DNA from: Magnetococcales bacterium
GTDB lineage: Bacteria > Pseudomonadota > Magnetococcia > Magnetococcales > UBA8363
Reading direction: 5' to 3'
Length of the DNA: 54,627 nt
Assembly (NCBI GenBank): GCA_002753515.1
Contig: PEAK01000026.1
Span: forward strand, 1-54,627
The translations under genes were made by a program, and so were the position numbers. The first letter of the stretch is position 1; each line of letters begins with the position of its first letter. Shown here piece by piece: positions 1 through 54,627 of the stretch. The notes beneath the pieces were generated by a model that searched no databases, was not told where the DNA came from, and saw nothing but the letters and a program-made list of their open reading frames with translations.

Positions 1-1
1 A

Positions 2-1815
2 CGTTCCATCACCTATCAAAACACCAATAATGACAATCCCAGTGTTGCCAACCGCACGGTTACATTCTCGGTGACGGATGGTAACTCCAATGGGGAAGGT
101 TTGGGGGCGCTGACGACCACGGCAACACGGGATATCGTGCTGCAAGCGATCAACGATGCCCCGGGAGTTACGACAACAGGGGTACCACTTTCGTATACGG
201 AGGGTGGCACAGTTGCGGTTGATGCTGGTTTAAGTCTGGCCGATGTTGATGATGCAACCATTGTTGGTGCCACGGTGCAGATCACCGGCAACTATCTCGC
301 CAGCGAGGATAGCCTGCAATTCACCAATCAGTTGGGGATTACCGGCTCCTGGAATGCTGCCACCGGAACGTTGACCTTGACCGGAACCGCCAGCAAGGCC
401 GACTATCAAACGGCATTGCGTTCCATCACCTATCAAAACACCAATAATGACAATCCCAGTGTTGCCAACCGCACGGTTTCTTTCTCAGTGACGGATGGCA
501 ACTCCAATGGTGAAGGTTTGGGGGCGCTGACGACCACGGCAACACGGGATATTGTCGTTCAGGCGGTTAATGATGCTCCGGGAGTTGCGACAACGGCGGC
601 ACCGCTGTCCTATACCGAAAGCGATGCGGCAACTGTTGTCGATGCGGGCATCTCTCTGGCGGATGTCGATGATGCAACCATTGTTGGTGCCACGGTGCAG
701 ATCACCGGCAATTATCTCGCCAGTGAGGACAGCCTGCAATTCACCAATCAGTTGGGCATTACCGGCTCCTGGAATGCTGCCACCGGTACCTTGACCTTGA
801 GCGGTACCGCCAGTAAGGCCGACTATCAAACGGCTCTGCGCTCCATCACCTATCAAAACACGAACAACGCCAATCCCAGTGTTGCCAACCGCACGGTTTC
901 TTTCTCGGTGACGGATGGCAACTCCAATGGTGAGGGAACCGGGGCGCTGACGACTACAGCAACACGGGATATCGTGCTGCAAGCGATCAACGATGCCCCG
1001 GGTGTTGCGACAACAGGGGTACCACTTTCGTATACGGAGGGTGGCACTGTTGCGGTTGATGCCGGTTTAAGTCTGGCGGACGTGGATGATACCAACATGG
1101 TCGGTGCCACGGTGCAAATTACCGGCAACTATCTTGCCAGTGAAGATATTTTGCATTTTACCAATCAGGCGGGTATTACGGGCTCCTGGAATGCTGTTAC
1201 AGGTACTTTGACCTTGAGCGGTACCGCCAGCAAAGCCGACTATCAAACGGCTCTGCGTTCCATCGCCTATCAAAACACCAATAATGACAATCCCAGTGTT
1301 GCCAACCGCACGGTTTCTTTCTCGGTGACGGATGGCAACTCCAATGGTGAGGGTTTGGGGGCGCTGACGACCACGGCAACACGGGATATCGTGATGCAGG
1401 CGGTCAATGATGCCCCAGGTGTTGCGGCAACGGCGGCACCCCTATCCTATACCGAAAGCGATGCCGCAACTGTTGTCGATGCGGGCATTTCTCTGGCGGA
1501 TGTTGATGATGCAACCATCGTTGGTGCCACGGTGCAGATCACCGGCAACTATCTCGCCAGTGAGGACAGCCTGCAATTCAGCAATCAATTGGGCATTACC
1601 GGCTCCTGGAATGCGGTGACTGGAACCTTGACCTTGAGCGGTACCGCCAGCAAAGCCGACTATCAAACGGCTCTGCGTTCCATCGCCTATCAAAACACCA
1701 ATAATGACAATCCCAGTGTTGCCAACCGCACGGTTTCTTTCTCGGTGACGGATGGCAACTCCAATGGTGAAGGTTTGGGGGCTCTGACGACCACGGCAAC
1801 ACGGGATATTGTTGT
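2..1815 (+). repeat. Tandem coding repeats, 417/420 bp period
   Basis: The same block (ttccatc...gccaaccgcacggtt) recurs at 4, 421, 841, 1258 and 1678, giving spacings of 417, 420, 417 and 420 bp. The copies are nearly identical at the DNA level. The 3-bp difference is one extra codon: units with PLSYTESDAATVVDAG alternate with units with PLSYTEGGTVAVDAG, so the higher-order unit is 837 bp. This indicates recent duplication of a two-repeat block. Confidence 0.9.
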
Positions 1816-2572
1816 TCAGGCTTCCTCTGATTCCACAACCAACGATGCTCTTGTTGATACTGACGTGGCATCCACTGTGACAACCCGGGCACCAGCGGAA
1901 CATTCTCAATCAGATACGATAAAAATTGTTTCGGTTGATGCATCAATCGACACCGCAGCCAATGAATCGGTGCCAGTCCAAGCCCTGCCGGCGGTAGAGC
2001 AGATGCGTCCTGAACCCGCACCCATCATGCCAGAGTCAGCGGCAAATTTTGCTTCCTCTGGTAGTGCCAGAACCCCATTTCGTTTCTCTGAGTTACATCA
2101 ATCCAATCAAACTTTGGATGACCTCCAGGTATTGTCGCGAGATCTCCAAAAAGCAGTTGAAAATGATGTCGCGCACTGGCTGGAAATGGAGATGATAACC
2201 AGGCACGATGTCACAACACAATTGGACACGACCGAACAATCGCTTCAGGGCAAAAACATACCGGAATCTTCCTCTCAAACAGGGCTTGGTGATTTTCAAT
2301 TTGCCAACAAAAACAATGAGACGGTATTGCAAAAGAATGAGATCAAGATTGGTACTACGCTGAGAGATGATGTTAGCCAATTTCATCTTCCCCCGGCGGA
2401 CAGAAGCAATGAGAAAAATGCTCAGGGTGTTCCTGGCTATGGGATGACCGAAGCCAAAGGAGACGGGCAGGGTATGCGGGGGCTGACCGATCAGTTGAAT
2501 GCTTTTGGACCCAAGGCATTTCATGCGGATGTGTTGGAATTGCTGCGGACGCCGCAAAAGCCTCAATCATGA
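2..2572 (+). CDS. Giant tandem-repeat surface protein, C-terminal part (5' end outside window)
   Basis: The frame is open from the first bases of the window, so the gene begins to the left and only about 857 residues are seen. Four full repeats of 139-140 residues follow a partial one. Each has NDAPGV, PLSYTE, SLADVDD, VQITGNY, GSWNA, ASKADYQTALRSI and SFSVTDGNSNGEG blocks, which resemble the cadherin-like/VCBS-type Ig-fold repeats of large secreted adhesins. The last repeat ends near base 1815. It is followed by about 250 non-repetitive, Ser/Thr/Gln-rich residues with a short helical stretch around LDDLQVLSRDLQKAVEND, possibly a secretion or anchoring tail. No RTX nonapeptides and no LPXTG were seen. 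The adaptor and protease genes immediately downstream suggest it is their cargo; that is inference. The N-terminus, which would hold the export signal, cannot be inspected. Confidence 0.85.
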   Translation, partial: RSITYQNTNNDNPSVANRTVTFSVTDGNSNGEGLGALTTTATRDIVLQAINDAPGVTTTGVPLSYTEGGTVAVDAGLSLADVDDATIVGATVQITGNYLASEDSLQFTNQLGITGSWNAATGTLTLTGTASKADYQTALRSITYQNTNNDNPSVANRTVSFSVTDGNSNGEGLGALTTTATRDIVVQAVNDAPGVATTAAPLSYTESDAATVVDAGISLADVDDATIVGATVQITGNYLASEDSLQFTNQLGITGSWNAATGTLTLSGTASKADYQTALRSITYQNTNNANPSVANRTVSFSVTDGNSNGEGTGALTTTATRDIVLQAINDAPGVATTGVPLSYTEGGTVAVDAGLSLADVDDTNMVGATVQITGNYLASEDILHFTNQAGITGSWNAVTGTLTLSGTASKADYQTALRSIAYQNTNNDNPSVANRTVSFSVTDGNSNGEGLGALTTTATRDIVMQAVNDAPGVAATAAPLSYTESDAATVVDAGISLADVDDATIVGATVQITGNYLASEDSLQFSNQLGITGSWNAVTGTLTLSGTASKADYQTALRSIAYQNTNNDNPSVANRTVSFSVTDGNSNGEGLGALTTTATRDIVVQASSDSTTNDALVDTDVASTVTTRAPAEHSQSDTIKIVSVDASIDTAANESVPVQALPAVEQMRPEPAPIMPESAANFASSGSARTPFRFSELHQSNQTLDDLQVLSRDLQKAVENDVAHWLEMEMITRHDVTTQLDTTEQSLQGKNIPESSSQTGLGDFQFANKNNETVLQKNEIKIGTTLRDDVSQFHLPPADRSNEKNAQGVPGYGMTEAKGDGQGMRGLTDQLNAFGPKAFHADVLELLRTPQKPQS

Positions 2573-2639
2573 TGGCGCGTTTATTGCTTATATGCCGGAC
2601 AGGTTCCACTATCTTGACGGACAGGCGACTGAAACGATC

Positions 2640-3521
2640 ATGTTTTCTCATCTGCGAAACATCTATCGCCGTGTCGGACGTCGATACTGGCTGATACTGG
2701 GGGGGTGCTTGGCGGCGGATACTCTAGTTGCCGGAGAAAATACGGCTCTGCAAACCGATATCCGGGCGTATCTGGTACCCCAGAGTCATACGACATTATC
2801 GGCCCATATCGATGGCGAAATTGAACGGCTGACGGTCAAAGAGGGTGATACGTTTGGTGCGGGAGCCCCCCTGGTTATTTTTGACTGTTCCATGCTCAAG
2901 GCCCAGTACCGTAAGGCAAGTTCCGCATTACGGGCGGCATCTGATAAAAACAAGGTCATGCAGAGGCTTGCCACGTTACACTCTGTCGGTACCTTGGAAG
3001 CAGATTCCAGTCGTGCCGAAGAACAACAGGCCGAAGCTGATTTAAAGTTGCAGGAGACGAAAATGCGGGGGTGTCAGATTCATGCCCCCTTTGCCGGGCG
3101 GGTTGCGACTCTGACCATGCGGGAACACCAGTATGTTACAACCGGTCAGGCCATCATGAAAATTTTGGATCATCGTCACCTGGAAATGGAGATGATCGTT
3201 CCCTCCCGCTGGTTGACATGGCTTAAAGTCAAAACCCCTTTTATTTTACAGATTGATGAAACAGGAAAACGATATCCTTCCCAGGTGATTCGTTTGGCTG
3301 CCGAGGCTGATCCCTTGAGTCAATCCCTCAAGGTTGTTGGGAGGATCAACGGCGATCATCCCAATTTGATGCCTGGCATGAGTGGCGGTGCCTATTTTTC
3401 GCTCCCTGCAGCAGCAAAAGCAGCTTCAAAGGCATCAAACCTGATTGCTCAGGATAAGACTGCGAAGCCAACAGACAACGCACCCGAACGATTGCGTCCT
3501 CCCCCCCAATCCACACCCTGA
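2640..3521 (+). CDS. HlyD-family periplasmic adaptor (membrane fusion) protein
   Basis: About 293 residues. The N-terminus has a basic stretch (HLRNIYRRVGRR) followed by a short hydrophobic segment ending LVAGEN, like a signal anchor. The body has the adaptor layout: a half-lipoyl segment (SAHIDGEIERLTVKEGDTF), a coiled-coil region (AQYRKASSALRAASDKNK), the second half-lipoyl piece (IHAPFAGRVATL), and a beta-barrel ending in LMPGMSGGAYFSLP. Proteins of this fold bridge an inner-membrane exporter to the outer membrane. The frame stays open upstream, overlapping the repeat-protein gene, but ATG 2640 gives the best N-terminus; ATG 2592 is an alternative. The gene lies 15 bp upstream of a second adaptor, so the genes are probably cotranscribed. 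No strong ribosome site marks the start. Confidence 0.8.
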   Translation: MFSHLRNIYRRVGRRYWLILGGCLAADTLVAGENTALQTDIRAYLVPQSHTTLSAHIDGEIERLTVKEGDTFGAGAPLVIFDCSMLKAQYRKASSALRAASDKNKVMQRLATLHSVGTLEADSSRAEEQQAEADLKLQETKMRGCQIHAPFAGRVATLTMREHQYVTTGQAIMKILDHRHLEMEMIVPSRWLTWLKVKTPFILQIDETGKRYPSQVIRLAAEADPLSQSLKVVGRINGDHPNLMPGMSGGAYFSLPAAAKAASKASNLIAQDKTAKPTDNAPERLRPPPQSTP

Positions 3522-3536
3522 CCAAGAATCGTCACC

Positions 3537-4889
3537 ATGCCGATTCACGGCGAAAAACTCATCATTGGTCTGAGCGCCCTGTTGCAACTGGGGAAGCGCG
3601 CTTTTGCCGCCGAAGATGAATCCGCGTTTAGCTTTCTGGTGGTCAATGAGACCCACCTTATGGCACCTTACAGACAGGCTGTATTGTGGCAGCGTTTGGC
3701 CAATGGTGGTGGAAAGGTGGTTGCGGTATCGGGATCCCCCGAAGCCAGTTCACGTGCGCCTTACATTGCCTGGTTGGCGCGTGTACTTGACCGGGAATCG
3801 ATCCAACAGCGCCAAACGCCTCTTTGCTTGAGTGCCACGGACATTCCAGGTGAAGACGGTGCTGCCTGGGAACAATGGTTGCCGGCACACGCCCTTTGGG
3901 CACCGCTGGTGACCGGTCTGGGTGAGATGTTGGGTGGGATGCTGCTGGTTAAATCAACACCATGGACCGATCCCGAAATGAAATTGCTGGGCAAACTGGC
4001 CGACTCTTATGCCAATGCCTGGGAGTTGATCCGCAAGCGTCACGATAGCCGGGGGATTTTCTGGAAGCCCCTGTTGATGTCTTATCAAGGACGCCTCAAG
4101 ATTGGGTTACTGCTGGTCGTATTGTTATCGTGCTGGTTGCCGGTACAGCAATCCGTCCTGGCACCTGCCACGGTCAAAGCCTTGAAACCCCTACCTGTTC
4201 GGGCTCCCATCGATGGGGTGATCGACCGGGTTCATGTGATCCCCAATCAGATGGTGCATCAAGGAGACCTGCTGATCACATTGGATGAAGCGATATTGGC
4301 CAACAAGTTGGATGTGGAAACCAAATCCTACAACCTGCTTCAGGAGGAATATCGACAAGTTCTCAAGCAATCCGTCACGGATCCCGAAGTGCGTGTGCAA
4401 AAGAAAATTTTGGAAAAGCGCATGGAAAAACAGGATGCGGAGATGCGCGGAGTGCGTATCCAGCTCAATCGGGTGCGTATTCTGGCACCTCGGGATGGCG
4501 TGGCCATTTTTTCAGACAGCAACCATTGGTTGGGCAAGCCGGTACAGGTGGGGGAACGCATCATGGAGGTTGCCGATCCAAGCGCCGCCGAATTGGAAAT
4601 CCGTCTGCCGGTCAACGATATGATTGCGCTGGATGGCAATGCCCGGGTGACACTGTATCCCAATCTGGACCCGCTGGATTCCCGTCCGGGTTCCGTGACT
4701 TACGTCAGCTATGATGCCCAGGAGGTTGAAGGCGTTATCGCCTACACACTGCGGGCGCATTTCTTAAACGGAGAAACGCCACCGAAGATTGGTCTGCGGG
4801 GTACAGCAAAGATTTACGGCAGACAAACAACGTTGTTTTATTATTTGTTCCGCCACCCCCTGGCCCTCTTACGGCAACGGCTGGGTTAA
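3537..4889 (+). CDS. GAF-like/HlyD fusion adaptor protein
   Basis: 450 residues. Residues about 10-165 are cytoplasmic and look GAF-like (FSFLVVNETHLMAPYRQAVL, then APLVTGLGEMLGGMLLV before a terminal helix). A transmembrane segment follows at about 188-204. The rest is an HlyD-type adaptor: lipoyl half PVRAPIDGVIDRVHV, coiled coil from about 255 to 315 (LQEEYRQVLKQ, KKILEKRMEKQDAEMRG), lipoyl half VRILAPRDGVAIF, then a barrel domain. Ordinary HlyD proteins have only a short cytoplasmic tail, so a sensor-like domain inside the cell is unusual and could couple export to a ligand. It sits between another adaptor and the M50-HlyD gene, with 15 bp and 1 bp gaps, which argues for one complex. The GAF assignment is by pattern only. 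Confidence 0.8.
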   Translation: MPIHGEKLIIGLSALLQLGKRAFAAEDESAFSFLVVNETHLMAPYRQAVLWQRLANGGGKVVAVSGSPEASSRAPYIAWLARVLDRESIQQRQTPLCLSATDIPGEDGAAWEQWLPAHALWAPLVTGLGEMLGGMLLVKSTPWTDPEMKLLGKLADSYANAWELIRKRHDSRGIFWKPLLMSYQGRLKIGLLLVVLLSCWLPVQQSVLAPATVKALKPLPVRAPIDGVIDRVHVIPNQMVHQGDLLITLDEAILANKLDVETKSYNLLQEEYRQVLKQSVTDPEVRVQKKILEKRMEKQDAEMRGVRIQLNRVRILAPRDGVAIFSDSNHWLGKPVQVGERIMEVADPSAAELEIRLPVNDMIALDGNARVTLYPNLDPLDSRPGSVTYVSYDAQEVEGVIAYTLRAHFLNGETPPKIGLRGTAKIYGRQTTLFYYLFRHPLALLRQRLG

Positions 4890-4890
4890 C

Positions 4891-7020
4891 GTGACCGAGT
4901 CCGCGTCTGATTCGGGCAGACCACCGCCGTTGCGAGAGGAATTGCATCTTTTTCCCGGTCCACATCTGCCTGATGGCAGCCCCACCTGGACTTTACGAGA
5001 TCCGGCAACCAATCAATTTTTTCGCATAGGCTGGCAGGAATTTGAAATTTTGATCCGCTGGCGTCGAGGGGCACCAAGCCGTATCGCAGAATTGGTTACC
5101 AATGAAACCCCCTTGGTCACTACTGCGGAGGATGTCAGCGAGCTGGTTCGTTTTCTCCTCGGGGCCAATTTACTCCGACCCCAGGGGGAGCGTGGTCTGA
5201 CGCGCCTGACCAGTCAGGTCCAATCCGCCAAGCACTCCTGGTTGCATCACCTGCTACATGCCTACCTGTTTTTTCGCATTCCGTTGCTGAACCCTGAATT
5301 TTTTTTACGTCGAACTCTGCCGTGGATGCAGTGGGCATTTTCACAAAAATTTATATTTTCTACAGCGATTGCTGGCATGTTCGGGTTGTCTTTCATTATC
5401 CGACAATGGGATGTTGCCATGGCGACTTTCCGGGAAACGGATTCCATCACCGAGGTTGCATTACTCTCCCTCGCCATGTTCTTGACGAAGGCGATTCACG
5501 AATTGGGACACGCCTACACCGCCACTCGTTACGGTTGCCGCGTACCAACCATCGGTGTCGCTTTTTTAATGCTGATGCCGGTTTTGTACACCGATACCAG
5601 TGAAGTATGGAAATTGGCATCGCGACGACGTCGCCTGATCATTGCCGCCGGGGGCATATTGGCCGAATTGATGTTGACGGCTTGGGCTTCGCTGCTCTGG
5701 GGTTTGTTGCCCTTGGGGGGGCTCAAGGATGCCCTGTTTTTTATCGCGACAGTGAGTTGGGTTTCTACGATTGTTATGAATGCCAGCCCTTTTTTACGCT
5801 TTGATGGCTACTATCTGTTTTCGGATTGGTTGGGCATTGAAAATTTGCATGACCGCGCCGGTCGGTTGGGGCGTTGGAAACTTCGCGAACTGTTATTGGG
5901 ACTGCATGCGCCCATCCCGGAGCCGGCTCTCAATAATCGCAAACAATTTTTGATCGCTTTTGCCTGGTTGACCTGGGTTTACCGCCTTTTTTTATATTTT
6001 GGTATCGCCATAGCGGTTTACCATCTGTTTTTTAAACTGTTGGGAATGATCCTCATGGGTGTTGAAATAGGCTGGTTTTTAATCCGTCCCGTTTGGAGTG
6101 AAATCGGGATCTGGCTTCGCCCCGAAACCCATTTGCAATGGAATGCATCCGTTTTGCGATCTTCGGTGGTGTTGGCCGGTTTGATCGCCCTATTGCTCGT
6201 TCCCTGGAAAAGCTCCCTGAAAGCCCCCGCCATATGGCAACGGGAGGAACGGGTCACACTCTATGCCCCGGTTCCGGCACGTATCGACAGTCTCGAAATC
6301 ACTGCGGGGAGTACTGTTGAAAAGGGCCAACTGTTATTGCGACTTTCCGCTCCAGACCTGATGAACAAACTGAAAGTGGCACGCATCAAAATGGAGACCT
6401 CGTTGTGGAAACGTGAACTTCAGGGGAGCCATCATACGCTCCTGCGGCAATCGCCGATGAACGACCGACAGTTGGACATTGATCAAGCTCAATATGACGA
6501 GTTGCAACGGCAACGCAGACAATTGACCGTAGTTGCCCCGATGGCGGGTTGGGTCGCCTTTTTGGGCAAGGAGATCAAGCCGGGGGTATGGGTTACGGCA
6601 ACCGAGCCTCTATTGGACCTGGCGCATCCCAGCAAGTGGCAAGGCATCGCTTACGTACGCGAAATTGATTTAAACCAGATTACCCTTGAAACCCACGGCA
6701 CTTTTCTGCCAGAAGGGATGGATTGGGATCCCGTTCCCTGTCAGATCACTTCGATAGCGGCTGTTGCGGCCACCACGTTGGACGAACCACTCTTGTCCAC
6801 CCAGTATGGTGGCTCCCTGCCGACGCATCATGACGAAAAAGGTCGCTGGCTCCCAACCACGGCCATTTATCGGGTCACTGTACAACCCACAGGTCCTTTC
6901 AACCCGTCCGATCATGTGTTACGTGGCAGTGTTGTCCTGGAAAGCCGTTCTTCCAAAAGTGTGTTGGCACAACTGTATCGGGCTGGTGCAGAACTCGTGA
7001 TTCGGGAAACGGGGTTTTAA
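4891..7020 (+). CDS. M50 site-2-protease/HlyD fusion protein
   Basis: 709 residues from GTG 4891, which starts one base after the stop of the upstream gene. The frame is open to 4789, but that would overlap the neighbour by about 100 bp. Residues about 35-95 resemble a PqqD-like peptide-binding fold. A multi-pass membrane region follows with the zinc-protease motif HELGH at 203-207 and the partner motif NASPFLRFDG at 297-306 (N-x2-P-x4-DG), so the catalytic residues of family M50 appear intact. After further membrane segments (about 352-397 and 425-437), residues from about 445 form an HlyD-like module: APVPARIDSLEI, a short coiled coil, then VVAPMAGWVAFLG. A fusion of an intramembrane protease with an adaptor, next to two adaptors and a giant repeat protein, suggests cleavage or release of that protein during export. 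That role is inferred. Confidence 0.85.
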   Translation: MTESASDSGRPPPLREELHLFPGPHLPDGSPTWTLRDPATNQFFRIGWQEFEILIRWRRGAPSRIAELVTNETPLVTTAEDVSELVRFLLGANLLRPQGERGLTRLTSQVQSAKHSWLHHLLHAYLFFRIPLLNPEFFLRRTLPWMQWAFSQKFIFSTAIAGMFGLSFIIRQWDVAMATFRETDSITEVALLSLAMFLTKAIHELGHAYTATRYGCRVPTIGVAFLMLMPVLYTDTSEVWKLASRRRRLIIAAGGILAELMLTAWASLLWGLLPLGGLKDALFFIATVSWVSTIVMNASPFLRFDGYYLFSDWLGIENLHDRAGRLGRWKLRELLLGLHAPIPEPALNNRKQFLIAFAWLTWVYRLFLYFGIAIAVYHLFFKLLGMILMGVEIGWFLIRPVWSEIGIWLRPETHLQWNASVLRSSVVLAGLIALLLVPWKSSLKAPAIWQREERVTLYAPVPARIDSLEITAGSTVEKGQLLLRLSAPDLMNKLKVARIKMETSLWKRELQGSHHTLLRQSPMNDRQLDIDQAQYDELQRQRRQLTVVAPMAGWVAFLGKEIKPGVWVTATEPLLDLAHPSKWQGIAYVREIDLNQITLETHGTFLPEGMDWDPVPCQITSIAAVAATTLDEPLLSTQYGGSLPTHHDEKGRWLPTTAIYRVTVQPTGPFNPSDHVLRGSVVLESRSSKSVLAQLYRAGAELVIRETGF

Positions 7021-7035
7021 TTCATAATCAGTTGG

Positions 7036-7126
7036 TAATAGCGGTAGTCCAGATAAAATTCTTGACGGTATTTTAGGGCCAAGTGCAACGGTAATAGGGG
7101 AAGTCTGGATAAAATTCATGACGGTA
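7036..7126. repeat. Imperfect 35-bp direct repeat, 56 bp apart
   Basis: Two similar 35-bp copies (7036-7070 and 7092-7126) start taatag and end gacggta, differing at several positions. The right copy encodes, on the minus strand, the YRHEFYPDF tail of the small lipoprotein. The left copy lies beyond its stop codon, in another frame. It looks like duplication of a gene end. Confidence 0.6.
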
Positions 7127-7447
7127 ACTTTTCAGTTCAACAAAGCGGGTGGCATGATACGTTTTACCCATGGATGTGCTGTCCCACTCGGAAAATTGGC
7201 ATGCCCGGGTTTGTGGGTTTCCTTCAACATCCAATACGACGACAATGCCGGTAGATTCGTCGTGCTGACTGCACACCTTGTTGATTTCATGAATGCGGGT
7301 TACCTTGAAAATATCTTTTTCCCCGGCGGTGCATCCGAAGAGAAAATTCGCCAAAAAAAATATAAGCACTGGCAATATGGTACCGGAGAAGGGGTGGTTA
7401 TTTTGCCTGGAGGATGTCGTGTCTAAGCGTTCTAAATATTTTATCAT
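7073..7447 (-). CDS. Small putative lipoprotein, unknown function
   Basis: About 124 residues from ATG 7447 (ATG 7456 and 7483 also in frame). A hydrophobic stretch ILPVLIFFLANF runs into LFGC, a lipobox-like sequence, followed by an acidic soluble domain with several cysteines (NKVCSQHDE, TRACQFSEW, YYRCTWP). It runs on the strand opposite to the SCO gene and overlaps its first approximately 29 bases. The start is uncertain because no clear ribosome site was found, and the 39 residues before the cysteine are long for a lipoprotein signal. A competing plus-strand frame (7118-7426) looks less protein-like. I do not recognise the family. Confidence 0.5.
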   Translation of the reverse strand: MIKYLERLDTTSSRQNNHPFSGTILPVLIFFLANFLFGCTAGEKDIFKVTRIHEINKVCSQHDESTGIVVVLDVEGNPQTRACQFSEWDSTSMGKTYHATRFVELKSYRHEFYPDFPYYRCTWP

Positions 7448-8060
7448 CTTTGTCATAATTTTCGGTATCGTGTATTCAATCATTCACTGGGGGTCAAGGT
7501 TTGGCAATCCAACCACCAATCAAACGTTTCATCAAGGGCCAATCATCCCTGCCCGGGATATTTCCAGCTTTCACCTGACAGACCATCTGGGACAACCGTT
7601 TGGTTTGGAGAGGCTAAAGGGGGCTTGGTCCATGATTTTCATTGGATACACCATGTGTCCGGATGTGTGTCCCATGTCTTTGGGATACATGTCTGAATCT
7701 TTGGAAAAAATGGAAAAGGAACCCCAAGGTTTGCAAGGATTCCGGGGGATTTTCGTGTCCGTGGACGTGAAACGGGATACACCTGATAAATTGAAGGATT
7801 ATGTGGGGTATTTCCACCCTTCTTTTGTGGGTCTTACCGGAACAAAAGATGAAATCGATAATTTCATTCGACAGTTGGGAGCGGCCTATATCATTCACTC
7901 CCCTCAAGACCCGAAGGATCCGGAAACCTATCATGTCACTCATTCTTCTTCAATATACTTTGTCAGTCCGGATGGTCGGCTGATCGACATGGTCATCGAG
8001 CCAAAAAACGCGGATGAAATCGTGCAAAAGTCACGGGCGTTGCGGGGGGGACGGGGATGA
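7419..8060 (+). CDS. SCO1/SenC-family copper chaperone (thioredoxin fold)
   Basis: 213 residues from GTG 7419, preceded by ggagga a few bases upstream. The N-terminus KRSKYFIIFVIIFGIVYSII is a membrane anchor that places the domain in the periplasm. The copper site is visible as CPDVC (residues 80-84) in GYTMCPDVCPMSL, and the distal ligand is the histidine in VTHSSSIYF (about 175). The family delivers copper to the CuA centre of cytochrome c oxidase or acts as a thiol reductase. The order of elements (FHLTDHLGQPF, then the CxxxC loop, then FVSPDGRLI) is typical. No oxidase genes are nearby. It converges on the large minus-strand gene with 52 bp between them. Confidence 0.93.
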   Translation: MSKRSKYFIIFVIIFGIVYSIIHWGSRFGNPTTNQTFHQGPIIPARDISSFHLTDHLGQPFGLERLKGAWSMIFIGYTMCPDVCPMSLGYMSESLEKMEKEPQGLQGFRGIFVSVDVKRDTPDKLKDYVGYFHPSFVGLTGTKDEIDNFIRQLGAAYIIHSPQDPKDPETYHVTHSSSIYFVSPDGRLIDMVIEPKNADEIVQKSRALRGGRG

Positions 8061-8071
8061 CAAGAACACCA

Positions 8072-8095
8072 CATTCCAAGATGGCTGCGGCTTAA
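8072..8095. repeat. Degenerate half copy of the TAAACCGCAAC-ended repeat
   Basis: The stretch attccaagatggctgcggct followed by taa matches the right end of the repeat at 40720-40815 (catcccaagatggttgcggt, then tta) with a few mismatches. It lies between two convergent genes. Only the right half is recognisable. Confidence 0.55.
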
Positions 8096-8112
8096 GTAAT
8101 TGGTCCTCTTCC

Positions 8113-11100
8113 TTACCGTTTTGTTATCATGGTGATCTGTATCGGGAGAGACCCCTGAATACGAGGGGTATAGGACTCATCAATCACATCCTGTTGCCAC
8201 TCCGAATCGTGCGTTGTTTTTGGCCACTGTTCATCCTTCTGCGCATATCGACGGGCAAATTCCCCCACCAACAGAAAAGAGCCGGTCGGTTCCTCCCTTT
8301 TTTTTCCGGTTTCGCGGAAGTAATCCCGTAGGCGGGCCGGATACTCAAGGGCGCGTCCGCCCAAGGTGCCGCTCTTTTCGTAGTGGTTCAATTCGCCCTG
8401 CACGTTCACATCGCAACCGGCACGGATGGGTTTCAGCTTCATGGCACCGGAGAGGATCGAAAAAATGGCAAGTGCTTGTTTAAAATTCTGCGTTACCAAA
8501 AAGTTGCTGTCATCCACGCTGTCTGGTTTAAAGCCCAGGAACGCATCCTTCTCCGAGCAATTATTCTCAATGAATCGTTGAATCTTGCCATTGGTTTCCC
8601 GTATCTGCCTCTCCAGCTCTGCACGAGCAGCGACTTGTGTCGATCCACACACATCCCACATGAGGATGAACCGGGGTACGGAGAGTTGACGGGGAGGCTC
8701 CTTGTATTGCTCCGCCCCGTAGATCCGCAGAAGCTGATCACAACCGCGAGTGATACGTAACACCATTTCCCGGATTTGCGGATAGAGTTCTGCAAACTTG
8801 GGCTGTTCGGGAGAACCTTTTAAACCTTCCAGCAATACATCCAGGTTTTTGGTCAGCGTGCGTCCGTTGACGGACGGATTGATTGTTTCCCCAACGATGG
8901 CGTCAGCCGCTTTAGCCTCGTGGATAAGCTTTTTCAGGTCTTCAAGGTTACAGACCAAGGTTTTCTTCCCCTTTCCTTCGGGAAGAGGGAAACCGGCCAC
9001 GTTCAACAATGACCGCAAGGTGCTGTTAACTCGGTGGGCGATATTGAGTGCTTTCTGGAAGTGGATTAGCCCTGCAAACGCACCTGATGTCTCTGATTCC
9101 TTGACATAATTTTCATTGAATGATTCAAAAAAATCATGCCACTGCCTTTCCAAATGAACATGGGGGCGGATCAACTTCTCTACGGTATCCACTGTCTCCT
9201 TCCGTCCCTCCCAGCATTCACCTTTTCTTTTTGCTTCGGCAGTGTAACGCGATGTTCTCTCAAGGAAATCATTAGACCTATTAAGATTGTCCGATGGATA
9301 TTTCCCGAGTGCATCCGGTTCCAGTTTTCCCATTTCATCCAGGGTCCGGGAGATTGAAGAGTGGGGATCATACAACCACAGGTTTAACTCTGCCTGAATG
9401 GCGTTGGTATAGTCCCCCAACTTGGCCGTGGTGGTCAGGGTGACCGGTGCCCGGGTGAGTACGGGATTGCCCGATCCGAAGAAACGTGCGAAAACCTCGG
9501 CCACGTCATTCACGGCATTTACGAGATTCCGGTCACTCAACCAGGGCGAATTTTCGTCGGCATAATTGTCCAGGATGATATTGCCCAGAGCGACACCGTC
9601 ATCTCTTGAGCCACCCTCAAAAATGAGAAATTCGCGCTTTCTTGCCCATTCCTGGAGTACGGTTGGTTTCCCTGGCTCAAATTCGCACTCCACTCGCGCA
9701 CCATAGAGGTGAAACCCCTTCTTGAAATTTCCGAGGTCCACAAAAGACCGCAAATCTCGGCTCCAATCGTTATCCAGCAACACTGCGGTACAAAATTTTT
9801 CAAATAAAACGGAAGGAACTCTTCCTTTGCGGATCAAATCCTTCTGATGGGCAGTTGGTTTGATATCATTGTTCTCCAGGGCTTTTTTCAGGGCATGGCT
9901 CAGCTTGTCGTGGAGCATTTTCAAGGCATAAACCGCCCGTTCCACAGATTCTTCTCCTACGCGGAACAGACGTAGCCAAACCTCTACGTTTTCGTCATTG
10001 GCAACTGGAACATAGCGGGGAACAACGGCACCATTATCTACCAGACGATCCAGGCAGTGGTGCAGGATGGCATGGCTGGTGCCTGGAAACCGCTGCTCGA
10101 CGATTTTCTCCAGGTGGCCGAGAGGGACACCGAAATCCAGCCGTGTCACCGGGTCATTGGCGGTATCCCGGAAGCAACGCTCTACACAGATGCTTTGCGC
10201 GTGGAACACGGTACGTAACAGATCATCGACATTGGTTGCTTTGGCGGCGAGGGCATCGAACTTTTCGTTGTACTCGGGTCGCACTTCGTGCGGGATGTGA
10301 TCCTTGGTAAGTAACACCTCTGGTTGGCGGGCATACCCTGCTTCGTTGACGGACTCTTGCAAATTTTGCCAAGTTGTCAGGAATTTCTCCTGGTTAATTC
10401 CCACAGGGATGCTTTGGTTGGGGCCAAGCAAATAGCGGAGACTTTTGGCATCGCAGCCAAAGAGGGTCGTTTCGTCGAATATGTCGCCAAGCATTTCGTG
10501 CAATACGGCTACCGCCCCCTTGAGCTTTCTTAGGCTGAGCAGGTAGTTAGCCCACATGACCAGAGAGCGTTGCGTCAGATGTTTTGCGGCAAGATGGGAT
10601 TCGACCTGTTTATCGGAGCGGTCATAAGATTCCAAACGTGCCAATGTTTCTTCCACGCGATGGAGGACGGGATGCCAGAGCGGTTCGATCTGGGCGCTGG
10701 GCCGCCATGTTGTCAGTTCACCAAATGTCCAGGGCCGTGGTGCCATGCAGACCATGGTGAGCTGTTTTCTATCGTGGGACAGAAAGAAGCGAAATTTATT
10801 GATCTGGTGGGGTTCCCCACTTTCCTGCACAGGCAAGGTCCACTTGTGCATCTGGGCAACGTCTGCTGTCCGGGCTACTTTGGAGGAGATGTTTTCCAGG
10901 TTTCCACCCTGTGTTTGGGCAAAGTCGTTTAATACCCGATCAAGCAGTTGCGGATTGAACGAGGCGTTCCGAAAACCGACTACCGGGAATTCGATATCCA
11001 GCGGACCACCCAGCATGCTGAAAGATTGGATCAATTGGTGTACGAACCCGGCGTTTTGGCCACGGGTGAGGGATTTGGCCCAGTACGCCAGATTTCTCTT

Positions 11101-11454
11101 GACGTTGGCTTTGACATCCGCACCAACGGCAAAGGGTGTGCCGGTAATCCTACTGTTCGTACCGGAGAAAATGATTTCTGCGGCGGCCATGATGCGTTGG
11201 AACGTGCTTCCGTAGGATACAAGGTCGTCAATGATCAGCAATTCCGTCCGTTGATGGTCGATCAAGGGAAGGGCGCGTTCACTGATGACTCGCTGAAGGA
11301 TCGATGGATCCAACAAACTTTCAGCAATCAGTACCTCAAGCAGGCGCGGTCCTTTGCGTGAAATAGCCAGGATCAGGCCATTATGTTGCCCAAGAAAGGC
11401 AACCCATTCTTTGAGTTGTCGCCGGTATCTTTGTGTAAACAGCGTTTCGGACAT
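8113..11454 (-). CDS. PRTase-like / class III nucleotidyl-cyclase-like fusion protein
   Basis: 1113 residues from ATG 11454 (a TTG 63 bases upstream is also in frame). Near the N-terminus, ELLIIDDLVSYGST (71-84) matches the phosphate-binding signature of type I phosphoribosyltransferases. A later segment, GGPLDIEFPVVGF, resembles the rest of such a domain. Residues about 250-900 are mostly helical with no family I can name. At the C-terminus, RFILMWDVCGST (928-939) matches the first metal-binding motif of class III adenylyl/guanylyl cyclases (F-x-D-x-x-G-S-T). DSVDDSNF (978-985) sits where the second metal aspartate would be, and GGRALEYPARLRDY (1032-1045) matches the G-x-x-V-N-x-A-A-R-L region. 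There is no signal peptide or membrane segment, so it is cytoplasmic. The reaction is unproven; synthesis of a nucleotide signal is the inference. A structured RNA transcript ends about 195 bp upstream on the same strand. Confidence 0.75.
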   Translation of the reverse strand: MSETLFTQRYRRQLKEWVAFLGQHNGLILAISRKGPRLLEVLIAESLLDPSILQRVISERALPLIDHQRTELLIIDDLVSYGSTFQRIMAAAEIIFSGTNSRITGTPFAVGADVKANVKRNLAYWAKSLTRGQNAGFVHQLIQSFSMLGGPLDIEFPVVGFRNASFNPQLLDRVLNDFAQTQGGNLENISSKVARTADVAQMHKWTLPVQESGEPHQINKFRFFLSHDRKQLTMVCMAPRPWTFGELTTWRPSAQIEPLWHPVLHRVEETLARLESYDRSDKQVESHLAAKHLTQRSLVMWANYLLSLRKLKGAVAVLHEMLGDIFDETTLFGCDAKSLRYLLGPNQSIPVGINQEKFLTTWQNLQESVNEAGYARQPEVLLTKDHIPHEVRPEYNEKFDALAAKATNVDDLLRTVFHAQSICVERCFRDTANDPVTRLDFGVPLGHLEKIVEQRFPGTSHAILHHCLDRLVDNGAVVPRYVPVANDENVEVWLRLFRVGEESVERAVYALKMLHDKLSHALKKALENNDIKPTAHQKDLIRKGRVPSVLFEKFCTAVLLDNDWSRDLRSFVDLGNFKKGFHLYGARVECEFEPGKPTVLQEWARKREFLIFEGGSRDDGVALGNIILDNYADENSPWLSDRNLVNAVNDVAEVFARFFGSGNPVLTRAPVTLTTTAKLGDYTNAIQAELNLWLYDPHSSISRTLDEMGKLEPDALGKYPSDNLNRSNDFLERTSRYTAEAKRKGECWEGRKETVDTVEKLIRPHVHLERQWHDFFESFNENYVKESETSGAFAGLIHFQKALNIAHRVNSTLRSLLNVAGFPLPEGKGKKTLVCNLEDLKKLIHEAKAADAIVGETINPSVNGRTLTKNLDVLLEGLKGSPEQPKFAELYPQIREMVLRITRGCDQLLRIYGAEQYKEPPRQLSVPRFILMWDVCGSTQVAARAELERQIRETNGKIQRFIENNCSEKDAFLGFKPDSVDDSNFLVTQNFKQALAIFSILSGAMKLKPIRAGCDVNVQGELNHYEKSGTLGGRALEYPARLRDYFRETGKKREEPTGSFLLVGEFARRYAQKDEQWPKTTHDSEWQQDVIDESYTPRIQGSLPIQITMITKR

Positions 11455-11648
11455 CGTTGTTAAACCATGAGATGGTAACGAGAATCGCTGGGTTGCCTGA
11501 ACGTCTCCAGTCCTCAAAGGCAGTCAGCCCTCAGTTCTGCGACGTTGTGAAACAATCAGCCAACATAGTAGTACTTCGGCAAGAAATCAAAGGCCAAAGA
11601 ATAAAGGAAACCGAAAGGATGGTCATTTGCGCTTGGGTTTGCCATGAT

Positions 11649-11682
11649 AAAAAAAGGCAGCCAAAGCGGTGCCCTGGCTGCC
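11649..11682 (-). terminator. Intrinsic terminator of the structured RNA
   Basis: On the minus strand GGCAGCCA and TGGCTGCC form an 8-bp stem around an 11-nt loop, followed by at least seven U. It lies between the structured transcript and the downstream PRTase-cyclase gene, so it ends that RNA or acts as an attenuator for the gene. Confidence 0.85.
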
Positions 11683-12116
11683 CTTACTATGGGCTGATTT
11701 GGACAAGACCTTGGAGATGGTCTCGTCGCGGAGGAGATCACTCTGGTGAGTGATGCCACTCAAGTTGCCACGGGGGCAACCTTCCTACCGATTGGTACGA
11801 AGCGCTGACCTTTGCATCAGGCGAAGCCAGCTTGATGTACCTGCGTCTTCCAAGCGCCGACGCTTTATTGGCAGCCATGGACTGCCTGGAATGGGTGGCT
11901 TATCGAGAAAAGGGTCGATAACCAAAGGAAACATTGCAAAACACGCACCGGCCCACTTTCTCCATGCCTATGTAGACAGCACCAACTGTTGTGGGAATTG
12001 TAGAACGCAACGCACCTCCAAATCTTTTAGTAAAGGGATGTGGGTGTGATCCGATCATTGGTAACGTGAATCTTTTACTCCCGTTTGGTAAAGGTTGACA
12101 CGAATAACTCCACACT
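11649..12116 (-). ncRNA. Candidate structured noncoding RNA, about 468 nt, unknown family
   Basis: A consensus sigma-70 promoter points into this stretch and a strong intrinsic terminator ends it. Between them at least eight perfect-stem hairpins follow one another. Plus-strand positions of the paired arms are: 11656-11663 with 11675-11682; 11706-11710 with 11719-11723; 11737-11743 with 11748-11754; 11764-11769 with 11775-11780; 11815-11819 with 11833-11837; 11843-11847 with 11859-11863; 11870-11874 with 11882-11886; and 11900-11906 with 11915-11921. I saw no tmRNA, RNase P or SRP signature. A 71-codon frame starting at GTG 12115 covers the 5' part but has no ribosome site and no recognisable product. 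It could be a standalone regulatory RNA or a very long structured leader for the gene downstream. Confidence 0.7.
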
Positions 12117-12122
12117 GTCCTG

Positions 12123-12151
12123 ACTATACCCGTTGGTCACCCTTTTGTCAA
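12123..12151 (-). promoter_or_regulatory. Sigma-70 promoter of the structured RNA
   Basis: On the minus strand TTGACA (12151-12146) is followed after exactly 17 bp by TATAGT (12128-12123). This is nearly perfect consensus and the strongest promoter I saw in the window. Transcription would start near 12116. Confidence 0.85.
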
Positions 12152-12234
12152 GGCCAGATTCTCGCTTGTTCGTGAATTTCAATTGCTATGACAGGATCGC
12201 AAAGGCGAAAAAAACGTTAGCGAATGTAAGCGGG

Positions 12235-12264
12235 TTGGTATTCCATGGTCGCCAAGTGTACAAT
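12235..12264 (+). promoter_or_regulatory. Probable promoter of the mdtABC-like operon
   Basis: TTGGTA (12235-12240), an 18-bp spacer and TACAAT (12259-12264) lie about 38 bp before the adaptor gene. It diverges from the structured-RNA promoter about 85 bp away. Confidence 0.5.
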
Positions 12265-12301
12265 GCGCAACTTACCTTAATTATGGAGCGATTTGGTAAT
12301 C

Positions 12302-13570
12302 ATGAGTCCCGCCGTCCGCAAGAAATCTTCTTATAAATCAATGTTTTTATTTATATTCATTTGCATGATAGCCGGTGGGGGATGGTGGTGGTTAACCCAC
12401 AACAGGGAAGGAACCCCGGCCGATAAAAAAGAGGATAAAAAGAAGGGGGATCGGCGGGGTGGCAATCGGCCACAACCCGTCTCCGTAAGGGAAGTCCAGG
12501 TTGCCAATCTGCCCGTATGGCTGCCCGCCATCGGTACCATCACCCCCATTGCCCAGGTCACAGTCCGCTCCCGCGTCGATGGTGAACTCATCCGTCTGCA
12601 CTTTCAGGAAGGGACTATGGTGCAAAAAGGGCAATTGCTGGCCGAAATCGATCCCCGACCGTTTCAAGCACAGCTCAGACAAAATCGCGGTCAACTCACC
12701 CGGGATCTGGCATTGTTGGATAACGCCCGTCTCGACCTGGCCCGCTATCGGGACCTGTGGTCCAAGGATGCCATCGCCAAACAACAGTTGGATGCCCAAC
12801 TCTCCTTGATGCATCAATACCAAGGGGCGGTGGAGGTGGATCGGGGACAGGTGGAGAATACCCGATTGCAACTGCAATTTGCCCGCATTACCGCCCCCGT
12901 CAGCGGACGGATCGGTTTGCGTCAGGTGGACCAGGGCAACATGGTACGCGCCAGCGATGCCTCAGGATTGGCGGTGATCACGCAATTGCAACCCATCGCG
13001 GTGGTGTTTTCACTGCCGGAAAAATATGTCACCCCCTTGCTGAAACGCCTCCAGGGTACCGAACCCGTAGCCGTGGAAGTGTGGAATCGGGAACAAAAAA
13101 CACGGATCGCCTCGGGTCGGTTGGTGGCAACCGACAGCGTCATCGACACAACCACGGGATCCCTGCGGCTGAAGGCAGAGTTGGCCAACGAAAACAACGA
13201 ATTGTTTCCCAACCAGTTCGTCAACGTCCAGGTGTTGCTGGACACCTTGAATCAAGTGTTGGTCGTCCCCGCCGGCGTCATCCAACAAGGGGTTAAGGGC
13301 AGTTTCGTGTACCGGATTGAGGGGGAGAACCAGGTCAAGGTGGTACCTGTGAAAGCCGGGGCCGAACACGACGACAAGGTGGCGTTGCTGGAAGCGGATT
13401 TAAAGGTGGGTGACCGGTTGGTTTTGGAAGGTATCGACCAATTGCGTGAGGGTGCCAAGGTTGAGGTGATCACTCCCGGCAAGGAACCCACCACGTCCGA
13501 TACGGCTGAGAAACGCCCGAAAGGGGATGGGAGAAACCATAAAAAACAGGCCCCGGCGGGTTCTCCATGA
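12302..13570 (+). CDS. mdtA: RND efflux periplasmic adaptor, MdtA-like
   Basis: 422 residues. A basic N-terminus and hydrophobic segment ([19 protein letters not shown]) act as signal or anchor, followed by a charged linker ([13 protein letters not shown]). The adaptor parts follow in order: [17 protein letters not shown] (lipoyl half), a coiled-coil hairpin with [43 protein letters not shown] (second lipoyl half) with the MdtA-type [17 protein letters not shown], then [10 protein letters not shown] and barrel sequences. The protein links the inner-membrane RND pump to the outer-membrane channel. The stop overlaps the start of the next gene (ATGA), so translation is probably coupled. ATG 12302 was chosen over the in-frame TTG 12293; a ggag lies 13 bp before the ATG. 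Confidence 0.93.
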
Positions 13571-16500
13571 ATGTTTCGCGCCTGTTTATCCTGCGGCCCA
13601 TCGCAACGTCACTGTTGATGGTGGCTATCCTGCTGGCTGGGTCGGTGGCTTGGCGCTTACTGCCCTTGTCGGCGCTCCCCGAGGTCGATTATCCCACCAT
13701 CCAGGTAATATCGCTTTATCCCGGTGCCAGCCCCGATGTGATGACCTCGTCCATCACCGCCCCGCTGGAACGGCAGTTTGGCCAAATGCCGGGCTTGCAT
13801 CGCATGTCGTCCATTTCCTCGGGCGGGGCATCCATTATCACCCTGCGTTTCAGTCCCGATCTTTCCCTGGACATCGCCGAACAAGAGGTGCAAGCCGCCA
13901 TCAACGCCGGCTCCAACCTGTTGCCCACCGATCTGCCCATGCCGCCCACTTACGGCAAGGTCAATCCAGCCGATGCCCCGATTCTGACTCTGGCCGCCAC
14001 CTCATCTTCCTGGCCCATACCGCGTTTACACGAAATGGTGGAAAATCGGGTGGCACAAAAAATAGCACAAATCCCCGGTGTCGGCTTGGTGAGTCTGGCA
14101 GGGGGCAGCCGACCCGCCGTGCGTATCCAGGCCAATCCCAAGGCATTGGCCGCCGCGGGTTTGTCGTTGGAGGATCTCCGCACCAGCATCGGAGCCGCCA
14201 ATGTCAACCAACCTAAGGGCAGCTTCGACGGCCCATTACGCTCCTCTACCATCGATGCCAACGATCAGATGAAAAATGCCCAGGATTATGGGGAGATGAT
14301 CGTCAGCTACCGCAATGGCAATCCTTTGCGCCTCAAGGAGTTGGCCGATCTCGTCGAAGGCCAGGAAAATGCGCGTCTGAAAGCCTGGTCCGGCAATCGG
14401 GAAGCGGTGATCATCAACGTGCAACGCCAACCCGGGGCCAATGTGATCGAGGTGGCCGACCGGGTCAAGGCCCTGGTACCGCAACTGAAAGTATTGCTCC
14501 CCAATTCGTTGGATGTGACCATACTCGCGGATCGCACCGTCACCATTCGCGCATCGGTGGAGGAGATGCGCCTGGAATTGTTATTGTCGGTGGCCCTGGT
14601 GGTGCTGGTGATTTTTTTGTTTTTGCGCAACCTGCCGGCAACCATCATCCCCAGTCTGGCGGTGCCGCTCTCTTTGGTCGGTACTTTCGGCATCATGCAT
14701 CTGGCCGGCTTCAGCATCAACAATCTGACCTTGATGGCGTTGACCATTTCCACCGGGTTTGTGGTGGATGACGCCATTGTCATGATCGAAAACATTGCCC
14801 GTTTCGTCGAACAGGGTATCCCCCCCTTGCAGGCGGCGATCAAGGGGGCCAAACAAATCGGTTTTACCATTATTTCCTTGACGGTTTCCCTCATCGCCGT
14901 CTTGATCCCCTTGTTGTTCATGGGGGATGTGGTGGGGCGGTTGTTTCACGAATTCGCCATTACCCTGGCCGTTGCCATCCTGATTTCCGCCGTGGTCTCC
15001 CTGACGTTGACCCCCATGCTGTGTGCCCGACTCTTGAAAAAAATAAACGCGGAAGAGGAAGGGTGGTTGCATCGCGTAACGGGTCGCTGGATCGATGCCA
15101 CCATCCGCGCTTACGGACGCGCCCTGGATCGGGTACTCGATGCCCAAGGTGTCACCCTGTTTGTGGCATTGTTGACGTTGGTCGTGACGGTGTTGTTGTA
15201 CCAGGCCATTCCCAAAGGTTTTTTCCCTACTCAGGACACCGGGATGATCCAAGGATTTACCGAAGCCCCACAATCAATCTCGTTTCCCGCCATGGCGGAA
15301 TTACAGCAAGAAATGACCGAGGTTTTGTTGCAGGATCCGGCGGTTGCCAGCCTGTCGACGTTTATCGGGGTGGATGGGATCAACACCTTGCTCAACAGCG
15401 GTCGCATGCTCATTGCCTTGAAACCTTTGGAAGAACGCCAAGCCTCTGTGACCGATGTCATTCGCCGTCTCACCAAAGCCGCAGTCAGTGTCCCCGGCAT
15501 GGCGCTTTATCTCCAAGGGGTGCAGGATTTATCGGTGGAAGATCGGATGGCGAAGACGCAATACCAATTGTTGATGGGATCGCCCGACCCGAAACATTTG
15601 GCGGAATGGACCCCCAAAGTGCTTGAGCAATTGCAACAATTACCGCAATTGACCGATGTGACCACCGATTGGCAGGATCAGGGACGCCAAGCCTATGTCG
15701 AAATCGATCGCACCAAGGCGGGCCGCTTGAACGTGACCACAGCCGCCATCGACAACATCCTTTACGATGCCTTCGGTCAACGGTTGATCTCGACCATATT
15801 CACCCAATCCAACCAAAAACGGGTGGTGTTGGAGGTCAAGCCGGAGTTCGCTCTCACTCCCGATGCTTTAGACGAACTCTACGTACCGACACTCACCGGG
15901 CAACAGGTTCCCCTCTCCTCGGTGGCGCGGGTGAGTGAACGCAGGGCCGCCCTGGTCCATAACCATGTGAGCCAGTTCCCCGCTGCAACCCTGTCGTTCA
16001 ATCTGGCCCCTGAGACATCGTTGGGTGCGGCGGTTACCGCCATCCACGAAGTCTTGACCCGCCTTGAACTGCCCGCCGCTATCGAAACCAGCTTTCAAGG
16101 GGCGGCGCAGGCGTTTCAGGCCTCGTTGACCAACACCCTGCTGCTGTTTCTGGCCGCCATCATCACCATGTATATCGTTCTGGGGGTGCTGTATGAAAGT
16201 TTCATCCACCCCATCACCATCTTGTCCACGTTGCCATCGGCGGGTGTCGGAGCTTTACTGGCTTTGATCATGGCCAACAAGGAACTGGATATCATCGGGG
16301 TCATCGGCATCATCCTGTTGATCGGCATCGTCAAAAAAAATGCCATCATGATGATCGATTTTGCCATCGACGCCCGGCGTCACGAAGGATTGTCGGCCAG
16401 AGAGGCAATCCGGCAGGCGTGCCTGTTGCGTTTTCGCCCCATCCTCATGACCACCATGGCGGCACTTCTCGGGGCGTTGCCGCTGATGTTGGGACAGGGG

Positions 16501-16641
16501 ATCGGAGCAGAGTTGCGGCAACCATTGGGTATCGCCATGGTTGGCGGATTGGTACTTAGCCAACTCTTAACCTTGTTCACCACCCCGGTCATCTATCTGG
16601 CCTTTGAAAAACTATCCCGGCAGGGAGGATCAACCCATTAG
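13567..16641 (+). CDS. mdtB: RND multidrug efflux permease, MdtB-like
   Basis: 1024 residues, normal length for a hydrophobe/amphiphile RND pump. The N-terminus [17 protein letters not shown] is the first transmembrane helix of MdtB/MdtC proteins. The family motifs [18 protein letters not shown] and [13 protein letters not shown] are present. The proton-relay acidic pair lies in TM4 within [14 protein letters not shown]. Twelve membrane segments and two periplasmic loops are evident. It is followed with no gap by a second RND permease, as in enterobacterial mdtABC where MdtB and MdtC form a mixed trimer that exports bile salts and novobiocin. Substrates here are unknown. Confidence 0.95.
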
Positions 16642-19600
16642 ATGAACGTTTCGCGTCTGTTCATCCATCGCCCGGTCGCCACCACCCTCCTGACTTTGGG
16701 TGTTACTTTGGCGGGGATGATCGCTTTTTTCCAACTGCCCGTCTCGCCGTTGCCCCAAGTCGATTTCCCAACCATTTCGGTGCAGGCCAGCCTGCCCGGA
16801 GCCAGTCCCGAAACCATGGCGGCAACCGTTGCCACCCCATTGGAACGGGTCTTGGGGCGTATCGCCGGGGTCAACGAAATGACGTCTTCCAGTTCCCTGG
16901 GCAGTTCCCGCGTGACGTTGCAGTTTGATTTAAGCCGCGATATCAACGGTGCGGCACGTGATGTCCAGGCGGGTATCAACGCCGCCCGTACCCTGCTTCC
17001 GTCGTCTTTGCCCTCCAATCCCACCTGGCGCAAGGTCAACCCCGCCGATGCCCCGATCATGCTGCTGGCCCTGACTTCGGATGTGCTCAGTCCCGGTCAA
17101 ATGTACGATGCCGCCTCGACCGTGCTGGCACAACGCTTGGCACAGATCGAGGGGATCGGTCAGGTCAACATTGGTGGTGCTGCCCTGCCAGCGGTGCGCG
17201 TTGATTTGGATCCGGAACGTCTGAGCTACAACGGCATCGGTTTGGAAGAGGTCCGCCAAGCCCTGGTTGCCGCCTACGCCTTCCGCCCGTTGGGTATCCT
17301 GGAAAATAAAAGCCATATGTGGCAACTGGGGGCCAATGATCAATCGAGCAAGGCGGTGGATTATCGCCCGCTCCTCTTGCGATGGAACAAGGGGGCGGCG
17401 TTGCGCCTGCAGGATGTGGCGCAGGTCACCGATGGGGTCCAGGATACACGCAACTTTGGCGCTTCCAACGGCAAACCAGCCGTGTTGCTGATCCTCTACC
17501 GCCAGCCCGGGGCCAATATTATCGCAACGGTGGATCGTGTCAAAAAGGTCTTGCCACACCTGAAGGCTTCCATTGCCCAAAGCATCGATCTGGATATTCG
17601 GGCGGATCGTACCCCCACCATCCGCGCTTCGCTGAAAGAGGTGGAACGCAATCTGGTCGCTTCTTCGGCACTGGTGGTTCTGGTGGTGTTCTTGTTTTTG
17701 CGACGTTTGCGAGCTGCGGTGATCCCCAGCATCGTCGTACCGGTGTCGTTGATCGGCTCTTTGAGCATCATGGCGTTATGCGGCTACAGCCTGGACAATC
17801 TTTCTCTCATGGCTTTGACCATCGCCACGGGTTTTGTCGTCGATGACGCCATTGTGGTGTTGGAAAATATTGTGCGGCACATGGAACGGGGCATGACTCC
17901 GGTCGGGGCGGCCTTGCGCGGCGCACGCGAGATTGGGTTCACCGTCATATCCATCAGCCTGTCCCTGGTGGCGGTGTTTTTGCCCATTTTGTTGATGGGG
18001 GGGATCGTCGGTCGGTTGTTTCGCGAATTTGCCGCCACTCTTTCGGCAACCATCCTGGTTTCCATGGTGATCTCCCTGACGACCACCCCCATGCTCTGCG
18101 CCCGATTGCTGAAAAAAGAACCTCCATCGACCCGTTTTAGTCTTACATCCCGCTGGGGGCGGCGTATTCTGATCGGTTATCGCCGTGGCCTGGCCTGGTC
18201 TCTGCGCCATGCCGGGCTGGTGTTGATCCTGCTCTTCCTGACCTTTGCCCTGAACGTTTATTTATACATGGATGTGCAGAAAGGTTTTTTTCCACAGCAG
18301 GACAATGGGCGTCTGATGGGTAATATCCAGGCGGATCAGGGGATTTCGTTTCGCGCTTTGCAGGCCAAGATGGTTCATCTGATGGATGTGGTTTTGCATG
18401 ATCCGGCGGTGGATACGGTCACCGGTTTCACCGGCGGTGGCCAACGCAATTCCGCCATTTTCTTCATGGCGTTAAAACCGTTGTCTGAACGTAAGGCCAG
18501 CATGGACCAGGTGATCGACCGGTTGCGCAAAAAAGTGGGCCATGAACCGGGTGTGAGCCTGATTTTCAATCCGGTCCAGGATGTTCGCCTGGGGGGGCGC
18601 CCGAGCAATGCCCAGTTTCAATTCACGCTGCAAGCGGATCATTTGGATGAGTTGCGCATCTGGGAGACCAAGGTACGTCAAGCCTTGGCGAAATTGCCAG
18701 AATTGGTTGACGTCAATACCGACCAGCAAAATCGCGGGGTACAGACCAATCTGACGATTGATCGCGATGCTGTTAGCCGCCTGGGGTTATCCATGCGCAC
18801 CATCGACGCCACCTTGAACGATGCCTTTGGTCAGCGCCAGATTGCCACCATTTACAATCCCCTCAACCAATACAAAGTCGTCATGGAAGTGGGCCAAGAG
18901 TGGCTCGATAGCCCGGCTGTTCTTGATTCCTTTAAAATCAATGGACCCAACGGGGTGGCGATTCCTTTGGCGAGTGTCGCCAGCCGTGATAAGACCCTGA
19001 CCCCCCTGGCAATCAACCATCAAGGGGGATTTCCCGCCTCCACCATCAGTTTTAATCTACCATTGGGGGGATCCCTTGGCACCGCTTCCTCCGCTATCGA
19101 CCGCTCGATGAGCCGTCTTGGCGTCCCCGCGACCGTCATGGGCAGTTTTCAGGGAACCGCTAAGGTGTTTCAAGATTCCCTCTCCAGTCAGCCCTGGTTA
19201 ATCCTCGGTGCCCTGGTCACCATCTACATCGTCCTGGGCGTACTTTACGAAAGTCTGATCCACCCGTTGACCATTTTGTCCACGCTCCCTTCGGCGGGTG
19301 TGGGGGCCTTGCTCGCCTTGGAAATGTTCCATGTGGAATTTACCATTATCGCTTTGATCGGTGTGTTTTTGTTGATCGGAATTGTCAAAAAGAATGCCAT
19401 CATCATGATTGATGTGGCGATTGACCTGCAAAAACAAACCCGAATGACACCTGCTGCCGCCATTTATCGCGCCTGTCACGTTCGTTTTCGTCCCATCCTT
19501 ATGACCACCTTGGCAGCGGTGGGAGCGGCGATTCCCCTGGCGCTTGGCAGTGGCGATGGTGCCGAACTTCGGGTGCCGTTGGGTATTTCCATCGTCGGTG

Positions 19601-19695
19601 GCCTGCTGGTGAGCCAGCTCTTGACCCTCTACACGGTGCCGGTTGTCTATGTGGTTTTGGATCGTTGGCGTACTCGCAAGGAAGGAGAAATGTAA
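16642..19695 (+). CDS. mdtC: RND multidrug efflux permease, MdtC-like
   Basis: 1017 residues, starting on the base after the MdtB-like stop codon. It is a paralogue of the upstream pump: NVSRLFIHRPVATTLLTLGV at the start, PQVDFPTISVQASLPGASPE in the porter domain, [14 protein letters not shown] with the TM4 aspartate pair, and LFREFAATLS and [13 protein letters not shown] in the membrane half. The pair with different porter domains fits a heterotrimeric pump. A GAAGGAG near the end of this gene serves as the ribosome site for the outer-membrane channel gene. Confidence 0.95.
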   Translation: MNVSRLFIHRPVATTLLTLGVTLAGMIAFFQLPVSPLPQVDFPTISVQASLPGASPETMAATVATPLERVLGRIAGVNEMTSSSSLGSSRVTLQFDLSRDINGAARDVQAGINAARTLLPSSLPSNPTWRKVNPADAPIMLLALTSDVLSPGQMYDAASTVLAQRLAQIEGIGQVNIGGAALPAVRVDLDPERLSYNGIGLEEVRQALVAAYAFRPLGILENKSHMWQLGANDQSSKAVDYRPLLLRWNKGAALRLQDVAQVTDGVQDTRNFGASNGKPAVLLILYRQPGANIIATVDRVKKVLPHLKASIAQSIDLDIRADRTPTIRASLKEVERNLVASSALVVLVVFLFLRRLRAAVIPSIVVPVSLIGSLSIMALCGYSLDNLSLMALTIATGFVVDDAIVVLENIVRHMERGMTPVGAALRGAREIGFTVISISLSLVAVFLPILLMGGIVGRLFREFAATLSATILVSMVISLTTTPMLCARLLKKEPPSTRFSLTSRWGRRILIGYRRGLAWSLRHAGLVLILLFLTFALNVYLYMDVQKGFFPQQDNGRLMGNIQADQGISFRALQAKMVHLMDVVLHDPAVDTVTGFTGGGQRNSAIFFMALKPLSERKASMDQVIDRLRKKVGHEPGVSLIFNPVQDVRLGGRPSNAQFQFTLQADHLDELRIWETKVRQALAKLPELVDVNTDQQNRGVQTNLTIDRDAVSRLGLSMRTIDATLNDAFGQRQIATIYNPLNQYKVVMEVGQEWLDSPAVLDSFKINGPNGVAIPLASVASRDKTLTPLAINHQGGFPASTISFNLPLGGSLGTASSAIDRSMSRLGVPATVMGSFQGTAKVFQDSLSSQPWLILGALVTIYIVLGVLYESLIHPLTILSTLPSAGVGALLALEMFHVEFTIIALIGVFLLIGIVKKNAIIMIDVAIDLQKQTRMTPAAAIYRACHVRFRPILMTTLAAVGAAIPLALGSGDGAELRVPLGISIVGGLLVSQLLTLYTVPVVYVVLDRWRTRKEGEM

Positions 19696-19697
19696 CC

Positions 19698-21146
19698 ATG
19701 GTGCCCGTGATTGGACGTATCTTCCTTGGCCTGGCGGCTTCGTTATCCCTGATCGCCTGTAGCAAAATGGGTCCCGATTTCACCCCTCCCCGGGTGGAAA
19801 CCCCGGCGCAATTTCATGAAACCACCCCGTGGCAAGTGGCTGAACCGGCCCCGATCACGCTCCAAAAAGAGTGGTGGCTTGAGCTGCGGGATCCAGAACT
19901 CAACCGTTTGGAGATCGAACTGACGGCCAACAACAACACCATCAAAATGGCCGAGGCGCAATACCGTTCGGCGCGGGCGTTACTGGATAATGCCTCGATG
20001 GCGCTCTTTCCCACGTTAAGCCTGACTCTGAGTGATACCCGTGCCGCCAGCAGTTCCAGCAACAGCGCCACTGGGCGTTCCACCGTTACCACATCCACGA
20101 GTTACGGACTTATGGCGAGTTCTTCCTGGGAAGTGGATGTGTGGGGGCGGGTGCGGCGCGGATTGGAAAGTGCCGAAGCCAAATCTCAAGCGGGGTCCGA
20201 AGACTTGGCGGCTACGCGCATCAGTGCGCAACTGTTGTTGGCCCAAGTCTATCTACAGGTCCGCAATCTGGACCGGCGCCTGGCCCTGTTGACGGAGCAG
20301 GAACAAGGGGCCAACCGCTTTTTGCAACTTACAAAAAACAGATTGGGGGCGGGTGTGGCATCGTCATTGGATGTGGCGCAGGCGGAAACGCAATTGCAAT
20401 CCATCGTCACCCAGTTGCGCGAAACCGAACTGCAACGTGCCCAGGCGGAGCATGGTATGGCCACTTTATTGGGTCGGGCTTCCGTGACATTGCAACCGTT
20501 GCATAAGTCCACCCCTTTGGTACCCATTCCTGCAACGCCAGCGTTGATTCCATCGTGGTTGTTACAGCATCGCCCCGACATTGCGGCGGCTGAGCGTCGG
20601 GTGGCGGATGCCAATGCCCAGATCGGTGTGACAAAGGCGGCCTTTTTTCCGGCTATCAGTTTGGGGGCTTCCGGGGGATTCAAAGGGAGTCTGCTGGAGG
20701 AATTGTTCCAGGTTCCCAATCGCTTTTGGTCTTTGGGTCCCTCCATGGTGGCATCCATTCTGGACTCGGGACAACGCAATCTCGCTTATGAACAAGCCCT
20801 GGCAGCGCATGCTCAGGCGGAAGCCAGCTATCGCCAGACGGTGTTGACGGCGTTTCAGGAGGTCGAGGATAATTTGGCCGCCTTGCGTTTGTTGGAACGG
20901 GAGGCGGCTGCAAATGAGATCGTCATGCGGGCGGCGCAAAAAAGCCGGGAGATTGCCGAAGATCAATACCGTGTCGGTACAACCAGTTCCTTGACTGTTG
21001 TTACGGCACGCAATGCAGAATTGTCTGCCAGGATAACCTCCTTGGATGTTCATCATCGTCGTTTGTTGGCAGCGTTGCAATTATTGAAAAATTGTGGTGG
21101 CCGATGGGAGGGACGGGAGACAGGGGGCACGAAACCGGAAGGTTGA
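19698..21146 (+). CDS. Outer-membrane efflux lipoprotein (NodT/OprM family)
   Basis: 482 residues from ATG 19698, which has GAAGGAG about ten bases upstream. The signal peptide ends in SLIACSKMG, a lipobox, so the protein is lipid-anchored in the outer membrane. Two internally repeated OEP domains are visible. The first has WWLELRDPELNRL and SSWEVDVWGRVRRGLESA; the second has WLLQHRPDIAAAERRVADA, TKAAFFPAISLGASGG and FQEVEDNLAALRLL. These are hallmarks of NodT-type TolC channels. It completes the tripartite pump encoded by the three genes upstream. It converges on the TPR gene, with only 57 bp between the stops and a weak ggaaaattgttttcc hairpin there. Confidence 0.94.
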   Translation: MVPVIGRIFLGLAASLSLIACSKMGPDFTPPRVETPAQFHETTPWQVAEPAPITLQKEWWLELRDPELNRLEIELTANNNTIKMAEAQYRSARALLDNASMALFPTLSLTLSDTRAASSSSNSATGRSTVTTSTSYGLMASSSWEVDVWGRVRRGLESAEAKSQAGSEDLAATRISAQLLLAQVYLQVRNLDRRLALLTEQEQGANRFLQLTKNRLGAGVASSLDVAQAETQLQSIVTQLRETELQRAQAEHGMATLLGRASVTLQPLHKSTPLVPIPATPALIPSWLLQHRPDIAAAERRVADANAQIGVTKAAFFPAISLGASGGFKGSLLEELFQVPNRFWSLGPSMVASILDSGQRNLAYEQALAAHAQAEASYRQTVLTAFQEVEDNLAALRLLEREAAANEIVMRAAQKSREIAEDQYRVGTTSSLTVVTARNAELSARITSLDVHHRRLLAALQLLKNCGGRWEGRETGGTKPEG

Positions 21147-21203
21147 GGTTTGCGCGTATTCCTGTCAATCGCTGGAAAATTGTTTTCCTAAGTGTTATCC
21201 CTT

Positions 21204-23723
21204 TCAAGTTGTTTCCAGTCGTTCAGGTACTGGCCACAGGATCGGTTCGACCCCTGTGATCACTTTGGGGAGTTGATCAACCACTCGCTGCACGACTTCT
21301 TGCCATTGGCCCACCCGTTGTTGACGTATCAAGCGCAGACTCGGGTACCAGGGGGAATCGTCACGGTTGAGAAGCCAACGCCAGTCGGGGCTGAAGGGGA
21401 GCAACACCCAGGTTGGATGACCGATGCTGCCAGCCAGGTGGGCCATGGAGGTATCGACCGTGATCACCAGATCCAAGTTTTGGATCAAGGCGGCAGTGGC
21501 GGCAAAGTCGGTTAACTCCTGGCTGAAATCATAAAATGCCCCTCCCCGCGACAACACGTCTTGTTCGTGGGCTTCGATCTCTTTTTGCAGATTGAAGAAA
21601 CAGCATCCTGGAACTTGCAGCAAGCGGGCAAAAAGTTCTACATCCATGGAACGATTGTGATCGTTGACATGGTTGCCGTTCCCTCGCCAAGTGATACCGA
21701 TTTTGAAACCTTCTATTTTTTCCAAACGTTTGTGCCATGCCACACGCTCTTCGGGATCGACATGGAGATAAGCCGGTGCGTTGGGGATGGTTTCAACCTC
21801 AATGCCCAAAGCCAAAGGTAAACTTTGCAGCGGGATTTGCCATACGCAGGAGGGAATGGGATGGGTCTGAATCACCAGATGATCAATGCCCGCCGCAGTT
21901 TTAAACAACCGATTCAGTGACAATGGAATCACGAGTGTCACCCGCCCCCCCCTGCTTTGCACCATGGGGCAAAAACGGACAAACTGGATGCTGTCACCAA
22001 AACCTTGTTCGCAATGGATGACAATACCCTGACCGTGCAACGGTTCCCCTGACCATTGGGGTTGCTGGTAGGCGTGCTTGCCGAAATGGGCCATGCGCCA
22101 GCGCCATTCGTATCCGGGTAAACCGTTTTTATAATCGCCGGTCAACAATCGAACCAGGCATTCGTTAAACCAAGCATCGGCAAAATCAGGGTTGTGGCGT
22201 TTGGACTGGGCAAAACAATCCAGGGCGGCATGGTAGTGTCCCATTTCCATGCAGGCTACCCCCAGATTGGAATAGGCCTCGTGAAAGTCGGGCTTGAGGA
22301 CGATGGCCTTGTTGTAACATTCCATGGCTTCTTTATGTTTGCCCTGGCGTCGCAGGGTGTTACCTTTGTTGGACAAAGCTTCGGGATAATCACGCTTGAT
22401 GCGCAAGGCGTGGTTGTAGCAGATCAAGGCGGTATCCAACTTTTTTTTATCTTGCCAAGCATTACCCAGATTGGAGAGGATTTCCGGGTTGTCGGGCCTG
22501 AGTCCCAGGGCGCGCTCATAAAGGACAATCGCTTGGTCAAACTCGCGACGCTTGTGCCACACCACGGCCAGACTGATCAACGCCTCGGGATGGTCCGGGC
22601 GCACGTCCAAGGCCTGGCTCAGGCATTGAAAAGCCTCATCCAGTCGTTCAAGCCTGGTCAACGCCACCCCCATGTTGGTCAGGGCTTCATGATATCGGGG
22701 TTGCAGCGCCAGGGCTTGCTGGTAGAAGTCCAATGCCTCTTCCAGGCGATTCATTTCCTGGGCGGCATTACCCATATTGGAAATCGCCTCGAACATGTCA
22801 GGCTTGAGTGCCAGTGCCTGGCGTAACTTGGCCATGGCCGCTTCCGGCTGCCCCTGTTGCAACAACGATACCCCCCACAAGGAAAAGACCTGGGGCATGT
22901 TGGGCTTGATTGCAAGGGCATTTTGAAACTGCGCCTCCGCCAGATCGTAGTGTCCTTGCCGACTTAAGACCACGCCCAGGTTGCACAATGCCTCGGGATG
23001 CTCGGGATGGGTGGCCAGGACGTGACGAAAATGCCCTTCCGCTTCGGCCAACGCCCCGTTTTCCATGAGGAGTGCCCCCAGATTGCACAGGGTGTTGACG
23101 TTGTCGGGTTGCAAGGTCAGCACTTTTCGATGACACGCCATGGCGGCTTCCTTCTGTCCGCTCTGTTGGTACAACGCACCCAGATTGGCCAGGGAACCCG
23201 GATCATAGGGCTTTTGCTCCAGGACATGGAGATAACAGTGGCGTGCGGCGTCGAACTCTCCCAATTGTTGTTGTGCCAGTCCCAGGTGGAACACGGCGAC
23301 ACAATCATCGGGCGTCAGGGCCACCAGGGCTTGAAAGAGTATTTTTGCATCCCCGGGCTTGCCCTGTGACAACAAAATTCCCCCCAGTCCCGCCAGCGCC
23401 TCAGGTTGGTTCGGGTCTCGTTGCAGGGCGTTGCGGAAACACGCTTCCGCTTCTTGAACGCGTCCCAATCCTTGCAGCACCAGGCCCAGGTTGGCATGGA
23501 GCGGGGCAAAATCGTTCAGATACTGTACGGCCAATCGTAAGGAATCTACGGCTTCGACGCTACGTCCCGTCTGATGCAGGACGATGCCCAAAAGGTGCAG
23601 GGCATTGCCATGCCGCGGATCAATCGCCAGAATCTGCCGGCATAACGATTCCGCGCTTGCCGTTTGACCCGTCTGGGCGGCGTGAAAGGCCTGCTCCAAA
23701 AGTTTGGTCGGATCGCTTTCCAT
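21204..23723 (-). CDS. TPR-array protein with C-terminal GT9-like glycosyltransferase domain
   Basis: 839 residues from ATG 23723, chosen because GGGAG lies about eight bases upstream; ATG 23747 is also in frame. About fourteen consecutive TPR units fill residues 5-500 (for example GNALHLLGIVLHQTGRSVEA and EALSNKGNTLRRQGKHKEAM). The C-terminal third starts YEWRWRM, then EQGFGDSIQFVRF. It continues with GITWRGNGNH and TVDTSMAHLAGSIGHPTWVL, the nucleotide-sugar end of GT9/heptosyltransferase-like folds. Such proteins are often linked to glycosylation of surface proteins, with the TPR array holding the acceptor; the acceptor here is unknown. The radical SAM gene lies 54 bp upstream on the same strand and is probably cotranscribed. 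Confidence 0.88.
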   Translation of the reverse strand: MESDPTKLLEQAFHAAQTGQTASAESLCRQILAIDPRHGNALHLLGIVLHQTGRSVEAVDSLRLAVQYLNDFAPLHANLGLVLQGLGRVQEAEACFRNALQRDPNQPEALAGLGGILLSQGKPGDAKILFQALVALTPDDCVAVFHLGLAQQQLGEFDAARHCYLHVLEQKPYDPGSLANLGALYQQSGQKEAAMACHRKVLTLQPDNVNTLCNLGALLMENGALAEAEGHFRHVLATHPEHPEALCNLGVVLSRQGHYDLAEAQFQNALAIKPNMPQVFSLWGVSLLQQGQPEAAMAKLRQALALKPDMFEAISNMGNAAQEMNRLEEALDFYQQALALQPRYHEALTNMGVALTRLERLDEAFQCLSQALDVRPDHPEALISLAVVWHKRREFDQAIVLYERALGLRPDNPEILSNLGNAWQDKKKLDTALICYNHALRIKRDYPEALSNKGNTLRRQGKHKEAMECYNKAIVLKPDFHEAYSNLGVACMEMGHYHAALDCFAQSKRHNPDFADAWFNECLVRLLTGDYKNGLPGYEWRWRMAHFGKHAYQQPQWSGEPLHGQGIVIHCEQGFGDSIQFVRFCPMVQSRGGRVTLVIPLSLNRLFKTAAGIDHLVIQTHPIPSCVWQIPLQSLPLALGIEVETIPNAPAYLHVDPEERVAWHKRLEKIEGFKIGITWRGNGNHVNDHNRSMDVELFARLLQVPGCCFFNLQKEIEAHEQDVLSRGGAFYDFSQELTDFAATAALIQNLDLVITVDTSMAHLAGSIGHPTWVLLPFSPDWRWLLNRDDSPWYPSLRLIRQQRVGQWQEVVQRVVDQLPKVITGVEPILWPVPERLETT

Positions 23724-23777
23724 CGATGGTCTCCCAATGGTTTCCATGCACGGATCTCAGGAAGCATTACCCTCCCG

Positions 23778-24842
23778 TTAGACAAAGACGGCATGGTCAG
23801 GGTCAAGGGCCAGATAGTCGAGAATCGCCAGGTTACGCGAATGGGCAACACATTGGTGTTGGCAATGAATACTGGGATTGAGGGCCTGCATTTTTACCCG
23901 GTTTTCTTCCGACAGCCAGAATTCCTTGAAGGAGCGATCTTTGATGCTTCCCAACAATCCTTGCTGGTTATAGGCCTTATCCTGACAGGTATAGACTCCA
24001 AGATCGGCGCCAATGACCGGTCGAAACAACAGGAAGGGGCAAAAAGTATAGGATTTATCGAAACGTTCTTCCAGTTCGTGGTAATGGTCGATGACGGTGA
24101 AATGGTCGTCGTTCAGCCTGAGGGCTTGTTGGATGCGGGCCGAGACCGCCTCCTGGATGGGACGATGGTAGGCATTGTTTTCCTTGCCGGAGTTGGAGAT
24201 CACAACACCGGACAGTTTGACATGATTGGCCCCGGCCTGCTTGAAACGGGAGCAGGCCTCTTCGATATGCTCATAATTATTCTTGGTGATGATATAGCTG
24301 ATGCCGAGGACACATGGGGATTGCAAGTCGGCAAATCGACGCATATTTTCCAGTGTGCGACTGAATTCGCCCGACTTGATGCCACGGGCCTTGGCAAAAC
24401 TCTCATCATCCCAGGCATCGAGAGACAGTCGTATCCAGGTTGCGTACTGCGCGAAGGCTTGCGCCAGATGTCCTTTCAGGTTGGCACCATTGGACAGGGC
24501 GGCTACTTTGATGCCACCCTTGGCCATACGTTCCATCACCCGGGGGAGGGGTTTGTAGAGCAAAGGTTCCCCACCCCCGGAAAAAGTGACTGCCTTGACC
24601 CCCATGTCCACCAGATCATCGGCGATTTGCAGCATTTTTTCTTCGGGAATGGTGTCGGCTTCCACCATGTCCTGCCCGAGCTGAAGCTGGTCAGCCTTGT
24701 AGGCGCAATACCAACAATCATGATTGCATCGGTTGGTTGGCTTGATGCGGACATGTACCGGGGCAACGACCCTTTGCTCGCGCAGGGCTTCAATTTGTTC
24801 ATGGAAGCGCAAAAATTTCAAAGTGCTGTAAATGACGCCCAT
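23778..24842 (-). CDS. Radical SAM protein with SPASM-like C-terminus
   Basis: 354 residues. The cluster-binding motif CNHDCWYC (Cys39, Cys43, Cys46) is the radical SAM C-x3-C-x2-C. TFSGGGEPLLYKPL is the SAM-binding GGE region and LSLDAWDD follows the barrel order. Additional cysteines near the C-terminus (YTFCPFL, GVYTCQDKA, IHCQHQC) suggest auxiliary iron-sulfur clusters as in SPASM/twitch enzymes. The reaction cannot be named. Close pairing with a TPR-glycosyltransferase gene suggests modification of a sugar or of a protein that is also glycosylated. The gene starts at ATG 24842, with about 167 bp of noncoding sequence before the divergent 25010 gene. Confidence 0.88.
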   Translation of the reverse strand: MGVIYSTLKFLRFHEQIEALREQRVVAPVHVRIKPTNRCNHDCWYCAYKADQLQLGQDMVEADTIPEEKMLQIADDLVDMGVKAVTFSGGGEPLLYKPLPRVMERMAKGGIKVAALSNGANLKGHLAQAFAQYATWIRLSLDAWDDESFAKARGIKSGEFSRTLENMRRFADLQSPCVLGISYIITKNNYEHIEEACSRFKQAGANHVKLSGVVISNSGKENNAYHRPIQEAVSARIQQALRLNDDHFTVIDHYHELEERFDKSYTFCPFLLFRPVIGADLGVYTCQDKAYNQQGLLGSIKDRSFKEFWLSEENRVKMQALNPSIHCQHQCVAHSRNLAILDYLALDPDHAVFV

Positions 24843-25009
24843 AGATTCTCTTTTCGGTAGGTCGTTTGTTTGCGTTTCCCCGACTCTGATCGCAGATTGG
24901 ATTACGGAAAAAATATCCTCGTCACCTGCACCATGGTCAAGGGATTTTCCCTCTCAATCCAAAGAGGCTTCAAGGTTAACAAAGACCAGTTGGAAAACGG
25001 GAAAATTAC

Positions 25010-25123
25010 GTGAAACGAACCAAAAATGGCTTGCCCATTATCTTGGTGGCACTTATTGTGGTGACAGTGTTGGCGTTTGTGGAACAGCCTGAAAAAAAGC
25101 CGGACACGGTTGGGGAGAGTTGA
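25010..25123 (+). CDS. 37-residue single-pass membrane protein
   Basis: GTG 25010 opens a 37-residue frame: a basic N-terminus KRTKNG, one hydrophobic helix LPIILVALIVVTVLAFV, then an acidic, proline-containing tail EQPEKKPDTVGES. The stop is one base before the ATG of the next gene, and that gene's ribosome site (ggggag) lies inside this frame, which supports genuine coupled translation. Its own ribosome site (acggga) is weak. Function unknown; the family is not recognised. Confidence 0.55.
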   Translation: MKRTKNGLPIILVALIVVTVLAFVEQPEKKPDTVGES

Positions 25124-25124
25124 C

Positions 25125-25673
25125 ATGTCTGATTCAGTGACCTTGGCGGATGTCTGGAAAGCTTTCCTGGAAACGGACCGCAAGATGCGGGAGACGGACC
25201 GCAAGATGCAGGAGACGGATCGTATGATCAAGGAGGTCAGTCGGCAAATTGGCCGGTTGGGTGGACGGTTGGGCGAGTTTGTGGAAGGATTGGTAGCCCC
25301 GGCCTGCAAAACCTTATTTGCTGAAAGGGGCATTCCCATTCACAAGGTCAGCCGCCGCGTAGAAGCGGATCTCCCTGGCAATCGGCGCATGGAAATTGAT
25401 TTGTTGGTCCTCAACACCGATGCGGCTGCTTTGGTGGAGGTCAAAAGTAAAATGATGGTCGAGGATGTGTGGGATCATCTAGCGCGTTTGGAGGAATTTA
25501 AAGAGTTTTTCCCCGAATATGCCCACAAGCGGGTCGTTGGCGCGGTTGCCGGCATGGTTATGGAGGATCCTGTCATCCAATTTGCCGTTGGCAAGGGAAT
25601 GTTCGTCATTGTGCAGGCGGGAGATACCCTCAGGTTTGCCAACGAACAGGCGTTTGTACCGAAAATTTGGTGA
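25125..25673 (+). CDS. PD-(D/E)XK-like protein with coiled-coil N-terminus (DUF3782-type)
   Basis: 182 residues from ATG 25125, with ggggag eight bases upstream. Residues about 16-40 contain a heptad-like repeat (ETDRKM, ETDRKM, ETDRMI) that should form a coiled coil. The second half shows the nuclease-fold pattern: EIDLLVLNTDAAALVEVKSK, with Asp92 and the Glu105-x-Lys107 pair. This matches the D...ExK core of restriction-endonuclease-like domains. Such small proteins with ETDRKM repeats are common in cyanobacteria and sulfur bacteria and are usually called DUF3782 or hypothetical; their substrate is unknown. It is translationally coupled to the tiny membrane protein upstream. Confidence 0.75.
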   Translation: MSDSVTLADVWKAFLETDRKMRETDRKMQETDRMIKEVSRQIGRLGGRLGEFVEGLVAPACKTLFAERGIPIHKVSRRVEADLPGNRRMEIDLLVLNTDAAALVEVKSKMMVEDVWDHLARLEEFKEFFPEYAHKRVVGAVAGMVMEDPVIQFAVGKGMFVIVQAGDTLRFANEQAFVPKIW

Positions 25674-25739
25674 TATCCAATCGTCGTTGTCGTTATTTTG
25701 CGTAAAATCATGTTTATGGACAGACTCCTGGGGATCAAT

Positions 25740-26753
25740 ATGAAATTTCTTAAATTTTTTATGTTTCTATCGCTTTTCCAATGGTATTTGTCATTTGTTA
25801 ACCTGGGAATCGCGGCGGAATCCATACCCAATATTTTTAAGGGGCAACCGTTTTCCAATCCCGATGAACTGAACGACCAACCGGAGTCCTGGCGGCAACA
25901 AACGATTCGCTATCGTGATCAGGATCAGGGAGTCGAGATCGCCTTGCTGCTGGACCAAAATATTTATCCAGGCTTGCTTCCGCTGGTAGAAAAATTTGCA
26001 AAAGAGCAAAAAATCAAGGTGGTGGTACGGGAGGGGACCTGTGGACCCGCCGCCGAGGGGGTTTTCAAGAAGGAAATTGATGTGGGTGGCTCTTGTTGCC
26101 CCACCGCCAAAGTTGACCGCCTTCCCGGCTTGCGCTGGCATACGGTGGGTATTTCACCCCTGGCCATTCTGGCCAACCGTGCCGATCCCGTGGAGCAACT
26201 CACTGCGGAGCAGGTTCGTGAAATATTCCGTGGTAAAGTGACCCGCTGGGCGCAAATTCCGGGACTTGAGGAAAAGTTTTCCAAGGATGTTCTTATTCGT
26301 CCCGTCACCCGCTTGCATTGCAAAACCCGACCGGGACACTGGCGCTTGATTCTGGACAACGAAGAGATGTTTGGTCCGCGCATCAACGAGGTTGGGACGA
26401 TCATCGACATGGTGATCGGTGTTGGCAACAACCGGGGATCGCTTGGATATGTGGAAAACTGGCATGTGCTGAACGATCCCAAAATGAAAGACTTGGTTAA
26501 GACCATTAAAATAAATCAACAGGATCCGTCTGATGTGGAGGCGGTCAGTTCCGGGAAGTATCCCTTTTATTGGGTGTACAACGTGTCCACCTGGAGCGAT
26601 TCCCATTTGGCCAATCCCAAAGCACAGCAGTTGGTTCAGTACCTGATCGATCACGCCGATGCGGTTGACCCAAACCTTCACTTGATACCGGCCAGTGTAT
26701 TGCGGAAACATGGGTGGAAATTCAATGGTGATGAGGTTGTCGGAGAGCCGTGA
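25740..26753 (+). CDS. PstS-like periplasmic substrate-binding protein
   Basis: 337 residues from ATG 25740, with gggga about eight bases upstream. The signal peptide is KFLKFFMFLSLFQWYLSFV to GIAAES. The fold is that of phosphate/molybdate-type binding proteins: IALLLDQNIYPGLLPLVEKF, then GISPLAILANRADPVEQLT followed by the diagnostic VREIFRGKVTRW. A Cys-rich loop (EGTCGPAAE, VGGSCCPTAK) is unusual. No ABC permease or ATPase is adjacent. Instead its stop overlaps the start of a histidine kinase (ATGA), so it probably acts as the periplasmic ligand sensor for that kinase. The ligand is not known; phosphate-like oxyanions are a guess from the fold. Confidence 0.82.
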   Translation: MKFLKFFMFLSLFQWYLSFVNLGIAAESIPNIFKGQPFSNPDELNDQPESWRQQTIRYRDQDQGVEIALLLDQNIYPGLLPLVEKFAKEQKIKVVVREGTCGPAAEGVFKKEIDVGGSCCPTAKVDRLPGLRWHTVGISPLAILANRADPVEQLTAEQVREIFRGKVTRWAQIPGLEEKFSKDVLIRPVTRLHCKTRPGHWRLILDNEEMFGPRINEVGTIIDMVIGVGNNRGSLGYVENWHVLNDPKMKDLVKTIKINQQDPSDVEAVSSGKYPFYWVYNVSTWSDSHLANPKAQQLVQYLIDHADAVDPNLHLIPASVLRKHGWKFNGDEVVGEP

Positions 26754-28726
26754 TGTCGGGCATAGGGTCTGGTTTGCGTGGATTGGGAGAGAAATTGTGG
26801 CGGCGCACAACACTGACCACCAAGGCGCTGTTGGTGTCGGTGAGCATGGGGGGAGCGTTTTGGTTCTTGGCGGACTGGTGGCAAACCGTGCAGATTACCC
26901 AGATCTTTCGTCAGGAACAGATCAAAGGTTTGGAAATTCAGGCCCAGCATGATCGCATCCTGTTTGATGGTTACATTCGCAAACAGGAACAATCGGTGCG
27001 GTTGATTTCTTTTTTGACGGTTTTCAACGAATGGGTTGAGGCGGCACAAAACAGATGGTCGATTCCCCCGGGCGACACCGCCCATTGGGTGGCGGAAATG
27101 CGACCCGAGTGGCTGCCGCCGCAATCGGTGATGCGTGGCTTGGTTGCAGCCCCTCATATCCTGCTTTTGGATAAACAAAAACGGTTGCGCGAGATTTTTG
27201 AACAGGAGGAAGGGATACCATCGCTTTCCCGGGAAGTTCTGGAAACACTTCTCCCGCGCATGCTGGCATCCGATGAATCGACCCACATTCTGGCCGATTC
27301 CAAGGGGACGACATATCTGATCAATGCCAGCGGGGTCAATGGGCAGCGCCCGACGACCGGTTCCAAAGCCTTTTTGGTTTTTGTGGTTGCCCTGGATAAT
27401 GATTTTCTGACCATGTTTCAAACCCGTCCCAATTTGAACAGTATTGTCGCCCTGATCAACGGGGATAGCAATCGGGTGTTTGCCAGCAGCCAACCCGACC
27501 GGGTTCAAGTGGGTTGGTCTCTGGAAAAATTGCAGAATGATTATGAATTGTTTGGAAAAAGATTCCTGGATTACAATTTTTCTATAGATGTCCCGGTATA
27601 TTTCGCAACCTTGGTGCCAAAAGATGATATTAATCGTATAAGCTCTTCAATCGTGGCGAGCGAGCGGCGACAACGCGCCATGAGTTATGGGGCCTTGGCA
27701 GCGGTATTTTTTTCTCTCGTGTTGTTGATGACCCGAAGGTTATTACATTTTGCCGAAGGGATGATTGATGCAGCGGTGACCGAGCTCCAGTTGCCCAGGC
27801 AGGATGTTGTTTCCGGTGATCAACTCATGATTATGGGTGAGCGCTTTCAGTGGATGATCCGGGAAATTGTCCAATCCCGAGCCCGGGAGGCGGAACGGCA
27901 GGAAGAATTACAAGCTTCCAATGAGGCGTTGCAGCGCACTCTGTCCATGGTGAAGGAGACACAGGCACAATTGGTGGAATCGGAAAAAATGGCCTCGTTG
28001 GGCAACCTGGTTGCCGGCATCGCCCATGAAATCAATACCCCGGTGGGGTCGGGGGTGACAGCGGCTTCGTATTTGCGGCAGGAGAGTCAACGGTGTGCCG
28101 CGCAATTTGCCAGCGGTACCCTGCGCAAGAGTGATTTGGATCATTATTTCCAGGATGTGGTGGATTCGACCCAGATGATCTTGCAAAATTTAAATCGCGC
28201 CGCAGAGCTGGTACGCAGTTTCAAACAGGTTGCGGTAGATCGATCTCACGAGCAGCAGCGCCTGTTTAACCTGCATGAGTGTATCCTGCAGACGCTCGTT
28301 AGCCTCCGTCCCCACCTCAAGAAAACCCATCACACGGTGACCGTCCGTTGTCCCGAGGTTTTGGAAGTCAACAGTTTTCCCGGGGCGTTTTCGCAAATTC
28401 TCAGCAATTTCATCATTAATTCCCTCATGCACGGCTTTCGCGATATTGCCGATGGGGAAATTATTGTGCAGGCGGAGTTACAGGTGGAGGATGTCATATT
28501 CCGTTATTCGGATAACGGTCACGGCATGGAGGAACAGGATCGGCAACGCATTTTTGAGCCGTTTTTTACCACGGCCAGGGGGCGGGGTGGTAGTGGCCTG
28601 GGGATGCATATCGTTTACAATTTGGTCACCCAAACCTTGCAGGGGACCATTCAGTGTACCAGTAGTCCCGGTCGTGGCACCCTGCATGAGATTCGTTTCC
28701 CTTCGGGAGTGGAGCCCTATCCTTAA
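26750..28726 (+). CDS. Sensor histidine kinase coupled to the periplasmic binding protein
   Basis: 658 residues. An N-terminal membrane helix (about 24-42) and a second one (FFSLVLLMTRRLLHFAEGM, about 325) enclose a periplasmic sensor domain of about 270 residues. A coiled coil (REAERQEELQASNEALQRTL) leads to the phosphoacceptor box ASLGNLVAGIAHEINTPVG, with His426. The ATPase domain has an N box (LSNFIINSLMHGFRD), a G1 box (YSDNGHGMEEQD) and a G2 box (GRGGSGLGMHIVYNLV). HEINTPVG and the N-box type place it with NtrB/DctB-like kinases. No response regulator is adjacent. The ATGA overlap with the binding-protein gene argues for a two-protein sensor. Confidence 0.92.
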   Translation: MMSGIGSGLRGLGEKLWRRTTLTTKALLVSVSMGGAFWFLADWWQTVQITQIFRQEQIKGLEIQAQHDRILFDGYIRKQEQSVRLISFLTVFNEWVEAAQNRWSIPPGDTAHWVAEMRPEWLPPQSVMRGLVAAPHILLLDKQKRLREIFEQEEGIPSLSREVLETLLPRMLASDESTHILADSKGTTYLINASGVNGQRPTTGSKAFLVFVVALDNDFLTMFQTRPNLNSIVALINGDSNRVFASSQPDRVQVGWSLEKLQNDYELFGKRFLDYNFSIDVPVYFATLVPKDDINRISSSIVASERRQRAMSYGALAAVFFSLVLLMTRRLLHFAEGMIDAAVTELQLPRQDVVSGDQLMIMGERFQWMIREIVQSRAREAERQEELQASNEALQRTLSMVKETQAQLVESEKMASLGNLVAGIAHEINTPVGSGVTAASYLRQESQRCAAQFASGTLRKSDLDHYFQDVVDSTQMILQNLNRAAELVRSFKQVAVDRSHEQQRLFNLHECILQTLVSLRPHLKKTHHTVTVRCPEVLEVNSFPGAFSQILSNFIINSLMHGFRDIADGEIIVQAELQVEDVIFRYSDNGHGMEEQDRQRIFEPFFTTARGRGGSGLGMHIVYNLVTQTLQGTIQCTSSPGRGTLHEIRFPSGVEPYP

Positions 28727-28738
28727 AATCTGCGCAGG

Positions 28739-29638
28739 TTATAGTTCTTCCGGGTCGGCATCTTCTGCGGCTTTTCTGAACCATTTGACCGCTTCGGCGT
28801 GATCTTTTGGCACGCCCAGGCCTTTTTCGTAGGCCATACCCAGATTATTCTGTGCCTCGGCGTCCCCCTGCTCCGCCGCTTTTCTGAACCATTGTACCGC
28901 CAGCCCATAGTTTTGCGGAACACCCCGTCCTGTTTCGTAGGCTACGCCCAGGTTATTTTGCGCATCGGCATCCCCTTGCTCGGCGGCTTTTTGATACCAG
29001 TGGGCAGCAGCGGTAAAATTGCGTTCCACCCCCTGGCCCCCTTCATAGGCGACACCCAGATTGTTTTGGGCATCAACGTTGCCTTGTTCAGCGGCCTTTG
29101 TGTACCATTTCACCGCCTCACTCATATTGCGTTCCACCCCCTGGCCCCCTTCGTAAACTAATCCAAGGCTGTTCTGGGCATCGGCGTTTCCCTGCTCGGC
29201 GGCTTTTCTGAACCATTTGACCGCTTCGACGAAATCCTGTTTGACGCCCAGGCCATTCTCAAAGGCCAATCCCAGATTGTTCTGGGCTTCGGCATCGTTT
29301 TGTTCGGCAGCCTTTTTGTACCATTTGACCGCTTCGGCGAAATCTTGTTTGACGCCCAGGCCATTTTCGTAGACTTCTCCCAAATTATTCTGGGCTTCCG
29401 CGTTGCCCTGCGCAGCCGCTTTATTGTACCAGCGCAAGGCTTCACGATAATCTTGCTTCACCCCTTCACCATGTTCGTAGGCGAGTCCCATGTTGTTCTG
29501 GGCTTCCGCATTACCTTTTTCCGCCTCCAGGCGCCATGCGCCAATATCCAGGGTGTCGTCTCCCCAACCATACGTAACAGGGAGCGTCAGGGATAACACA
29601 ATCAGCAGGCAGTACCTGCAATATGCCATGAGTTTCAT
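28739..29638 (-). CDS. Secreted Sel1-repeat protein
   Basis: About 299 residues from ATG 29638, preceded by gcgagg nine bases upstream. Two further in-frame ATGs (29647, 29656) sit in or before that ribosome site. A signal peptide (KLMAYCRYCLLIVLSLTLPVTYG) is followed by seven 36-residue Sel1-like repeats of the form AEAQNNLGLAYENGLGVKQD...AVKWFRKAAEQGN. The repeats form an alpha-solenoid used for protein-protein contacts, here in the periplasm. The binding partner is unknown. It lies downstream of the rhomboid gene on the same strand, and converges on the kinase gene with only 12 bp between the stops. Confidence 0.9.
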   Translation of the reverse strand: MKLMAYCRYCLLIVLSLTLPVTYGWGDDTLDIGAWRLEAEKGNAEAQNNMGLAYEHGEGVKQDYREALRWYNKAAAQGNAEAQNNLGEVYENGLGVKQDFAEAVKWYKKAAEQNDAEAQNNLGLAFENGLGVKQDFVEAVKWFRKAAEQGNADAQNSLGLVYEGGQGVERNMSEAVKWYTKAAEQGNVDAQNNLGVAYEGGQGVERNFTAAAHWYQKAAEQGDADAQNNLGVAYETGRGVPQNYGLAVQWFRKAAEQGDAEAQNNLGMAYEKGLGVPKDHAEAVKWFRKAAEDADPEEL

Positions 29639-29761
29639 CGGGATCATCCTCGCCATGGATCCGTCACGCTGTCAAAACCAATCCACCGTTTCAGTATGCC
29701 CCATTCTCTCAAAGTTTTCCAGGCAGTCCCATATGTAACCTAAAAAGGGCTGAATGTCCCT

Positions 29762-31384
29762 CTATTTACATAAGCCGATTTTATTCATATTGGCTCGCAA
29801 CTCTTCATTATCGATCCGTGGGCAAGCCTGAGCGCCCAGGACCCTTGCCTCGTCTAATTGTTTCTGACTGGCCAGCAGGAGTGCCAAATAGCCCTGCATA
29901 TTGGCCAAGAACTTTGCCGGAAATACCTGCTTGACCAATTCCTGATCCCGCAAGCACTGGCGCAGCTCCTGAATGGCGGCGGTTTCATCGTGTTGCTTTG
30001 CCAAAGTCAGGGCGCGGTACAAATGTGGCCGAGGATCGCGAGGATAGCGTTTCTCAAGGTCAGCCAACTTTTCATGCCATTCCGCTTCCGATTTTGGCAG
30101 CTGACTGGATGGTACCAATTGTGCCATGAACGCATTCTTGTCGTAGTTGTCAGCCACTCGGTGTACGCTGACAGCCACGGCCAACGCCACTGATAGCGAC
30201 CAGACAATCGCCAATTTTTGTAAACCGGGTCGCGGCAGCTCATGATTCCAGAATTTGAGCAGCAACCATCCCGCCAAGCCGCCAGCCAGGGTGCCACCCA
30301 AGTGGCCCGCAAAATCGATTCCACCCGGATTCTTGCTGATTACGATGGGCAACAAAGCTGGAAGAAGCATTTGCATCATCGATGATTCTAACCGAACGCG
30401 TATAACCATTGGCGTATAGGAACTACTGACCAAGGTAGCGGCCAGAACTCCCATGATTGCTCCGGATGCCCCCACGGAGATCACCTCAGGAGAATTCAGG
30501 TACATGGATATTCCGACCCCGCCCAGTGCGCTCAGCAGGTAGATCGCCAGCATCCAGGCACTTCCCAGCAGGCGTTCCAGGGCAGAGCCTCCCACCTGCA
30601 GGGCCAGCAGGTTGAATGATAGATGCAGCAAACTTGCATGCAGCCAGGGTGCGATCAGGATTCTCTGCCATTCACCTGCCTGGAGTACCAATGGCTTGTT
30701 CACCCCTCCAAGCGCGACCAAAGTGGCGATACCGGGCCGGTCCAACAAGCCGTGGGTGCCGATGCCATAGGCCAATTCCACACCATAACAAATTACTATT
30801 AATGTCATCACCAACCAGGTCAGCCACGGTGTGCCTGTCATGTTGAGCTGTCTACCTGGTTTCTTTATCTCCTTTGTGGGGTGTCGGAGTACCTGTTTGA
30901 AATATCGATTCCAGGCGATCCTGTCCAGCAGGCTGGCATTGTTCCAGATCCTGCCGGTCTCCGGATCAATGAACCAGGCGGAGAGAAGCAACGTTTTGGC
31001 AAAGTTATTCCCATCTCTGTACTGCTGCAAACGTCCCGCCTCGGCAGTGGAAAACCGTCCGCTGCCCACCTCGATCACTTTGATATGCACAGGTACGGGC
31101 TGACCATTCATCCTGCCGGTGTATTGTAAGCAATTGCTGCCGATTTCCTTGATCCGCTCCAAGGGAAGGTCAAAACTGTGATCCGGATGGGCATCACGGT
31201 CAATGATGCAACATAGCCGAAACCAGATCCCGTCAAAATAGGACAAGACAATGCGGCCCTCAGCCGCCAGTTCTCGGGCTTCAGGCGGGAAATGCGGTTT
31301 ATAATCCTTGTGTGCGACCAGATGTCGCGCCAGATGAATGGCAAAGGTGGGAGACAGTGTGCTGGCATTCGCATCCGTTTCCAA
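29762..31384 (-). CDS. Rhomboid intramembrane serine protease with extra N- and C-domains
   Basis: 540 residues from TTG 31384, which has aggaga eight bases upstream. Residues 1-180 are a soluble domain I do not recognise (NFAKTLLLSAWFIDPETGRIW). The membrane core from about 185 to 375 has HASLLHLSFN (Asn258), the serine motif GASG (Ser307) and the histidine in DFAGHLGG (His361), so the catalytic dyad is intact. A final helix is followed by a TPR-like region (HEKLADLEKRYPRDPRPHLY, and AALIQEL-type helices) to the C-terminus. Rhomboids cleave single-pass membrane proteins within the bilayer. The flanking domains suggest substrate recruitment. The substrate is unknown; the periplasmic Sel1 protein downstream may belong to the same unit. 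Confidence 0.9.
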   Translation of the reverse strand: METDANASTLSPTFAIHLARHLVAHKDYKPHFPPEARELAAEGRIVLSYFDGIWFRLCCIIDRDAHPDHSFDLPLERIKEIGSNCLQYTGRMNGQPVPVHIKVIEVGSGRFSTAEAGRLQQYRDGNNFAKTLLLSAWFIDPETGRIWNNASLLDRIAWNRYFKQVLRHPTKEIKKPGRQLNMTGTPWLTWLVMTLIVICYGVELAYGIGTHGLLDRPGIATLVALGGVNKPLVLQAGEWQRILIAPWLHASLLHLSFNLLALQVGGSALERLLGSAWMLAIYLLSALGGVGISMYLNSPEVISVGASGAIMGVLAATLVSSSYTPMVIRVRLESSMMQMLLPALLPIVISKNPGGIDFAGHLGGTLAGGLAGWLLLKFWNHELPRPGLQKLAIVWSLSVALAVAVSVHRVADNYDKNAFMAQLVPSSQLPKSEAEWHEKLADLEKRYPRDPRPHLYRALTLAKQHDETAAIQELRQCLRDQELVKQVFPAKFLANMQGYLALLLASQKQLDEARVLGAQACPRIDNEELRANMNKIGLCK

Positions 31385-31440
31385 CGTGGTCTCTCCTGGG
31401 GAAAGGGTGGATCAACACCTCCACGTTATTGTGGCATAAG

Positions 31441-31469
31441 AAAAAGGGAGCCTGTGAGGACTCCCTTTT
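31441..31469 (-). terminator. Intrinsic terminator of the sulfur-globule-like gene
   Basis: On the minus strand GGGAG-(10 nt)-CTCCC is followed by TTTTT. It lies about 60 bp after the stop codon of the gene at 31526 and before the rhomboid start. A T-rich stretch on the other side could make it work in both directions. Confidence 0.75.
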
Positions 31470-31525
31470 GTAAAACACACCTATGATGTCCGGTACGAAA
31501 TCGAACCGATCAAAAAGGAGGGTTT

Positions 31526-31993
31526 TTATTTTTTATCGCCTTCGGCTTTGGCGGGTTGACCACCTTCGCCACCCTGGCCACCCCAACCGGGACCATAACC
31601 GGGGCCACCCCAACCGGGACCATAACCGGGGCCACCCCAACCGGGACCATAGCCATAACCGGGGCCACCCCAACCGGGACCATAGCCATAGCCGGGGTAA
31701 TAGCCGTTGTTCCAGCCATTGTTCCAGCCGTTGTTCCAGCCGTTGTTCCAGCCGTTGTTCCAATTGTTGTTACCGCCACCAGCGGCATCACCGCTCATGT
31801 TGAAACCAAAATTGCCTGAGGCCCGACCGTTGCCATTGCCGTAGCCGTTGTTACCCCAGTTATTGTTCCAATTGTCGTTCCAATTGTTGTAGCCCGGGCC
31901 ATTGCCCCACCAAGCCGATGCTTCGTTGGATGTCAATGTGGCAGCGCCCAGGATCAGGGCCGCCAAGGCCAGAGTGCCAAGAGTCTTCCTCAT
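31526..31993 (-). CDS. Secreted Gly/Asn/Trp/Tyr-rich protein, sulfur-globule-protein-like
   Basis: 155 residues. GGGAGGA precedes the ATG. The signal peptide is RKTLGTLALAALILGAATL, probably cleaved after NEASA. The mature part is low complexity: WN/NN repeats (five WNNG units in a row), then GPGYGYGPGWG-type repeats, and a short charged tail PAKAEGDKK. Composition, size and signal peptide resemble the sulfur globule proteins that coat intracellular sulfur deposits in Allochromatium and related sulfur oxidisers. The match is by composition only, so another structural or cell-surface role is possible. The gene has a good promoter, a hairpin in its leader and its own terminator, as expected for an abundant monocistronic product. 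Confidence 0.7.
   Translation of the reverse strand: MRKTLGTLALAALILGAATLTSNEASAWWGNGPGYNNWNDNWNNNWGNNGYGNGNGRASGNFGFNMSGDAAGGGNNNWNNGWNNGWNNGWNNGWNNGYYPGYGYGPGWGGPGYGYGPGWGGPGYGPGWGGPGYGPGWGGQGGEGGQPAKAEGDKK
31560..31762. repeat. In-gene tandem repeats of the Gly/Asn-rich protein
   Basis: Two short coding repeats lie side by side: an approximately 30-bp ccaccccaaccgggaccataaccgggg type unit (GPGWGGPGYG), and an approximately 12-bp ccgttgttccag unit (WNNG) repeated five times. Slippage could easily change their number. Confidence 0.85.
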
Positions 31994-32038
31994 GCTTATC
32001 CTCCCAAGGTATTTCGTTAATCTAAGAGTTGAAAAGAT

Positions 32039-32061
32039 CGTACGCCTAACAAGGCCGTACG
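32039..32061 (-). promoter_or_regulatory. Leader hairpin of the sulfur-globule-like gene
   Basis: In the transcript, CGTAC-G-GCC TTGTTA GGC-GTACG pairs into an 8-bp stem with one bulge, about 45 nt before the start codon. It is probably a stability or translation element. Confidence 0.5.
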
Positions 32062-32120
32062 TTGATCCAGATTGTATGCGCGGGACTTTCTCCCCACTTT
32101 AACGTCCTTACCGAAACCCC

Positions 32121-32149
32121 ATCATAGATCAGATTTACCTCATTGCCAA
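32121..32149 (-). promoter_or_regulatory. Sigma-70 promoter of the sulfur-globule-like gene
   Basis: On the minus strand TTGGCA (32149-32144), 17 bp, TATGAT (32126-32121). Transcription would start near 32114, leaving an approximately 120-nt leader. Confidence 0.7.
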
Positions 32150-32225
32150 ACAGCAATCAAAATATTTTTGCATTCAAGAGTAAAAATAGGGGGAACGATG
32201 GGGGCGTTACCGGGTTAATGGTTTG

Positions 32226-33065
32226 TTATTCCGTGGAAGTTACAGGGGGTGGCTCTGCAGGGTCGTTTTCCTGAGATGCGCCTTCCAAAGGTTCACGCAG
32301 CCCCCCCTTGAGTCGCAGGTGGCAACGATTATTGGCCACCATCAACCAATGGCTGACTTTGGGATCCATGGCATCGGATTGGTGGTGGGTGACCCAGATG
32401 ATCAAGCGGTCCCCCTTGTTCAACCAGCGATCCACCAGCGCCATGACTTCTTTTCGGGTTTCATCATCCAGGTTGCCGGTGGGTTCGTCGGCGAACAGGA
32501 CGTAGGGATCGTGAATCATCGCCTGGGCCAGGGCGACGCGCTGAAACTGTCCCCCCGACAATTCATTGGGGTAGCGTTCCAAAAATTCATCGGCGCTGGT
32601 TTCTTCGATGTAGGAGCCATCTTCGTCACGCAGCAGGATACGATCCATGGCGGCGTACACCTTGCGTTCCATGTCACTTTTGGAGAGCCCGCCTTGTAAT
32701 TCCAGGGGGTAGCGCAGGTTTTCCCGAATGGTGAGGTAAGGGGTCAGGGTACTGTTTTGGTAGGCGAAACCGAAACAGCGTCGGCGAATATCGGTCAGCG
32801 ACAGGGAAGAGGCTGCGGGATCCAATCCCCTGGGTCCCCAGGAGGCCTGGCTCCCATCGGGAAAGGTCCAGCGGACCCAGCCCTCCTTGGGGCGTTTCAG
32901 GAAGGTGAGGAGATAGAGCAGGGTACTCTTGCCACTGCCACTACGACCCAATACCGGCAGGCGTCTGGAAAAATCGTCATCATCCAGCTTGAGACCACCG
33001 ACATGCAGGTCAAACGCCCCGCCCCAGCCAACCGTGGCAGATCGAACTTGCAAACCCCAGTTCAT
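32226..33065 (-). CDS. ABC transporter ATP-binding protein (LolD/MacB/TagT-like)
   Basis: 279 residues from ATG 33065, which overlaps the stop of the upstream gene (ATGA) and has aggag about eight bases before it. Walker A is GRSGSGKST, the Q-loop is FAYQNSTLTPYLTIREN, the signature is LSGGQFQRVALAQA, and Walker B is YVLFADEPTGNLDDET. The H-loop is WVTHHQSDAM. The sequence type is that of ATPases working with FtsX/MacB-type mechanotransmission permeases rather than importers. No permease gene is nearby, so its membrane partner must be encoded elsewhere. Linkage to vWA and SUMF1 proteins recalls TagT of the type VI secretion threonine-phosphorylation pathway; this is an analogy. Confidence 0.9.
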   Translation of the reverse strand: MNWGLQVRSATVGWGGAFDLHVGGLKLDDDDFSRRLPVLGRSGSGKSTLLYLLTFLKRPKEGWVRWTFPDGSQASWGPRGLDPAASSLSLTDIRRRCFGFAYQNSTLTPYLTIRENLRYPLELQGGLSKSDMERKVYAAMDRILLRDEDGSYIEETSADEFLERYPNELSGGQFQRVALAQAMIHDPYVLFADEPTGNLDDETRKEVMALVDRWLNKGDRLIIWVTHHQSDAMDPKVSHWLMVANNRCHLRLKGGLREPLEGASQENDPAEPPPVTSTE

Positions 33066-35728
33066 GGCAGATACTCCTGTGGGATCCAATACCCCCGTGT
33101 CCCTCCGAAAGTGTGGCTGAAGCGGTAATCTTTGCTGTTGCCCAGGGGTTCGGAACGGATGCCACCGTCGATTTTAATGATTCTTCGACCATTTTCGGTG
33201 GTATCGGGGCATTGGTTGGGGCGGAACGGTTCGACTTTGAAGACGGGCTTGTTGAAATCTTTTTCGACGATCTCCAACATTTCCCTGGAGTTGATAGCCC
33301 AGGCAGCGAGACGACGCAGCTCGCACAGCGGTACGGCCGCCACAGGTGCCCCCGTTTTATCGATCATGGGAGAGCCGTTGTTTCCCAGGGCGATCAGATG
33401 ACCATCCTTGTCGCGAACCGATTTTTCCGCGAGCAAGGCGTTGACATTGTAACTGAGCAATGGGCTATGGTTGCGTACTGGCAGCCCACCGCGACGCTGG
33501 GCGTACTCTATGGGCGATTCGCCGGAGCTGTTCATGGCGGGAAGGCGCAAATTATTCTGCAATCCCACTGCCAGGGCATTGCCCAAGGCTCGACGCAACT
33601 GGGGTTCGGGTAGCTCGTTGTAGCCATCGAAACCGCGCAGGATGCGGATCCACGAGGTCAACGCGTTACTGGTGACCCACAGTTCTTCCACCACTTTATC
33701 GTCTGCCTCGATGTAGCCGATGCGGGTCGTGTCGTACACACGTTGCTGGCATTGTTTGCCGAGCTGGCCACAGGCTCCCGATTTCAGGATATGCCAGTAG
33801 ACACCTGGAATATCGACACGTTCACGGCGCAGGCGGTCGATGATGGTCACCAACGACCCGCCGCCGTGGATATCCAGGATGATTTCATCGATCAGGGCGC
33901 TGGAGCCCAATTTTTCCACGGTGCCAACCATGCGTTGGATCAGACCTTGTTCGTCGAGACGCAGGACATGGTCGGTAATTTTGCTGTCGGCGGGCAATGT
34001 TTGTCCCAACAGCTCCTTGGCTTGACTTTCAAACTTGACATAGGCGGCGGAATAGGCCTTGGGATGTTTGGACTGGTGGGCCAAAGAGGGTGTTTGCACA
34101 AAGAAGCTGATCAGATTGTCACCCAGGCTTTTGCTGCCCCGCTGCATCAATGAAATCAATGTTTTTATGTTGACCGGGTTGGCATATTTGGCCTTTTGGT
34201 AGAGTTGGCCACGATTGCTAACGGCGGGTCGCGTAGTTTGGTAACCCGAGTCGCCGACGACAAACAAGATTTTAATGTTATCGGGACACGGTTTTAAGTC
34301 CATGCTCAAAACCTGGTTCAATCCGCCGAACAAATTCTCTTCATAGTCATCGTCGGTATCGCTTTCCGAGGCGCGCACCTTGGCGATGGCTTTTTGGAAG
34401 GAATCAAAAGCGGCTTTTTGTTGCACTTCGTTCAAATCGCACTGGGCAGGCAGGGGGTGTCCTTCACCGATGCCGTCACCGGGACCATCGGTGAATATCC
34501 TATCGGCATAGGGATCCCGGTAGACCCGGAAGCCGAAACGAAACTCGGTATCCTTGAATCCTTGCGCTTTTTTCAGTTTATTGATGACCTCCTGGATGAC
34601 GCCGGGTTGGTCGGGTGTACCGCGTACCGCATCGATGAACGGCCCCATGCTAGCCGTGGCATCGAGCAGGAAAAAGATATCGACGTGTTTTTTGGCGGAG
34701 AGTGAGGCTATCCCCGGCATGATGCGTTGGGCGAGTCCGGTGGATATGGCGACCTTGTCGTCGCCAACGCGGCGACCTACCAATCCGGGACGGGCAAGGG
34801 CCACCTGGAAGAATCGTTTTTTCGCGCTGGTGGCTCCCACGCTCTCGGGGGCTATGGTGCGACCGTCCTGATCCACCATCTCCAGGACAGGGATGCGTAG
34901 CGCCGACTTGAACCAATCCCGACCTCCCAAAATGGGGTGGCAGGTTTTGTTGTCGCGGGCCACGGCATCCTTGAGTTGTTCATAGGTGCAGATGGTGCCC
35001 GGACTGACGCCATCGGGGGCGAGCAGGTCTTCACGGGGACGGATGCTGAAGGCGTTGTTCCAGATGAAGCCATCCTTCTTGGCAACCCATCCCAATAGGG
35101 GGGCATCTTTATCAAGCCGGAAACGATCGGCCAGCAGGTAGGCCCCATCGTTTTGAGCGAACACGAAATACATGTGAAACCGTGAGGCTCCCTCGCGGCA
35201 GTTGCCTTGGCCACCAACGCAATCCTTGAGTTCGGGATCCTGAAATATCTGTACGGTGGGAGCGACCGCATCATCGGGTGTTTTGGCATCGTCAGGACGG
35301 ATGGACGTATCTGTCTTGACGAAGAATTTCATCTCAAGGCCCGCTTCGCTCCTGGTCGGCAGCTCACCGCATAGAAGGTCCTCCCGGGCAACCCATCCGG
35401 TTGCTTCGGGCTGCTCCTTGTATCGCAGGGCGTGGATTTTAAACAGGGTGTCCGTGGCATCGAGGAGTTCCGCCTGTTGATTAAAAATGAGGTAGCTGGA
35501 AACCTTGCCACCTTTGTTGTCGCTATAGAGGGGCGCATCCTGTCGAAGTACCCGGAGGACTCCAGACCATAGGATGGTTTTATCCTGCTTGAAGCGCGCC
35601 AGATCAAAGGAGGAGCAGCTGGCCGCTGGGACAGCATCGTTTGCGGCCAGTGCCAGGTGTGGACCGTACACGACAAGCAGGAATAGCGTACCGAGGAAGG
35701 TTGGTATGAAAAAGGTTCGACTTGTCAC
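33062..35728 (-). CDS. Periplasmic von Willebrand A domain protein
   Basis: 888 residues from GTG 35728, chosen because aagggatctaac directly precedes it and a clean signal peptide follows (TSRTFFIPTFLGTLFLLVVY, cleaved near LALAAND). An ATG at 35764 is in frame. Residues about 30-330 contain SH3-like segments (VLRQDAPLYSDN, EATGWVAREDLLCGELP; later LLGWVAKKDGFIWNN). The vWA domain starts about 350 with HVDIFFLLDATASMGPFIDA, whose DATAS is the MIDAS metal site, and continues to ILFVVGDSGYQT. The C-terminal half is unassigned. It resembles the vWA part of PpkA-type kinases, but no kinase domain is present. The genes on each side are a SUMF1-like and an ABC ATPase gene. Confidence 0.83.
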   Translation of the reverse strand: MTSRTFFIPTFLGTLFLLVVYGPHLALAANDAVPAASCSSFDLARFKQDKTILWSGVLRVLRQDAPLYSDNKGGKVSSYLIFNQQAELLDATDTLFKIHALRYKEQPEATGWVAREDLLCGELPTRSEAGLEMKFFVKTDTSIRPDDAKTPDDAVAPTVQIFQDPELKDCVGGQGNCREGASRFHMYFVFAQNDGAYLLADRFRLDKDAPLLGWVAKKDGFIWNNAFSIRPREDLLAPDGVSPGTICTYEQLKDAVARDNKTCHPILGGRDWFKSALRIPVLEMVDQDGRTIAPESVGATSAKKRFFQVALARPGLVGRRVGDDKVAISTGLAQRIMPGIASLSAKKHVDIFFLLDATASMGPFIDAVRGTPDQPGVIQEVINKLKKAQGFKDTEFRFGFRVYRDPYADRIFTDGPGDGIGEGHPLPAQCDLNEVQQKAAFDSFQKAIAKVRASESDTDDDYEENLFGGLNQVLSMDLKPCPDNIKILFVVGDSGYQTTRPAVSNRGQLYQKAKYANPVNIKTLISLMQRGSKSLGDNLISFFVQTPSLAHQSKHPKAYSAAYVKFESQAKELLGQTLPADSKITDHVLRLDEQGLIQRMVGTVEKLGSSALIDEIILDIHGGGSLVTIIDRLRRERVDIPGVYWHILKSGACGQLGKQCQQRVYDTTRIGYIEADDKVVEELWVTSNALTSWIRILRGFDGYNELPEPQLRRALGNALAVGLQNNLRLPAMNSSGESPIEYAQRRGGLPVRNHSPLLSYNVNALLAEKSVRDKDGHLIALGNNGSPMIDKTGAPVAAVPLCELRRLAAWAINSREMLEIVEKDFNKPVFKVEPFRPNQCPDTTENGRRIIKIDGGIRSEPLGNSKDYRFSHTFGGTRGYWIPQEYLP

Positions 35729-35788
35729 GTTAGATCCCTTAATAAATTGAACTTTTTGTTGCATGTGTCAGGCGCCGGGTTACGATCA

Positions 35789-36724
35789 TCAGGGTGGATT
35801 GGTCGTTTTTCCCAGGGAGAGTCCTGAGTCCATTTTTAAAAATTCTCCGGTTTTGGCAGTCTTTTCCGATTTTGTCCCGGGAGGTGCCATGTGTAACACA
35901 AGGCGAAATCCTGCCACAGCCAGTTGCGCCGGCATGCAAATTTCCTTGGATACTTCTGTCGCGGTCGTTGAACTGTCACTGCCCAGTAGAAAATAACCCT
36001 CGGGACAGGGGGAGCGCGACCATTCTTGAACGACTCGGAGAAGATTCGTGGCCAACCCCTCGGCAGTGATACTCCCATTCATGACTTTTGGACCGTAGGA
36101 ACTGGCGTGGATGACGGCAGCGGCCCACTCTTCCCGAGAAGGCAACGTGTAGGAGCAACCCGTTTTTTGCGACAACCACTGGGCATAATCCATGGCTCCT
36201 TCCCAGGAAACATGGCGTACCAGGTTATCCTGGGCATCACTCAATTCCCAATGTTTGCCCAGTCTAAGGCGCAACCGTTCTTTTTCGCTGAAATTTTGCA
36301 TACGGTCAACATCTTCGACATAACGTTTGAACTGTTCCAGATCCACTTCGCGATTTTGTATCAGGAAGGGATTATTGATTTCCAGGGTAGATTCTTTAAA
36401 ATGCATCAAGGGTCCGAGGCTGGAAGTTGGATCGGGGATAGGGTAGGTTCCGGCGGGTATTTCCACCAGAGTTGACCGGTCCTGGTTATCCAGACAGGCT
36501 TGCCAGGGAAGAGTTGGGGATGGATTGGGGGTTGCGCTGGGGTGGATGTAAGAGAGTAGCGACCATCCCAGGGCCAGGGCCAAAAGAAAGATCACCGGGA
36601 GGACGAGGTCATAGAGAGAGACGGGCAAATTCCAACCGAATTGGGATGGTTTGGTCACTCTGACCGCACCGGGCCTCCGAACAGCCGGAGGCTTCCGTTT
36701 TCCGTCCTGCGGACGCTCAATCAT
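35789..36724 (-). CDS. Membrane-anchored SUMF1/FGE-sulfatase-like domain protein
   Basis: 311 residues from ATG 36724; the frame stays open to TTG 36901, which would add 59 residues without a ribosome site. A basic cytoplasmic stretch (RKPPAVRRPGAVRVTKPSQ) precedes one transmembrane helix (YDLVLPVIFLLALALGW), so the domain faces the periplasm. It follows the formylglycine-generating-enzyme order: LVEIPAGTYPIPD, then HVSWEGAMDYAQWLSQKTGCSYTLPSREEW, split here as HVSWEGAMDYAQWLS and YTLPSREEWAAA, and finally VVQEWSRSP and AGFRLVL. The active-site cysteines of true sulfatase-modifying enzymes were not identified, so a binding or structural role (as in TagR) is more likely. The vWA gene starts 60 bp downstream. 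Confidence 0.75.
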   Translation of the reverse strand: MIERPQDGKRKPPAVRRPGAVRVTKPSQFGWNLPVSLYDLVLPVIFLLALALGWSLLSYIHPSATPNPSPTLPWQACLDNQDRSTLVEIPAGTYPIPDPTSSLGPLMHFKESTLEINNPFLIQNREVDLEQFKRYVEDVDRMQNFSEKERLRLRLGKHWELSDAQDNLVRHVSWEGAMDYAQWLSQKTGCSYTLPSREEWAAAVIHASSYGPKVMNGSITAEGLATNLLRVVQEWSRSPCPEGYFLLGSDSSTTATEVSKEICMPAQLAVAGFRLVLHMAPPGTKSEKTAKTGEFLKMDSGLSLGKTTNPP

Positions 36725-37010
36725 GCCTTTGCTGTACTTCAAAGGATCAAACCCACTCAAAAGAGTAGTATTGGTTCCCAGGGCGGTAATTCCCCCAGAT
36801 ATTGGCACCCGGACATCGGCCTTACTCTTTACTCTCCCCTTCCCTTCAGGGGGGCCATCATGAACTTCTTTGCCCCGGGTGGGAAGGATTGTTGAATTCA
36901 AACTGGATTTGCGTCACAGTCGTCCCGGTATTTTTCAGAGAACGGGAACGTTACGACTTGCGAGGGCTGCCTTGGGTAATGGGGATACCACGTCATCTTT
37001 GTATCAGGCA

Positions 37011-37760
37011 ATGCCTGTCATCATCCTGGATCGGACCAGTCATCCGGGCAACATTGGTGCGACGGCGCGTGTCATGGCGAACATGGGCCTGACAGAATTG
37101 CGTCTGGTAGCACCGGATCGGTTTCCCCATCCGGAAGCGGTGCAATTGGCGGCCAACGGCGCGGAAGTTTTGGCGCGTGCCCAGGTGTATGCCACCATGG
37201 AGGAAGCGGTTGGCGACCGGAATTTTTTGGTGGCTACCACCAATCGCGGCCGCGGCCAACGTCAGACAGTATTGACGCCACGCCAGCTCGGGGAACAGTG
37301 GGCCGACATTTCCAGATCGGGCACGATCAAGGGGGGGATCATGTTTGGGACGGAGCGCACCGGACTTTTGACCAAGGATGTGGAACGGGCCGATTGCGTG
37401 TGTAATATCCCTACTGTGGGGGGGTATGGATCCCTCAATCTATCGCATGCCGTCATGGTGATCGCGTATGAAATCATGGCATCGACCCGGGGCGGCTCAC
37501 CGCCGGGACTGATTCCGGTGGTCCATCGCACCTTGGCCACCAATGCCGAGATGGATCGATTGTTTCAGCATTTGGAAGAGGTACTCCGAGCCATTGATTT
37601 CATCAAACCCGGGCGGGGACACCATATGATGGGCAGTCTCAAGGCCATCTTCAATCGGGCGGCACTGGATAGCCGGGAAGTTTCCATCCTGCGTGGCATC
37701 CTGCATGAGACCCTCGCCATTCGCAAGAAAAGAGGTGACATGGCAGAGAAAAACGGGTAG
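37011..37760 (+). CDS. trmJ: tRNA (cytidine/uridine-2'-O-)-methyltransferase, TrmJ-like
   Basis: 249 residues. SPOUT-class signatures are clear: [25 protein letters not shown] at the start (here read in two pieces, [19 protein letters not shown]), MFGTERTGLL for the knot, and IPTVGGYGSLNLSHAVMVIAYE for the SAM-binding trefoil knot. The C-terminal region with IDFIKPGRGHHMMGSLKAIFNRA is the TrmJ extension. It modifies position 32 of tRNA. ATG 37011 fits the family N-terminus. The frame is open to 36870 but the extra sequence is unlike the family. The approximately 285 bp before it, shared with the divergent SUMF1-like gene, contain no clear promoter. Confidence 0.92.
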   Translation: MPVIILDRTSHPGNIGATARVMANMGLTELRLVAPDRFPHPEAVQLAANGAEVLARAQVYATMEEAVGDRNFLVATTNRGRGQRQTVLTPRQLGEQWADISRSGTIKGGIMFGTERTGLLTKDVERADCVCNIPTVGGYGSLNLSHAVMVIAYEIMASTRGGSPPGLIPVVHRTLATNAEMDRLFQHLEEVLRAIDFIKPGRGHHMMGSLKAIFNRAALDSREVSILRGILHETLAIRKKRGDMAEKNG

Positions 37761-37869
37761 GAGGAAGATCGGATTTCAAGAGTGAATCAATTCGCAATGA
37801 ATGACTTGGTATGGTCTAGTAAAATGGTGGCCTTCGGGTGGTTATTGACAGATATATCAGGATAATAAA

Positions 37870-40722
37870 ATGAAAAGAGTATTGATCATTGGTGGTATGG
37901 CTTCCGGTCCAAAATTTGCCATGGCTTTGAAAAGGCGGCGTCCTGACGTCGAGATTACTATCATTGAAATGAGTGATTATCTATCATTTGGGGCTTGTGT
38001 TCTTCCCCACCTTCTATCAGGTGTAGTGGCAGACGTAGAAGCGCTCAATCGTACTCCCTTAGGGGAAGAAAGAAATTCAACTTTCTTTTTGAAAAATGGT
38101 AATATCGCTACGCAAACGAAAACAGAGGCCCTTTGGGTTGATCGTTTACGAAGAAAGGTGATTACCCGGTCCTTATTATCGGAAGATAAAGTCATAGACG
38201 TGGGTTTTTTTGCCGGTCACGCCAGTGATTTTGATGTGATTCAAAAAATGGGTTTTATCAAAGACAATCAACTCACAGAGAAATTTTTTGATCAAGTGAG
38301 ACGTAAGGGAGTAGATGCTGAACATGACGAGTTAACGGTATCGACAGGTGGTGATTCATCACCGTATCGTCGATTTATTGACTTTCTGTTCCATCGATCC
38401 ATTTTGCTTGCGTTTTCATACGACAAATTATTCCTGGGTACTGGATCCACGGCGACGATTCCCCCCCTGACCTGCTATGACGATACAAAAATAATAGACA
38501 ACGTCCTGGTTTTTAAAAATGCTTTTTTGGTACGTACGATGGACGATGGTCGAGCAATTTCCAAAAGATTAAAAGTAGATAGTCCAAAGATGGTCACGAT
38601 TGTCGGTGGTGGGCTGATTGGTGTTGAGGTTGCTGCGGCGGTGCGAGATTTTGACGAGAATGTCGCTGTGCAGATTATTGAGATGAGGCCATCGATACTT
38701 TCAGATATGATAGAAGCTGATATATCTATCCATGCACAAAATTACCTGATAAGGAAACGTATAACACTCAATACCTCCACAAAAATTACAATCGTTCGTG
38801 GTTCGGATGGGTTCGCACGCACCCTTGAAACCGATCGAGGAGAATTATTTTCAACGGATTTGCTGTTGATTTGCACTGGCGTCCGTCCCAACGCACAGCT
38901 CGCGACACGGATCGGTTTGGATATTGGCGTAACCGGGGGAATACGGGTCAATGAACGCATGGAGACTTCCGATTCTGATATTCTTGCGGCAGGCGACTGT
39001 ATCGAAAACACTCACCGAGTCAGTGGGAAGCCAGTCGTTGCTCCCTTTGGTGACCTAGCCAATATTCAAGCACGCGTTGCTGCTGCAAATCTTTGCGGCC
39101 AGTCCATGGTATTCGAAGGAGTTATAGGAACGAGTATTGCAGAGATTGGCATAGAGAAAGATTCCTTCGGTGGTATCATCGCTCGTTATTCAGTCGGTGC
39201 TACTGGTCTGACTGAAAAAGAAGCTATGGAAGCTGGTTTTGATGTGGAGACTGTTTTGTTGCCGAGTAAAGATAGAATTTATTCTATGCCTGAAGCAGAA
39301 ATGATCTATCTGAAAATGATCGCAGACAAAAAAAATAGACGTTTACTTGGTGTTCAGGGAAGTGGCTTAGGGGATATCAATCGTCGCATAGCTTCAGCGG
39401 CAGCTTGGATTTATACAGGTGCATCCATTGATCAGTTATCCGTACTTGACCTTCCATATGCTCCATCGTATTCACCCGCTATCGATCCACTCATCATGGG
39501 AGCATGGGTCTTACAGAATAAAATTGCAGGACTATTTAGTGGGATCAAGCCACAAGAATTATTCGATAAACTTAAGAATCGCGAAATATTTCAATTGATT
39601 GATGTCCGTGAACCTATCGAATTTATGAATGAATCAATTCCTGGTTCTATGTTGATCCCTCTTAATGAGATCGAAAATTGGCTTTCTGATGCTCCTCGCA
39701 ATCAGGAATTCGTTCTTGTTTGTCTCGTTGGTCTAAGAAGTTATCTTGCTGCCAGAAAAATGCTATCCATGGGTTTTACTAATGTTAGGGTTATGGAAGG
39801 AGGTCTGGCTCTCTGGGGTGGCAAGATAGTCGGTGGAGATGATTCGGGCCAAGACTGCTGTATGATTCGATCCTATCTCATTGATAATCCTTCTGCTACA
39901 CAAAATTTACTCGATCTTGCTCCCAGATCGCCAAATTTAAAGAATGAAACGGTTAATATAGATGTATTAAACAGACGTAACGACCTGAGAACAAATATAA
40001 ATCATCCGCTATCACTGGAAACCGAGGGCAAATTGGTCTTTCAGGGCGTTTCTAGGAACATCAGCAGGAAAGGGATTTTCCTTTTTCTTGGTTATATGCC
40101 ACGTGGCATTCAGCTAGGGGAAGCAGGAAATGTATCAATCAATACTTGGTGCGGCACGCAATTCCGATTCCCTTGTAATGTCCAACATGTTTCTCAGGAT
40201 GGTGTCGGATTGGCGGTTCATGACTGGGACTTATTTGTCAATTCCTTGATTCGTGACATGGCAATTTTCAATACTGGAGAAAAGACGTTCGATGATGACC
40301 ATGTTAAAATGTGGAATATTCTCGATAATTTTTTTAATACATCGTTAAACCACGATAGTCAAAAAATATGGAGTACCGCACTACTTGATTGTGCTCGCAA
40401 GCATTTCTGGATAGAAGAAATAATGATGAAAAAAAATCGCTATCCAGGTTTGGATCGTCATATTGAGCATCATCAGCACTTTATTGACCAGGCTGAGGCG
40501 TTACATAATACAATTAATGAAAGTGATGTCGGAAACCCCGATGATCCTTTATCCTTTCATCTCGTCTCAAAGAAAAAGTTTGTGGAGTTCTTGAAATTTT
40601 GGCTTGTTCGGCACACGAATAGTATGGATCAAAGCATGGTCACTTATTTTCGCTATAAAGGTATTCGTGCAGTAATAAATAGTGACGACTATGACGTAGA
40701 AAATTCCAAATATGGACATTAA
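37870..40722 (+). CDS. CoA-disulfide reductase-like / rhodanese / PilZ / bacteriohemerythrin fusion
   Basis: 950 residues, ATG 37870 with agga eight bases upstream. Module 1 (1-540) is a flavin NADH:disulfide reductase: FAD motif IIGGMASGPKFAMA, the single redox cysteine Cys43 in SFGACVLPHLL as in CoA-disulfide reductases, NAD motif VTIVGGGLIGVEVA (242-255), and FAD motif ILAAGD. Module 2 (about 560-652) is rhodanese, with IDVREPIEF and active Cys618 in VCLVGLRS. Module 3 (about 700-790) is PilZ, with R703-x3-R707 and N730-x-S-x-x-G735 for c-di-GMP. Module 4 (about 800-930) is hemerythrin with all seven di-iron ligands visible: His811, His845, Glu849, His864, His868, His915, Asp920. About 90 extra residues (roughly 95-180) interrupt the first FAD half. 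The gene is clearly more AT-rich than its neighbours and ends inside a repeat. It is probably a persulfide or CoA-disulfide reductase controlled by oxygen and c-di-GMP; that role is inferred. Confidence 0.88.
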   Translation: MKRVLIIGGMASGPKFAMALKRRRPDVEITIIEMSDYLSFGACVLPHLLSGVVADVEALNRTPLGEERNSTFFLKNGNIATQTKTEALWVDRLRRKVITRSLLSEDKVIDVGFFAGHASDFDVIQKMGFIKDNQLTEKFFDQVRRKGVDAEHDELTVSTGGDSSPYRRFIDFLFHRSILLAFSYDKLFLGTGSTATIPPLTCYDDTKIIDNVLVFKNAFLVRTMDDGRAISKRLKVDSPKMVTIVGGGLIGVEVAAAVRDFDENVAVQIIEMRPSILSDMIEADISIHAQNYLIRKRITLNTSTKITIVRGSDGFARTLETDRGELFSTDLLLICTGVRPNAQLATRIGLDIGVTGGIRVNERMETSDSDILAAGDCIENTHRVSGKPVVAPFGDLANIQARVAAANLCGQSMVFEGVIGTSIAEIGIEKDSFGGIIARYSVGATGLTEKEAMEAGFDVETVLLPSKDRIYSMPEAEMIYLKMIADKKNRRLLGVQGSGLGDINRRIASAAAWIYTGASIDQLSVLDLPYAPSYSPAIDPLIMGAWVLQNKIAGLFSGIKPQELFDKLKNREIFQLIDVREPIEFMNESIPGSMLIPLNEIENWLSDAPRNQEFVLVCLVGLRSYLAARKMLSMGFTNVRVMEGGLALWGGKIVGGDDSGQDCCMIRSYLIDNPSATQNLLDLAPRSPNLKNETVNIDVLNRRNDLRTNINHPLSLETEGKLVFQGVSRNISRKGIFLFLGYMPRGIQLGEAGNVSINTWCGTQFRFPCNVQHVSQDGVGLAVHDWDLFVNSLIRDMAIFNTGEKTFDDDHVKMWNILDNFFNTSLNHDSQKIWSTALLDCARKHFWIEEIMMKKNRYPGLDRHIEHHQHFIDQAEALHNTINESDVGNPDDPLSFHLVSKKKFVEFLKFWLVRHTNSMDQSMVTYFRYKGIRAVINSDDYDVENSKYGH

Positions 40723-40815
40723 ACCGCAACCAATGTGGGATATGCAGTTTTCCAGCGTCATTCCCGCTTTCGCGGGAATGACAGAAACTACGCATCCCAA
40801 GATGGTTGCGGTTTA
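40720..40815. repeat. 96-bp palindromic repeat with TAAACCGCAAC ends
   Basis: The ends are perfect 11-bp inverted repeats, TAAACCGCAAC and GTTGCGGTTTA. Inside lies the hairpin gtcattcccgctttcgcggg with its aatgac partner. The first three bases are the stop codon of the upstream flavoprotein fusion. A second, longer copy is at 46765-46915 and a degenerate half copy is near 8072. It resembles a non-autonomous MITE/REPIN-type element and may also act as a terminator. Confidence 0.85.
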
Positions 40816-40826
40816 GATGCCAGGCC

Positions 40827-41540
40827 ATGATTCGTCTGGCCGAGGTCCCGGCGCATCTGGATGCGGTTGTTCCCTTGGCGGATGCCATGGAGGAAGAGTT
40901 GGCATGCTGGCAGGCCCGGGTCGGGGATGTCCTGACCATGGTGGACCCGGACGGTTTTTTTTTTCGTGCCAGGTTGTTACCTTCCCGAAGGGAGGTGGTG
41001 GTCTTTGAAACGGTTTCCCGGGCGGTGGAACCACTGCACCCGCGATGGTTATGTCCGGCGATCCCTGATCGGGAACGGATGCTGGTGATTTTGCAAAAGG
41101 CGGTGGAATTGGGGGCAACCGACATCATTCCCCTGGTTACGGAACATTCGTCCGCTGCCGGTGGGAGGCGTCATGGACAGGATAAATCGGCTACCTGGTC
41201 GCGCATAGTCCTGCAGGCGGCACGGCAATGTCGGCGAGCGATCCTGCCCAGATTGCATGCGCGGCAATCGTTGCGGACATTTTTGGCCGAGTCCATCGGG
41301 GGGAAAACGGCCTTTTTGGATACCCGGGAACCGCGGATGCCATTGAACCTTTGGCATGACCCCCATCAGGCTTTGGCCATTATGTGTGGGCCGGAGGGGG
41401 GATGGTCGGAGGAGGAACGGCTTCTGATGTTGGAACACCACGTGACCGCTGTTTCCCTGGGCCGGCGCTTGCTCCGGACGGAAACCGCAGCTGTTGCAGC
41501 CATGGCTGTGGTGACGATGCTTGATGATACCTTTACTTGA
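40827..41540 (+). CDS. rsmE: 16S rRNA (uracil-1498-N3)-methyltransferase RsmE
   Basis: 237 residues. The N-terminal PUA-like region has HLDAVVPLADAMEEEL and ARVGDVLTMVDPDG. The SPOUT methyltransferase part has LVILQKAVELGATDIIPLVTEHS (seen as ILQKAVELGATDIIPLVTE), WSRIVLQAARQCRRAILPRL, and the knot motif ALAIMCGPEGGWSEEE followed by SLGRRLLRTETAAVAA. These are diagnostic for RsmE, which methylates U1498 of 16S rRNA. ATG 40827 begins the family-like N-terminus; the frame is open to a TTG inside the repeat at 40806. The transcript leader is mostly the repeat element. Confidence 0.94.
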   Translation: MIRLAEVPAHLDAVVPLADAMEEELACWQARVGDVLTMVDPDGFFFRARLLPSRREVVVFETVSRAVEPLHPRWLCPAIPDRERMLVILQKAVELGATDIIPLVTEHSSAAGGRRHGQDKSATWSRIVLQAARQCRRAILPRLHARQSLRTFLAESIGGKTAFLDTREPRMPLNLWHDPHQALAIMCGPEGGWSEEERLLMLEHHVTAVSLGRRLLRTETAAVAAMAVVTMLDDTFT

Positions 41541-41645
41541 AGGGAAAATAGTGGGAAAATCCGCACCTTTTTAGAAAAGATTCTCTTGTCTTCATCAAGG
41601 GTATACATGGAGGGAAGACTTGGTGGTATTTCAAGGAGTTGAATT

Positions 41646-42746
41646 ATGACGTGGAATAACAACGGCAGCGGACCGCAAAGTCCGTGGGGCTCGGGGGGCA
41701 ATGCCCCACAACCGCCAGATATGGATAAAATATTCAATCTGGCCCGGCAAAAATTGTTGAGCAAAATGCCCGGTGGCCAGGCATGGCCCGCAATGCTGGT
41801 GGTCGCTTTCGTGTTGTGGATGGCAACGGGTATCTACGTTGTGGGTGCCGATGAGCAAGGGGTGGTGGTCCGCTTTGGCCGCTACGTCGAAACCACCGAT
41901 CCGGGGCCACACTTTCACCTGCCCTATCCCATTGAAGCGGTGTATACCCCCCAGGTGACGCAGATCCAGCGCATTGAAATCGGCTATCGCACCCGGGGAC
42001 GCACCAATACCGAAGTTCCGGCGGAATCCTTGATGCTGACCGGGGATGAAAATATCATCGATATCGATCTATCGGTGCAATATCGCATTCAGGTTGGTGG
42101 GGCGGCCAATTTTTTGTTTAATGTGCGCAATCCCGGCGATGATCCGCACAATACGGTGCGTAACGCCGCCGAGTCGGCCATTCGCCAGGTTATCGGTCGC
42201 AACGATATCGACACCGCCCTGACGACCGGCAAGGAAAAAATTCAAACCAATACCCGCGTGACCATGCAGGAAATCCTCGACAGTTACAAGAGCGGCATTG
42301 AAATCGTCAATGTTCAGCTCCAGCAGGTGGCACCTCCGCAGGAAGTGATTCATGCCTTCAAGGATGTCGCCAGTGCCCGGGAAGATCGGGAACGTTCCAT
42401 CAACGAAGCCCAGGGTTACAAAAACGACATCATTCCCAGGGCCAAGGGGCAGGCGGCCCAGGTCATCCAGCAGGCGGAAGGGTATAAAGCTACCAAGATT
42501 GCCCGGGCTCAGGGTGAGGTCAACCGCTTCCTCGCCCTGCTGGAAGAGTATACCAAGGCACCGGAAATCACCCGGACCCGCCTTTACCTGGAAACCATTG
42601 AGGAAGTTCTCGGCAAGGCCAAAAAGGTTGTCATGAATGCCGATACCAGTCACGGGGTGTTGCCCTACCTGCCGTTGACCTCCACGCGTGCCGCACCGCC
42701 TGCCGCGACCACCCAACAGCAACCTACCCAGGGAGCCAAGCCATGA
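41646..42746 (+). CDS. hflK: FtsH-protease modulator HflK
   Basis: 366 residues, ATG 41646 with aaggag upstream. A Gly/Asn-rich, Pro-containing cytoplasmic N-terminus (NNNGSGPQSPWGSGGNAPQPP) precedes one membrane helix (MLVVAFVLWMATGIYVVG). A prohibitin/SPFH domain follows (ADEQGVVVRFGRYVETTDPG, HFHLPYPIEAVYTP) and then a long coiled coil with SAREDRERSINEAQGYKNDI and AEGYKATKIARAQGE. With HflC it forms a large inner-membrane cage around FtsH that limits degradation of membrane proteins. Its stop overlaps the start of hflC (ATGA). Confidence 0.96.
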   Translation: MTWNNNGSGPQSPWGSGGNAPQPPDMDKIFNLARQKLLSKMPGGQAWPAMLVVAFVLWMATGIYVVGADEQGVVVRFGRYVETTDPGPHFHLPYPIEAVYTPQVTQIQRIEIGYRTRGRTNTEVPAESLMLTGDENIIDIDLSVQYRIQVGGAANFLFNVRNPGDDPHNTVRNAAESAIRQVIGRNDIDTALTTGKEKIQTNTRVTMQEILDSYKSGIEIVNVQLQQVAPPQEVIHAFKDVASAREDRERSINEAQGYKNDIIPRAKGQAAQVIQQAEGYKATKIARAQGEVNRFLALLEEYTKAPEITRTRLYLETIEEVLGKAKKVVMNADTSHGVLPYLPLTSTRAAPPAATTQQQPTQGAKP

Positions 42747-43603
42747 ACAAAGAGTGGCATCTTGGTATCATTGTCCTGGCTGTCGCAGGCATGGTTTTGT
42801 TTTCCCAGTCGGCGTTCATCGTTCACCAGGTGCAACAAGCCCTGGTGTTGCAACTGGGCAAGCCGGTCCGAACGGTGAGTGAACCCGGTTTGCACTTTAA
42901 AGTTCCTTTTCTCCAGGATGTGCATAACTTTGAAAAAAGGTTGCTGGCCTTTGACCAGGAGCCGCAAGAAATCCTTTCTGCCGACAAAAAAAATCTCAAG
43001 GTGGACAGTTATGCCCGGTGGCGGATCGTGGACACCTTGAAATTTTACCAGACGGTACGCAACGAGATGGGCGCCGCATCCCGCATCAACGACATTATTT
43101 ACTCCAATTTGCGTGAGGTGCTGGGACAATTTACCATGATGGAAATTGTTGCCGGGGCACGCGAAGACCTGATGGCGCGAATTCGCACCCAGGCCAACCT
43201 GCAATCGAGCCAGTATGGCATTGAGGTGTTGGATGTCCGCATCAAACGGACCGACCTGCCCATGGAAAACTCCAAGGCAGTTTTCAAGCGGATGCAGACG
43301 GAACGGGAACGCCAGGCCAAACAATATCGGGCGGAGGGAGAAGAGGAAGCGGTGAAGATTCGTTCCACGGCGGATCGGGATCGGGAAGTCCTGATGGCCG
43401 AGGCGATGCGCAAGGCGGAAGAGATCCGTGGGGCTGGCGATGCCGAGGCTACGGGCATCTACGCCGAGGCTTATTCCAAGGATCCCCGCTTCTATGAGTT
43501 TAAGCGAACCTTGGACGCTTACCAGAAAGCCTTTGCCGAAGATGCCACCCTGTTGGTCCAACCCACGGGCTTCTACCGATTCCTCCAGGATGGTAAACCG
43601 TGA
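42743..43603 (+). CDS. hflC: FtsH-protease modulator HflC
   Basis: 286 residues. An N-terminal membrane helix (LGIIVLAVAGMVLFSQSAFIV) leads into the SPFH domain (VQQALVLQLGKPVRTV, EPGLHFKVPFLQDVHNFEKR, VDSYARWRIVDTLKFYQTV). The coiled-coil end has GIEVLDVRIKRTDLPMENS and ERERQAKQYRAEGEEEAVKI. Family order, size and coupling to hflK are standard. The C-terminus LVQPTGFYRFLQDG is close to the usual end of the family. The partner protease gene ftsH is not in the window. Confidence 0.96.
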   Translation: MNKEWHLGIIVLAVAGMVLFSQSAFIVHQVQQALVLQLGKPVRTVSEPGLHFKVPFLQDVHNFEKRLLAFDQEPQEILSADKKNLKVDSYARWRIVDTLKFYQTVRNEMGAASRINDIIYSNLREVLGQFTMMEIVAGAREDLMARIRTQANLQSSQYGIEVLDVRIKRTDLPMENSKAVFKRMQTERERQAKQYRAEGEEEAVKIRSTADRDREVLMAEAMRKAEEIRGAGDAEATGIYAEAYSKDPRFYEFKRTLDAYQKAFAEDATLLVQPTGFYRFLQDGKP

Positions 43604-43625
43604 AGGCTTGATGAAGGGTTGACCA

Positions 43626-43817
43626 TTGAAGGATTTTCTCACCGCAGTGGGTTTAATGATGATCTTGGAGGGGATTCCCTATTTTATCGCCCCGGAGAAA
43701 ATGCGTCTTTGGATCCTGAAAGTGGCTCAGATGGATGAAAGATCTTTACGGCATACGGGCTTTGCATTGATGTTCCTGGGTTTGGTAGTTGTCTATCTGG
43801 TGCGTAGCCGGATGTAG
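43626..43817 (+). CDS. Small DUF2065 membrane protein
   Basis: 63 residues from TTG 43626, supported by gaaggg seven bases upstream. Two membrane helices are seen (FLTAVGLMMILEGIPYFIAP and TGFALMFLGLVVVYLVRS), separated by KMRLWILKVAQMDERSLR. This is the DUF2065 pattern, known as a small gene beside hflC in many proteobacteria. Function is unknown; a link to the HflKC-FtsH complex is suggested only by conserved position. Confidence 0.88.
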   Translation: MKDFLTAVGLMMILEGIPYFIAPEKMRLWILKVAQMDERSLRHTGFALMFLGLVVVYLVRSRM

Positions 43818-43881
43818 GTTTGCCGTGATTGCAGTCCTGTTGGACTTCTACAACGGGAGAGGGGGTATTTTTTAAGGTGGG

Positions 43882-44412
43882 GTGACGGAATTGGATGGAC
43901 TTGTGATTCACCTGGATGTTAAAAGTACCCGTGAAAAACGTGTCGTGCTTGACGTTCCCGGAGAAAGTCTGTCATTGCTCATGGAAAATATGGCATTGAC
44001 ATCGCCGGTAATGGTGGATGTTACCGTGGCGCGTGCTAACGATAAATGGCGCGTCAGCGGGACTTTGGCGTACCGGGTGGAACGGGCCTGCGCCCGCTGT
44101 CTGGAACCTTTTCCAATGGAACAGATCAGCCGGGTGGATCGATTGTTTGGCGTGGGGGTTGATCCAGGGCTAGGCAAAAAAAATATCGCCATGGATGACG
44201 ATCTGACTTGGCTGGAAAATGGCGAATTGGCCATTCAAGAGCTGGTTCAGGAGGAAATCCTGTTGGACAGCCCCATGCGATCACTCTGTGACGAAGGGTG
44301 TCGTGGCTTGTGTCCCAATTGTGGCGTCAATCGCAACCAAAATCCTTGTCATTGCGATGGCAAGGTCAGAGAGGGGCCGTTTTCCCGATTGAAGGATCTC
44401 AAATTATCGTGA
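43882..44412 (+). CDS. yceD: YceD/DUF177 family protein
   Basis: 176 residues from GTG 43882 with an aaggtggg ribosome-site-like stretch before it. It shows the family core ACARCLEPFPMEQISRVDRLF, an acidic middle (NGELAIQELVQEEILLDSPM), and the C-terminal Cys pattern LCDEGCRGLCPNCGVNRN ending in PCHC. These two Cys clusters may bind zinc. YceD proteins are encoded just before rpmF and plsX in most bacteria and are linked to 23S rRNA production in plants and bacteria. That arrangement is kept here. Confidence 0.92.
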   Translation: MTELDGLVIHLDVKSTREKRVVLDVPGESLSLLMENMALTSPVMVDVTVARANDKWRVSGTLAYRVERACARCLEPFPMEQISRVDRLFGVGVDPGLGKKNIAMDDDLTWLENGELAIQELVQEEILLDSPMRSLCDEGCRGLCPNCGVNRNQNPCHCDGKVREGPFSRLKDLKLS

Positions 44413-44484
44413 TCCTGACGGAATTCGTCTCCATAAGTTTTGGGCCGTGTTCTCAAGCCAGTCTTTTTTAACAAGGAGTTTGCA

Positions 44485-44667
44485 ATGGCTGTACCTAAGA
44501 AGCGTATTTCCTCTTCCCGCCGTGGGGCGCGCCGGGCGCACAATGCCATCAAACCGATGAGCCTGTCGGTCTGCGCCAATTGTCAGGAACCTGTCGTTCC
44601 CCATCGCGTCTGTTCCAAATGCGGCTGGTATCGCGGTCGGGAAATCATCGCGGCAGTGGAAGACTGA
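44485..44667 (+). CDS. rpmF: 50S ribosomal protein L32
   Basis: 60 residues with aaggag before ATG 44485. The basic start AVPKKRISSSRRGARRAHN is diagnostic, and CANC and CSKC form the zinc ribbon of the Cys-containing (C+) form of L32. It lies between yceD and plsX as in most proteobacteria. Confidence 0.97.
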   Translation: MAVPKKRISSSRRGARRAHNAIKPMSLSVCANCQEPVVPHRVCSKCGWYRGREIIAAVED

Positions 44668-44698
44668 CAAAAAAACGTGATGCCGGGATAACCACCAG

Positions 44699-45721
44699 GT
44701 GGATATTTGCATTGCTCTGGATGCCATGGGTGGTGATCATGCCCCGACATCCGTCATAGAAGGGGCCGTTCAGGCCGCTCGGGAATTTCCCACTACCCGC
44801 TTTATTCTGGTAGGCCGGGAGGACAGAATCCTGGAGGAATTGGAAAAGGTCAGGTTCAGTCGCGACCATTTTCAAATCATGGCGGCGGCTGAAGTGGTGG
44901 GTATGGGCGAAGAGCCAGCCCAGGCGTTGCGCTTTAAAAAGCAATCCTCCATGCGATTGGCCGTGGATGCCGTCAAGGCAGGGAAGGCGCAAGCCCTCGT
45001 TTCCGCAGGGAATACCGGGGCACTCATGGCGACAGCCCGTTTTGTGTTGCGCATGCTGCCCGGTATTGATCGGCCCGCCATTGCCACCCTGGTGCCCTCC
45101 AAAACCGGGTCAACCTTGATGTTGGATTTGGGGGCCAATGTTGAGTGTGATGCCAAAAATTTGTGCCAGTTCGCCATCATGGGCATGATCTATGCCTCGC
45201 AAGTCCTCCATCGTCAGCAACCCCGTGTCGGTCTGCTCAACGTTGGCGAAGAAGATGTCAAAGGACCTGGCGTGGTCAAAGAGGCCGCTGAGTTGATTCG
45301 CAAAGCCCTGGGCGAATACTTCATCGGCAACGTCGAAGGTACCGATATCTACGAAGGGCTGACCGATGTCATCGTCTGCGATGGATTTGTCGGCAATGTC
45401 AGCCTGAAATCAAGCGAGGGGGTGGTGAGTATGATCTCCCATTTTCTCAAAGAGAGCATGAATCATTCCCTTTGGTCGCGACTGGGATATTTGATGGTGC
45501 GCCCGGCTATGAACCGTTTCAAACAACGCCTGGATCATCGCAAATACAATGGGGCCATGCTGTTGGGTCTGGACGGCGTTGTGGTCAAGAGTCATGGGTC
45601 GGCGGATGGTTATGCGTTTGCACAGGCCATTCGCGTGGCTCGGGATTTGGTCATCAACCAGGTCAACCAAACCATCAAAACGCATATCGCCCTGCATAAC
45701 AATGGAAAGGGGACGCCATGA
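44699..45721 (+). CDS. plsX: Phosphate acyltransferase PlsX
   Basis: 340 residues from GTG 44699. The start DICIALDAMGGDHAP is the PlsX signature. ALVSAGNTGALMA, PGIDRPAIATLVP and VDVKG-type stretches (VGEEDVKGPGVVKEA) follow, and VCDGFVGNVSLKSSEGV matches the C-terminal active region. The enzyme makes acyl-phosphate from acyl-ACP, the first step of phospholipid synthesis with PlsY. The stop overlaps the fabH start (ATGA). Spacing to rpmF is 31 bp. Confidence 0.97.
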   Translation: MDICIALDAMGGDHAPTSVIEGAVQAAREFPTTRFILVGREDRILEELEKVRFSRDHFQIMAAAEVVGMGEEPAQALRFKKQSSMRLAVDAVKAGKAQALVSAGNTGALMATARFVLRMLPGIDRPAIATLVPSKTGSTLMLDLGANVECDAKNLCQFAIMGMIYASQVLHRQQPRVGLLNVGEEDVKGPGVVKEAAELIRKALGEYFIGNVEGTDIYEGLTDVIVCDGFVGNVSLKSSEGVVSMISHFLKESMNHSLWSRLGYLMVRPAMNRFKQRLDHRKYNGAMLLGLDGVVVKSHGSADGYAFAQAIRVARDLVINQVNQTIKTHIALHNNGKGTP

Positions 45722-46719
45722 ACGCACCGAGGGCCAGAGTTGTCGGCACCGGTTCCTTCTTGCCGGAAAAACGGTTGACCAACGATGATTTGGCCGGGAT
45801 GATGGATACCTCTGACGAATGGATTTCCAGTCGTACCGGTATTCTGGAACGGCATATCGCTGCCGAGGATCAAGTAACTTCCGATCTGGCGGCGCAAGCA
45901 GGACTCAAAGCCTTGGAAGCAGCCGGTTGTGACCCGGAGGAGTTGGACCTGATCGTCTGCGCCACCTCGACCCCTGATTTGGTTTTCCCGGCTACGGCGA
46001 CCATCGTGCAACGCAAAATTGGCGCCCAGAACGCCAAAGCTCCCGCTTTTGACATCCAGGCGGTTTGCACTGGATTTGTTTATGGTTTGGGTATTGCCGA
46101 TCAATTCATTCGTTCGGGCATGTCGAAAAAGGTGCTGGTCATTGGTGCGGAGACCTTCTCCCGTATTGTGGACTGGGAGGATCGCAATACCTGTGTCGTC
46201 TTCGGTGACGGGGCGGGGGCGGTGGTGCTGGAGGCAGTCCCTGGCGAGAATGCCAGCGGTATCTTATCAACACACATGCATGCGGATGGCAGTCACGTGG
46301 AATTGTTGCATGTGACCGGGGGTGTTTCGCGTGGACGTCCCGAAGGATTTGATGTGCGCCACGATGCCCTGGGGTTTGTCGATATGCAGGGCAATGAGGT
46401 GTTCAAGCATGCAGTCAAGGCGATGGGGGCGGTGGCCGAAGAGGCTTTGGCCGCCAACGGCTTGAAGGTGGCGGACGTGGATTGGTTCATTCCCCACCAG
46501 GCGAACCGACGCATTTTGCAGGCAACGGCGAAGCGTATCAGCCTGCCCGAAGAGAAAGTGATCATGACCCTGGACCACCATGGCAACACCTCTGCGGCGA
46601 GCGTCCCTTTGGCTTTGGATGAAGCGGTACGGGATGGACGGATTCAGCCGGGTCATTTGGTGTTGCTTGATGCCTTTGGTGGTGGTTTTACCTGGGCGGC
46701 GGCGTTGATTCGCTGGTAG
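45718..46719 (+). CDS. fabH: 3-oxoacyl-ACP synthase III (FabH)
   Basis: 333 residues. The catalytic triad is visible: Cys117 in QAVCTGFVYGL, His260 in WFIPHQANRRI, and Asn290 in DHHGNTSAAS. The N-terminus has GTGSFLPEKRLTNDDLAG and TSDEWISSRTGI. The enzyme starts fatty acid synthesis by condensing acetyl-CoA with malonyl-ACP. It is translationally coupled to plsX. The rest of the fatty-acid cluster (fabD, fabG, acpP) does not follow; instead a repeat element and the convergent LPS operon lie downstream. Confidence 0.97.
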   Translation: MNAPRARVVGTGSFLPEKRLTNDDLAGMMDTSDEWISSRTGILERHIAAEDQVTSDLAAQAGLKALEAAGCDPEELDLIVCATSTPDLVFPATATIVQRKIGAQNAKAPAFDIQAVCTGFVYGLGIADQFIRSGMSKKVLVIGAETFSRIVDWEDRNTCVVFGDGAGAVVLEAVPGENASGILSTHMHADGSHVELLHVTGGVSRGRPEGFDVRHDALGFVDMQGNEVFKHAVKAMGAVAEEALAANGLKVADVDWFIPHQANRRILQATAKRISLPEEKVIMTLDHHGNTSAASVPLALDEAVRDGRIQPGHLVLLDAFGGGFTWAAALIRW

Positions 46720-46764
46720 GTGACCACACTATCAGAGTGACACGAAGATTGCGTCACGCACCTT

Positions 46765-46915
46765 TAAACCGCAACTATCTTGGGATGCGCAGTTCTTGTC
46801 ATCCCCGCGAAGGCGGGGATCCAGAAAGTCAGGGAAAGGTGTGTAGACTCCCTGGATCCCCGCTTTCGCGGGGATGACGCTAGAAAACTACGTATCCCGC
46901 GCTGGTTGCGGTTTA
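46765..46915. repeat. 151-bp repeat with TAAACCGCAAC ends and paired inner palindromes
   Basis: It has the same 11-bp inverted ends as the copy at 40720-40815. The interior holds gtcatccccgcgaaggcggg and its inverse ending gcggggatgac, separated by a 30-bp spacer. The right end lies inside the minus-strand glycosyltransferase gene and encodes its last residues (TKPQPARDT) and stop. Confidence 0.85.
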
Positions 46916-47661
46916 GTTCTATGTTTGGCGTACAATTTGGCATATTTGAAGAAACTGTTGCAAGAACCTATGGCAATGTGTATCAAACCTGGAACCCCAT
47001 CCAAAAAACCGAGACGTAACAAATAAAATTTAATAAAACGTAACACCGGGCTCGACACCATGCGCCATGGGGAAGCCACGCGCCCAGAAGCGTACAGGGC
47101 CTCGGCCTGGAGGCTGGTGTAGATGTTTTGTTTGTGCAAATAGTCGGCGATGGTTTGTTCTGATTCATGAAGCAAATCGCCCACCAACCGACCTACGGGC
47201 TCCCGGGTGATGACCTTTTCGTGTATGGGATCCGAAGACCAACGGGCATGGTCGCGGTGGAACAAGCGCAGGTTATAATCGGGATATCCTTCCCCATGCT
47301 TGAGCCAGCGCCCCAGGAATCGGTTGCGCCGAGGAAATTCATAGGCTTTGCAAGGTGTTGTTTTTAAAATTTCGAGGATACTGATTTTAAGTTCGCGGCT
47401 GACCCGTTCATCGGCATCCAGGCACAACACCCAATCGTGCGTGGCTTTTTCCACGGCAAACTGTTTTTGCGGGCCGAATCCCAACCAAGGTTGATGGATG
47501 GTCCGGGCATTGTATTTCCAGGCAATTTCCAGGGTATTGTCCGCACTGCCACAATCGACAAGGACGACCTCATCGGCGAAATCGACGCTCTCCAGACAAG
47601 GTGCCAAAAGGTGTCCGGCATTTTTGGTAATTAAAACAATGGAAAGAGGTGCGGGTGTCAT
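46888..47661 (-). CDS. Family 2 glycosyltransferase (LPS core type)
   Basis: 257 residues from ATG 47661, which overlaps the stop of waaC (ATGA). The GT-A fold is clear: LSIVLITKNAGHLLAPCLES, VVLVDCGSADNTLEIA, and the DxD-type WVLCLDADERVS. GHGEG-type sequences continue (WLKHGEGYPDYNLRLFHRD). The C-terminus has basic, hydrophobic helices (RFIKFYLLRLGFLDGVPG) typical of membrane-associated enzymes of the WaaE/KdtX kind, which add a sugar to the heptose region of LPS core. Its last nine residues are encoded by the repeat element. Confidence 0.88.
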   Translation of the reverse strand: MTPAPLSIVLITKNAGHLLAPCLESVDFADEVVLVDCGSADNTLEIAWKYNARTIHQPWLGFGPQKQFAVEKATHDWVLCLDADERVSRELKISILEILKTTPCKAYEFPRRNRFLGRWLKHGEGYPDYNLRLFHRDHARWSSDPIHEKVITREPVGRLVGDLLHESEQTIADYLHKQNIYTSLQAEALYASGRVASPWRMVSSPVLRFIKFYLLRLGFLDGVPGLIHIAIGSCNSFFKYAKLYAKHRTKPQPARDT

Positions 47662-48665
47662 GGCAGGCTTTGCAACCAAGTTATGATGTGTTCTGGGGTG
47701 ATGCTCTCCATGCAGGGAGCGGCGAGCGGGGGGGCTACCAAAGGACAGATTCTTTGTTTGCAGGGAGATTGCACGCACGCTCCCCGAATATGCTGGTGGT
47801 GTTGACAAAGCGTTCCTACTCGGGCGGGGTCGGTGGGACCATAGAGACACAACGCCGGCACGTTCAAGGCCGCCGCCAGATGCGCGGGTCCGGTATCGAC
47901 ACTGACTACGGCGCGTGCCCCGGCGATGACCTCAGCCAATTGTTCCAGACGCGTTTTGCCCGGTACCCTGATCGAGCCAGGGGCAATGCGGGCCAACATG
48001 TCAGCGCGTTCTTTTTCCGCAGGACTGCCCCAAGGTAATACGATGGGAGTGTGTTGGCTCACGTTGCGGATCAGCTCGCTCCAAAACGGCACTGGCCAAT
48101 GTTTGCTCGACCAGGTGGTTCCGTGGATGAACACGAGGTGGTTTCTTTGCGCTGGGGCGGGAAATCGATTGGCCAATCCATAATCGGCAGGTTCGCTGGG
48201 CAGGGGATAATGCAGAACGCGGGCAAACAATGCGCGGATACGGGTGACCGCATGTTGCTCCTTGGCGATTGTCACCCGATGATGATAGCACCAGGAGGCT
48301 GTAGCCTCGCGGGCGCTCTGCGCGTCCATCCCCCAGACCTCGCCTCTTGCCAGACGTGCTGGAATGGCACTTTTCCACAATCCTTGCGCATCGATGATGG
48401 CATCGTAGGGATCACGGCGCAATTCCCGCAACACTTTCCGCCATTCCCCTTGAAAGGTGTTTCGCAATAGTTTTTTGCGTAAGCGACGCCAGGGCAACAC
48501 GATAACCCGCTGTACCGCCGGGTGCCACTGGGGAATTTCAGCGAAGTGTTCCTCGACCAACCAATGAAATGCAAGCGTCGGATCCCAGCGCATGGCATCG
48601 CTCACCGCCGGCAAAGTGTGCAACACATCGCCCAACGACGATGTTTTGACAATCAGCACGTTCAT
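47658..48665 (-). CDS. waaC: Lipopolysaccharide heptosyltransferase I
   Basis: 335 residues. The GT9 family start is NVLIVKTSSLGDVLHTLPAV. Then come DAIIDAQGLWKSAIPARLA, FIHGTTWSSKHWPVPFWSEL and SVDTGPAHLAAALNVPALCLYGPTDP, the nucleotide-sugar binding end. The length and IVKTSSLGDV type are those of WaaC, which adds the first L-glycero-D-manno-heptose to Kdo of the inner core. It overlaps waaF upstream and the GT2 gene downstream by four bases each. WaaC versus WaaF was assigned from the N-terminal motif. Confidence 0.92.
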   Translation of the reverse strand: MNVLIVKTSSLGDVLHTLPAVSDAMRWDPTLAFHWLVEEHFAEIPQWHPAVQRVIVLPWRRLRKKLLRNTFQGEWRKVLRELRRDPYDAIIDAQGLWKSAIPARLARGEVWGMDAQSAREATASWCYHHRVTIAKEQHAVTRIRALFARVLHYPLPSEPADYGLANRFPAPAQRNHLVFIHGTTWSSKHWPVPFWSELIRNVSQHTPIVLPWGSPAEKERADMLARIAPGSIRVPGKTRLEQLAEVIAGARAVVSVDTGPAHLAAALNVPALCLYGPTDPARVGTLCQHHQHIRGACVQSPCKQRICPLVAPPLAAPCMESITPEHIITWLQSLP

Positions 48666-49690
48666 GGATGGGCAACCAATTCCCGCAGATGGCGCAGCAC
48701 GTCATCCGGGGTGATTTCTTCCAGGCAGGGGGCTGGTTCTTTCAGGGGGCAATGGCGTTTAAAACAGGGGGCGCAGGGGAGGTTGCGGGAGACGATACGG
48801 GCAAGGGGTGCCAGCGGGGGGGTATGTTTGGGGTCGGAAGAACCAAAAAGGGCGACTACCGGGCGGTTCAAGGCGGCGGCGACGTGCATGAGTCCCGAAT
48901 CGTTGGTCACTACCGCCTGGACAAAGGAGAGCAAATCGACTGCTTCCGAAAGTGAGGTGCTACCCGCCAGATTAACCCCCTGTTGACCGGCGGACTGTGC
49001 GATGGCCTCACCCCAGGCTTTTTCCTTGCTGGATCCCAGTACCAGGATGCGCCATCCTTCCTGGACGCACATCCGGGCCAATGTTTGAAAGTGATGGATG
49101 GGCCAACGTTTGGCAGGGCCGAATTCCGCCCCGGGACAGAATGCCAGATTGGGACGTTGATCCAGGGGCAATCCCCAGCCACGCAGGGTGGCACACACCC
49201 GTTCCGGTTTGTGCGTTAAGTGGGGCAGAGGCAGAGGGGACGGCAAGGTTTCCCCGGGAGCCAGACTCAACGCGGCAAAACGTTGTACTGTTTGCGGATA
49301 CCGTTGTTTATCCAAGCGCCGCCAATCATTGAGGAGCCCCAGGCGCATCTCACCGATAAAGCCGGTCCGCCGTGGGATACGAGCGAAAAAAGGGATCAGG
49401 GCCGATTTGAAGGAATTGGGCAAGACGATGGCGTGCTGGTAATTTCCCTTGAGGCTGATACCCAGGCGATACCGTTTTCCGAGCCCCAATTCGCCATGTT
49501 GCAAGGGGAGTTCGATGGTTGCGCGCACTTCCGGCATTCGTTCCAAAACCGCTTGGCTCCAGGGTGGGGCCAGCACATCGATGGGACAATCCGGGTTTTT
49601 TAATTTTAGTAGTTTAAATAACGGTTGTGCCATGACCATGTCGCCGACCCACGAGGGACCGACGACCAAAAGGGGTGACGAAACCCTCAA
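48662..49690 (-). CDS. waaF: Lipopolysaccharide heptosyltransferase II
   Basis: 342 residues from TTG 49690, which overlaps the hldD stop as TTGA. LVVGPSWVGDMVMAQPLFKL is the WaaF-type N-terminus. AIVLPNSFKSALIPFFARIP, FCPGAEFGPAKRWPIHHFQT and TNDSGLMHVAAALNRPVVAL follow the family order, with the C-terminal Cys-rich segment NLPCAPCFKRHCPLKE typical of WaaF. It adds the second heptose. A TTG start is unusual, but no better start exists near the N-terminus. Confidence 0.93.
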   Translation of the reverse strand: MRVSSPLLVVGPSWVGDMVMAQPLFKLLKLKNPDCPIDVLAPPWSQAVLERMPEVRATIELPLQHGELGLGKRYRLGISLKGNYQHAIVLPNSFKSALIPFFARIPRRTGFIGEMRLGLLNDWRRLDKQRYPQTVQRFAALSLAPGETLPSPLPLPHLTHKPERVCATLRGWGLPLDQRPNLAFCPGAEFGPAKRWPIHHFQTLARMCVQEGWRILVLGSSKEKAWGEAIAQSAGQQGVNLAGSTSLSEAVDLLSFVQAVVTNDSGLMHVAAALNRPVVALFGSSDPKHTPPLAPLARIVSRNLPCAPCFKRHCPLKEPAPCLEEITPDDVLRHLRELVAHP

Positions 49691-50649
49691 AGTCCCGCTT
49701 CTTTGGCTTGGACAAAGGCGGCAACCCCCTGTTCCAGCGCCATGGGCTGATAATGTAACCCGGGGATTCGTTGTAAACGGACCATATCGGCTTGGGTATA
49801 ATTTTGATATTTGGTTTGTAATCCTTCGGGCATGGGGATGTAATCAATGGGTTGCGGTGGCAGCTTCATGGCTTGGTACAGGCTGGCGACGATGGCGTTA
49901 AAACTGCGGCTGACGCCGGTACCAACGTTATAAATACCGTGGAGGGGCGAAGGATGATGCGCCAAATTGATATTCAGATGCGCCACATCGGCGACATGGA
50001 TAAAGTCACGGCGTTGGGCACCATCGCCGTAGCCGCCGGAACCCTGGAACAGGCGTGCCACTCCGGTTTGTTTGATTTGCAGATACAATTGGTGGACCAT
50101 GGAAGCCATGCGTCCTTTGTGTTGTTCGCGGGGGCCGTAGACATTGAAATAACGCAGACCAACGACTGTACTGGTCACCTTATCCCAGTTTTGTTGCACA
50201 TAGCGATCAAACAACAGTTTGGAATACCCATAGACATTCAATGGTTTTTCATTATCGGGGTGTTCGGTGAAATCGGTGGATGCCCCGTAGGTGGCTGCCG
50301 AGGAGGCATAGACAAAGGGGATGTGACGCCCGGCTGCAAAATGAAACAACTCTTTGGTATAGGTGTAATTATTGTCCATCATGTAGCGCCCATCGTACTC
50401 CATGGTATCGGAGCAGGCCCCTTGATGGAGAATGGCGGAGATTGTCATCTCTTTAAAATAATCTTTGGCCAACAGATTGCGGAATTCCCTTTTGTCAAGA
50501 AAATCGACGACCTGTAAATCGCGCACGTTTATAAATTTATCACCCTTTTCCAGGTTGTCCACGATCAGGACATCGGTTGCGCCCGATTGATTGAGTGCTG
50601 CGACAATGTTGGCACCAATGAATCCGGCACCCCCGGTAACGATTATCAT
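49687..50649 (-). CDS. hldD: ADP-L-glycero-D-manno-heptose 6-epimerase
   Basis: 320 residues from ATG 50649, with aaagga before it. The Rossmann NADP-binding start MIIVTGGAGFIGANIVAALN is followed by an ILHQGACSDT segment and the catalytic YGYSKLLFD with Tyr and Lys. DFIHVADVAHLN and GTGVSRSFNAI complete the short-chain epimerase family order. It makes the ADP-heptose used by the two heptosyltransferases encoded next in the same operon. The frame is open upstream but the family N-terminus fixes the start. Confidence 0.96.
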   Translation of the reverse strand: MIIVTGGAGFIGANIVAALNQSGATDVLIVDNLEKGDKFINVRDLQVVDFLDKREFRNLLAKDYFKEMTISAILHQGACSDTMEYDGRYMMDNNYTYTKELFHFAAGRHIPFVYASSAATYGASTDFTEHPDNEKPLNVYGYSKLLFDRYVQQNWDKVTSTVVGLRYFNVYGPREQHKGRMASMVHQLYLQIKQTGVARLFQGSGGYGDGAQRRDFIHVADVAHLNINLAHHPSPLHGIYNVGTGVSRSFNAIVASLYQAMKLPPQPIDYIPMPEGLQTKYQNYTQADMVRLQRIPGLHYQPMALEQGVAAFVQAKEAGL

Positions 50650-50726
50650 GGGTTGGCATCCTTTCCCCAGGTCGTGTTGACACTGAGAGTATTCTATTTT
50701 TGAATATTGATAGTGGAGATTATCAT

Positions 50727-50755
50727 ACCATACGCCATGTTCCAAGTTGATCCAA
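50727..50755 (-). promoter_or_regulatory. Possible promoter of the hldD-waaF-waaC operon
   Basis: On the minus strand TTGGAT (50755-50750), 17 bp, TATGGT (50732-50727), about 80 bp before the hldD start. A nearby TATGAT gives alternative -10 registers. Confidence 0.4.
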
Positions 50756-50807
50756 TCCTATGCGCCCCATAGCGCAAAATGTTCATGCAATGGAACAGGA
50801 TGGCGGT

Positions 50808-53000
50808 TTACAAATTGAGCAACAATTCTTCGACACTCACGTCATCCCATTGTTCGGCCTTAAGATGGGTCTCGGCGTATTGGCGGTAGATACCGCTCGT
50901 TAAAAACAACGCAAACACATCCCGGTCAATATGCTGGTCTTTGCACATGAAGCGCATGATTTTTAACGATTCACTTAATGTTTTGGCCTTTTTGTAAGGG
51001 CGATCCACGGCGGTGAGGGCTTCGAAGATATCGGCTACGGCCAAAATGCGTGCCTGGATACTCATTTGATCTCGGTTGAGGCCACAGGGATAACCGGTCC
51101 CTTTCATGGTTTCATGATGGGAGCTGGCCAGCTCCGGCACCCGGGTCATCCCTTTGGGAAACGGCAACTGACGCAACATCACCAGGGTATGGATGACATG
51201 TTCATTGATCTTGAAACGCTCTTCCGCATTGAGGGTGCCACGGGGGATGCATAAATTGTAAATTTCGCCAAAATTATAAGAATATTCTGGAATCTTCAGG
51301 GTTATGCCCAAGGCGACGGGATCGTAGGATAGACGTGTATTTTGGCGAGGTTGTTTGTGTTCCGGACGGTCCATCAACAACGGTTCCCGGGCTGGCAAGA
51401 CACTGCTGGGAGGGGTATCGGCCAGGCGCAACTCCTCCATGTTGGACAATCCCAACCGATCATCAAAATATCGTTGCCAAGTGCGGGAGGCGATTTCCTG
51501 AATACGAGCCAAGTGTGGTGAGGTCATCAGGTCATCGCCAACGTTACAGCGGGCTATGAAGGCGAAATCGTCCCGCAACGTTGCCAAGGTTGCCTGCAAT
51601 TGGGCGGCATCAGGATTGTGGCCCGCCAAACGCTGTTCCAAATGGTCGATTTGCGCATCGCGCCACAGCACCTCAAAGCGCATGCGAATTTCGTGAATGC
51701 GGTTGCTGACGCACTCCAGCTTGGTTGCCTTGTCAACCACGACCTCAGGTGTCGTGACCTTGCCACAATCGTGCATCCATCCCGCCAGGTGAAACTCTTT
51801 CCAGTCATCCTTGCTCATGGAAAAATGGGCAAAGGGTCCCGAGTTGGCATTGCAAGCCGCTTCCGCCAACATGTTGCCCAGCATGGGTACCCGTTCGCAA
51901 TGACCGCCGGTATAGGGCGATTTGGCATCGATGGCGCTCGCCATCACCCGAATGATGGCATTGAATAAATTTTCCTGGGCTTGCATCAGGTTCAGGTTGT
52001 CCAGGGCAATGGCACCCTGGGTTGCCAGGGCTTCGACAAAACCGATCCATTCGGGATCAAAGGGGACAATGGTCTTGGTTTCAGGATGCACGGGATTGAT
52101 CAATTGCAATACGCCCAGGGGAGCCCCTTCCCGAGGTTTTAACGCCACGGTCAGCATTGACTGGCTGCGATATCCCGTCGCCCGGTCGTAGCTGAGTGTG
52201 CCTGACACATCGAACGTTCCGGCATTATTGTAAATATCTTCCAATAGGACCGATTCGCCTGTGAGGGCCACGTGGGTGGCAACAAAACGATGCACCTCTT
52301 GGCCGGTTTCTGGATCATACAAGGGGAGGAGAAACGAGGGGAGCTGATCGCCGCTGGAAAGATAGGCGAAGCGCAGTTGATTGTTTTCGGTGCGTAAATA
52401 CAGCGTTGCTTTGTCGGCATAGGTTAAATCTTTGCCACCATGTAAAATTTTGCGCAGCAAAGAATCGATATCCCGTTCCATGGAAAGGTCTTTGGCAATC
52501 GCGACCAGCTTTTGCAGTTTGTTGCGTTCCACGTCCAGGTAATGTTGAATCTGCTTGTGCGTCGTGTGGACGGCCAGTTGGTTATGGATGCGGCGTTGTA
52601 GGATGGCGGGGATGACAGGTAGGGTCACATAATCGGCAGCTCCCAGTTCCAATCCACGTTGCTCCAAGACGGCGTCGGCGTGATCGGCCAGCAAAATGAC
52701 AGGGATTCCTTGGGTTTCCAGAAAATGGTGCATCTTTTCAAGGAAGGTCGGTCCATCGGTATCCGGTAATGTCACGTTGAGCAGAACCAGGTCCGGGGCA
52801 TAGCCTTCCGTTATCTTGGTGATGGCTTCCTGGCCATTTCGGGCGAACTGGAGGACGTACTTTTCCTGCAACAGGGGGGAGATCCAGGTTGCCTTATCCG
52901 GTTCGGGATCGGCGAGCAAAAGTTTAGGAGGTGTCGATACCAGGGGACCGGCCATGTCGTTTTCAGTCGGAACGGATTCAAGAGACAAGGGAATGGGCAT
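50808..53000 (-). CDS. Degenerate receiver / GAF / HD-GYP protein
   Basis: 730 residues from ATG 53000, preceded by gaagggtggg; ATG 53012 is also in frame. The receiver domain (25-140) lacks the phosphoacceptor: Asn75 replaces Asp in LVLLNVTLPDTDG, and the usual Lys-Pro is Leu127-Pro in YVTLPVIP. It is therefore probably not phosphorylated. A coiled coil leads to a GAF domain (about 160-330). The HD-GYP domain follows: HCERV, HDCGKVTTPE (His410-Asp411), and SSHHETMKGTGYPCGL with GYP at 636-638. An extra block of about 160 residues splits the HD and GYP halves. Such domains hydrolyse c-di-GMP to GMP; whether this one is active is not settled. Confidence 0.88.
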   Translation of the reverse strand: MPIPLSLESVPTENDMAGPLVSTPPKLLLADPEPDKATWISPLLQEKYVLQFARNGQEAITKITEGYAPDLVLLNVTLPDTDGPTFLEKMHHFLETQGIPVILLADHADAVLEQRGLELGAADYVTLPVIPAILQRRIHNQLAVHTTHKQIQHYLDVERNKLQKLVAIAKDLSMERDIDSLLRKILHGGKDLTYADKATLYLRTENNQLRFAYLSSGDQLPSFLLPLYDPETGQEVHRFVATHVALTGESVLLEDIYNNAGTFDVSGTLSYDRATGYRSQSMLTVALKPREGAPLGVLQLINPVHPETKTIVPFDPEWIGFVEALATQGAIALDNLNLMQAQENLFNAIIRVMASAIDAKSPYTGGHCERVPMLGNMLAEAACNANSGPFAHFSMSKDDWKEFHLAGWMHDCGKVTTPEVVVDKATKLECVSNRIHEIRMRFEVLWRDAQIDHLEQRLAGHNPDAAQLQATLATLRDDFAFIARCNVGDDLMTSPHLARIQEIASRTWQRYFDDRLGLSNMEELRLADTPPSSVLPAREPLLMDRPEHKQPRQNTRLSYDPVALGITLKIPEYSYNFGEIYNLCIPRGTLNAEERFKINEHVIHTLVMLRQLPFPKGMTRVPELASSHHETMKGTGYPCGLNRDQMSIQARILAVADIFEALTAVDRPYKKAKTLSESLKIMRFMCKDQHIDRDVFALFLTSGIYRQYAETHLKAEQWDDVSVEELLLNL

Positions 53001-53150
53001 CCCACCCTTCATCTTGGATGGTTGATCGTGGCAAAGGTTATCACGGATTCGGATAAAATGCTAAACTCTTTGGTTTGAGAGGGGTATTGTGGAAGAACAG
53101 GAATGGTGAGTTTGTTTCATGAATGTTAAGGTGCCGATATTTTTTCCCTA

Positions 53151-53309
53151 TTGGCTCAAAAGTTGTATCAACGCGGTTTCAGTCGTCAGCAAGTTATCGA
53201 TCTTTTTCGTTTCATCGACTGGGTGCTATATCTGCCGTAAGAGTTCGATGATCGACTGAGCGATGAAATCGTTGCATTCGAGGAGTAACAGAAAATGCCT
53301 TATATTTCG
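53151..53309 (+). pseudogene. Remnant of an Rpn/YhgA-like (PD-(D/E)XK transposase-family) protein C-terminus
   Basis: The plus-strand frame reads LAQKLYQRGFSRQQVIDLFR, then FIDWVLYLP, stop, EFDDRLSDEIVAFEE, stop, QKMPYIS. This is the well-known C-terminal block of Rpn/YhgA/DUF4351-type proteins (RGYSREDVLNLFRFIDW...LPEEL...EEEKKMPYIT). Both stops are TAA where the family has GAA, so each can be explained by a single G-to-T change. No start or N-terminal part is present. The call is from memory of the family. Confidence 0.6.
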
Positions 53310-53328
53310 TGCGCTTGGCAAGGCGCAC

Positions 53329-53370
53329 AAAAAAAAGAGAACCGACTTTCTGCAAAAAAAGTCGGTTCTC
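53329..53370 (-). terminator. Strong intrinsic terminator of the PGQ-repeat gene
   Basis: On the minus strand GAGAACCGAC pairs with GTCGGTTCTC around a 14-nt loop and is followed by eight T. It lies about 20 bp after the stop codon. Confidence 0.9.
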
Positions 53371-53390
53371 GATGTCGCTAAACTACTAAC

Positions 53391-54116
53391 TTACTGTTGT
53401 TGATTAGGCTGACCGGGTTGGCCGGGCTGGCCGGGTTGACCGGGTTTACCAGGTTGGCCGGGCTGACCGGGTTTACCAGGCTGGCCGGGTTGACCGGGTT
53501 TACCAGGCTGGCCGGGTTGACCGGGTTGGTTAGGTTGACCGGGTTGGTTAGGTTGACCGGGTTTACCAGGCTGGCCGGGTTGACCGGGTTGGTTAGGTTG
53601 ACCGGGTTGGTTAGGTTGACCGGGTTGGTTAGGTTGACCGGGTTGGTTAGGTTGACCGGGTTGGTTAGGTTGACCGGGTTGGTTAGGTTGACCGGGTTGG
53701 CTAGGTTGACCGGGTTGGTTAGGTTGACCGGGTTGGTTAGGTTGACCGGGTTGGTTAGGTTTACCAGGCTGGCCAGGTTGACCGGGTTGGCCAGGTTGAC
53801 CGGGTTGGCCAGGTTGACCGGGTTGGCCAGGTTGACCGGGTTGACCGGGTTGGTTAGGTTGACCGGGTTGGCCAGGTTGACCAGGTTGACCAGGTTGACC
53901 GGGTTGACCGGGTTGACCGGGTTTACTAGGCTGGCCTTGTTGACCGGGTTGGTTAGGTTGACCGGGTTGACCGGGTTTGCCAGGCTGGCCTTGTTGCATA
54001 CCCTGATCCTGCATAGGCTGTCCAGGCTGACCGGGTTGCTCAGCAAGAACTAAGCTTGAGGCACCAGCCATGGAAATTGCAGCAGCAACGCTCAATACGG
54101 TAAGTAATTTTTTCAC
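53391..54116 (-). CDS. Secreted collagen-like Pro-Gly-Gln-(Pro/Asn) repeat protein
   Basis: 241 residues from GTG 54116, with aaggag seven bases upstream. The signal peptide is [20 protein letters not shown], cleaved near LVLA-EQ. The rest is almost wholly the triplets PGQ, PNQ and PGK (for example [12 protein letters not shown]). This gives a collagen-like Gly-every-third pattern, interrupted where Asn replaces Gly. It has no hydrophobic core and no cysteines, and should be an extended secreted polymer. Function is unknown; matrix, surface coat or mineral-binding roles are all possible. It has its own terminator. Confidence 0.75.
53403..53998. repeat. Short tandem coding repeats (9/18 bp) of the PGQ protein
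   Basis: Units such as ttgaccgggttggttagg (18 bp) and ttgaccgggttggccagg are repeated dozens of times. The plus strand carries long open frames only because the unit length is a multiple of three. Confidence 0.9.
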
Positions 54117-54435
54117 AGCTCATCTCCTTATTTCGGTTTCAGACGCAACAATTCGATACCACACATGATAAAGAAAACCATTTACGATTCAGCTATATTG
54201 ACATAGCCTGCTCCACGATACTTCCTGCAGACTGCGTAACGCGGATCTCAGGTAAAGTTTCGCCCGATGAAAAAAAAATATCAATACCCGAAGTTCCAAA
54301 ATATAATGCTTGAATCAATAAATTACAAATTATATTTGGATAAAGTATAGTGACATGCCTGTTTTAGATTGGTCTTCAATCCCACGTTGTATCACTGGAG
54401 ATCAGTCCCATAACAAGAAAGCCAAGGTGCACATC
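54117..54435. other. Noncoding stretch upstream of the PGQ-repeat gene
   Basis: An AT-rich region with the ribosome site of the minus-strand gene at its left end. I see no gene, no convincing promoter pair and no stable hairpin in it. Confidence 0.5.
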
Positions 54436-54510
54436 ATGACCACCAGAGAAACCATAAAGGCGTATCTTGCCGGCCAATGGATCGACACTTCAGAAACATT
54501 GGAAGTGTAA
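54436..54510 (+). pseudogene. N-terminal stub of an aldehyde dehydrogenase
   Basis: ATG 54436, with aagg eight bases before it, encodes TTRETIKAYLAGQWIDTSE followed by TLEV and a stop. This matches the N-terminal strand of NAD-dependent aldehyde dehydrogenases (YLIGGEWVDS.ETLEVRNP...). The frame stops where the conserved NP..G would follow. A transposase-like tail begins 13 bp further on, so an insertion probably cut the gene. Confidence 0.5.
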
Positions 54511-54522
54511 CTTCTCAATAAG

Positions 54523-54627
54523 TCACGGCACGCCGCTATGAACTAAAGCGGCACGTTGGCGCACAATGTCAGCCAAAGGCAAAATCTCCTTGGCATAACT
54601 CAAGCGGTCTATCAAGTAACTCCAGAA
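54523..54627 (-). CDS. C-terminal tail of a probable transposase (continues past the window)
   Basis: The last 34 codons of a minus-strand frame enter from the right edge: FWSYLIDRLSYAKEILPLAD, then IVRQRAALVHSGVP and a stop. The pattern (FW.YL.DRL....I..LAD.IRQRA) resembles the tail of IS-encoded transposases. The family cannot be fixed from this fragment. Confidence 0.4.
   Translation of the reverse strand, partial: FWSYLIDRLSYAKEILPLADIVRQRAALVHSGVP

Follow-up and report, generated by a model that had tools for sequence, protein, structure and literature searches.

A PRTase-like N-terminus and a class III cyclase-like C-terminus in a single predicted protein of a Magnetococcales bacterium

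Analysis of a 54,627-nucleotide stretch of DNA from a Magnetococcales bacterium (the whole of which is referred to here as the window) identified an ORF whose protein product resembles a PRTase at its N-terminus and a class III nucleotidyl cyclase at its C-terminus. No description of such a combination in a single chain was found in the open-access literature; it consists of known folds in a new domain combination, with a putative mechanism. Tentatively, the protein can be read as a cytoplasmic PRPP or nucleotide sensor joined to a nucleotidyl cyclase in one chain. If this is true, PRPP or nucleotide status would be tied directly to second-messenger synthesis within one polypeptide, offering a simple purified system for studying the gating of cyclic-nucleotide signalling by nucleotide pools, and the range of class III cyclases would be widened by a very divergent form lacking the usual Asn. 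The features of the gene are collected in Table 1.

Table 1. Features of the gene and its product, with positions in the window
Feature	Residues	Position	Strand	Remarks
Whole gene		8113..11454	(-)	1113 aa, ATG start, stop included; full-length relative 36% identical
PRTase-like domain	1-180	10915..11454	(-)	44% identity to relative; hhalign against 30 canonical PRTases
Putative PPi-loop position, GLILAISRKGPRLLE	26-40	11335..11379	(-)	15/15 identical in relative
PRPP loop DD-x4-G-[ST]-T, LLIIDDLVSYGSTF	72-85	11200..11241	(-)	Relative: LMILDDLVAHGTTF
Winged-helix-like region	401-500	9955..10254	(-)	46% identity to relative; low-confidence model matches, weak
Conserved module	546-720	9295..9819	(-)	39% identity to relative; no Pfam match
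Poorly conserved region before cyclase-like domain	787-914	8713..9096	(-)	Predicted helical bundle, weak
Class III nucleotidyl cyclase-like domain	925-1113	8116..8682	(-)	Ordered block test; four-motif signature
First strand and first metal Asp (D934), FILMWDVCGST	929-939	8638..8670	(-)	Block M1 here; WDVC invariant in relative
Hairpin with second metal Asp (D981/D982), SVDDSNFLV	979-987	8494..8520	(-)	DD invariant; placed by eye
RxG strand and G-x-A-[VLF]-x3-AR helix, PIRAGC...GGRALEYPARLRDYFRE	1009-1048	8311..8430	(-)	Blocks M3 and M4

The ORF (8113-11454, minus strand) was found to be without internal stops, its 1113 aa being counted from an ATG, and belongs to a genome of 4.33 Mb that is 97% complete. 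An upstream TTG at 11517 would provide an alternative start giving 1134 aa, with alignment to a relative of 1148 aa supporting the ATG as the favoured start. This relative, the only one found, comes from a congeneric species, where its locus is different, and aligns with the protein from end to end (36% identity, E 4e-185), and judged by this identity the ORF is a coding sequence under purifying selection. Identity was 44% for residues 1-180, 31% for 181-300, 23% for 301-400, 46% for 401-500, 39% for 546-720, 27% for 721-914, 42% for 915-1048 and 38% for 1049-1113, defining four conserved modules (1-180, 401-500, 546-720 and 915-1113) with weakly conserved stretches between them. Both the PRPP-loop-like site (DDLVSYGST, DDLVAHGTT in the relative) and the cyclase-like site (WDVCGST, WDVCNSS in the relative) were kept. 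The three motifs quoted in an earlier note on this DNA were recovered at residues 71-84 (ELLIIDDLVSYGST), 928-939 (RFILMWDVCGST) and 1032-1045 (GGRALEYPARLRDY), and its description of the protein as cytoplasmic fits the absence of any strongly hydrophobic 19-mer. A near-consensus promoter (TTGACA-17-TATAGT) was also observed on the strand of the gene at 12151-12123 (-), separated from the gene by a strong terminator-like hairpin of 15 pairs at 11685-11653 (-); because this hairpin intervenes, the promoter may serve a short separate transcript.

Searches of Pfam, NCBIfam, PHROG, PADLOC and PDB returned nothing at significance for the 1113-aa protein. Within the genus, two of eight genomes were found to carry the gene, at unrelated loci, with no match in the other six, three of which are just 74-78% complete. 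No further relatives were identified in an in-depth survey of more than 1000 Pseudomonadota genomes, in a scan of the genomes of 84,980 species limited to two peptide patterns, or among phages, plasmids and viral contigs (six viral-contig scans). Phyla other than Pseudomonadota were covered by the two-pattern scan only, and relatives may exist there. Two weak matches were rejected as chance, namely L008, a LysR-type regulator by sequence, and a Vibrio plasmid match (E 4) that adjoins a gene of the PRTRC system.

At the N-terminus, GLILAISRKGPRLLE is followed by ERALP and then by LLIIDDLVSYGSTFQRI (LMILDDLVAHGTTFQRI in the relative), the last of these following a strand and conforming to DD-x4-G-[ST]-T in both proteins, as in PRPP loops, for which the canonical sequence in ComFC is DDIITTGTTL (PMC9005727). 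From the order of these elements, residues 26-40 (GLILAISRKGPRLLE) would correspond to the PPi loop. When 30 canonical PRTases from the order were compared as a profile, exactly the DD-x4-G-[ST]-T loop was selected (P 5e-4), and with hhalign none of 979 column shuffles reached the observed score, the match spanning just 27 columns around the loop. N-terminal tiles of both proteins ranked in the top 10 among 1334 tiles and shuffles. A weak PHROG match to a phage ribose-phosphate pyrophosphokinase (PRPP synthetase) fell on the same loop (residues 67-91, E 0.11), while searches with PF00156 and against PDB gave no significant match for this region. These profile and motif tests, along with conservation in the 36% identical relative, support the PRTase-like N-terminus that the earlier note had proposed. 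The protein shares with canonical and ComFC-like PRTases (PF00156) a DD-x4-G-[ST]-T motif after a hydrophobic strand and a conserved loop at the putative PPi-loop position, but differs from canonical members in its lack of a PF00156 match, a PPi-to-PRPP-loop spacing that seems short and a chain of 1113 aa. Furthermore, the conserved ISRKGPRLLE and ERALP have the right order for a PPi loop and a flexible loop, but their sequences are unlike the canonical loops, ISRKGPRLLE being dissimilar to usual PPi loops.

PRTase domains are also found in conflict-type proteins, namely PRTase-CE (PF24390) and the effectors of type III retrons, where a PRTase is partnered by a winged-helix protein (PMC12548924). 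Identity with PRTase-CE was rejected, as no PF24390 match was obtained in the protein or in the window's genome and the PRTase-CE loop, (V/T)D(D/F)xxG(T/S)G, differs from the DD-x4-GST seen here (a weak comparison). No reverse transcriptase was identified among the neighbours scanned. PRTase-CE proteins were observed in several Magnetococcales genomes (L060, L061, L064, L065, L067, L072), including that of the relative's carrier.

The middle of the protein had previously been described as unassigned. This no longer applies to a winged-helix-like part at approximately residues 401-500 and a conserved module at 546-720, both of which are recognisable, but it still holds for the fold of the 546-720 module, which is without a Pfam match. 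AlphaFold models of the two protein halves, built from two-sequence alignments, had pLDDT values of 35 and 38 and were unusable, because too few relatives were available for the depth of the alignment. Foldseek with these low-confidence models returned nothing at E<=0.001, and PRTase was absent from the VIA match list for the N-terminal half, an absence that carries no weight at pLDDT 35-38. Residues 401-500 (HLEKIVEQRFPG...SHAILHHCLDRLVDNGAVVPRYVP...WLRLFRVGE) include a segment, 404-480, for which the low-confidence model matched the winged helices of Fur/PerR/Nur/Zur, PadR and cullin proteins at Z 3.3-4.6, possibly chance level. This region probably forms a winged helix, a reading given moderate weight. 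Model matches of the same low confidence suggested a helical bundle at 787-914, within the poorly conserved stretch.

The elements of the C-terminus were found in the order FILMWDVCGST (D934), a long helix, FKPDSVDDSNFLV (K976, D981/D982), a helix, PIRAGC, GTLGGRALEYPARLRDY (T1030, E1037, R1041) and FLLVGEFARR, which equals the order of class III cyclases. In common with the latter (Guanylate_cyc, PF00211), D[IV]xG[FS]T, a DD hairpin, RxG and G-x-A-x4-AR succeed one another, and both metal Asp, the Lys, the Thr/Ser and the Arg are present. Differences from class III cyclases were the absence of a PF00211 match, a Trp before the first Asp, a Glu for the Asn, a shorter segment from the second metal site to RxG and the fusion to a PRTase-like domain. 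Both metal Asp positions (D934 and D981/D982, the second assigned by eye) were invariant in both members, as were R, G, E and AR within residues 1009-1048. The transition-state Asn is replaced by Glu1037 in both members with Arg1041 retained, and the Gly-Ser-Thr after the first metal Asp becomes Asn-Ser-Ser in the relative. Cyclase-like families lacking this Asn exist, the DUF2652 proteins likewise having an atypical residue in its place (PMC4886424). Lys and Thr/Ser at the base-contact positions (K976, T1030) would suit ATP. Taken together, D934, D981/D982, K976, T1030 (Ser in the relative) and R1041 point to a purine-type cyclase that is active, with Glu unusually taking the place of Asn.

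The replacement of Asn by Glu in both members, and of GST by NSS in the relative, could instead mean that both folds are real but that the cyclase-like domain is a dead nucleotide-binding pseudo-enzyme, the protein being a nucleotide-responsive regulator acting through its winged helix. The winged-helix-like region at 401-500 agrees with such a role, and the apparent pairing of PRTase-like and winged-helix parts is common to this protein and Bacillus PurR, suggesting a nucleotide-responsive regulator, although the domain order is reversed here, the protein is far larger and a cyclase-like domain is added. The DNA-binding part of PurR is a winged helix. In PurR a DNA-binding function accompanies a PRTase domain that senses PRPP (PMC9005727). 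A pseudo-enzyme would, however, have no need of the metal Asp, Lys and Arg that are invariant at 36% overall identity, and this explanation is considered rather unlikely.

Simple searches missed the cyclase resemblance of the C-terminus: with a plain HMM and with hhalign against a cyclase profile it did not beat shuffles, and PF00211 gave no match up to E 10. The region is accordingly termed cyclase-like here, by sequence, rather than a member of the PF00211 family. A block test was devised because of these missed matches, its motif blocks, fitted in order, being taken exclusively from the genome's own seven ordinary class III cyclases. On the two-sequence alignment the joint block score was 2.4, compared to a shuffle mean of -20.6 (sd 5.2; z 4.4), and was reached by none of 3000 shuffles. 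Blocks M1, M3, M4 and M5 landed in order at the predicted C-terminal motifs, and nothing elsewhere in the protein came close, while block M2 (second metal site) was not placed at the by-eye hairpin of residues 979-987. For each protein alone the single-sequence score had a p of about 0.01, a score matched by roughly 5% of segments from real unrelated ORFs. A four-motif signature was found in none of 200,000 shuffles; the non-cyclase ORFs tested also lacked it, and it is given less weight as the pattern was tuned to the protein. The low-confidence model (pLDDT 35) showed a predicted beta-alpha-beta-alpha order and a ferredoxin-like match at residues 926-1019 (Z 7.4).

The failure of standard profile searches and the modest single-sequence scores would be expected if the cyclase likeness were coincidental, the C-terminus being another ferredoxin-like or an unrelated nucleotide-binding domain and the PRTase-like part alone being real. 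This is judged unlikely in view of the joint block test, with four of five blocks in their predicted places, and of the (tuned) signature. The block and motif tests and the conservation in the relative instead argue for the class III cyclase-like C-terminus put forward in the earlier note. A GGDEF domain at the C-terminus was rejected, the GG[DE]xF motif being absent. The seven ordinary class III cyclases of the window's genome (L022-L028) all lie above the Pfam cut-off, and cyclic-nucleotide signalling is therefore well developed in this organism.

Under the preferred reading of a sensor joined to a cyclase, the N-terminal PRTase-like domain would bind PRPP or a nucleotide, the winged helix and the 546-720 module would act as a relay or contact nucleic acid, and the C-terminal domain would form a cyclic nucleotide once the protein dimerises in the right state. 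The fit of both ends to their superfamilies and the conservation of the motifs were computed, while catalytic activity, the ligand, the direction of control and the winged helix are what we infer. PRTase domains that act as sensors of PRPP or nucleotides are found in PurR and PyrR (PMC9005727), and by analogy with PurR the PRTase-like part more probably senses a nucleotide than makes one. The earlier note suggested that one end makes a base, PRPP or nucleotide and the other a cyclic nucleotide; these putative activities are possible, a sensing-only role for the PRTase part being at least as likely as synthesis. It is quite improbable that an unusual nucleotide is made or sensed by a PRTase-type domain and that it, or the signal, is passed on to the class III cyclase domain and turned into a new kind of cyclic-nucleotide messenger, read in part by the protein's own winged helix.

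The window copy of the gene is flanked by a SCO1 gene and an RND pump gene, while that of the relative is downstream of recA, gyrA, a methyltransferase gene and GDT1 and upstream of a nitroreductase gene. Because the loci differ between the two carriers, the gene is probably accessory. A mobile element was rejected, since flanking repeats and a tRNA are absent. No defence gene, effector or sign of a mobile element was identified beside either copy, and no PADLOC match was obtained. The lack of an adjacent effector gene, already pointed out for the window, therefore applies to the relative's copy too, and neither of the two loci in this survey of homologue neighbourhoods carries a defence gene. 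The defence role that the earlier note had considered plausible received almost no support, the neighbours of both copies being housekeeping or efflux genes. As in PycC of Pycsar, the C-terminus is predicted to be a soluble domain with the class III cyclase fold and two metal Asp. PycC, however, is a small stand-alone cyclase with a receptor effector, whereas the cyclase-like domain described here is the end of a large chain; a Pycsar-type receptor effector (PycTM or PycTIR) was not among the neighbours of either copy. Class III cyclases function in Pycsar (PMC11224242) and the patchy presence of the gene (two of eight genomes, unrelated loci, 36% identity), as for accessory genes, is the only hint of a Pycsar-like single-gene anti-phage system in which the N-terminal or middle modules would sense infection and the cyclase would form an alarm nucleotide detected by a receptor encoded elsewhere, a highly improbable explanation given the neighbours listed above, the missing effector and PADLOC match and the absence of the gene from the phages, plasmids and viral contigs searched.

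Elsewhere in the window, a 900-aa ORF at 33062-35764 (-) was without a Pfam or PADLOC match. Furthermore, the ORF at 37870-40719 (+) was found to encode a 950-aa protein that combines a pyridine nucleotide-disulphide oxidoreductase, a rhodanese and a PilZ (cyclic-di-GMP-binding) domain, and is possibly a redox enzyme under cyclic-di-GMP control.

Follow-up and report, generated by a model that had tools for sequence, protein, structure and literature searches.

A candidate new family of free-standing structured noncoding RNA in two Magnetococcales genomes

Beyond the housekeeping set, few large structured RNAs are known from bacteria, and several of these lack an assigned function. Housekeeping RNAs are expected in essentially all relatives of a carrier, and two of them, RNase P RNA and tmRNA, are similar in size to the RNA described here; tmRNA is recognizable by its tRNA-like domain and tag peptide. 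The order Magnetococcales, a lineage best known for magnetotaxis, is the source of the DNA analyzed in this work, a stretch of 54,627 nucleotides (hereafter, the window) from a 4.3-Mb genome. A sequence-only reading of the window had proposed an undescribed structured RNA near position 11,900, in which no tmRNA, RNase P, SRP or 6S signature was recognized, and had suggested a search of Rfam. That search, against 4227 families including RNase P, tmRNA, 6S, SRP, OLE, ROOL, GOLLD and HEARO, was negative for the window RNA: no match reached the gathering thresholds in the whole window, and none was found over 11500–12300 even at E ≤ 5. ARAGORN detected no tRNA and no tmRNA in the window, so that the reported lack of housekeeping signatures was borne out. 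The homologue described below gave just one spurious microRNA match in Rfam (E about 1.2), located on its terminator. RNase P RNA, tmRNA, 6S RNA and SRP RNA resemble the window RNA in being stand-alone structured transcription units, but the window RNA has no Rfam or ARAGORN match and occurs in just 2 of the 48 class genomes, too few for a housekeeping RNA, and this identity was therefore rejected.

The closest described systems are thus to be sought among the other large RNAs. ROOL and GOLLD have no assigned function; ROOL env-120 is 659 nt in length, and GOLLD is often longer than 800 nt (PMC12286853). Like the window RNA, OLE, ROOL and GOLLD are long, free-standing or intergenic, highly structured and patchily distributed. 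The window RNA differs from all three in having no Rfam match and in lying here outside a recognizable prophage setting and without adjoining tRNAs, and from ROOL and GOLLD in being shorter (about 450 nt). A further characteristic of ROOL- and GOLLD-type RNAs is homo-oligomerization, with several copies building a cage. As far as can be told from this comparison, it would be a previously undescribed family of an established kind, that of large structured RNAs such as ROOL and GOLLD.

A consensus scan placed a predicted sigma-70 promoter on the minus strand, with a −35 element TTGACA (12151–12146), a 17-nt spacer and a −10 element TATAGT (12128–12123), from which transcription would start near 12115–12117. 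With both strands considered, this was the window's sole 11/12 match with 16–18-nt spacing. The promoter had been called perfect in the sequence-only reading; the match is real and unique in the window, but at 11/12 it is near-consensus rather than perfect. The strong intrinsic terminator noted in the same reading was recovered by the scan, at a distance of ~468 nt from the promoter (Table 1). The RNA is therefore probably transcribed as a free-standing unit, from a dedicated promoter (in the window member only) to an intrinsic terminator.

The 469-nt segment was predicted to fold with −169 kcal/mol (z −5.1), and 0 of 100 shuffles were equally stable. The folding excess of the 3′ half (about 11650–11920) is strand-specific and far beyond that of shuffles: z values in 200-nt windows over 11500–11899 were −5.6 to −6.3 on the minus strand, one of these windows not including the terminator, and only −2.2 to −3.0 on the plus strand. 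The 5′ half (11900–12199) showed no energy excess in 200-nt windows and remained at background level. At least eight perfect-stem hairpins had been read in the RNA; roughly eight are present, all in the 3′ half, but several contain mismatches and the 5′ half is not hairpin-rich. The description of 11656–11921 as nearly all paired was too strong, the mean pairing probability in the 3′ part being 0.64.

Table 1. Predicted features of the RNA locus, in window coordinates
Feature	Position	Strand	Basis or comparison with G026
Predicted sigma-70 promoter, TTGACA-17-TATAGT	12123–12151	minus	Consensus scan, 11/12
Predicted structured noncoding RNA, about 468 nt (~450 letters)	11649–12117	minus	Fold z −5.1; G026 homologue
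5′ core with conserved motifs ACGGGAGNAAAnGAUU (from 12084), GGAGGUGCG (from 12019) and GGAGAAAGNGGGNCGGUGNGUNUUUUGCANUG (11963–11932)	11932–12084	minus	MAFFT alignment A4
Core helix D, GAUUC 12072–12068 / GGAUC 12052–12048	12048–12072	minus	5/5 pairs kept, one CG→UG
Core helix C, CACAUCC 12042–12036 / GGAGGUG 12019–12013, one mismatch	12013–12042	minus	6/6 pairs kept
Core helix A, CGUUGC 12012–12007 / GCAAUG 11937–11932	11932–12012	minus	4/6 pairs kept, one UA→CG double change
Core helix B, CCCAC 11995–11991 / GUGGG 11956–11952	11952–11995	minus	5/5 pairs kept
Hairpin UUAUCGA/UCGAUAA	11900–11921	minus	Strong in window; only 4/7 pairs kept
Hairpin GGCAG/CUGCC	11870–11886	minus	5/5 pairs kept, invariant
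3′ multi-hairpin domain (R1), five tandem hairpins inside a weak closing stem	11690–11830	minus	R1 finds G026
Intrinsic terminator, 15-bp stem and U-tract	11653–11685	minus	Consensus scan

Two Magnetococcales from different families share a collinear RNA-coding segment of ~430 nt with conserved secondary structure. BLAST of the RNA against the 48 class genomes returned only chance matches of 17–44 nt. A 141-nt covariance model (R1), built from the single sequence of window positions 11690–11830 and its predicted fold, was then searched against 48 Magnetococcia-like genomes and gave one full-length match besides itself, at G026:C9:74447–74590 (E 5.1e-9, 45.7 bits); the next-best match had an E value of 0.24. 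G026 belongs to the same order, Magnetococcales, and to a different family. The whole RNA is collinear in G026: window positions 12085–11664 aligned at 61% identity with sensitive scoring (E 4e-21), and an nhmmer comparison of the window with G026 gave E 1.2e-23 over 12091–11674. The 5′ half alone, which lies outside R1, matched at 65% identity (E about 2e-10) directly upstream and in the same order. The two modules are separated by 91 nt in the window and by 88 nt in G026, and their order is identical. When 200 random window pieces were compared with the G026 locus as a control, a single match of clear significance (E 4e-9) was obtained, at a shared HD-domain gene, and five more fell below 0.01, all with E ≥ 4e-4. 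The G026 RNA folds better than its shuffles (z −3.35). At the position of the window terminator it has a different, terminator-like 13-bp hairpin with a weak U-tract, and a sigma-70 promoter scan at the G026 locus gave no match.

The window and G026 sequences were aligned with plain MAFFT (alignment A4), on which a 13-helix structure of 80 pairs was scored; this composite was partly chosen with both sequences in view, and core helices A–D were drawn in that way. The long-range pairs of the full-length minimum-energy fold, most of which are disrupted in G026, were excluded. The number of pairs kept in G026 was 67 of 80 (91.9% of all cells over both sequences). Both sides had changed in 11 of the 80 pairs, compared with 0–1 in slid controls, and 0 of 500 shuffles reached the observed value; as there are two sequences only, this covariation carries no formal significance and 0/500 is not a probability. 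Covariation in relatives had been named in the sequence-only reading as a check on the RNA, and these paired changes, together with the negative Rfam result, uphold its description as an undescribed structured RNA. In the R1 domain, whose structure was derived from the window alone, 38 of 46 pairs are kept, nine of them with double changes. The 3′ hairpins best supported by double changes are helix 12 (four), helices 8 and 9 (two each) and helix 13 (one), and the best-supported core helices are A (UA→CG) and B, which has one AU→UA double change and two CG→UG changes. All pairs of core helix C are invariant between the window and G026, and hence show no covariation. The spacing from GGAGGUGCG to GGAGAAAGNGGGNCGGUGNGUNUUUUGCANUG is exactly 47 nt in both sequences. 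A second single-sequence model (R2, 11764–11925) found nothing else, consistent with the low conservation of its stretch, which holds the least conserved part of the RNA (47–55% identity), and with an automatic structure that was probably wrong.

We are highly confident that the locus encodes a genuine conserved structured noncoding RNA. With respect to its role, we propose that it may be a stable structured RNA acting in trans. The 5′ core, in which near-invariant A/G-rich segments flank four helices, would bind protein or RNA, or do chemistry, and its near-invariant single-stranded and loop segments would be the likely contact or active segments. Because its shape is kept while its letters change, the 3′ hairpin row may be read as a scaffold or stability domain. 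Neither a catalytic nor a protein-binding motif was recognized in the RNA, and the proposed mechanism thus rests on architecture and on the elimination of alternatives; taken by itself, an RNP- or scaffold-type mechanism is a tentative suggestion that falls somewhat short of probable. The combined reading, a free-standing structured noncoding RNA that belongs to a new family and acts in trans as an RNP- or scaffold-type RNA, is one that we favor slightly. It is unlikely that the RNA is the first example of a large bacterial RNA class with a new mechanism, such as a new ribozyme, RNP or RNA-only assembly, which would travel among Magnetococcales as an accessory element. The locus adds a further candidate family of large RNA, with a predicted promoter in one member, a terminator and a testable secondary structure, and its two members already supply concrete helices and motifs. 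Should the RNA prove to be an RNP component or a multimer, it would provide an independent further example of how large RNAs function; should it prove to be a regulator, it would show the extent of lineage-specific families that are invisible to BLAST and missed by RNA catalogues.

The RNA is patchily distributed and probably accessory, with two known members. The carriers among the 48 class genomes are G000 and G026, and a laxer search of 39 other genomes gave only weak matches with chance-level scores. Model R3 was applied in two samplings to about 400 phylum genomes, with the best seven candidates per genome scored, and returned the two known members and a weak match in G003. Weak R3 matches in G003 and G028 were judged to be due to chance after the DNA was read. 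BLAST of the RNA against phages and plasmids yielded nothing, and three pattern scans of viral contigs gave either no match or chance matches that failed models R1 and R3.

Such patchiness (2 of 48 genomes) would also suit a noncoding RNA partner in a defence or mobile system, such as a retron, a DRT or the omega-RNA of IscB/TnpB, possibly working with the protein encoded downstream. The neighbours of the RNA in the window are a divergent RND efflux operon and a same-strand gene (8113–11454, minus) for a protein of 1113 aa. By eye, this protein has a type I phosphoribosyltransferase-like motif, LLIIDDLVSYGST, near its N-terminus and a cyclase-like WDVCGST segment near its C-terminus; it has no match in Pfam, NCBIfam or PADLOC, and its AlphaFold model, with a pLDDT of 34, was uninformative. 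The gene is likewise rare and mobile, with one relative in 299 phylum genomes (G005, same genus, 36% identity) at a different chromosomal place. However, only about 150 bp lie upstream of the G005 gene and no such RNA occurs there, the G026 RNA has no such gene adjoining it, and the linkage of the RNA to the 1113-aa gene was dropped once that gene's homologues had been followed. Retron and DRT noncoding RNAs are also structured RNAs in a possibly accessory locus, and have a reverse transcriptase gene adjacent; here, Pfam detected no reverse transcriptase, transposase or nuclease domain in the scanned neighbours in the window or in G026, where an ORF at the contig end could be read in part. On this evidence, together with the negative PADLOC result for the downstream protein, we consider a defence or mobile partner improbable. 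As a separate observation, the short upstream region of the G005 gene (L004 4749–4916) contains, by eye, a near-consensus promoter, TTGACA-17-TACAAT.

A large regulatory sRNA, acting by base pairing or by CsrB-like protein sequestration, is quite unlikely as well. The predicted promoter and terminator of the RNA and its several conserved GGA-containing segments would fit such a role, and CsrB/RsmY-like decoy RNAs carry many GGA motifs. GGA is not enriched here, however (7 occurrences against 6.6 expected in the window, and 11 against 8.3 in G026), so that a CsrB-like decoy is not favored, and two of the conserved GGA segments lie in stems. For a base-pairing sRNA, the long conserved multi-helix structure exceeds what is needed.

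A cis-acting leader or attenuator of the 8113–11454 gene would account for the shared strand and for the placing of the terminator, about 195 nt ahead of the likely ATG. We regard it as very improbable, because the next gene in G026 is convergent and unrelated, the G005 relative of the downstream gene is without the RNA, and a possible separate promoter, TTGATT-17-TATGTT, was seen by eye between the terminator and the gene, below the level listed by the scan. The G026 RNA is flanked by a convergent gene for an HD-domain regulator and by a divergent, incomplete ORF at the end of the contig, and the G003 ortholog of the window efflux adaptor has a different upstream region. The lack of shared flanking genes favors a free-standing accessory RNA gene over a conserved cis leader. 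Membership in a riboswitch or attenuator family was rejected, as the two RNA loci compared have no conserved downstream gene. The divergent G026 ORF (L058 of G026:C9, 9092–9273) begins with MGDHDNGYKRLFSHQTMVRDLM and appeared by eye to be Rpn-family PD-(D/E)XK-like; Pfam gave no support for this likeness on its 39-residue fragment.

The RNA region does not code for protein. A decayed protein gene or chance hairpins are very improbable: a few codon-like matches (such as GRCVFC in both sequences) and a 111-aa open frame in G026 would suit a decayed gene, but three-base periodicity of mismatches between the window and G026 is absent in every ungapped block, alignment gaps are of 1, 2 and 4 nt and so not multiples of three, reading frames and stops are not common to the two sequences, six-frame translation of the region gave no Pfam match, and compensatory changes speak against chance hairpins. 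The GRCVFC run was taken to be a coincidence, since almost nothing is shared among the codons that separate it from an upstream GGAL(R/N)S run.

By GC-corrected energy alone, other places in the window rank above the RNA, namely two palindromic repeats (around 40.7 kb and 46.7 kb) and the coding repeats around 53.5 kb; the case for the RNA therefore rests on conservation and not on energy. The two palindromic repeats (about 40720–40816 and 46766–46890) are MITE-like, have the core GTCAT(T/C)CCCGC and form the most stable folds of the window. They share the flanks AAACCGCAACC and TGGGATNNGCAG, and the first (about 40720–40816) also holds the inverse copy GGTTGCGGTTT. The gene at 53391–54116 (minus) encodes a secreted-looking protein that consists almost wholly of GQPGQPN-type collagen-like repeats.

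Follow-up and report, generated by a model that had tools for sequence, protein, structure and literature searches.

A single open reading frame in a 54,627-nucleotide contig of a Magnetococcales bacterium (PEAK01000026.1, forward strand; the whole stretch is referred to here as the window) appears to join a sulfur enzyme to two signalling domains. The question raised by this locus is whether such a gene is genuine and, if so, what its product does. The frame lies on the + strand, runs from an ATG at 37870 to a TAA at 40722, and encodes 950 amino acids with no internal stops. Pfam and NCBIfam profile matches gave the module order pyridine-nucleotide-disulfide reductase, rhodanese, PilZ, hemerythrin, in agreement with an earlier note on this DNA that had described a four-module fusion. 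Specifically, Pfam detected Pyr_redox_2 at residues 3-379 (interrupted, 8e-42), Pyr_redox_dim at residues 437-538, Rhodanese at residues 565-650 (9e-14), and PilZ at residues 701-785 (1.2e-6 in the whole protein; 3.6e-8 for the domain alone, which at 34.1 bits is above the PF07238 cut-off of 22.5). The hemerythrin match at residues 805-924 fell short of the Pfam cut-off when the full sequence was scanned but exceeded it for the domain alone (28.4 versus 25.3 bits), and the NCBIfam profile TIGR02481 scored 60 bits against a cut-off of 51.75. The residues picked out in the earlier note as key (C43, C618, R703/R707, N730-S732-G735, and seven di-iron ligands) are all located where it had placed them. 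GC3 was 0.31-0.39 in every module of the fusion gene, as compared with 0.65-0.67 in the neighbouring genes. A frame error or an assembly join between modules, either of which the note had regarded as damaging to its proposal, is not indicated by the uninterrupted frame, the codon style shared by all modules, or the ancestral flanks described below. The four-module gene is real and looks intact, with its catalytic and ligand residues complete.

The gene is flanked on the left by a TrmJ-type RNA methyltransferase gene (36999..37760, +; TIGR00050), the C-terminus of which is altered by an insertion, and on the right by an RsmE-type 16S rRNA methyltransferase gene (40827..41540, +; TIGR00046). The two flanking genes lie ∼3.1 kb apart in the window, whereas in 7/7 available congeners they overlap, abut, or are separated by no more than ∼20 bases. 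Comparison with the empty site in the closest congener, G001, in which both flanks are 95-98% identical at the DNA level, delimited a low-GC inserted segment at 37719..40821 that is absent from all seven congeners. This segment contains the fusion gene and a repeat at its right edge, and nothing else. The repeat (40720..40816, ∼97 bp) is palindromic, with ends TAAACCGCAACC...GGTTGCGGTTTA, is present in high copy in the host (123 matches in its own genome), and is probably MITE- or REP-like. Its first three bases serve as the fusion gene's stop codon. At the other edge (37719-37760) the TrmJ C-terminus, ASRERH in G001, has become AIRKKRGDMAEKNG after the insertion. The empty site in all congeners and the low GC3 relative to the neighbouring genes argue for a foreign origin, and the locus is best read as the recent horizontal acquisition of one whole gene.

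The closest solved structure to the reductase and rhodanese modules was the NADH-dependent persulfide reductase (Npsr) of Archaeoglobus fulgidus (AfNpsr, NoxA-3; 6pfz), with an E value of 2e-104 across both modules and ∼40% identity across the aligned parts. An AlphaFold2 model of the core, produced from an alignment of 44 relatives, had pLDDT values mostly >90 across the reductase and rhodanese and matched 6pfz with a TM score of 0.95-0.96, normalised to target. The first part of the FAD domain, aligned to 6pfz and the 44 relatives (residues 1-98; 37870..38163, +), contains the N-terminal dinucleotide-binding Gly motif, the catalytic Cys43 (codon 37996-37998), and the CoA-lid loop at residues 62-68. 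The sequence of this loop, T62-x-x-G65-x-x-R68, corresponds to the AfNpsr lid loop and is typical of the AfNpsr subfamily. The remainder of the reductase (residues 183-550; 38416..39519, +) provides GGGLIG and Glu271 in the NAD domain and Tyr530 in the dimerisation domain, and the rhodanese domain (39562..39819, +; PF00581) carries its active-site Cys618 (codon 39721-39723) in the motif CLVGLR. Residues C43, P46, Y530, C618, and R623, invariant in the 44 relatives, are kept in the window protein. Glu271 aligns with AfNpsr Glu183, which is the proposed NADH selector (PMC7969121).

On its sequence the core belongs with the Npsr enzymes, sharing with AfNpsr the FAD/NAD reductase and rhodanese architecture, the equivalents of Cys42 and Cys519, the lid loop, and the NADH-selecting Glu. 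AfNpsr is only 551 residues long, without the FAD-domain insert described below, PilZ, or hemerythrin. The same architecture and fold are seen in Shewanella loihica Npsr (3nta), Bacillus anthracis CoADR-RHD (3icr), and the Enterococcus faecalis CoA-persulfide reductase (8a56), although these are more distant in sequence from the window core and lack the regulatory tail. The NCBIfam equivalog for CoA-disulfide reductase, TIGR03385, gave only 257 bits against a cut-off of 578.8. Because Cys43, Cys618, the CoA-lid loop, and Glu271 are all kept, the likely substrate is a persulfide and not CoA disulfide. Persulfides and polysulfide are both reduced by AfNpsr, the activity of which towards CoA disulfide is undetectable (PMC7969121). 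Of the earlier suggestion of persulfide or CoA-disulfide reduction, the persulfide half is thus favoured, and the CoA-disulfide half is disfavoured by the inactivity of this relative.

The core is nevertheless strongly diverged. Residues 99-182 (38164..38415, +) form a segment of 84 residues where the 44 aligned relatives have 10-12, so that ∼72 extra residues are present in the FAD domain that occur in none of the relatives examined. AlphaFold2 modelled this insert as three helices with low confidence. It had no match in Pfam and only weak, chance-like matches in the PDB, and it could disturb function. A smaller insertion is located near residues 428-438. Several sites that are near-invariant in the 44 relatives are changed, with V44, L372, A401, and S533 in place of G, Y, G, and P, respectively. 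Another of these sites, position 472, an aromatic residue in the relatives (Y in 24/44, F in 20/44) as a trend in this alignment rather than a published defining residue, is Ser in the window protein, with Tyr at 471. The window core also has the longest end branch in a 69-row tree (2.56, as compared with a median of 0.22) and falls in no starred small group, so its placement is unsure; the nearest rows by path include a clade of L047, L048, L148, and L153. The only other Npsr found within the host order, an ordinary copy of 580 aa, comes from the congener G003 (L163 5962-7704, +); it shares ∼38% identity with the window core and has a long branch of its own.

In the C-terminal half, the PilZ domain (39970..40224, +; PF07238) has a complete signature, with both RxxxR (residues 703 and 707) and D/NxSxxG (here NxSxxG, residues 730, 732, and 735), and is a likely c-di-GMP receptor. 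A single-sequence search of the PDB with this domain gave no match. The hemerythrin domain (40282..40641, +), identified by TIGR02481 and by alignment with the hemerythrin domain of the chemoreceptor DcrH (2awc), has the ligands H811, H845, E849, H864, H868, H915, and D920. All seven align with those of DcrH, with equal spacing inside the ligand-bearing helices (H+4E, H+4H, H+5D), at an identity between the domains of ∼23%. It is likely to be a di-iron oxygen or redox sensor. Structure prediction of the C-terminal half from the single sequence gave a mean pLDDT of 37.5, an unusable model. Two known proteins, Bhr-DGC of Vibrio cholerae and Bhr-HD-GYP of Ferrovum, likewise combine hemerythrin with an enzyme and involve c-di-GMP. 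Those enzymes make or degrade c-di-GMP, whereas the window protein joins its likely c-di-GMP receptor to a sulfur enzyme. The characterised hemerythrin fusions to c-di-GMP enzymes respond to the redox state of the iron and not to ligand binding (PMC9388753).

Searches with the whole protein recovered only reductase-rhodanese proteins, and no full-length relative, from 48 genomes of the host order, from the host phylum (398 genomes), and from two other phyla, those that include a Desulfococcaceae MAG (395 genomes) and a Scalindua MAG (392 genomes). There was no match covering 80% of the query among 72,556 plasmid records and no relative of the whole protein among viral contigs. The PilZ-hemerythrin half, searched against the class that includes Thiospirillum (369 genomes), recovered hemerythrin alone and no fusion. 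When 84,980 species were scanned for two peptide patterns taken from the window protein, an approach that would miss homologues lacking both peptides, the 80 best loci were all reductase-rhodanese only. With most phyla sampled at best, and the search confined to genome, plasmid, and viral sequences, not found does not mean unique. The literature search found no paper joining hemerythrin, PilZ, and rhodanese. The author of the earlier note had known of no reductase-rhodanese fusion that adds c-di-GMP and oxygen sensing, and our searches likewise found no described protein with this architecture; nor does the architecture look widespread, as the note had cautioned it might be, no second copy having turned up in the searched genomes and plasmids or in the species scan. 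The protein appears to combine domains in a new way around a known enzyme.

Fusion of Npsr to other signalling modules was observed in three MAGs from two groups, where an N-terminal histidine kinase module precedes a complete Npsr. These are L153/L159 (816 aa from the ATG in L159, 4357-6807, +), L048 from a Phycisphaerae MAG (43-2352, +; the contig edge falls at its N-terminus), and L180 (1480-3969, -). The kinase module comprises HATPase_c and a HisKA-like segment, the Pfam significance of HisKA being weak and confined to L153. As in the window protein, an Npsr core is joined to signalling modules, and L048 and L153 belong to the clade nearest the window core by tree path; however, the kinase is N-terminal, the Npsr core is ordinary, and PilZ and hemerythrin are absent. 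No paper combining a histidine kinase with CoA-disulfide reductase and rhodanese was found in the open literature searched. These fusions indicate that the window gene is not the only case in which Npsr is joined to signalling modules.

In the host genome, DsrA and DsrB both score above cut-off, and dsrA, dsrB, and a DsrL-like gene lie in a row (L174 7753-12066, -). The 624-aa protein adjoining DsrA/DsrB belongs to NF009410, which we take to be the DsrL family. SoxB was not found in the host genome with TIGR04486. The host therefore has a dissimilatory sulfur pathway. The host had previously been called a sulfur oxidiser; the sulfur pathway is borne out, and the oxidative direction is plausible. 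An HD-GYP-like protein encoded in the window (50808-53012; motif read by eye) makes c-di-GMP turnover in the host likely. Elsewhere in the window are a large adhesin-like protein with several near-identical repeats of ∼110-120 residues (71-2572, +), followed by membrane-fusion-type proteins and a membrane protein (all by eye), and a secreted-looking protein consisting almost wholly of repeats (53391-54116, -).

We give about an even chance to the reading that the gene encodes a horizontally acquired, AfNpsr-type NADH-dependent persulfide/polysulfide reductase with a C-terminal regulatory tail of PilZ and di-iron hemerythrin. By analogy with characterised relatives, Cys618 of the rhodanese would take up sulfane sulfur, which would pass to bound CoA and then to Cys43 beside the FAD, with sulfide released at the cost of NADH. 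PilZ and hemerythrin would most likely alter enzyme activity or partner binding according to the c-di-GMP level and the oxygen or redox state. We infer this gating by c-di-GMP and oxygen, and information could equally run from the reductase to PilZ. A regulated reductase is supported by AfNpsr as the best relative, by the core fold, by the catalytic residues, by the complete PilZ motif and hemerythrin ligands, and also by the recurrence of Npsr-signalling fusions and the likely c-di-GMP turnover of the host. Counting against it are the longest branch in the tree together with the changes at near-invariant sites, the failure to find a sigma-70 promoter-like site upstream of the fusion gene, and the lack of a second copy, which leaves nothing to show that the fusion has been kept by selection.

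The divergence of the core could alternatively fit a sensor with relaxed catalysis. In that case the reductase-rhodanese would sense sulfane sulfur or the NADH state, hemerythrin would sense oxygen or redox state, and PilZ would be the output, through c-di-GMP binding and contact with a partner that might act, for example, in motility or surface growth; the protein would then be a receptor and not a metabolic enzyme. The position of Npsr C-terminal to histidine kinase modules in the three MAGs also fits a sensory role. However, the catalytic cysteines, the CoA lid, and the NAD site are all kept, and PilZ outputs normally need partners, whereas the inserted segment holds the fusion gene alone with no linked partner. 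We consider such a receptor possible but unlikely.

Decay of a non-functional foreign gene confined to one lineage would account for the single occurrence, the very long branch, the FAD-domain insert, the stop codon supplied by the repeat, and the empty site of the congeners. Against this, the gene has 950 codons without a stop and a coding-like base pattern throughout, and the catalytic and ligand residues are kept across all four modules, making decay improbable. Still less probable is NADH-driven removal of oxygen, in which electrons would pass from NADH through FAD to a hemerythrin di-iron site that binds or reduces O2, with tuning by PilZ. AfNpsr does show NADH oxidase activity in air (PMC7969121), and the window protein carries a likely di-iron O2 site in the same polypeptide as its reductase, but no electron path from such a flavin fold to hemerythrin is known, the scheme would leave the CoA lid and the cysteine of the rhodanese without explanation, and the characterised fusions of hemerythrin to c-di-GMP enzymes are redox sensors (PMC9388753). 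A chimeric contig of unrelated pieces, suggested by a draft genome in 134 contigs and by a high-copy repeat, a typical misjoin site, at the right edge, was rejected on the empty-site evidence as highly improbable, since two precise misjoins at the ancestral trmJ/rsmE boundary would be required and the modules share one frame and one codon style.

Sulfane sulfur, oxygen, and c-di-GMP have each been recognised as signals, and we found no described protein that would join all three. For the regulated persulfide reductase, we tentatively propose that c-di-GMP and oxygen or redox state would jointly control the enzyme within one polypeptide and would thereby tie lifestyle signalling directly to the sulfane sulfur of the cell. 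This would be one instance of a broader, undescribed coupling of Npsr to signalling, with histidine kinases as the modules elsewhere. If the modules are uncoupled, the locus would still offer a clear example of an orphan fusion gene whose insertion is recent and whose empty site has been mapped. If they are coupled, the link between sulfane sulfur, oxygen, and c-di-GMP would be testable in vitro in one purified chain, and the histidine kinase-Npsr fusions suggest that persulfide reductases may have a wider role in signalling.
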